A DNA stretch of 32,207 nt, taken from contig CAITYE010000121.1 of the NCBI GenBank assembly GCA_903896535.1, positions 1-32,207 of the forward strand. The letters are read 5' to 3'. A program made the position numbers and the translations under genes. Below are positions 1-32,207 of the stretch, in pieces. Source of the DNA: an uncultured Paracraurococcus sp. GTDB taxonomy: Bacteria > Pseudomonadota > Alphaproteobacteria > Acetobacterales > Acetobacteraceae. Under the pieces are notes generated by a model. It ran no database searches and had not been told where the DNA came from. It worked only from the letters and a program-made list of their open reading frames with translations. The stretch's first letter is position 1, and every line of letters starts with the position of its first letter.

Positions 1-26
1 CGTGGGGCGGCGGTTTGGCGCGTATG

Positions 27-1307
27 CTAAGGTTGCCGGGCAGCATTGATGAGGCGGCGGAGGGGGGCGGTCAACCGCCACATGCGGGACTTCTCCATTG
101 CCTGCACCTGTGCCCGATAGCCTTGTGCCGCTGCGCGCTGCTCGAACATCGCCTGACGCAGCCTCGCGGCCTCGTCCTCGGCCTGGCGAAGCCGGTCCCG
201 CAGATCGCAGCCGAGGATCTGTCCCGCTGGTTCACCAGGCGGCGTATCCGCCACCGCGAGCAGGCGGGTGAGGGGGTAGTCCCGCACCAACGCCAGTTGG
301 TCCGGCGAGGCATTCCAGCCCAGCGGCGGAATGTAGTCCCCGGCATCACGGTAGAGCGCAAGATGGACGCCGCGCGACCGCAGCAGTCCGGCGAATAGCG
401 GTCTGAGGCGGCCGTGGATATGCGCGTGGGATTCGAATTGCCGGAAGGCGGCATAGGAGCGCAGGTCAGGCGCGAAGAGCGCCGCGGCCTCGATCATGGT
501 GCTTGCGGAGGCGACGAGGTGGGAGGCGGAGGCCAGGGTAACCACGTCGGTCAGCAGGTCCTGGGACTGTAAGCTGACCGCGACACCGTCGCGTGCCAGG
601 GCTGCTTCGACCACCTCGATCGCGGGGTTGCCCCGATCCTCGAAGACCAGGCGGACCTCACTGACTGTTCCAGTTTCCAGCGCAGCGCGGATGGCGGCGA
701 TGTAGAAGCTGGCGGGCGGCTGTACGTACCAGGGGTTGACCGCACCGGTCCACCAGCGCTTGCCCAGATGGTCGTCCAGACTGTGGCCGTGGGCGAAGAT
801 ATCACCCGCCCGGAAATGCGCCGCCAGCAGGCCGCGCCCTGCGGCGGCGCGGGCGGGCTGTTCGATATGGGTGAACAGGCTGTCCAGCACGGGCTGCAGC
901 ACCGGCCAAGCGCGGGCCGGGTCCAGTCCGCGCAGCACGGTGCCAAAGGGGTAGGAGTTGAAGAAGTGCCCGACCAGCGTCGGGGCTGCCGGCAGGCTCG
1001 CCTCCGCCGCGCCGATGCGAACGCGGAAGCCGCCTGCTTCGACGATCCCCGGCGGCGGACCGCCAGCGAAGGGAAAGAGAAGGATCTCCCGGCAGCCGAT
1101 GAGGTCGCCGAGCAGGATCGCGTGGATGATCTGGTGGACGATGTTCCCGAAGCGGCCATTCTCGACCAGCCGGATCCGCTCGATCGGACCGCGAAAATCC
1201 TCGCCCCAATCGTCGATCTGATAGGCCTCACCGCTGGTCAGCGCCGCCAGATCGATACCGTACCAGGCGGCGAAGCGTTCAAGCGCGAGCCCGGCACCCG
1301 TCGTCAT
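27..1307 (-). CDS. glycosyltransferase, possibly fucosyltransferase-like (GT11-type motifs), with C-terminal coiled coil and 'SRMWRLTAPLR' tail
   Basis: 426-aa ORF with N-terminal 'NGRFGNIVHQIIHA' and central 'HFRAGDIF', resembling the G-x-GN and H-x-R-x-GD motifs of fucosyltransferases. Adjacent to gmd/fcl. Start ATG overlaps the upstream gene's stop (ATGA). Confidence 0.6.
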   Translation of the reverse strand: MTTGAGLALERFAAWYGIDLAALTSGEAYQIDDWGEDFRGPIERIRLVENGRFGNIVHQIIHAILLGDLIGCREILLFPFAGGPPPGIVEAGGFRVRIGAAEASLPAAPTLVGHFFNSYPFGTVLRGLDPARAWPVLQPVLDSLFTHIEQPARAAAGRGLLAAHFRAGDIFAHGHSLDDHLGKRWWTGAVNPWYVQPPASFYIAAIRAALETGTVSEVRLVFEDRGNPAIEVVEAALARDGVAVSLQSQDLLTDVVTLASASHLVASASTMIEAAALFAPDLRSYAAFRQFESHAHIHGRLRPLFAGLLRSRGVHLALYRDAGDYIPPLGWNASPDQLALVRDYPLTRLLAVADTPPGEPAGQILGCDLRDRLRQAEDEAARLRQAMFEQRAAAQGYRAQVQAMEKSRMWRLTAPLRRLINAARQP

Positions 1308-3949
1308 TCTTTAGGGCTGTTCCGCAGGGTCCGGGCGACGGCGCGGAGCGGCGCGGTTAACCGCCAGCTCGTTGAGGTCCGCATCGCTGCGATCCGCCGC
1401 TCGATCTCGGCCGGATCTGGGATGGGTTGGCCGTGATGCGGCGACGGCGGCAGGCGGAGCATGTCCCCATCCGGCTGGCGCCGCACGGTTCGCACCACCG
1501 CGCGGAGCGGCGCCGTCATGCGCCAACTTGTGGACTCGTGCAGGGCGGCCAGTTCCTGTTCGAGGTGCGGCGCCCCGAACGGCGTAAAGGGGGTTTGGTG
1601 TTGGGGGGCGGCGATTTCGGGCGGTGGCGGGGTCCGGCGTAGCGGCTCGGGTGCGGCGGGTGCTTCCGTGTTGCTCGGGGCGCCTTCGTAGAGGGCCATT
1701 GAGATGATCGAGAACCCCCCCGTACCCCAGGTGAAGCAAAGAAATTCAAGGAGGGTGTCGGCCATGTCCGGCGCGATGGTGAAGGGCACCATGATCCGCT
1801 GCACACTGCGGCGGATCTCGCCGCGGCCCAGCGTGCCCCGCCATTGCGACCCCTCAACGCGGACCTCACCCAAGATCTCTGGCCCCTCCGGTACGTCCGG
1901 AGCGATCATCACCACCAGCCGGTAGGGCCCTGGCGCGAGCGTATAGTAAGGGCCGACAGTGAGCTGGGCGCCGTTCGCGCCGGCGCAGCCGATGCCAAGG
2001 GGGTTGATCCGCCACGCCGCGTCCGTAATCTCCATCCGATGGAGCAACTCGCCAAAGGGACTGGCGCCGAGGCGGGTGCGGGCTTCCGGCAGATACCGCT
2101 CAAGTGCCGCGAAGCTGGAGGAAGGCAGCCAGCGCGGTGCCATAAGGAGGCTGCTGCGTAACGTCTGGGCCATGAAGTCATCGGCTCGCTGCGGATCGTT
2201 CCGCCAATTTGAGCCATCCGGCGCATCGCGGCGATAGAACGCGGTGGCCCGCCAACTGAAGACCGGCTTGGTGCGTCGCGCGAGCAGGCAGACGAGGAGG
2301 GAATCCTCGGCCGTGCGCATATTTGGCGGGAGCATGATTTCAGTCGTCAGCAGGTCGCTGCGGGCGACGAAGCCGCAGACCCAGATGGCGTCACTGACAT
2401 CGCGGACGTCCCGCAGCGGATTGACGAAGCCGAAGCTGCCGATGCTGCGGTCGAAGCTGACGCCGGGTGAGAAGGCGACGGGGAAATCGAAGTTCACGAC
2501 CCCGGAGAAGGCCATGTCGAATTCCGGATCGACCAGCCGGCCCGCGTGGAACAGGGTTTCCATGTGCTCGGGCAGCCAGAAATCATCGTCGTCGAGCACG
2601 GCGAAATACGGGGTCTCGATATGCCGGAGCGCTGAGTACAGCATTTCCGCCCGGCCGCCGCCTTCGATGAAGAAGGAGGTGCAGCCAATGATCGCGCCGC
2701 TCCGGTCTTCGGCGATCGCGCTGAGGTCGATGTCGCGGTACTTGGCGAAAATGATCTGGAAGCGGCCATAGCTTTGGTTGCGGATGGAATCGACCGCCCG
2801 CCGTATCATCTGCTCCGACCGGCCGCCGCAGCGGATAATGACGCTGATCTCCGGCGCTGGCGGCATCGCAGCGCGGCGTTCGGCGAGGGCGGCCTGCTGG
2901 CGGATGTGGTAGTCCCAGGCGTTGCTGAGCATCTGTTCAGCCGAGAAGTGCCGTTCGAAAATGCGGCGGGCCTCCCTCGCCATGGCCCCGGCGCGGTCCG
3001 GGTTCCGCACGCAGAAGGCATGATGGGCACGGACGATCTCGGCAACGTCCTCGACCGGCTTGGAGGCGTCGAAGTAAAGGACGAAATCGCCGAACCATTT
3101 GCGGGTCCAGGGCATGTCTGGGCAGATCGCCACAGCGCCCACGCTCGAGATCTCAAAGATACGGTTCGAGATGACGTCTTCTTGAATCCAGCGGTCGTCC
3201 ATCATGGCGAGGCCGATGCCGAACTGGGCATAGGCGCGCTGAGGGCCGACGCCGTCAAAGGGAACCGGACCGGCATAGCTGGAAAGGCCCTGCGTCTGCC
3301 AGGAATGGGTTGGGCCATGGATGCGCAGCACACCGGTTGCATCAAGGGCGCGGAACAGGTGCGGCATGCGCGGCGACCAGTTGGTTCCGAAATAAACCAC
3401 CCGAAGCCGGTCCGCGATGCCTGGCGCTTCCCAATCGAAGCGAAGCGCGTTGATCTGCGGCGTGCAGTAAAAAAAGCCGGGCATCTCCTGATGGCCGACC
3501 CCGCTCGTCATGTCCCGGCAAAGGCGTTCGAGACTGTCCGAGATTGTGAGATAGCCGTCGTAGGAGAACAGATTGCGGAACCGGTTTGGCAGCGCGTGCA
3601 GGTACAGCGTCGGTTCATGTAGATTAACATAAGTCGGATATCGAGAAATCTTCGGCTGCACACTGGTCATGGAAATCACGAAATCAGGGTCGGCCGCGTC
3701 GATGTCTTCGGCATTCTGGCATGCGATCAGATTGACGCCGATCCGCGTAGCGGCTTCCCGCATCGACATATAAGCTTGATTTTCCGAGGAATTTTGCCAA
3801 GGATTATAATATACTATCGTTCTTTTCCGAGTTTCGCCGGGAAATTCCCCGTGAGTTCCACCCGGCGGTGCGGCCTTTTCCAACACTGTACGCTCGTCTC
3901 CCGTCGCAGAACCGGGTAGCGTATAGACATCTGCAATTTGCAAGGTCAA
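1304..3949 (-). CDS. large two-domain glycosyltransferase (CgeB/GT1-like N-terminal part, GT2 middle domain 'PEISVIIRCGG...VLDDDDFW', beta-rich domain, tandem C-terminal tails)
   Basis: 881-aa ORF. GT2 nucleotide-binding and DxD-like motifs are clear. The N-terminal part resembles Glyco_trans_1_2 ('VVYFGTNWSPRMPHLFRAL...GIGLAMMDD...NRIFEISSVGAVAICPD'). Start uncertain: the ORF starts with TTG. Confidence 0.8.
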   Translation of the reverse strand: MTLQIADVYTLPGSATGDERTVLEKAAPPGGTHGEFPGETRKRTIVYYNPWQNSSENQAYMSMREAATRIGVNLIACQNAEDIDAADPDFVISMTSVQPKISRYPTYVNLHEPTLYLHALPNRFRNLFSYDGYLTISDSLERLCRDMTSGVGHQEMPGFFYCTPQINALRFDWEAPGIADRLRVVYFGTNWSPRMPHLFRALDATGVLRIHGPTHSWQTQGLSSYAGPVPFDGVGPQRAYAQFGIGLAMMDDRWIQEDVISNRIFEISSVGAVAICPDMPWTRKWFGDFVLYFDASKPVEDVAEIVRAHHAFCVRNPDRAGAMAREARRIFERHFSAEQMLSNAWDYHIRQQAALAERRAAMPPAPEISVIIRCGGRSEQMIRRAVDSIRNQSYGRFQIIFAKYRDIDLSAIAEDRSGAIIGCTSFFIEGGGRAEMLYSALRHIETPYFAVLDDDDFWLPEHMETLFHAGRLVDPEFDMAFSGVVNFDFPVAFSPGVSFDRSIGSFGFVNPLRDVRDVSDAIWVCGFVARSDLLTTEIMLPPNMRTAEDSLLVCLLARRTKPVFSWRATAFYRRDAPDGSNWRNDPQRADDFMAQTLRSSLLMAPRWLPSSSFAALERYLPEARTRLGASPFGELLHRMEITDAAWRINPLGIGCAGANGAQLTVGPYYTLAPGPYRLVVMIAPDVPEGPEILGEVRVEGSQWRGTLGRGEIRRSVQRIMVPFTIAPDMADTLLEFLCFTWGTGGFSIISMALYEGAPSNTEAPAAPEPLRRTPPPPEIAAPQHQTPFTPFGAPHLEQELAALHESTSWRMTAPLRAVVRTVRRQPDGDMLRLPPSPHHGQPIPDPAEIERRIAAMRTSTSWRLTAPLRAVARTLRNSPKE

Positions 3950-4016
3950 TCGGTAACAAAGTGGCCTTATCTCAGCCTTCCCTGCCCTTCACCCGCTCGC
4001 AGACCCTGGTGCATTG

Positions 4017-5285
4017 ATGAGCCCAATGTCCGAACTCTCCTGGTTACAGGATACGTCGTTGTGCCCTCTGCTCGCCGCTGTCGGGGCGTTCCCCGACGGG
4101 ATCGCCACGGAAGAGGTCCTATCTGCCAGGGACGAGCCGGTGCGGCTAAGGCTCCAGCTCAATGCGGCCGATGCGGATAACCTCCTCGGTTTTCTGGCCC
4201 GGATTGAGGTCGAAGGCGGCCGCGCGATGGCCGAGCTTTTCTCCTCTGACGGCACCAGCCTTGACTACGCGGAACTCCCCTCACACGCAGAGCCCTACAC
4301 GATCTTGCTGCTCGCCCCAGCGCAACAGGAGGTGTTCTTTCACTTACGGCACGATACCCCGGACGCTGCAGCCACGCTGCTCCACCATGCCGCGCGCCGG
4401 GTGCCGGTATCGGGCCTTGCCCTGGATCGTCTGGCCGCGGTGCCACAACTGGCCCGGCACGATACCTGGCCTGCCAACCCCTGGGGACAGCCGCTGCCCG
4501 AAGACGTGGCCGGCCGGCTGCGCGACCGTGCCTTCGCCCGGCTTGCCGCGCCGCTGCCGCTCCCCTGGCTGAACGGCACCCGCTTGCTGATCGAGCCCGG
4601 CGACGAACAGTCCCGCTGCGTGGCGACCTATGGGTTCTACGAACCGGAAAGCATGTTCGCTCTGGGCCGGATGCTGCGGCCGGGGGATGTTTTCGTCGAT
4701 GTCGGGGCCAATGCCGGACTCTACACGCTGTTCGCCGCAGCGGCCGTCGGCCCCAGCGGGCGCGTCATTGCCTGCGAGCCGAGCGGGCGCGAACAGGCCC
4801 GCTTGCGGGCCAATCTCGCGCTCAATGATTTCCCGCAGGTGGAACTGGTCAAGGCTGCGCTGGGCGATGCACCGGGCACGGCCTCGCTCCGCCTCGCCGA
4901 ACGCTATCTGGCCGGCCATAATTCGATGTTCCTCACCCCGCCCGGTGCGGTGCGGGAGGAGGTCGTGACGGTCACGACCCTGGACCGGGTGCTGGCCACC
5001 GCTGCCCGCTGCGATTGCGTGAAGATCGATGTTGAGGGCGCGGAGCTGCGGGTGCTGCGCGGTGGCGCCGATACGCTCGCTCGCTTCCGCCCGAAGCTGC
5101 TGATCGAGTTCAATCCGGAAACCCTGGCCGCCGCCGATACCAGCGCGGCGGAGGTCGCGGGCTGGTTGGGCGCGCGCGGCTATCGGTTGTTCGAGATCGA
5201 TCCCGCGACCGGGGAGACCGCCCCGGCGCGGCTGGTGCCGCCGGGGCCGAGCCGCAATCTGCTCGCCCTGCCGCTGGGCGGATAA
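4017..5285 (+). CDS. FkbM family methyltransferase with about 170-aa N-terminal extension
   Basis: SAM-binding 'VFVDVGANAGLYTLFAA' and 'VKIDVEGAELRVLRGG' FkbM signature. ATG at 4017 preferred over TTG at 4014. Confidence 0.85.
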   Translation: MSPMSELSWLQDTSLCPLLAAVGAFPDGIATEEVLSARDEPVRLRLQLNAADADNLLGFLARIEVEGGRAMAELFSSDGTSLDYAELPSHAEPYTILLLAPAQQEVFFHLRHDTPDAAATLLHHAARRVPVSGLALDRLAAVPQLARHDTWPANPWGQPLPEDVAGRLRDRAFARLAAPLPLPWLNGTRLLIEPGDEQSRCVATYGFYEPESMFALGRMLRPGDVFVDVGANAGLYTLFAAAAVGPSGRVIACEPSGREQARLRANLALNDFPQVELVKAALGDAPGTASLRLAERYLAGHNSMFLTPPGAVREEVVTVTTLDRVLATAARCDCVKIDVEGAELRVLRGGADTLARFRPKLLIEFNPETLAAADTSAAEVAGWLGARGYRLFEIDPATGETAPARLVPPGPSRNLLALPLGG

Positions 5286-5301
5286 GCGATCAGGCGGCGG
5301 C

Positions 5302-6244
5302 CTATCCGCGCAAGGTTGATTGCTCGAGGAACCATTTATAGGTGGTGCCGAGCCCTTCCCGGAACCCGATGCGGGACTGCCAGCCGAGCGCGGCGAGGGC
5401 CGAGACATCCATCCGCTTCAGCATGGTCCCGTCGGGCTTGCTGGTATCCCAATGGAGGCTGCCGCCAAAGCCCGTGGTTGCAGCGATGGTCTCGGCCAAT
5501 TCCTTGATGGTGATATCGGTGCCTGTCCCGACATTCAGGTGCGCTTCGCCGGAATAGCTGCTCAGCAGGAAGGCGCAGGCATCGGCCAGATCGTCCACAT
5601 GCAGGAACTCCCGCCGCGGCGCGCCAGTGCCCCAGCAGACGACCTCCTCCAGCCCTGCCTCGGCGGCCTTGTGGAAGCGCTGCAACAGGGCGGGGATGAC
5701 GTGGCTTCGCTCGGGGTGGAAATAATCGCCCGGCCCGTACAGGTTGCACGGCATGGCCGAGATATAGTCGCGGCCGTATTGCCGGCGATAAGCCTGGCAG
5801 AGCTTGATGCCGGCGATCTTGGCGATGGCGTACCACTCGTTCGTTGGCTCAAGCGGGCCGGTCAGCAGGGCACTTTCGACGATCGGGTTTGGCGCCTCAC
5901 GCGGGTAGATGCAGGAGGAGCCGAGGAACAGCAGCCGGTTCACATCCGCCCGATGCGCCGCCTCGATCAGGTTCGTCTCGATCATCAGGTTGTCGTACAG
6001 GAACTCGGCCGGATAGGTGTCATTGGCCAGGATGCCGCCGACCTTGGCCGCGGCGACGATCACCGCATCGGGGCGATGGGCCGCCATGAACTGCTCGACC
6101 GCCTCCTGCCGGCGTAGGTCGAGCGCGGTGCGGTCCGCCGTCAGCACCTCAGACCCCGCGGCGGCCAGCCGCCGGACGCAGGCCGAACCCACCATGCCCC
6201 GGTGGCCCGAGACGAAGATGCGTTTGCCCGCGAGCGGGAAGGGA

Positions 6245-6252
<8 letters not shown>
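5302..6252 (-). CDS. fcl: GDP-L-fucose synthase
   Basis: '[20 protein letters not shown]', '[16 protein letters not shown]', '[20 protein letters not shown]'. Start placed at [10 protein letters not shown] (6252). The longer ORF to 6759 overlaps gmd and is spurious upstream. Confidence 0.93.
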
Positions 6253-7327
<1,075 letters not shown>

Positions 7328-7588
7328 TCAATGTCCTCGGCTGGGGCTGGATGACGACGTAACATCCAGTCCTCGTTCCTATATGCAAAAAGCCACGCTG
7401 AAGAAAGGGCCAACCCGGGTGCTGCATCGGGCGACCCTCAGAGACTTGGTGCGCTGCCGGCCGCTTGCAGCAGGGGCAGCGCCCGCGGTAAGAAGTCGCT
7501 TGTTTCTTCGGCTTCAGGATTGCCCGGTCGAACCCGGATAGTCGAAGCTGCTCCTTTCAGCTTCATAACTCGATGCGGGAGACGGCCA

Positions 7589-8264
7589 GTGCGGCAACCG
7601 ACCAAGACCGACAGCCTGCGCTTCCTGATCGAAAGCGGCCTGCCGGTGGGCACGATCCTCGATGTCGGTGTCCAGGAATGCACCGCCGAATTAATAGCCT
7701 GTTTTCCCTCCGCCCAGCACATCCTGTTCGAGCCCGACACCAACCAGCGCGAGACCATTCATCGTAACTACGCCGGCATCGACCATGTGCTGGTCGAAGC
7801 CGCGGTGACCGCGACATCGGGCTTCCTGCATGTGGCCAAGGATGGCAGCACGGGGGCGGGCCTTGCCGCCTTCCGGCCGGCCGAGAATGTTCCCACCTTG
7901 ACGATCCCCGCCGTCTCGCTCGATGACTGGATCGCCGAACACCCTGTCGCCAAGCCCTATCTGCTCAAGGTCGCTGTTGATGGGGGGGGAAATCGAGGTA
8001 CTCCGCGGTGCGACCCGGACGCTGGCCGATACGTCCTGCGTCGTCATCGAGGCACCGATGCATGTTTTGGCAGATCGGCTGGGCGTGCTGCTGCAAGCCG
8101 GCTTCGCGCTCTGGGATATCGTTGATCTCTGTTATTATCACGGCAATCTCTCCCAGGTGGATCTGGTCTGCGTGAGTTATGCATTCCGAGCTAACCTGCC
8201 AGATCTGCGGCCCTGGGAGACCAAGGAGTTCCGCTGGGATGCCTGGCAGAGCCTGATGGGCTGA
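7589..8264 (+). pseudogene. FkbM family methyltransferase, interrupted by a frameshift at a G8 tract (7982-7989)
   Basis: Frame 1 (GTG 7589 onward) gives 'TILDVGVQECTAELIACFP...LLKVAVDGG'. The other frame continues '...GGEIEVLRGATRTLADTSCVVIEAPMH...SLMG' to 8264. Removing one G reconstitutes the FkbM motif 'LKVAVDGGEIEVLRGA'. Confidence 0.8.
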
Positions 8265-8300
8265 AGGCGGCGCGGCGGGCTTGGCTGGCAGAGAGCCCCC

Positions 8301-9407
8301 CTATCCCCCCCGCCGCAGCGCCCGCGACCACGCCAGCGCCCGCCGGTCCACCCACCGCTCGAAGGCCTCGGCCAGCGCCAGCGTCACCCCCAGCACCGCC
8401 GCGAAGGCCAGCCAGAAGGCAGGCCAGCGGCCCAGCGGCAGGCTGGCCGCGAAAGCCAGGGCCCCCACGGTCTGCAGCACCGGCCAGTGCAGCAAGTAGA
8501 CGGCGAAGGATAGCCGCCCCAGCCATTGCGGCACGCGCCCGTCCAGCACCCGCTGCGCCGCCGGCCAGCCCAGGACGCCAAGGAAGATCAGGCTCGCCGC
8601 CAGCATTTCCCACCAGCGGAACCAGCCATAGGTGCGAAAGGGGCCAGCAGCCGTCAGCGCCTCTCCCACCGGGCCCAGCAGGGGCGTGCCCAGCCCTTCG
8701 GCCAGGGCAAGCCCCGTGAGGATGCCGACCACCGCCCAGACCGGCCGCGCCGGGCCGCCGCCCCAGCGGCCCGCGGCATGGCCCAGCACGAAAAGCAGCA
8801 GCGGATTGCCGAGCGTGAGCAGCGCGGCGCCGGCCAGCGCCGCCCGCCGCAGGCCCGCCCCCCGCCGCGCCGCCAGGACCAGCAGCAGCACCAGGGCGGA
8901 CCCCCAAAGCTCGTAATGCAGGCTCCAGAGCGGGGGGATCAGCGAGCCCCGTAGATAGGGCACATAGGGGATCAGCGGCCCCACCAGCCCCGTCGCGGCA
9001 TGACCAACCAGCATGGTCAGGCCGCTGGCATCGGCCAGCACGGCGCCTGGGCGCAGCGCCGGGGCGTAATCGATCAACTCGGTCGAGCCCGCCGCCGCGG
9101 CCGCCACCGCCCGGGCATCGGGCAGCGCAAGCCGCAAGGCCAGCGCCGCCAGGATCGCCGCGGCCACCGGCACCGCAAGGCGGAGATAGCGCGCCCCCAG
9201 CAGGCGGAAGGGCCGACGGGCGCCGGCGGCGAAGCTCGGCGTCAGAACGCAGCCGGAGATCAGAAAGAACAGGAAGACCGCAAGCTCGCCATTGGCCAGG
9301 GTGCCGAAGGGGCGGAGATCGGGCGGCAGCAGGGATTGCTGGACATGCGAGAGCAGCACCATGAGCGCGGCGAGGCCGCGCAACCCGTCGAGATGGCTGA
9401 TTCGCAC
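8301..9407 (-). CDS. acyltransferase family 3 (OafA/YrhL-like) membrane protein
   Basis: 'ISHLDGLRGLAALMVLLSH' N-terminus and many hydrophobic segments. GTG start at 9407 preceded by AGGAA; ORF extends to 9452 as alternative start. Confidence 0.88.
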   Translation of the reverse strand: MRISHLDGLRGLAALMVLLSHVQQSLLPPDLRPFGTLANGELAVFLFFLISGCVLTPSFAAGARRPFRLLGARYLRLAVPVAAAILAALALRLALPDARAVAAAAAGSTELIDYAPALRPGAVLADASGLTMLVGHAATGLVGPLIPYVPYLRGSLIPPLWSLHYELWGSALVLLLVLAARRGAGLRRAALAGAALLTLGNPLLLFVLGHAAGRWGGGPARPVWAVVGILTGLALAEGLGTPLLGPVGEALTAAGPFRTYGWFRWWEMLAASLIFLGVLGWPAAQRVLDGRVPQWLGRLSFAVYLLHWPVLQTVGALAFAASLPLGRWPAFWLAFAAVLGVTLALAEAFERWVDRRALAWSRALRRGG

Positions 9408-9458
9408 GGGGGTTCCTGACACCGTGCAGGCCCGCTGTCCACAAACCGACAAATTAGG

Positions 9459-9473
9459 AATAAAGACTTTATT
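9459..9473. promoter_or_regulatory. perfect 7-1-7 inverted repeat AATAAAG-A-CTTTATT upstream of the acyltransferase
   Basis: Sequence aataaagactttatt read directly. AT-rich island just upstream of the acyltransferase start in a GC-rich context. Confidence 0.4.
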
Positions 9474-9618
9474 TTGGGCGCCGATCGGCTAGTTTACCCA
9501 CAGGCCCGCCCCATAGGGCCCTGCTCTTTGAAACCGTGCATCCGCCCCCCCGTCCAAGTCCCCCTGGGGCAGAGAAGGGATTTGTCCGAAAGCTGCGAAA
9601 CCCTGGTTTGTCCTGGCC

Positions 9619-10368
9619 TCAGCCCGCCCAATTGCCGATCACCAGCACCGCCCCGGACAGGCCCAACAGCACCAGCACGGCCTGCCGGAAGGCCACGTCG
9701 CTCAGCCGGCCATAGGCATTCGCCCCGAGCCAGGCGCCGAGCAGCGTGCCTGGCAGGGCCAGCGCTGCCCCGGTGAGGACCGGGCGTGTGACCAGCCCGG
9801 CGACCGCGAAGCCCAGCAGCGCCGCCAGCGCCACGGTCAAGTTGAACCCCATGAAGACGCCGCGCATCTCGCCCTTGGACCAGCCGCGCAGCGTCGCCCA
9901 GACCGGCAGCAGCGCCCCCATCACCCCCGCCAACCCGCCGAGGATGCCGGAGACAAAGCCAAGCCCGGCATCCGCCGCCCGTCCGCCCCCGGCCCAGGGC
10001 CGCGCCGGCGGCCGGCGCGCCGCGAACAAGCTGTAGGCCAAAAGGAACACGCCGATGCCGAGCTTGAGCGCCCGGGCATCGAGGCTGGCCAGCAGCGCCG
10101 TGCCGAACGGCACCCCCGCCAGCCCCGGGATCAGGAAGGGCAGCACCATCCGCGGCGCGATCTGCCGCCAGATCCTGGGCAGCACCAGCAGTTGCGAGGC
10201 GGTGGAGCAGATCACCACCATCGGCGCCGCCACTTCCGGCGGGACCACATAGAGCCAGATGCCGAGCACGGTCAGCGCCGTGCCGAAGCCGGTGAGCCCA
10301 GAGACGAAGCCCCCGACCAGCGCCCCGCCGGCGATCAGTGCGGCCTCGCCCATGCCCATATCCATCAC
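9619..10368 (-). CDS. sulfite exporter TauE/SafE family (DUF81) permease
   Basis: 249 aa, strongly hydrophobic. 'GALVGGFVSGLTGFGTALT' and 'GFVSGILGGLAGVMGALLPVW' glycine-rich repeats typical of TauE/SafE. Confidence 0.88.
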   Translation of the reverse strand: MMDMGMGEAALIAGGALVGGFVSGLTGFGTALTVLGIWLYVVPPEVAAPMVVICSTASQLLVLPRIWRQIAPRMVLPFLIPGLAGVPFGTALLASLDARALKLGIGVFLLAYSLFAARRPPARPWAGGGRAADAGLGFVSGILGGLAGVMGALLPVWATLRGWSKGEMRGVFMGFNLTVALAALLGFAVAGLVTRPVLTGAALALPGTLLGAWLGANAYGRLSDVAFRQAVLVLLGLSGAVLVIGNWAG

Positions 10369-10411
10369 GCGTCGCTACACCCGGCACGGCGAACCGGCTA
10401 GACTTTCGCCC

Positions 10412-10963
10412 ATGCGCGTCTACCTCGCCGGACCCGAGGTGTTTCTCGCCGAGGCTGAGGCGATCGGCGCGGCGAAGCGGACGATTTGCGCCGCACATGG
10501 GCTGACCGGCGTCTTCCCGCTGGAGGCGGCGCCGGCCGGCCCGGGCTGGCGCGGCATCTACACGACGAACGAGGCGCTGATCGCGGGCTGCGCCGGGCTG
10601 ATCGCCAATCTCACGCCCTTCCGCGGCCCATCGGCGGATCCCGGCACGGTGTTCGAACTGGGCCTGATGCGCGGGCGCGGCGGCCTGATCTGCGGCTATT
10701 CCAACAGCGCCGCGCGCTTCGGCAGCCGCACGCTGGGCTTCCTCGGCCCTGGCGCCCGCCGTCGCGGCGATGGCAGCTGGGAGGATGCCGAGGGGATGCT
10801 GGTCGAGAATTTCGACCTCGCCGACAATCTGATGCTGGAAGGCGGTATCGCTGCCGCTGGTGGCCTGTTCGTCGCGGCGGAGGTGCCTGAGGCCGCGCGC
10901 TGGCGCGACCTCAGCGCCTTCGAACGCTGCGTTGTTTTTCTGGCAGAAGCGCTGCGGCGGTAG
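10412..10963 (+). CDS. nucleoside 2-deoxyribosyltransferase-like protein
   Basis: 'MRVYLAGPEVFLAEA...KRTICAAHGLTGVFPL' and 'GCAGLIANLTPFRGPSADPGTVFELGLMRGRG' match the NDT family pattern. Start set at ATG 10412. Confidence 0.85.
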   Translation: MRVYLAGPEVFLAEAEAIGAAKRTICAAHGLTGVFPLEAAPAGPGWRGIYTTNEALIAGCAGLIANLTPFRGPSADPGTVFELGLMRGRGGLICGYSNSAARFGSRTLGFLGPGARRRGDGSWEDAEGMLVENFDLADNLMLEGGIAAAGGLFVAAEVPEAARWRDLSAFERCVVFLAEALRR

Positions 10964-10969
10964 GGCAGC

Positions 10970-11899
10970 TCAGGCGGGCTCGACGCCCAGCCGCTTGAAG
11001 AGCTGGTAGTGCCGGTCACGCTCCGCCTGCGCGAAGGCCAGCAGCTCCGCCCCTTCCAGGGTGAAGGGCGCGAAGCCCGCGGCGGTCATCTTCTCGGCGA
11101 TCTCCGGACTCGGCCGCACCGCGCGCACCGCGTCGATCCAGCGCTGCTGCGCGGTGGGCGGCACCGCCCGGTGCACCGTGACGGCGAACCAGGCGGCGAT
11201 GAGGACCCCGGGATAGCCAAGCTCGCGGAAGGTCGGCACCTCCGGCAGCAGGGGGGAGCGTTCGGCGGTGGTGCTCGCCAGCGCCAGCAGCCGCCCGGCC
11301 TTCACCTGCGGCACGGCATCGTTGAAGAAGCCGAAGGCGCAGGCGACGGACCCGTTCAGCAGCGCCTCCGTCGTATTGCGGAAGGCGACGCCCTGCGGCG
11401 TGATGCCGGTGGCTTCCGCCAGCAGCGCCATGGCGAGGTTGGGTACGCCCGCATGTCCCGCATGGGCGAAGCTCAGCTTGTCGCCCTCCCGTTTGGCGAG
11501 CGCGAGGAAGCCGGCGAGATCGGTGATGCCGCGCCCGGCCGGCACCAGCAGTACCAGCGGCGCTTGCCCGGTGCCCGCCAGCGGCAGCAGATCGGCGACA
11601 TCGAAGCCGCTGACCTTCTGGACCGCCGGCAGGGCGGGGACGAATTGCGGCATCATCATCGCTGTCGTGCCATCGGGTGGGGCACGCAGCAGGGCTTCGG
11701 TCGCAATGGCGGTATTGGCGCCGGGACGGTTTTCCACCAGCACCGTCGTGCCCAGCCGTTCTGACAGGCCCGGCGCATAAAGCCGGGCGATGAGGTCGGG
11801 CGGGCTGCCCGGCGGGTAGCCGATCAGGATGCGCGTCGGCTGCCCCTGGGCGAGGGCGGCCGTGGCGAGGAGGGAGGCGAGGAGGGTGCGGCGCTGCAT
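10970..11899 (-). CDS. Bug/TctC family tripartite tricarboxylate transporter substrate-binding protein
   Basis: Signal peptide, 'ILIGYPPGSPPDLIARLYAPGLSERLGTTVLVENRPGANTAIA' and 'FRELGYPGVLIAAWFAV' are Bug hallmarks. Confidence 0.9.
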   Translation of the reverse strand: MQRRTLLASLLATAALAQGQPTRILIGYPPGSPPDLIARLYAPGLSERLGTTVLVENRPGANTAIATEALLRAPPDGTTAMMMPQFVPALPAVQKVSGFDVADLLPLAGTGQAPLVLLVPAGRGITDLAGFLALAKREGDKLSFAHAGHAGVPNLAMALLAEATGITPQGVAFRNTTEALLNGSVACAFGFFNDAVPQVKAGRLLALASTTAERSPLLPEVPTFRELGYPGVLIAAWFAVTVHRAVPPTAQQRWIDAVRAVRPSPEIAEKMTAAGFAPFTLEGAELLAFAQAERDRHYQLFKRLGVEPA

Positions 11900-11921
11900 C
11901 CCTGCATTGAAGGCGAAGCGG

Positions 11922-11944
11922 CCGGGCGGGTCGAGCCCGCCCGG
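11922..11944 (-). terminator. putative hairpin at the 3' end of the ABC transporter operon
   Basis: CCGGGCGGG-TCGAG-CCCGCCCGG, 9-bp perfect GC stem directly after the permease stop (11946). No strong U-tract. Confidence 0.45.
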
Positions 11945-11945
11945 G

Positions 11946-12620
11946 TCAGCGCCGGGCCGCGAGCTGCCGATTTTCCAACCGGCTCAGCAGCCGCACCACC
12001 GGCCAGAGCAGGATGAAGTAGATGATAGCCGCGGCCATGATGGGAGAGGCGTTGTAGGTCACGCTTTGCGCCTGCCGCGCCTGAAACAGAAGCTCAGGCA
12101 GCGCGACGACGGAGGCGATGGAGGTGAGCTTCACCACCTCCAGCGTGTTCGAGATGAGGTCCGGCAGCACGTTGCGCACCGCCTGCGGCAGAATCACGTG
12201 CTGCATCGCCTGCCAGCGCGTCAGCCCGGTGGAGCGCGCGGCTTCCAGCTGCCCGCGCGGCACGCTTTCGATGCCCGCGCGCAGGATCTCGCCGTAATAA
12301 GCGCCGGTGTTGAGGAAGAAGCCCAGCGCGACCGCGCCGACGGCCGAGACCTCGAACCCCGCGAAGGGCAGGCCGGCATAGATGAAGACCAGCAGCACGA
12401 GCGGTGGGATGGCGCGGAAGAAATCCACCCAGGCCCAGAGCGGCCAGGCGACCCAGCGGCTGCGCACGGTGGAGAGCAGCGCCAGCACGGTGCCGCTAAT
12501 CAACCCAAGCGGGATGACGAGGGCGGAGAGCCAGAGGGTGACCCAGAACCCCTGCAACAGGATCGGCCAGGCCTGGCTGATGATGTCGAGGGAGAAGAAG
12601 GCGTTCAGGAAGTCCTGCAT
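11946..12620 (-). CDS. amino acid ABC transporter permease (HisM/GlnP type)
   Basis: 'GFWVTLWLSALVIPLGLISGTVLAL', 'YAGLPFAG...GAYYGEILRAGIESVPRGQLEAARSTGLTRWQAMQHVILPQAVRNVLP' EAA-loop signature. Confidence 0.93.
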   Translation of the reverse strand: MQDFLNAFFSLDIISQAWPILLQGFWVTLWLSALVIPLGLISGTVLALLSTVRSRWVAWPLWAWVDFFRAIPPLVLLVFIYAGLPFAGFEVSAVGAVALGFFLNTGAYYGEILRAGIESVPRGQLEAARSTGLTRWQAMQHVILPQAVRNVLPDLISNTLEVVKLTSIASVVALPELLFQARQAQSVTYNASPIMAAAIIYFILLWPVVRLLSRLENRQLAARR

Positions 12621-12635
12621 GGCTAACGATCTCCG

Positions 12636-12696
12636 GCCATGCGATCGACGCGCCGCGCCTCGGCCTTGCGGCCTGCGGTGCTCTGCGATCGCATGG
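12636..12696. repeat. 61-bp palindrome-bounded repeat, copy 1
   Basis: gccatgcgatcgacgcgccgcgcctcggccttgcggcctgcggtgctctgcgatcgcatgg. Ends pair perfectly (CCATGCGATCG / CGATCGCATGG). 58/61 identical to copy 2. Confidence 0.9.
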
Positions 12697-12710
12697 TGCG
12701 GATGCGGCGC

Positions 12711-12771
12711 GCCATGCGATTCACGCGCCGCGCCTCGGCCTTGCGGCCTGCTGTGCTCTGCGATCGCATGG
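12711..12771. repeat. 61-bp palindrome-bounded repeat, copy 2
   Basis: gccatgcgattcacgcgccgcgcctcggccttgcggcctgctgtgctctgcgatcgcatgg. Abuts the stop codon of the upstream permease (12772). Separated from copy 1 by 14 bp. Confidence 0.9.
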
Positions 12772-13452
12772 CTAGCGCTTCCATGCGAAGCGCGTCTCGA
12801 TCCAGCGGCCGAAGATCACGACGGGGACGAAGAGGACGACATAGGCGAGCGCGCCGAGGGTCAACGGCGTCGGGTTGAAGCTGAAGGAGACGCCGGCCTG
12901 CGCCGCACCCAGAATCTCTGAGACCGCGACGACGGAGCCGAGCGCGGTACCCTTGGTGATCGCAATGGTCCGGTTGGTCAGTGGCGGGATGGTCATGCGG
13001 ATCGCTTGCGGCAGCACCACATGGCCGAGCGTCGGCAGGAAGCCGAGCCCAGTCGAGCGCGCCGCCTCCCATTGGCCACGCGGGACGGCGGTGATGCCGG
13101 CCCAGAAGATTTCCTCGGTGAAGGCCATCAGCACGAAGGAGAGCGAGAGCCAGGTGGCGGTGAAGCCATCCATCGTCAGCCCCGCGGAGGGCAGGCCGAA
13201 ATAGAGCAGCGCGATAATGACCAGCGGGGGGAGAGCGCGGAACAGATCGACGACGAAGATGATCAGCCAGTTCAGCGGCCGGATGCTGAAGCTGCGGATC
13301 ACCGCCAGCGCCAGCCCGGCGGTCAGCCCGGTCGCGATGATGCAAAGCGCAAGCGCAATGGTCAGCCAGAAGCCGTCGATGATCTTCGGCAGGTATTCGG
13401 CGGCGACGCGGGCATTGAAGAAACTATCGGTAAACCGATCCCAGGAGGTCAT
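12772..13452 (-). CDS. amino acid ABC transporter permease
   Basis: 'DGFWLTIALALCIIATGLTAGLALAVIR', 'FTEEIFWAGITAVPRGQWEAARSTGLGFLPTLGHVVLPQAIRMTIPPLTN' EAA-loop signature. Confidence 0.93.
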   Translation of the reverse strand: MTSWDRFTDSFFNARVAAEYLPKIIDGFWLTIALALCIIATGLTAGLALAVIRSFSIRPLNWLIIFVVDLFRALPPLVIIALLYFGLPSAGLTMDGFTATWLSLSFVLMAFTEEIFWAGITAVPRGQWEAARSTGLGFLPTLGHVVLPQAIRMTIPPLTNRTIAITKGTALGSVVAVSEILGAAQAGVSFSFNPTPLTLGALAYVVLFVPVVIFGRWIETRFAWKR

Positions 13453-13460
13453 GGCCGCGG

Positions 13461-14204
13461 TCAGTGCCGCTCGATCTGGCCGATGAAGGCGCGGGTGCGT
13501 TCGTGCTGCGGATTGCCGAAGACCGAGGCCGGCGGGCCCTGTTCCACCACCTGCCCATCAGCCATGAAAACCACCCGGTCGGCGGCCGCCCGGGCGAAGG
13601 CCATCTCATGGCTGACCACCACCATGGTCATGCCGCTCTCACGCAGTTCGCGCATGGCCTGCAGGACGCCGCCCACCAATTCGGGGTCGAGTGCCGAAGT
13701 CGGCTCATCGAACAGCATCACCCGCGGCTCCAGCGCGATGGCGCGGGCGATCGCCACGCGCTGCTGCTGGCCGCCAGAGAGCTGGCCAGGAAAATGCTCG
13801 GCGCGATCGGCCAAATCGACCCGGGCGAGGGCAGCGCGGGCCCGCGCCTCCGCCTCTGTCTTGTCCTTCCCCTGCACCTTGCGTAGCGCCAGCATCACGT
13901 TCCCCAGCGCGGTCATATGGGGATAGAGATTGAACTGCTGGAACACCATGCCGATACGCTGACGAGCTTTGTTGATGTCGGTACTGCGCGCCAGCATATC
14001 GATGCCATCGACGATGATCGACCCGCCGCTCGGCTCCTCCAGGCGGTTCAGGCAGCGCAGCAGCGTCGACTTGCCGGAGCCGGACGGGCCGATCACAAAG
14101 ACCAGCTCCCGTTCGGCGACCAGCAGATCGACGTTCTTCAGGACATGCAGCGCGCCGAAATGCTTGTGGATGCCCGTGGCGGCGACGATCGGCGCTGCCA
14201 TCAC
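13461..14204 (-). CDS. amino acid ABC transporter ATP-binding protein (GlnQ-like)
   Basis: Walker A 'GPSGSGKSTLLRCLNRLEEPSGG', signature 'LSGGQQQRVAIARAIALEPRVMLFDEPTSALDPE'. Confidence 0.95.
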   Translation of the reverse strand: MMAAPIVAATGIHKHFGALHVLKNVDLLVAERELVFVIGPSGSGKSTLLRCLNRLEEPSGGSIIVDGIDMLARSTDINKARQRIGMVFQQFNLYPHMTALGNVMLALRKVQGKDKTEAEARARAALARVDLADRAEHFPGQLSGGQQQRVAIARAIALEPRVMLFDEPTSALDPELVGGVLQAMRELRESGMTMVVVSHEMAFARAAADRVVFMADGQVVEQGPPASVFGNPQHERTRAFIGQIERH

Positions 14205-15070
14205 GAACAGGCGGCGGTGTTCGGCGTCGCGTCGTAGCCAGGCATCTCAGGCGGGCCGAAGCCCGGGAAGACAACCCGTTCGGCGTCGTCGGCCTTGGGT
14301 GGCGCGCCGAACCACTTCTCGGACAGCTTGGCGACCGTGCCGTCCTTCTTCAGGCACTCGATGATCTGCTCCATCTTCGTCCGGCCCGCGACATCATCCT
14401 TGCGGAAGGGGGTCGCCCAGTGGAAGCGGGTGCCGGGCAGGACATAATCGGCGACATAAACTGCCGGGTTGCGCGTCGCGCTGTACTTGATGACGGTGTT
14501 GCCCGACAGGTTCGCATAGGCCCGGCCCTGGATCACCGCCTGCGCCGCATCGGCCTGGCTGTCGAAGGCAAGCAGCGTCAGGTTCAGCCGTTCCTGGTTG
14601 GCGCGCACCCAGCTTTCATAGGGCGTGCCCTTGTTCACGCTGATCGGCTTGCCCCGCAGGTCCTCATCGGACTTGATCGGCGGCGTGCCTTTCTTGATGC
14701 CGAACTGCAACTCGGTCCACAGATAGCCCTCGCTGAAGAGCAGGTTTTCCGCCCGCTCCTTCGTCACCGTGGTTGGCGCGCAGAGGAAATCGTAGCGCCC
14801 GGCATTCAGCGCCGGGATCAGGCCGGAAAAGCTCGCCGAGGTGATTTCCACTGGGCGGTTCAGCTTCTTACCAATCGCATCGAAGAGGTCGATCTGGAAG
14901 CCCTGCACACCGCCGGAGAGGGAGGGGAAGGCGTGCGGCGCGAAGGTGCCGTCCACGCCGCATTTCAGCGGCGGCTGGCCGGATCCGGTGGCGCCGACCG
15001 TCACGGTCTGGGCAAGGGCAGGCCCGGTAAGGGCGATGCCAAGGGCGAAGGCGGCGAACCAGCTGCGCAT
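14201..15070 (-). CDS. amino acid ABC transporter substrate-binding protein (SBP family 3)
   Basis: Signal peptide 'MRSWFAAFALGIALTGPALAQ'. 'GFQIDLFDAIGKKLNRPVEITSASFSGLIPALNAGRYDFL' is the SBP_bac_3 pattern. Start placed at 15070 rather than 15241. Confidence 0.9.
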   Translation of the reverse strand: MRSWFAAFALGIALTGPALAQTVTVGATGSGQPPLKCGVDGTFAPHAFPSLSGGVQGFQIDLFDAIGKKLNRPVEITSASFSGLIPALNAGRYDFLCAPTTVTKERAENLLFSEGYLWTELQFGIKKGTPPIKSDEDLRGKPISVNKGTPYESWVRANQERLNLTLLAFDSQADAAQAVIQGRAYANLSGNTVIKYSATRNPAVYVADYVLPGTRFHWATPFRKDDVAGRTKMEQIIECLKKDGTVAKLSEKWFGAPPKADDAERVVFPGFGPPEMPGYDATPNTAACS

Positions 15071-15320
15071 TGTTATTCGCTTTCCGTCTAACTGCGTGGG
15101 GCAGGGTGGTGCCGCATCCACGCGGCGGGCGCAATCGGCCGGATAGCGGGGGAGCGCGCGGTAAAACGTGACCTGCCGATCCTGCAGGCGGTGTGCGAGG
15201 GAACTGCCCAGTGGTCGGGCAGGGTCGTGTGCCTTTGCCATGAAATCGCCGCAGCAGCGCCCAAGCCATGCCGCCGCGCGGCGGCATTCCGTTTAGATGG
15301 CGGAGAAGGAGCCGCCCCGC

Positions 15321-15512
15321 ATGCACCGCTTTGCCTATGGCCTGATCGCCGCGGCTTCCCTGACGCTGCTTGGCTTGATCACTCTCCTTCTCAGCGATGC
15401 CCTCGCCCCGGGGCGGCTGCCGCCGATGCTTGGCTTTTGGGCGGCCACAATGGCCGGCTTCAGCCTTGTCATCGGCCTCGCTCTGCTGGAGCCGCAGGAC
15501 GCTACCAGTTGA
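15321..15512 (+). CDS. small predicted two-transmembrane protein
   Basis: 63-aa ORF 'MHRFAYGLIAAASLTLLGLITLLLSDALAPGRLPPMLGFWAATMAGFSLVIGLALLEPQDATS' with AAGGAG upstream at good spacing. Convergent with the porin gene, stops overlapping by 11 bp. Confidence 0.5.
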   Translation: MHRFAYGLIAAASLTLLGLITLLLSDALAPGRLPPMLGFWAATMAGFSLVIGLALLEPQDATS

Positions 15513-16899
15513 AGGAAATACGCCCGGCCATCGCCTGGAAGGCGCGGTCCGGCCCGGGGATACGGATGTTCCCATTGGCGTATTCGAAGGAAAACCGCAC
15601 GCGCTGCAGTGGGTAGTAGTTCAGCGCTAGGCTCGTCACCGCCTGGCTGTTGCCGGAAATCGGCGTGTCATACAGGTTCACATAGCTGTAGCGCGCGACG
15701 AATTCGGCATAGCCGCGTGCGCCGGGTTCGGCGGTGTTCAGGTCTTGGAAGCGCGGGCGCGTCCAGACCGCCCGCGCCGCGTCCCAGCGCCTGGGTCCGC
15801 CGATAAGTGGCACCGAGATATTGGCGTACCAGCCGCGGAAATTGGGACTGCTCTGCCCGTTGATTCCCTGTGTCGTGATCTGGTGGTATTCTGCGGCGAA
15901 CATCACTGGGCCGAGCAGGCCCGAGACCTCACCCCCGAGGTCATAGGCGCCGCCAATGTTGCGCATCGAACCGGTATCCAGCAGCCGGGTCGGCTCCAGC
16001 CTAAATTCGGGATAATCCCGCAGACGAAGATTTTCGCCCGGGCTTGTGCCGGGATGGAACTGCGCGGACATATCGAGGCCGAGGGCGAGCTTGAAGCCGT
16101 CGGTGTTGACCGGCAGCGCCACCGCGCGGCCGACCAGGCCGCGATTACCGCTATCGTTCAGCACGGACGCGACACCCTGGCTGAAATAGCCGGCGGCGAA
16201 CCAGCGCGCGCCGCGCGCCTCAATCCCCTGGGCGATGCGGGTGTCGCCGGCGGCGAAGCTATTGGCGATGTTGATGATGGCCGGGCGCTCCATCATCAGG
16301 GTTTCGAAGGAGCTGGTGGCGAATTCCAACGTGTAGTTCAGGGTGAAGGCACCGGCTCGCAGCGTCGCCCAACTCAGGCCGGTATAGGCGGTTTGCAACT
16401 CGAACAGGCGGCTGTTTATCTGCGGCTCGAACTGCTTGCCGGGCCCGGGGGCAAACTCCCAGGTGAAGTTGTAGGTGAAATCCTTGAGATAGGTCCCCTG
16501 CACGCCAAGCCGGGCGCGGCGCACGTTGAACAGCGGGTCCGGCACCCCCGGCCGCTCTCCGTCGCCGAGCAGCGGCGGCCGGCCGCCGGGATAGTTGGGC
16601 TGGCTCCAGAACCTGCCGGCATCGCCATCCAGACGAAGCACCGGGGCTATGGTCAGATTGCCATTGCCGAGGGTGATCAACGGTCGGCCATTCGGTAGCG
16701 AAAAAATTGGCTGACCGGGCGAGAGCTGCTGCGGCGTGGTGATGAGCGGCGCCGCGGGCGGCTCGGTGATGGCTTCGCCGGCATCGAGCCGGCGCGCCGC
16801 CTCGGCGTCGCGGCTGGCGTCTCCGGCACTTGTTGCCGTCTGCGCGACCGCCGAAGCGCTGCAAGCACAGAATAGGAGGGTCTGGATAAGCTGACGCAT
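15502..16899 (-). CDS. outer-membrane porin (OprO/OprP, phosphate-selective porin type)
   Basis: Signal peptide 'MRQLIQTLLFCACSASAVAQ'. 'VRRARLGVQGTYLKDFTYNFTWEFAP' and terminal 'FQAMAGRISFNW' beta-strand with C-terminal aromatic. ORF track start at 17547 is too far upstream. Confidence 0.87.
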   Translation of the reverse strand: MRQLIQTLLFCACSASAVAQTATSAGDASRDAEAARRLDAGEAITEPPAAPLITTPQQLSPGQPIFSLPNGRPLITLGNGNLTIAPVLRLDGDAGRFWSQPNYPGGRPPLLGDGERPGVPDPLFNVRRARLGVQGTYLKDFTYNFTWEFAPGPGKQFEPQINSRLFELQTAYTGLSWATLRAGAFTLNYTLEFATSSFETLMMERPAIINIANSFAAGDTRIAQGIEARGARWFAAGYFSQGVASVLNDSGNRGLVGRAVALPVNTDGFKLALGLDMSAQFHPGTSPGENLRLRDYPEFRLEPTRLLDTGSMRNIGGAYDLGGEVSGLLGPVMFAAEYHQITTQGINGQSSPNFRGWYANISVPLIGGPRRWDAARAVWTRPRFQDLNTAEPGARGYAEFVARYSYVNLYDTPISGNSQAVTSLALNYYPLQRVRFSFEYANGNIRIPGPDRAFQAMAGRISFNW

Positions 16900-17094
16900 G
16901 GGCAACCTTATTCCCGCAACCGGCGCTCCATTACCGCAAGATAGTTTTACGGATAACGCGCTGCCCGTTACGCTTCGAAGAAAAGCCTCACCCCGGAGCA
17001 GTCGGCAATACGGGCTCGCTGCGCCGCAGCCCGGCCCGATTGCAGCGAACGAGGCTGCGCGCCATGCTCCGGTCCGCTGACACAGGAGACGAAC

Positions 17095-17511
17095 ATGACC
17101 GGCGTTCCCGATATCAGCCCGAGCGAGACCTGGAAGGCGCTGCTCGCCGACCCGGATGCGGCGCTGATCGATGTGCGGACGGATGCGGAATGGACCTTCG
17201 TGGGCGTGCCCGACCTCGCATCCGTTGGTAAGCAGGCGGTGCTGATCCCCTGGCAGGTCTACCCCTCGATGCAGGTGAACGGACATTTCCTCGATCATCT
17301 GCATCGCGCCGGGCTGACCGCTACCAACCGGCTGTTCTTTATCTGTCGCTCCGGCGCCCGCAGCCTCGCTGCCGGGCAGGCCGCCCAGTCCGGGGGCTAT
17401 CCGCAGGCCTTCAACGTCGCCGATGGCTTCGAAGGGCCGGTCGATGCCGAAGGCCATCGCGGCCATGTCGCCGGCTGGAAGGCCGATGGCTTGCCTTGGC
17501 GGCAGCGTTAA
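17095..17511 (+). CDS. rhodanese-like domain protein
   Basis: 'ALIDVRTDAEWTFVGVPDL' and active-site loop 'FFICRSGARS'. Confidence 0.9.
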   Translation: MTGVPDISPSETWKALLADPDAALIDVRTDAEWTFVGVPDLASVGKQAVLIPWQVYPSMQVNGHFLDHLHRAGLTATNRLFFICRSGARSLAAGQAAQSGGYPQAFNVADGFEGPVDAEGHRGHVAGWKADGLPWRQR

Positions 17512-17549
17512 TCGGCGCATCGCGCCACACCACAGGGAGGGATCCATAA

Positions 17550-18023
17550 ATGAGCGTCACCCCATTGCCGCTGCAGAGCGAATTTCTGTTCCGCATCGTC
17601 CTGACCGCCGGGGCGCCACAGATGATCGCCACCGGTCCCGGCAAAGAATTACGGGTCGTCCCGGTGATCGGTGGCACTTTCGAAGGCCCGCTCGGCAAGG
17701 GCGAACTGGTGCCCGGCACGACCGCCGACTGGCTGCGGGTGGAACCGGACGGCACCGCGCATATGGATGTGCGCCTGGTTCTCAAGACCACCACTGGCGC
17801 GACCATCTTCATGCATTACGCCGGCGTACGGCATGGCCCGCCAGCGGTGCTGGAACGCCTGGGCCGCGGCGAGACGGTCGATCCTGGCGATTATTATTTC
17901 CGCATCGCCATTCGCTTTGAGACCGGTGATGCCAAGCTCGGCTGGCTGAACCGGACCCTTGCGGTCGGCATCGGCCAGCGCCCGCCGGCCGGGCCCACCT
18001 ACGACATCTACGCGATCAAGTAG
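17550..18023 (+). CDS. DUF3237 family protein
   Basis: 'EFLFRIVLTAGAPQMIATGPGKELRVVPVIGGTFEGPLGKGELVPGTTADWLRVEPDGTAHMDVRLVLKTTTGATIFMHYAG' matches the recalled DUF3237 pattern. Confidence 0.85.
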   Translation: MSVTPLPLQSEFLFRIVLTAGAPQMIATGPGKELRVVPVIGGTFEGPLGKGELVPGTTADWLRVEPDGTAHMDVRLVLKTTTGATIFMHYAGVRHGPPAVLERLGRGETVDPGDYYFRIAIRFETGDAKLGWLNRTLAVGIGQRPPAGPTYDIYAIK

Positions 18024-18028
18024 CTGGC

Positions 18029-18415
18029 GTGTCTGGCTTCGATACTGGCCTGTTCGGCGCCCCCGGCGGGTATGAGGTGCGTATCCTCGACCTCTCCGGC
18101 GGCAATGGCGCCGACCCCGTGGAGACCGTGCGGGGCTTCCGCACGCTGGAACACGCCAATGCCTTCGCCCGCCGTTATGTGCGCGACAGCCTGGAACGCT
18201 GCCGCGCCAGAGGCATGACGCCGGCGCAGGTGATGGAAGCCTGGTTCGCCTTTGGCGAGGATGCGGAAGTGCTGGGCGGTGCCGAGCAGGCCTGGCGCAG
18301 CGCCGCGGAGCTCAGCGATTTCGCCGCCCGCGCGGCCAGCGATGCCGAGGACCGCAATTGGCGCGCCCTCGATCCCCGCCGCGACGCCGATGCTGAGGAG
18401 GAGGTGGAGGAGTGA
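18029..18415 (+). CDS. conserved hypothetical protein (128 aa, acidic C-terminus)
   Basis: GTG-start ORF 5 bp after the DUF3237 stop and co-directional with neighbours. Confidence 0.65.
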   Translation: MSGFDTGLFGAPGGYEVRILDLSGGNGADPVETVRGFRTLEHANAFARRYVRDSLERCRARGMTPAQVMEAWFAFGEDAEVLGGAEQAWRSAAELSDFAARAASDAEDRNWRALDPRRDADAEEEVEE

Positions 18416-18464
18416 TGGCCCGCGGCCCCTTGCATCGGCGGCCGCTTTGCCCTTTGGCTCCAGG

Positions 18465-19799
18465 ATGAAACTCCGCTTCGCCCCTTCGCCCACCGGTCTG
18501 CTGCATGTCGGCAATGCCAGGGTCGCGCTCGTGAACTGGCTGGCCGCCCGGCAGGCCGGTGGGCATGTCTTGCTACGCCTCGACGATACCGACCTTGAAC
18601 GCAGCAAGGCGGAATACGCCGTGGCGTTGGAGGAGGACCTGCGTTGGCTCGGCCTCGATTGGGACGCGCTGTTCCGCCAGTCTGACCGCCTGGCCCTTTA
18701 TGCCGCAGCCGCGGAGCGGCTGAAGCCCAGCGGCCGGCTCTATCCCTGCTTCGAGAGCGAGGAGGAGCTCCGCTATAAGCGCGAGCAGCAGATCCGTATG
18801 AAGCGCCCGCCGCTGTACGATCGCGGCGCGCTGAAGATGACGCCGGAGCAGTATGAGAGGGCGCTGGCGAACGGCAAGCAGCCCTATTGGCGCTTCAAGC
18901 TCTCCAACCGCAGCATCGAATGGCAGGATGGCGTGCTCGGCCGGCGCATCGTGAAGCTGCCCAGCCTGTCGGACCCCGTGCTGGTCCGCGCCGATGGCTC
19001 GCCGCTCTATACCTTCACCAGCGTGGTGGATGATCTCGAAAGCGGCATCACCCATATCCTCCGCGGGGAGGATCACGTGACCAATACCGGCGTGCAGCTC
19101 GACCTCTGGGAGGCGCTGGGGGGCGATCCGCGCGCGCTGTCCTTCGCGCATTTGCCGCTGCTGACCGATAGCGATGGCGGGCCGCTTTCGAAGCGGCTGG
19201 GCAGCCTCTCGCTCCGCCAGTTGCGGCGCGACGGGATCGAGCCGCCGGCGCTGGCCGGCTATCTCGCCGCGCTCGGCACCTCGCGCGATCCGCAGCCGGC
19301 GACCCCGGCGGCGCTGGTGCCGGGCTTCTCGCTGGGCACCATCGCCCGTTCACCCGCCCGGTTCGATGTGCAGCAACTGCTCGCCCAGAACCGGAAATAC
19401 CTGCATGGCGCGAGCTTCGAGACGGTGCGCGAGCGGCTGCCAAGCGGGGCCGATGCCGCTTTCTGGGAGGCGGTGCGCGGCAATCTCGACCTGTTGAGCG
19501 AGGCCCGTCCCTGGTTCGAGGTGGTGCGCGGCGATTTCATCCCGGAGCCGCAGGCGACGGAAGCCGATTTCCTGCGCGCCGCGCTCGGCGCGCTGCCGGC
19601 CGGCGCTTGCGATTCGACGACCTGGGGGGCCTGGACCGCGGCCTTGAAGGCGGCGACCGGACGGCAAGGCAAGGCGCTGTTCCTGCCGCTCCGCCTCGCT
19701 TTGACCGGGGAGGGGCATGGGCCGGATCTTGGCGCGCTGCTGCCGTTGATTGGGGCCGAAAAGGCGATTCTTCGGCTGCGTCGTGCAGCCGGAGATTAA
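18465..19799 (+). CDS. gltX: glutamyl-tRNA synthetase (GltX, second-type paralogue)
   Basis: 'MKLRFAPSPTGLLHVGNARVALVNWL' and 'GPLSKRLGSLSLRQLRRDGIEPPALAGYLAALGTS'. Start at ATG 18465. Confidence 0.93.
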   Translation: MKLRFAPSPTGLLHVGNARVALVNWLAARQAGGHVLLRLDDTDLERSKAEYAVALEEDLRWLGLDWDALFRQSDRLALYAAAAERLKPSGRLYPCFESEEELRYKREQQIRMKRPPLYDRGALKMTPEQYERALANGKQPYWRFKLSNRSIEWQDGVLGRRIVKLPSLSDPVLVRADGSPLYTFTSVVDDLESGITHILRGEDHVTNTGVQLDLWEALGGDPRALSFAHLPLLTDSDGGPLSKRLGSLSLRQLRRDGIEPPALAGYLAALGTSRDPQPATPAALVPGFSLGTIARSPARFDVQQLLAQNRKYLHGASFETVRERLPSGADAAFWEAVRGNLDLLSEARPWFEVVRGDFIPEPQATEADFLRAALGALPAGACDSTTWGAWTAALKAATGRQGKALFLPLRLALTGEGHGPDLGALLPLIGAEKAILRLRRAAGD

Positions 19800-19859
19800 C
19801 CAGGTTCAACCCCAATCCCGCCGCATTTCGCATTAGGATGACGGGGGAGATCACCGCCC

Positions 19860-20699
19860 ATGTCGATCCTGCGCCTGCTCCTTCTCGGCTGCCTCAGCAT
19901 CACCGCCTGCACCCCGCGGCAGGCGCAGGTCTGGAATGGCGCGCGCGGTTACGACGGGCGCGGCGATTATGGGTATGACGTGAGCGGCGCGCGCAGCGCC
20001 GGCGGCGGCTATGGGCGGTCCTATGCCAGCGCCGCCACCTATCGTGCCCGTGCGGCCCGGCGCTACGCCGCCCCGGGGCCGTCGCACGACCCCTGGGGGC
20101 CCCATATCCGCGAAGCGGCAGCCCGCTTTCGGGTGCCGGAAGGCTGGGTGCGCGCCATCATGCAGCAGGAAAGCGGCGGACGGCTTTACTTCGCCAGCGG
20201 CGAGCTGATCACCTCCCGCGCCGGCGCCATGGGGCTGATGCAGGTCATGCCCGGCACCTATGAGGAGCTGCGCCAGCGCTACGGCCTCGGCCCCGATCCC
20301 TATCACCCGCGCGACAACATCCATGCCGGCACCGCCTATATCCGGGAGATGGCGGACCGCTTCGGCGCGCCGTATTTCGCCGCCGCCTATAACGCCGGGC
20401 CGCAGCGGGTCTCCGCCTGGCTGCGCGGGGAAACCTCGCTGCCCAGCGAGACCTCCAACTACCTCGCCAGCGTTGCCCCGCGGCTCGGCCGTGCTTCGGC
20501 CCCAGCCGCCCCAGCCGCCCCGGCCGCGCCGCGGTTGGAGATGGCGGAGGCGCCGGCCGCCGGCGGCGATGGTTTCGCCGCCTATGATCCCGGCGCCGGC
20601 GATGCGCCGCCGCCCGCGAACCCCGCCGATCGCGCTTTTGATGGCGGCGGCCTGATTAGTGCCCAGGCCCCGACAGGGCAGCAATCCTGGCGCTGGTGA
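19860..20699 (+). CDS. lytic transglycosylase (SLT domain) lipoprotein
   Basis: Lipobox-like 'LLLLGCLSITAC'. Catalytic 'VRAIMQQESGG', 'GAMGLMQVMPGT', 'NIHAGTAYIREM', 'AAYNAGPQRV'. Confidence 0.9.
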   Translation: MSILRLLLLGCLSITACTPRQAQVWNGARGYDGRGDYGYDVSGARSAGGGYGRSYASAATYRARAARRYAAPGPSHDPWGPHIREAAARFRVPEGWVRAIMQQESGGRLYFASGELITSRAGAMGLMQVMPGTYEELRQRYGLGPDPYHPRDNIHAGTAYIREMADRFGAPYFAAAYNAGPQRVSAWLRGETSLPSETSNYLASVAPRLGRASAPAAPAAPAAPRLEMAEAPAAGGDGFAAYDPGAGDAPPPANPADRAFDGGGLISAQAPTGQQSWRW

Positions 20700-20747
20700 T
20701 CGCTGCGGCTCTTGCCTTCCGGCCGGCTGGGGGCGAAGGAGGCCGCG

Positions 20748-22187
20748 ATGACCGAGCTTGAGCCCGAACTTGTCCTGCACAACAGCCTGACCCGCCAGCG
20801 GGAGCGGTTCGCCCCGCTCGATCCCGGGCATATCCGCATGTATGTCTGCGGGCCGACGGTCTATGATCTCGCGCATCTCGGCAATGCGCGCCCGGTTGTC
20901 GTATTCGACGCGCTGGCCAGGTTGCTGCGCCGGCGCTTCGCGCGACTGACCTATGTGCGCAACATCACCGACGTGGACGATAAGATCAACGCGCGCGCGG
21001 CCGAGACGGGTGAGCCGATCGCTGCCATCACCGCGCGCACCACGGCGGATTTCCAGGCCGATATCGCGGCCCTGGGCGCCTTGCCACCGGATGTGGAGCC
21101 GCGGGCCACGCAATCCATCGCGCCGATGCTGGCGCTGATCGAAAAGCTGGTCGAACGCGGCCATGCCTATGCCGCCGATGGGCATGTGCTGTTCAGCGTG
21201 CCCTCCTTCCCCGAATACGGCGCGCTGTCCGGCCGCAGCCCCGATGAGCTGCTGGCCGGCGCCCGCGTCGATGTCGCGCCCTACAAGCGCGATGCCGGCG
21301 ATTTCGTGCTGTGGAAGCCGAGCCCGCCGGACCTGCCGGGCTGGGACAGCCCCTGGGGCCGTGGGCGCCCGGGCTGGCACATCGAATGCTCCGCCATGTC
21401 GTGGACCGCGCTGGGGGAGGTGTTCGACATCCATGGCGGCGGCCATGACCTGCTATTCCCGCATCACGAGAATGAGGTGGCGCAGAGCCGCTGCGCCTTC
21501 GGCACCCCCACCATGGCCCGCACCTGGCTGCATAACGGCATGCTGCGGGTGGATGGGGAGAAGATGTCGAAGTCGCTCGGCAATTTCCTCACCGTGCGGG
21601 ATATCCTGGCGCGTGGCGCCTGGGCGGGGGAGGCGTTCCGGCTGCTGCTGCTGCGCACGCATTACCGTGCCGATCTCGATTTCAGCTTCGCCGCGCTGGA
21701 TGAGGCCAAGGCCGAGTTGGACGACCACTACGCCATGCTGGCCCGCGCCGTGGCGCCGGCCGACGGCCATTCGGCCGCCGCCGGCGATATGGCGGCCTGG
21801 GCGTTGGCCCCGCTGGCCGAGGATCTGAATACGCCGCTCGCGCTCACCCGGCTGCGCGACCTGCGCACGCTCGAGAATGTGGCGAGTGTGGGCGGCAGTG
21901 CGACCGCCGTGCTGGGGCGTATCGGCCGGCCCTGGCCGGTGGTCGCCGGGCTCGCCGCCGCGGCGTTCCGGGAGGCGGCGGCGGTCCTGGGGATCTGTCC
22001 CTCCGATCCCTCCGGCTGGCTGCGGGGGGAGTCCGATACCGGCTGGATCGAGCAGGCGATCGCCGAACGGCTGGCGGCGCGCAAGGCGCGGGATTTTGCC
22101 CGCGCCGATGCCATCCGCGCCGAGCTCTCCGCCAAGGGGATTATCCTGGAGGACGGCCCGCAGGGCACGGTCTGGAAGCGCGCCTGA
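20748..22187 (+). CDS. cysS: cysteinyl-tRNA synthetase
   Basis: 'VLHNSLTRQRERFAPLDPGHIRMYVCGPTVYDLAHLGNARPVVVFD', 'GWHIECSAMS', 'KMSKSLGNFLTVRD'. Start at ATG 20748. Confidence 0.96.
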   Translation: MTELEPELVLHNSLTRQRERFAPLDPGHIRMYVCGPTVYDLAHLGNARPVVVFDALARLLRRRFARLTYVRNITDVDDKINARAAETGEPIAAITARTTADFQADIAALGALPPDVEPRATQSIAPMLALIEKLVERGHAYAADGHVLFSVPSFPEYGALSGRSPDELLAGARVDVAPYKRDAGDFVLWKPSPPDLPGWDSPWGRGRPGWHIECSAMSWTALGEVFDIHGGGHDLLFPHHENEVAQSRCAFGTPTMARTWLHNGMLRVDGEKMSKSLGNFLTVRDILARGAWAGEAFRLLLLRTHYRADLDFSFAALDEAKAELDDHYAMLARAVAPADGHSAAAGDMAAWALAPLAEDLNTPLALTRLRDLRTLENVASVGGSATAVLGRIGRPWPVVAGLAAAAFREAAAVLGICPSDPSGWLRGESDTGWIEQAIAERLAARKARDFARADAIRAELSAKGIILEDGPQGTVWKRA

Positions 22188-22191
22188 GCGG

Positions 22192-23133
22192 CTATTCGGC
22201 GGTGCGCAGCCCGCCTTCCTCGATGATGCTGGCCATGCGCTGGACATCGGCTGCGACGATGGCGGCGAAGTCGCGCGTCCCGCGATAGACGATCGGCGTC
22301 TGGATGCGGGCATGGCCCTCGATCATCGCCGGCGCCTGCACCGCTTTCGCGCAGGCGTCCTCGAAGCGGGCGATGACGGCGGGCGGCGTATCCTTCGGTG
22401 CGAACAGCCCGTGCCAGATCGAAAACTGCACATCCGTCCCGGCCTCGGCCATGGTTGGCGCGTCGGGGAAATCCGGCAGGCGCCGCGGCCCCAGCACGGC
22501 GATGGCGTGCAGGTTGTTCATCTTCACCGAGGAGGGGTGGTCGTTCATGATCTGCACATCGCCGGTCTGGAACGCCACCATCACATCGCCCGGTCCCTTG
22601 TAGGGCACGTGCACCAGCTTGATGCCGGCGATGCGTGCGAAGGTGACCATCGAAAGATGCGGGGTCGTCCCCGGGCCGGTTGTCGCGAAGGGCATGTTGC
22701 CGTCCATCGACCGGGCCTTGGCGATGACATCGGTCACGGTCCGCAGCCCGGAATTCGGCGGCGTCATCATCACCAGCGGGCTCTGGTTCACCATGCAGAT
22801 CGGCGCGAGGTCGCTGGCCTTGTAGCCGGCGTTCCGCATGAAACTGGGCTGGATGGCGACGGGGCCGATCGGGGTGAAGAGCACTGTCAGCCCGTCGGGC
22901 TTGGCGCGCACCACCTCCGCCGCCGCGATGGTGCCGGCGGCGCCGGTGATGTTCTTCACGACCACCGGCGTGTTCCACATGGGCTGGAATTCCGCCGCCA
23001 GCAGGCGGGCGACGATATCGGCAGCGGAAGCCGGGCCGAAGCTGGTGGTGATGACCACCGGCGCCTGGGCGCGGGCGGGCAGGGCGGCGAGGCACAGCAG
23101 CGCAAGCGCCGCGAGCGGGCGGTATCGCATCAC
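22192..23133 (-). CDS. Bug/TctC family substrate-binding protein
   Basis: Signal peptide, 'FQPMWNTPVVVKNITGAAGTIAAAEVVRAKPDGLTVLF', Bug fold motifs. Confidence 0.88.
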   Translation of the reverse strand: MMRYRPLAALALLCLAALPARAQAPVVITTSFGPASAADIVARLLAAEFQPMWNTPVVVKNITGAAGTIAAAEVVRAKPDGLTVLFTPIGPVAIQPSFMRNAGYKASDLAPICMVNQSPLVMMTPPNSGLRTVTDVIAKARSMDGNMPFATTGPGTTPHLSMVTFARIAGIKLVHVPYKGPGDVMVAFQTGDVQIMNDHPSSVKMNNLHAIAVLGPRRLPDFPDAPTMAEAGTDVQFSIWHGLFAPKDTPPAVIARFEDACAKAVQAPAMIEGHARIQTPIVYRGTRDFAAIVAADVQRMASIIEEGGLRTAE

Positions 23134-23209
23134 CTAGGCGTCTCCCCTATTGTTTTGCACTGAGGCTAAACGCCGGCGCCCCACGTCGGCAATGCGAAAG
23201 GCAGGCACC

Positions 23210-24007
23210 ATGTCCGACGAGTCCCCGCTGAGCATCACGCGCGACGGGCCAGTGGTGCGCGCCGTGATGGACCGCCCGGCGCGGCGCAACGCGCTGTCGG
23301 AAGCGATGGGCGCGGCCTGGGACCGGCTGCTGGCCGATCTTGCTGGCGACCCCACGGCGCGGGTGCTGGTGATCGGCGGTGCCGCTGGGCATTTCTGCGC
23401 CGGGCTCGACCTGACCGAGGTGGCGAGCAGCGAGACGCCGGAACAGAAGCTGGCCCGCCAGCAGGTGCGCAACCGCCGCACCGGGGGGCGCTTCGCCGAT
23501 ATCGCGGCGCTGCCGCAGGTGGTGATTGCGGCGATCGAGGGTAGCTGCCATGCCGGCGGCCTGGGCTTCTGTTGCGCCGCCGATATCGCCATTGCCGCCG
23601 CCAGCGGGCGCTTCTGCGCCCCGGAAGTGCGGCGTGGCCTGGTGCCGGCGCAGATCCTGCCCTGGTTGGCCCGCCGCACCGGCCGCGCCGCAGCGACCCG
23701 GCTGGTGCTGGAAGGTCGGGTGATCGATGCCAACGAGGCAGCGCGGATCGGCCTGGTGCATCAGGTGGCCGCCGATGCGGCAGGCCTGGAAGCGGAGGTG
23801 CAGGCAGCCATCGCCGCCGTCCTGGAAGGCGCACCCGGCGCGCTGGCGGAGACCAAGGCGCTGCTCGCCGCGCTCGGCCCGATCTCGCCAGACGGCTATG
23901 CCGAGGCAGGCGCGGCGGCCTTCGCGCGCACCGCGTCCAGCCCCGAGGCAACGGAGGGCATCGCGGCCTTCAAGGCCAAGCGGAAGCCAGCCTGGGCCGG
24001 CGGGTGA
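23210..24007 (+). CDS. enoyl-CoA hydratase/isomerase family protein
   Basis: 'MDRPARRNALSEAMGAAWDRLL', 'GHFCAGLDLTE', 'AAIEGSCHAGGLGFCCAADIAIA' crotonase signature. Start ATG 23210. Confidence 0.92.
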   Translation: MSDESPLSITRDGPVVRAVMDRPARRNALSEAMGAAWDRLLADLAGDPTARVLVIGGAAGHFCAGLDLTEVASSETPEQKLARQQVRNRRTGGRFADIAALPQVVIAAIEGSCHAGGLGFCCAADIAIAAASGRFCAPEVRRGLVPAQILPWLARRTGRAAATRLVLEGRVIDANEAARIGLVHQVAADAAGLEAEVQAAIAAVLEGAPGALAETKALLAALGPISPDGYAEAGAAAFARTASSPEATEGIAAFKAKRKPAWAGG

Positions 24008-24018
24008 CAGGCGGACGC

Positions 24019-24043
24019 TTTTTGCCGGTGATGGCGGCAAAAA
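24019..24043. repeat. inverted repeat TTTTTGCCG-(7 nt)-CGGCAAAAA
   Basis: 9-bp perfect arms, loop gtgatgg, located between the crotonase gene and the AT-hook gene. Confidence 0.55.
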
Positions 24044-24132
24044 ACTTGCGAATTCCGTCTGTAGCCGGCAGGTAATACAGAGTATCGACAGTCGAGTCGT
24101 TGTTTTATTCCTGTCTATGAAGAGATGAGCGG

Positions 24133-24801
24133 GTGAACCTGGATCGCGAACAAGTGACGGCAGCGGAACTTGCCGGCTGCCAATTTCGGGAAGCCAAGCC
24201 CGATGAAGTGCAGCGATTCGCCATGCAGCGGCGCATATTTTTTATCGATGGACGGCCGCATCTGGCATTGCGGAGCGATGGTTTTTGCGAAACGGTCGGC
24301 ACGCTGGAGCCATTGATTGCCTATGGCCGTGCCCGCTTGGCGAGCCTGGCTCCGCCGCTGCCCGAGGTGCTCCCGGCACCTGTCGCTGCCGCGATTGATG
24401 AGGCGCCATCGGCACCGCTCCCTGAAGCGATGCCGGAGACACCACCCGAACCTGCGCTGGCAGTGATGCCCGAAGCCGTTGTGGAGCCTGCGGCACCGCC
24501 GGCCCCCAAGCGCCGCGGACGCCCGCCGAAGCTCCGCGATCCGGCAGCTCCGGTCGCCCCGCCAAAGCGACGCGGCAGGCCCCCGAAGATCCGTATCGAG
24601 GCAGCGCCGCAGGCGCTGCCCGCGCCGCCGGCCCCCAAGCTGGTCGCGCTGCCGCGCGCGTTCGAGCCACTCACCGCGGGGGTAGGGGTCGCTGTTGCAC
24701 CCAAGCGCCAGTCCAGCCAGCCTACCGGGCCGCGCTGGCTGACCGCCGGCGCCACGCGGCGCGGTCGGTCCGCCGTGCATTGGAGCACCCGGCGGGGGTA
24801 G
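24133..24801 (+). CDS. AT-hook motif-containing protein (two KRRGRPPK motifs)
   Basis: 222-aa GTG-start ORF. Identical KRRGRPPK at 24508-24531 and 24565-24588, embedded in Pro/Ala-rich linkers. Folded-looking N-terminal region of about 70 aa. Confidence 0.75.
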   Translation: MNLDREQVTAAELAGCQFREAKPDEVQRFAMQRRIFFIDGRPHLALRSDGFCETVGTLEPLIAYGRARLASLAPPLPEVLPAPVAAAIDEAPSAPLPEAMPETPPEPALAVMPEAVVEPAAPPAPKRRGRPPKLRDPAAPVAPPKRRGRPPKIRIEAAPQALPAPPAPKLVALPRAFEPLTAGVGVAVAPKRQSSQPTGPRWLTAGATRRGRSAVHWSTRRG

Positions 24802-24857
24802 GAGCGGGCGTCGGGAGCGATTAGGCTTCTCCTCAATCCAAGGAAGGAGCATCCGCC

Positions 24858-25703
24858 ATGCCCACCGCCACCATCCGCGGCGTCGAGCTCGTCTACGAAA
24901 CCCATGGGACCGCCGGGCCCTGGGTTGCCATTTCCCCGGGCGGCCGACGCGGCTTGGTTTCCGTCAAGCCACTGGCGCTGCTGATCGCGGATGCTGGCTA
25001 CCGTGTGCTGATCCACGATCGTCGCAATACCGGCGCGTCCGGCATCGCCTTCGAAGGCGATAGCGAAAGCGTGGAACAGGCCGAGGACCAGCTGGCACTG
25101 ATGCGCCATATCGGCATCACGGGCCCGGCCTATGTCAGCGGCTGTTCTTCCGGCGCGCGGCTGTCGCTGACCCTGGCGATGCGCCACCCGGCAGCGATCA
25201 AGGCGCTGCTGCTGTGGCGGGTGACGGGGGGCGAATACGCGGCGAAGAAGCTCGCCTTCAACTACTACGAACAGTTCATCGCGGTGGCGCGCAAGGGCGG
25301 GATGGAAGCGGTCTGCGAGACCGACCATTTCGGCGCGATGATCAAGGCCAACCCGAAGAACCGGGAGACGCTGCTCGGCCTGGGCGCGGACCACTTCGTC
25401 GCGGCCATGGAGCGCTGGCTGGCCGGCTATCACAAGGGCTCGGCCTATCCGATTAGCGGTGTGCCGCCGGAGGCGATGCGGGCGATGACCTGCCCGGCGA
25501 TCGTGGTCCCCGGCAACGATTTCATCCATCCCCGCGCGCCTGGGCAGGCCGCGCACCGCTTGCTGCCGAACAGCCGCTATGCGGAGATTTTTTCCCATGA
25601 TGTCGAGGTCGATGTCGACTTTGCCGCCTGGGATGCGAAGGACCCGACGCTGGCGGCGATCTTCATCGACTTCCTGCGGGCCAGCGAGGCAGGGAGGGTC
25701 TGA
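24858..25703 (+). CDS. alpha/beta hydrolase
   Basis: 'LIHDRRNTGASGIAFEGDSESVEQAEDQLALMRHIGITGPAYVSGCSSGARLSLTLAMRHP' shows nucleophile-elbow-like GCSSG. Confidence 0.88.
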   Translation: MPTATIRGVELVYETHGTAGPWVAISPGGRRGLVSVKPLALLIADAGYRVLIHDRRNTGASGIAFEGDSESVEQAEDQLALMRHIGITGPAYVSGCSSGARLSLTLAMRHPAAIKALLLWRVTGGEYAAKKLAFNYYEQFIAVARKGGMEAVCETDHFGAMIKANPKNRETLLGLGADHFVAAMERWLAGYHKGSAYPISGVPPEAMRAMTCPAIVVPGNDFIHPRAPGQAAHRLLPNSRYAEIFSHDVEVDVDFAAWDAKDPTLAAIFIDFLRASEAGRV

Positions 25704-25706
25704 GGC

Positions 25707-26018
25707 GTGGCCAAGGGCTACTTCATCGCCGACATGTTGGCCGGGGCGCCGAATGAGGAAGTGCTGCGCTACCGGGATCAGGTCATGGCGACGCTCACCC
25801 CCTTCGACGGGCGCTTCCTATCCCGGGGCGGCGCCTGGCAGCAGGTGGAAGGCAACCCGATTGCCGAGACGGCAAAGCGGCGCTTCGTGATGTTGGAGTT
25901 CCCCTCCGTCGCCAAGGCGCGCGCTTGGTACGACTCGCCTGCCTATCAGGCGATCCTGCCACTCCGGCTGCGTAACATGGACGGCAGCGCGGTGATTATC
26001 GAAGGGGTGCCGGACTAG
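25707..26018 (+). CDS. DUF1330 domain-containing protein
   Basis: 'YRDQVMATLTPFDGRFLSRGGAWQQVEG...FVMLEFPSVAKARAWYDSPAYQAILPLR'. GTG start 3 bp after the hydrolase stop. Confidence 0.88.
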   Translation: MAKGYFIADMLAGAPNEEVLRYRDQVMATLTPFDGRFLSRGGAWQQVEGNPIAETAKRRFVMLEFPSVAKARAWYDSPAYQAILPLRLRNMDGSAVIIEGVPD

Positions 26019-26024
26019 CCCGAC

Positions 26025-26936
26025 TCAGCCTCGCATCGCCGCGGCCAGGGCTTGGGCGCTGGCCTCGACGACGTCCCGGGCCTTGCGGACGAAACGGCCC
26101 TGGCGGATGAAGCCGTGCGGCAACCCGTCCGCCACCACCATGTCCACGGGCACGCCGGCCGCCTGCAAGGCCGCGTGCAACGCCGCTTGTTGGTCGAATA
26201 GCGGGTCATGCGTACCAATGCTGAGGAAGACCGGCGGCAGTCCGTGCAGGCTACCGAGGAGCGGTGCCGCGCGCGGATCGCGTCGATCCGCCGGCCCGCG
26301 CAGGTAATTCTCCCAAAGCCAGGCGGCCGAGGCCCGCGAGAGACCGCTCTCGCCCCCACCATGGCGCTGCCAGGAGGGGCTCTCGTACTCCGTGTCATAG
26401 GCGCCGTAATGCAGCAGCAGGAAGCCAGGCTGCGTGCCGCCGGCATCGCGCAGCGCCTGCGCAGCGCCAAGCGCGAGGTTGGCCCCGGCGCTGTCGCCGC
26501 CCAGCGCATAGCGCCAGCCCTGGTCGCGCACCCAGGCGGCGGCGGTCAGCATGTCCTCGGGCGCCGCGGGGAAGCGGTGTTCGGGGAACATGCGGTAGTC
26601 CACGTGCAGCATGGCAAGGCCGGAGAGGCGCACCATCTCCCGCATCAGCGCATCCCAGGCATCAAGCGAGCCGACGGTGAAGCTGCCGCCATGCGCATAG
26701 ACCAGCACCGGCGCGCCTGCCGCCGCCGGGTAGAAGCGGGCGGGGACGCCGCCCGCCCGTAGGTCGCGCTCGCCCGGGATCGGTGTCGAACCCTCGCCGA
26801 TGAAGGCGGCGATCCGATCGAGCGAGGCCCGTGCGTCGGCGATCGGCGCCGTCATCGGACTTTGCGCGATCAGCCCACGGGCGCGGAGCATGGCCGCGAG
26901 TGCGACCGCCTCCGCATCCATCGGCGTCGCTGCCAT
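26025..26936 (-). CDS. alpha/beta hydrolase, hormone-sensitive lipase (esterase family IV) type
   Basis: Oxyanion 'VYAHGGSFTVGS', nucleophile 'GGDSAGANLAL', 'SIGTHDPLFDQ', 'GLPHGFI'. Confidence 0.92.
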   Translation of the reverse strand: MAATPMDAEAVALAAMLRARGLIAQSPMTAPIADARASLDRIAAFIGEGSTPIPGERDLRAGGVPARFYPAAAGAPVLVYAHGGSFTVGSLDAWDALMREMVRLSGLAMLHVDYRMFPEHRFPAAPEDMLTAAAWVRDQGWRYALGGDSAGANLALGAAQALRDAGGTQPGFLLLHYGAYDTEYESPSWQRHGGGESGLSRASAAWLWENYLRGPADRRDPRAAPLLGSLHGLPPVFLSIGTHDPLFDQQAALHAALQAAGVPVDMVVADGLPHGFIRQGRFVRKARDVVEASAQALAAAMRG

Positions 26937-28156
26937 CAGCCGACCTCGATCGGGGCGATCTCCCGCAGTCGCGGCAGTACTTCCTCGCCGAACAGCTTGA
27001 TGCCCTTCATCGACTCCGCATGGGTCATGTGGCCGGAACGCCCGATCAGCACCAGATGCCCGAAGCCGCCGACCTTGTCGTAGAATTCGGTGATCTGCTT
27101 GTGCACGGTATCGGGGGAGCCGGCGAACAGGATGCCCTGGTCCATCGCCTCCTTGGCGGTCAGCGCCATCAACTTCTGCGAGTTCTGGCTGGCCGTGGTC
27201 ACGCCTTTCTCGGCATCCTTGAAGCCGATGCCGGCATCAACCTTTGGCTTGGTACGATAAAGGCCGGGGGCAGCCTGCGGCGGCGCCGCGCCGGGCAGGA
27301 ACTTGTTGTATTGCGGTGCCGATTTCAGGCTGGTGTTGAGGAACCACAGCAACTGGCTGCCGACCTCGACCCCTTCGTCATGCGTGTCGCCGACATAGAC
27401 CATGGCGGCATAGGCGAAGTTATCAGTCGTCACCTTCGGCAGCCCAGCCTCCCGCCGCGCGTTGCGGTGCGCTTCATAGGCGGATTTCGTACCTTCCGGT
27501 CCGCGCAGCACCAGCACATGGCGGAAGCCGCGGCGGCCCACCTCGGCGGCGCTGCGGGGATCGCCGGTCGCGGCCCACATCGGCGGCATTGGCCGCTGGT
27601 AGGGGCCGGGCCAGATGTTGATGTGACGGTGGTGGAAATGCTTGCCTTCCCAGCTGACCGGGCCGTCATGGCTGGTCAGCGCCTTCTGTACGAGGTCGAT
27701 CGCCTCCCAGAAGCGCTCCTCGTTATTCACTGGCTGCATATTGGCCGAAGCCATCTCGGTGCCGCCTGACTTCACGAAGCCGATGTCGAAGCGGCCGCGC
27801 AGCATGGTATCGGCGGTGGCGTATTCCTCGGCCACGCGCACGGGATCGGGGCGAAGCGAGACCAGCGTGCCCAGCGAAAGTACGCGCACCTTCTTGGTCT
27901 GGCGCGCCAGCGCGCCGGTGATCATCGGGTTGGACCCGATCATGGAGTTGATGCCGGCGTGGTGTTCGATGCACACCACGTTCATCCCGACCTCGTCGCA
28001 ATAGGCGAACTCGTCCATCACCTCATCGAAGTGTCGCGCCGCGGTGGCCGGGTCGCAGTAGCTGTTCGGCAGGCTGGCGCGAACGGAATCCGCCGCATCG
28101 GTGATGTTTTTCGCAACATCGGGGTAGGGGATTTCACACTGCCACCAGGCGTCCAT
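26936..28156 (-). CDS. LLM class flavin-dependent oxidoreductase (bacterial luciferase-like monooxygenase)
   Basis: 'NVVCIEHHAGINSMIGSNPMITGALARQTKKVRVLSLGTLVSLRPDPVRVAEEYATADTMLRGRFDIGFVKSG' is the luciferase-like signature. Confidence 0.93.
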   Translation of the reverse strand: MDAWWQCEIPYPDVAKNITDAADSVRASLPNSYCDPATAARHFDEVMDEFAYCDEVGMNVVCIEHHAGINSMIGSNPMITGALARQTKKVRVLSLGTLVSLRPDPVRVAEEYATADTMLRGRFDIGFVKSGGTEMASANMQPVNNEERFWEAIDLVQKALTSHDGPVSWEGKHFHHRHINIWPGPYQRPMPPMWAATGDPRSAAEVGRRGFRHVLVLRGPEGTKSAYEAHRNARREAGLPKVTTDNFAYAAMVYVGDTHDEGVEVGSQLLWFLNTSLKSAPQYNKFLPGAAPPQAAPGLYRTKPKVDAGIGFKDAEKGVTTASQNSQKLMALTAKEAMDQGILFAGSPDTVHKQITEFYDKVGGFGHLVLIGRSGHMTHAESMKGIKLFGEEVLPRLREIAPIEVG

Positions 28157-28186
28157 TCGTTGTCTCCTGCAAGAAAAGCCGGCCGG

Positions 28187-28963
28187 TCAGGCCAGGAAGC
28201 CGAGCACATGGTCGGCGAAATGGTCGGGCTGCTCAAGTTCCGGATGGTGGCCGGCGCCGGCAATCTGGGCGAAGCGCGCGCCCGGAATGCGCTTGGCATA
28301 GGCCTCCCCATAGGCGGGCTTCACGATGCCGTCCTGCGCGCCCCAGAGCACCAGGGTCGGCACGCTGATCCGATCGAGCCAATAGGACAGCCGCGGATTG
28401 TGCAGATAGGGATGCCAGCCATAGAGGCTGAGGCTCTCCCAGTTGCGATGGCGGCTGACCAATTGGGCATCCGTCATCGCATCCAGGTCAGGGGCCTTGT
28501 TCGGGTCGGCCCAGGTGGCCGCCTTTACCTTCGCCGGATGGGTGTTGAAGATGTCGAGGATGTCCGGCACGTCGCGCGGGCCCACCTTGATGCCAAGCGC
28601 ATCGACCAGCACCAGCCGTTCAATCCGCGCGCAGGAACGCACGGCGAGTTCAGCGGCCAGCCAGCCGCCGAAGGAGGCGCCGACGAGCGTGACCTTGCCC
28701 GGCAGCGTCTCGATGAAGGCGCTGTAGAGGTTCAGCAGGTCATAGACGCTTTCGAAATCCTTCGGCCTGGTGCTGGCGCCGAAGCCCGGATGGCTTGGCG
28801 CCACCACTGCGGCACGGCGGCCGAGCAGCGAGAGGAAACTGGCCTCTGGCTCGACCGGTTGGAACCCATGCAGGAAAAGCAGGGTGGAGCCGCTGCCCAC
28901 CCGCCTGACCTCGAGTTCGACGCCATGCAGCGTAACCCGCTCCGTACTCGCCTCGTTGCCCAT
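28187..28963 (-). CDS. alpha/beta hydrolase
   Basis: 'LLFLHGFQPVEPEASFLSLLGRRAAVVAPSHPGFGAS', 'LVGASFGGWLAAELAV', 'VLWGAQDGIVKPAYG', 'GAGHHPELEQPDHF'. Confidence 0.93.
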   Translation of the reverse strand: MGNEASTERVTLHGVELEVRRVGSGSTLLFLHGFQPVEPEASFLSLLGRRAAVVAPSHPGFGASTRPKDFESVYDLLNLYSAFIETLPGKVTLVGASFGGWLAAELAVRSCARIERLVLVDALGIKVGPRDVPDILDIFNTHPAKVKAATWADPNKAPDLDAMTDAQLVSRHRNWESLSLYGWHPYLHNPRLSYWLDRISVPTLVLWGAQDGIVKPAYGEAYAKRIPGARFAQIAGAGHHPELEQPDHFADHVLGFLA

Positions 28964-28988
28964 GCCAGTCCTGCCCTTGCGTCAGCGG

Positions 28989-30320
28989 TTACTTGGGAAG
29001 CTCCGTCCCGCGGGTCTCTCGTGCCATCGCCATGGCAATGATGCTGATCACGGCGAAGCATGTCATGACCGCCGCGGCAATATTGAAATTGCCGCCGAAG
29101 GGCACGACGAGCAGGCCGGCGACCAGCGGTCCGAAGCTCGTGATGATGCGGCCCGAGCCGTTGCAGAAGGCGATGGCGGTCGCCCGGGCGTGGGTCGGGA
29201 AAAGCTCGGGCAGATAGACGGCATGGCCCGAAAAGACGCCGAAGACGAAATAGCCGAACACCACCAGCGCCAGCGGATAGCCGGCATAACTCTCCAGCCC
29301 CAGATAGAGGTAGAGGCCCGCGGCGATGGCACCCAGGTTGTAGAACACGATGGTCGCCCGCCGGCCGATCCAGTCGGCCAGGAAGCCGAAGCTTGCATAG
29401 CCGAGGATGCCGCCGATGCCCCAAAGCATCATGCCGTGGCCCACTTGCCGCACCGCATCGACCCCGGTCACACCCTGCTTCTGCAGCATCATGGACTGGA
29501 TGGTGGGCAGCCAGATCTGGCTGGTCCAGATCGACAGCAGCGTGCCGATGCAGAACATCAGGCCGATGAAGGTGGAATGCCGCAGCGCCGGGGTGAAGAG
29601 CTGCTTCACCGGCAACTCGGTCAACGCCAAATCTTCCTCGGTCAGCGCGGCGCCGTTGCGCAGTTCCTCCCGTCGCTGCTGGACATTGCGGAAATGCTCC
29701 GGCTCATGCGCGCCGCGGCGGAGCAGCAGCAGCAGCAGCGCAGGGATGATCCCGCAAAAGAAGACGTAGCGCCAGCCATAGGGGCCGACCAGGGCGTAGA
29801 TCTGCCCGCCGATCAGCGCGCCGAAGGCGCCGCCGGTCATCATGATGCCGAGGATTTTGGCACGATGGGTCTGGGCGAAGGCTTCCGCCACCAGGGCGAT
29901 GCCAACCACCGCTTCCGCCCCGGTCCCGAGCCCGGCGAGGAAGCGGAAGACGCCAAGCTGGAAGGGGGTTTGGGCGATGCCCTGCAGCGCCGTGCAGGCG
30001 CTGAACAGGATGATGCTGAACATCAAGGTGCGCACCCGGCCGATGCGGTCGGCCACCATGCCGAAGGCGAAGCCGCCGAGTGCCCATCCCAGCAGTCCGA
30101 CCATCGCCAGCAACCCGCCGACGCGGCCGATATCGGCCGGGCTCGGCGTGCCGCCGAGCAACTCGGTCAGCGCGGACCGCAGCACCAGGGCAAAGAGGCC
30201 GAAATCGGCCGAATCCAGGGCCCAGCCCAGCCAGGTGACAAGAAAGATTCGCCACTGATAGCGCGTCATGCCGAACAAGCCCGGCGGAGAGTCCGCCTCC
30301 GCCCCGATCGCATTGCTCAT
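28989..30320 (-). CDS. MFS transporter (metabolite/aromatic-acid or sialate:H+ symporter-like)
   Basis: 12-TM-like ORF. 'GWALGGFAFGMVADRIGRVRTLMFSIILFSACTALQG', 'GTGAEAVVGIALVAEAFAQTHRAKILGIM', 'GFLADWIGRRATIVFYN'. Confidence 0.92.
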   Translation of the reverse strand: MSNAIGAEADSPPGLFGMTRYQWRIFLVTWLGWALDSADFGLFALVLRSALTELLGGTPSPADIGRVGGLLAMVGLLGWALGGFAFGMVADRIGRVRTLMFSIILFSACTALQGIAQTPFQLGVFRFLAGLGTGAEAVVGIALVAEAFAQTHRAKILGIMMTGGAFGALIGGQIYALVGPYGWRYVFFCGIIPALLLLLLRRGAHEPEHFRNVQQRREELRNGAALTEEDLALTELPVKQLFTPALRHSTFIGLMFCIGTLLSIWTSQIWLPTIQSMMLQKQGVTGVDAVRQVGHGMMLWGIGGILGYASFGFLADWIGRRATIVFYNLGAIAAGLYLYLGLESYAGYPLALVVFGYFVFGVFSGHAVYLPELFPTHARATAIAFCNGSGRIITSFGPLVAGLLVVPFGGNFNIAAAVMTCFAVISIIAMAMARETRGTELPK

Positions 30321-30364
30321 GGTTGCCTCCCCTGTTGGCGCCTCTTGTGGGCGTCCTTGTGCGT

Positions 30365-31348
30365 TCAGCGGCGCTGCATGCCGATCCGCTTCGCGATCGC
30401 CTGCTGCATGGCGTATTCCTGCTCCAGGTAGCGGGCAAAGTCCTCGGGCGGCATGCCGGAAGGCTCGAACTCGCCGTCATGGAACAACTTGGCAAGGTCG
30501 GGGCTTTGCACGACCTCGCGCACCGCTTCCTGAATGCGGCGGATGCGATCGGGCGGCGTGCCGCCGGTGGTCCAGAGGCCCATCATCCCGATCAGCTCCC
30601 AATCGGGGAAGCCAAGCTCCTTCATCGTCGGCACTTCGGGCAGCACGCGTGGCCGGCGGAGCCCGGTATAGCCGAAGGCCCGCAGCTTGCCGTCGCGCAC
30701 GAAGGGATAGGCCGGCGGCACGGTGGAGAAATTCAGGTCGAGGTTGCCCGAGAGCATTTCGGTGATCGAGGGCATGGTGCCATGCACCGTCACCTGCAAC
30801 AGCTTGGCGCCGGTGAACTCCTGGAACTGCTCGGCGCCGAGATGGGTGATATTGCCGATGCCGGACATCGCAATGGACAGCGCATCGGGCTTGCTGCGGG
30901 CCAGCGCCACCAGTTCCCGCATGTTCTGTGCCGCCAGGTTGGCCCGGCCGATCAGCAGCATCCCCGTGCCGCCGCCGACCAGCGTGACCGGGGCGATGTC
31001 CTTCATGGGGTCGTAGGGCAGGGGGTTCGGGGAGAAGAAGATGTTCCCGATGAAGCTGCCGGTCGTGAACATCAACGTATAGCCGTCGGGCGGCGCGGTC
31101 GCGACCTGCTGCGTGCCGACGATGCCATTGGCGCCGGGGCGGTTGTCGATGATCACCGGCTGCCCCAGCCGGCGCCCGAGTCGCTCGGCGATGGGCCGGC
31201 CGAAAATATCCATCGGCCCGCCCGGCGCGAAGGGCACGATCATCCGGAGCGGCTTGTTCGGGAAAGTATCGGCGGGCTGGGCCAGCGCCGGCACCGCCAG
31301 CGCCAGGCCCGGCCAAGCCAATAGCGAACGGCGCCTTGCCTGCGTCAT
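30365..31348 (-). CDS. Bug/TctC family substrate-binding protein
   Basis: RR-containing signal peptide, 'FPNKPLRMIVPFAPGGPMDIFGRPIAERLGRRLGQPVIIDNRPGANGIVGTQQVATAPPDGYTLMF'. Confidence 0.93.
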   Translation of the reverse strand: MTQARRRSLLAWPGLALAVPALAQPADTFPNKPLRMIVPFAPGGPMDIFGRPIAERLGRRLGQPVIIDNRPGANGIVGTQQVATAPPDGYTLMFTTGSFIGNIFFSPNPLPYDPMKDIAPVTLVGGGTGMLLIGRANLAAQNMRELVALARSKPDALSIAMSGIGNITHLGAEQFQEFTGAKLLQVTVHGTMPSITEMLSGNLDLNFSTVPPAYPFVRDGKLRAFGYTGLRRPRVLPEVPTMKELGFPDWELIGMMGLWTTGGTPPDRIRRIQEAVREVVQSPDLAKLFHDGEFEPSGMPPEDFARYLEQEYAMQQAIAKRIGMQRR

Positions 31349-31437
31349 GATAGGTCCCCCCTGACGGGCTGCCTTCGTCGCCGCACAAGGCGGGCGGGGC
31401 GCCTGATATTTTCAAGGGTGATCGTTTGGGTCGGACG

Positions 31438-31450
31438 CTTGACTGTCAAG
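31438..31450. promoter_or_regulatory. candidate TetR operator CTTGAC-T-GTCAAG overlapping a minus-strand -35 (TTGACA)
   Basis: Perfect 6-1-6 palindrome in the divergent Bug/TetR intergenic region. Minus strand reads TTGACA-N17-AACGAT across it. Confidence 0.5.
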
Positions 31451-31518
31451 GCTGTGGAAGGGCACCGTCATTGGACTTTTGCACTCAAGAGTAATATTTA
31501 ACGTAAGGAATCGCTCGC

Positions 31519-32157
31519 ATTCCAAATAGCGTTAGTAATCAGTCCGCGGCGCGCATCCTTGCCGCTGCTGCCCGGTTGTTCGCGGCGCGTGGTGTTGCCG
31601 GCACGGGCGTCCGGGACATTACCGCCGCGGCCGAGGTCAATCTCGCCGCGATAAATTATCACTTCGGCTCCAAGGAGGGGCTGGTCGAAGCTGTGCTGGC
31701 GCGCAGCGCACAGCGGCTGGTCGAGGAGCGGCTGAAGGGCCTGGCCGAATGCGCGGAGGGGCCGGGGCGTCCGCCGATGCTGGAACAGCTCATCTCCGCC
31801 TATGTCTCGCCCTCCCTCTCCTATGGCCGGGAAGCCGGGATGGATGGCGTGGCCTTCATTCGCCTCCGCGCCCGCCTCGCGGTGGAAAGCGAGGAGGTCT
31901 ATCGGCGGCTGCTGGCGCGGACCTTCGACGAAAGCTCCCGTCGCTTTCTCGAAGCCATCAAGGCGGCGCTGCCGGCGCTGCCGCCCGACCTCGTCACCTG
32001 GCGCTTCCATTTCATGATGGGGTCCATGATCTTCTGCCAGGTCGATAATGGCCGCATCCAATCGATCAGCGAGGGCGCGATCGATGCAAGTGATCCTGAG
32101 GGCGCCCTGGCCCGGCTGATCCCCTTCCTCGCCGCTGGGTTCCGCGCGCCGCCTTGA
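31519..32157 (+). CDS. TetR/AcrR family transcriptional regulator (start uncertain; no ATG/GTG/TTG/CTG that preserves helix 1)
   Basis: Reading frame from ATT 31519: 'IPNSVSNQSAARILAAAARLFAARGVAGTGVRDITAAAEVNLAAINYHFGSKEGLVEAVL', a typical TetR HTH. AAGGA about 9-10 nt before ATT. ORF track starts at TTG 31576, inside helix 1. Confidence 0.8.
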   Translation: MPNSVSNQSAARILAAAARLFAARGVAGTGVRDITAAAEVNLAAINYHFGSKEGLVEAVLARSAQRLVEERLKGLAECAEGPGRPPMLEQLISAYVSPSLSYGREAGMDGVAFIRLRARLAVESEEVYRRLLARTFDESSRRFLEAIKAALPALPPDLVTWRFHFMMGSMIFCQVDNGRIQSISEGAIDASDPEGALARLIPFLAAGFRAPP

Positions 32158-32207
32158 AGCCAGCGCAGCGACGATAGGGCATTGGCGCGGCCGGCCAGCG
32201 CGGCGCA

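Follow-up and report, generated by a model that had tools for sequence, protein, structure and literature searches.

A dispersed hairpin repeat family behind stop codons of Acetobacteraceae operons, with candidate signals for translation initiation

Two genes for permease components of an ABC transporter (P1 and P2) are held apart by 151 bp of tandem palindromic repeats in a 32,207-nucleotide stretch of DNA from an uncultured Paracraurococcus sp. (contig CAITYE010000121.1; the whole stretch is termed the window). What are these repeats, and do they bear on the expression of the genes which they separate?

The permease junction in the window

The operon genes are all encoded on the minus strand, in the order SBP, ATPase, P1, the 151-bp gap, and P2; a Porin_O_P protein gene (15502–17547, minus strand) is located upstream of the operon, and a gene for a TctC-type solute receptor (10970–11899, same strand) downstream. 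The sequence bears out the geometry described in an earlier note on this DNA: two 61-bp copies, identical at 58 of 61 positions and repeated with a period of 75 bp, occupy the gap, the other junctions of the operon are as tight as stated there (Table 1), and the copy at 12711–12771 abuts the TAG of P1, that at 12636–12696 ending 15 bp before the ATG of P2. The outermost arm G of the mRNA-first copy is the final base of the P1 TAG.

Table 1. Features of the ABC transporter operon and its permease junction (positions in the window)
Feature	Position	Strand	Remarks
SBP	14201–15241	-	Overlaps ATPase by 4 bp
ATPase	13461–14204	-	8-bp gap separates it from P1
P1, ABC permease (BPD_transp_1)	12772–13452	-	Pfam PF00528
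TAGCCATG, upstream member of 8-bp direct repeat	12767–12774	-	Sequence
P1 TAG	12772–12774	-	At foot of mRNA-first hairpin; sequence
48-codon open frame	12623–12769	-	Spans both hairpin copies
Hairpin copy, mRNA-first	12711–12772	-	Outer arms GCCATG/CATGGC; 61-bp repeat unit 12711–12771
GTGA, conserved, mRNA-first copy	12721–12724	-	Potential GTG start overlapping TGA; sequence and family profile
GAATC, GANTC-type site	12718–12722	-	mRNA-first copy only; sequence and family profile
Hairpin copy, mRNA-second	12636–12696	-	Model match 12637–12696 (R1, R2)
GGAG, Shine-Dalgarno-like sequence of P2	12631–12634	-	10 nt before P2 ATG
TAGCCATG, downstream member	12618–12625	-	Includes P2 start codon
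P2, second ABC permease	11946–12620	-	Pfam PF00528

Folding gave a hairpin of −33 to −42 kcal/mol for each window copy. No T run, as in an intrinsic terminator, follows the window hairpins or the other listed copies, and a search of Rfam returned no family at the window elements. Small open reading frames across the repeat had also been proposed; the one quoted lies antisense on the plus strand; on the mRNA strand, a 48-codon frame is present. Its ATG is located 2 nt past the TAG of P1 and its TAG 2 nt ahead of the ATG of P2, and because the frame starts and stops 2 nt from the stop and start of the flanking genes, the same 8 bp, TAGCCATG, recur at both ends of the gap.

The mRNA-first copy has kept its GTG, with the Shine-Dalgarno sequence weakened to GAGG; in the mRNA-second copy, the GTG is changed to GTC (12647–12649) and the GANTC site is lost. 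Since the second GTG and the Shine-Dalgarno sequence have decayed, P2 probably uses its own Shine-Dalgarno-like sequence for initiation, and it is possibly coupled to P1 through the 48-codon frame. A role of the repeats in expression is likely; in the window, the pair may influence P2 only slightly.

As to further copies in the genome, which the earlier note had proposed to count, blastn of the repeat pair against its own genome and plasmids retrieved only the pair itself and GC-rich chance matches; full-length copies elsewhere were thus not found by this method, whereas a covariance model located three further diverged relatives in the 4.5-Mb genome (E values of 3e-9, 4e-5, and 1e-3), which holds only about five hairpin sites in all. 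The window pair is best read as an old, partly decayed member or insertion of the family described below.

A hairpin family of the Acetobacteraceae

Covariance models built from 10 elements (R1) and from 150 elements (R2) match the mRNA-first copy at 12712–12771 with E values of 4e-14 and 2.5e-10, respectively. R1 matched 53 of 200 Acetobacteraceae genomes, distributed over 34 of 102 genera. When R2 was run at E ≤ 1e-4 against 289 genomes of the class, a sample which contains few members of the window's own family, its only hits were the window genome and two genomes, both from one other family. In five chosen genomes, with 150 candidates scored per genome, this short, dispersed palindromic repeat reached at least 135, at least 129, at least 107, at least 85, and at least 41 copies, respectively. 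Copies often occur in tandem, head-to-tail, and relatives bear the same structure at unrelated loci; carriers of the long-form motif include, by name, Siccirubricoccus, Plastoroseomonas, Paracraurococcus, and Roseococcus. Judged by its model scores, the repeat pair of the window is one occurrence of an Acetobacteraceae-wide hairpin family (Roseomonas-like genera) of roughly 46–65 bp. The earlier suspicion of a dispersed palindromic family is supported, the models matching unrelated loci in many Acetobacteraceae genomes. A merely local duplication is contradicted by the further copies, and restriction to this operon by copies elsewhere, though at least 10 genomes carry an element at the P1–P2 junction. 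The family is apparently undescribed in the literature; a limited literature search found no published description, which is not proof of novelty.

Within the core, N6-CGATCGC...GCGTGAATCG-N6', the order in mRNA sense is N6-CGATCGC, a 3 × 3 internal loop, a GCGC stem with a variable loop, and GCG-TGA-ATCG-N6'. The outer arms differ by locus and are complementary for 6 bp at unrelated loci, pairing further out being at chance level; a T·C mismatch at arm position 2 is frequent. Covariation was 0.39 as compared to 0.10 after shuffling, and double changes numbered 291 as compared to 76, counts that are inflated by the fitting of the alignment to the structure; the flank pairing test reaches past the modelled positions. 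In the long forms, GAGGAG is often followed by six bases and then GTG, a feature mostly missing from the short forms (46–49 bp). Element length equals 1 modulo 3 in 35 of 47 clusters and the periods of sense tandems are multiples of 3 in 16 of 21, patterns which may be owed in part to a few master copies.

Two genomes, G112 and G087, contain many identical or near-identical copies at unrelated places, the outcome of recent amplification. The recent copies of G112 lie mostly about 2 nt past a stop codon; most of the G087 burst is not so placed. More than 50 copies in G087 share an identical model score, and at 20 loci of this genome (L310–L329) the hairpin is found inside a composite repeat, CT-AGAGCAGATCGC...GAATCTGCTCT-ACAATCCATAAGCTAGAGCGGTTTCGCGCTG..., mostly away from the stop codons of called genes. 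We regard this composite repeat as a recently amplified mosaic.

The empty sites for which the orthologous operon was to be compared do exist. About 46 orthologous P1–P2 junctions were readable, 10 of which are filled (window genome, G024, G135, G112, G195, G129, G060, G184, G198, and G016), all with a CCATG arm right behind the stop codon, and this common arm favours their common descent; the empty ones mostly range from a 13-nt overlap to a 19-nt gap. At the atpG–atpD junction, the element is present in G024/G135 and absent from G189, present in G185 and absent from G016/G130, present in G125/G182 and absent from G003, and present in G127 and absent from G183; it is also present in G083. Empty atpG–atpD sites in near relatives typically measure 12–19 nt. 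At two orthologous junctions, one and the same genus can thus have filled as well as empty sites, so that whole units come and go; the patchy presence within genera implies recurrent insertion at one point, or else recurrent loss. In G199 (L295), an unrelated GC-rich hairpin, CCTCGCTCGGCGAGG, occupies the atpG–atpD gap in three tandem copies; this junction is open to other hairpin arrays as well.

Target duplication was rejected as a general source of the complementary arms, because most arm pairs are inverted rather than direct repeats; direct repeats are weakly enriched at the elements, paired arms are present, and a related transposase was not found. The arms at atpG–atpD follow the last codon of the host gene, which had suggested templating by the host, a source that is unsupported where recent near-identical copies have common arms. 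The linked REP-associated tyrosine transposase (RAYT) envisaged by the earlier note failed to appear: a search for Y1_Tnp in 23 Acetobacteraceae genomes was negative in 22, and the sole Y1 transposase, encoded in the window's own genome (L239; G000, contig 311), has no family hairpin nearby. Mobilisation by RAYT was rejected, since no Y1 transposase accompanies the hairpins.

Placement behind stop codons and translation signals

The position of 117 arrays, which represent 86 distinct junction clusters, was recorded relative to genes predicted with a home-made codon-score caller, so that single gene starts may be wrong. Between codirectional genes, 69 arrays are in sense and 12 in antisense orientation (45 vs 12 if distinct junctions are counted); 12 arrays lie in convergent and 3 in divergent gaps, 15 fall within sense genes and 4 within antisense genes, the remaining 2 being at the edge of a contig. 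For several of those scored inside genes, the upstream gene terminates at the element's own TGA. Outside genes, and where the upstream gene is in sense, 66 of 81 arrays start −3 to +5 nt from the upstream stop codon, and this distance is near-fixed even in convergent gaps. The occupied junctions include hisG–hisD, trpB–trpA, gcvH–gcvP, yebC–ruvC, and prfA–prmC; elements are also located at the 3' end of a gene for riboflavin synthase and where a urease beta gene begins. At L036 and L148, the reading frame continues through the hairpin, which constitutes the C terminus of riboflavin synthase.

The conserved GTGA offers a potential stop-start overlap, and the geometry of a translational coupler, i.e., a stop/start overlap or close restart together with a Shine-Dalgarno sequence, is present in the family. 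The start of the next gene was called at the in-element GTG in 14 sense arrays; the genes concerned include ruvC, trpA, gcvP, and prmC, the latter in three genomes. The next in-frame start is located 12–84 codons further on in 13 of these 14 arrays, and for trpA, ruvC, and gcvP within or past the conserved N terminus. By these gene models, the element is shown to hold the sole plausible start codon of several genes. Of 84 sense arrays, 30 have an element-borne Shine-Dalgarno sequence, as against none of 33 others (p = 1e-5; by cluster, 18 of 56 vs 0 of 32, p = 2e-4), element and host Shine-Dalgarno sequences tend to be mutually exclusive (p = 0.002), and starts out of frame with the GTG favour the phase of an ATGA/TGATG minicistron (18 vs 4, p = 0.004); all p values are nominal, uncorrected for how many features were compared, and the tests were devised while viewing the data. 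Many short copies are devoid of a Shine-Dalgarno sequence, and with folding as a simple proxy, a ribosome at the stop codon was not seen to free the Shine-Dalgarno sequence or the GTG.

Relation to known repeats and possible functions

Like REP and BIME elements, the hairpins are short imperfect palindromes, present in many copies between genes, frequently close to stop codons, and mostly confined to one lineage per family. REP/BIME elements, however, are tagged by GTAG and associated with RAYT; in the hairpin family no GTAG tag was seen, the family profile showing no conserved tetranucleotide (GTAG/GGAG) outside the variable arms, and 22 of 23 genomes lack a Y1/RAYT gene. Head-to-tail tandems, a strong sense bias, a built-in GTG, and sometimes a Shine-Dalgarno sequence further distinguish the family. 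Lichenicola cladoniae is a member of the Acetobacteraceae. For this species one survey counted 1,369 REPs, whose sequences are not given in the passage concerned.

The CGTC REPs are likewise alpha-proteobacterial and without a known dedicated transposase, and the commonest arm of our family is CCGTC; they are reported absent from Acetobacteraceae and consist of an 8–9-bp stem starting with AT, a loop of 4–5, an unpaired CGTC tag, and a CCA tail (PMC3733652), whereas the present hairpin is larger, contains an internal loop and a bulge, and has many other arm sequences, CGTC being part of the paired stem in the common arm class and replaced at many loci. Br-REP1 and Br-REP2 of Bradyrhizobium resemble it as alpha-proteobacterial palindromes near gene 3' ends with GAATC/GATTC in the stem, but their sequences and lineage are different, and the sections available of that report (PMC5082802) describe no start-codon/Shine-Dalgarno module.

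The GTGA, the Shine-Dalgarno sequences, the start codons, the modulo-3 spacing, and the sense bias point to translation initiation or coupling, and we lean towards a REP-like repeat family which acts, or has been recruited, as an intercistronic module for these processes. The upstream ribosome would terminate at the hairpin foot. Initiation of the next gene would then use the Shine-Dalgarno sequence and GTG of the element, a short minicistron whose end overlaps the next start as ATGA/TGATG, or a host Shine-Dalgarno sequence retained just past the hairpin; copies without these signals may be neutral, or serve as 3' hairpins only. Termination-reinitiation coupling by ATGA/TGATG (PMC6728339) has the geometry of the element's GTGA and of the minicistrons, but is a property of single gene pairs, whereas here it would ride on a dispersed repeat. 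Against coupling, 33 of the 117 arrays are antisense between codirectional genes, or lie in convergent or divergent gaps, within antisense genes, or at the edge of a contig. In a more specific form, put forward tentatively and as falling short of probable, the element would be a mobile translational coupler, inserting behind stop codons, or being kept there, at a near-fixed distance and bringing along a stop-start overlap, a Shine-Dalgarno sequence, and a start codon, which would reset the initiation of essential operon genes, its arms being locus-variable yet complementary.

A selfish or neutral REP-like repeat, accumulating behind stop codons because insertion is least harmful there, with Shine-Dalgarno sequences and start codons as later host repairs, would fit the recent near-identical copies of G112 and G087 (those of G087 mostly not behind stops), the patchy gain and loss, and the few, decayed copies of the window genome. 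We nevertheless consider it rather unlikely in view of the strong sense bias, the near-fixed stop distance even in convergent gaps, the restriction of Shine-Dalgarno sequences to sense copies, and the maintained complementarity of the arms. Still less probable is a 3' mRNA hairpin which sets the product ratio by protecting from exonucleases or by slowing ribosomes at the stop codon, a role close to the stabiliser or attenuator of the earlier note: stable hairpins are indeed located at the stop codon, and REPs of E. coli located no more than 15 nt from a stop are reported (PMC12306157, PMC5082802) to stall ribosomes, but the built-in Shine-Dalgarno sequence and GTG, their limitation to sense copies, the start-phase preference, and the modulo-3 periods would be left unexplained. 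A DNA-level element marked by CcrM methylation is highly improbable: GAATC is among the best-conserved letters of the whole family and kept in most copies, and the CIR repeats of Caulobacter, too, are inverted repeats between genes in which a GANTC is conserved, but the transcription-sense bias, the translation signals, and the loss of GANTC from one window copy speak against it, and CIRs are, according to a secondary source (PMC2229807), about 110 bp long, composed of two arms and a linker, and absent from genes, as opposed to a single hairpin of roughly 46–65 bp, some copies of which are read through in genes.

Palindromic repeats of bacteria are usually taken for 3'-end hairpins or for passengers; in the present case, core genes such as ruvC, trpA, gcvP, and prmC appear to receive initiation signals from a repeat family. 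Its presence or absence at one operon junction across the species of a genus makes the presumed translational effect directly testable, and the family bears on the annotation of start codons in many Acetobacteraceae genomes.
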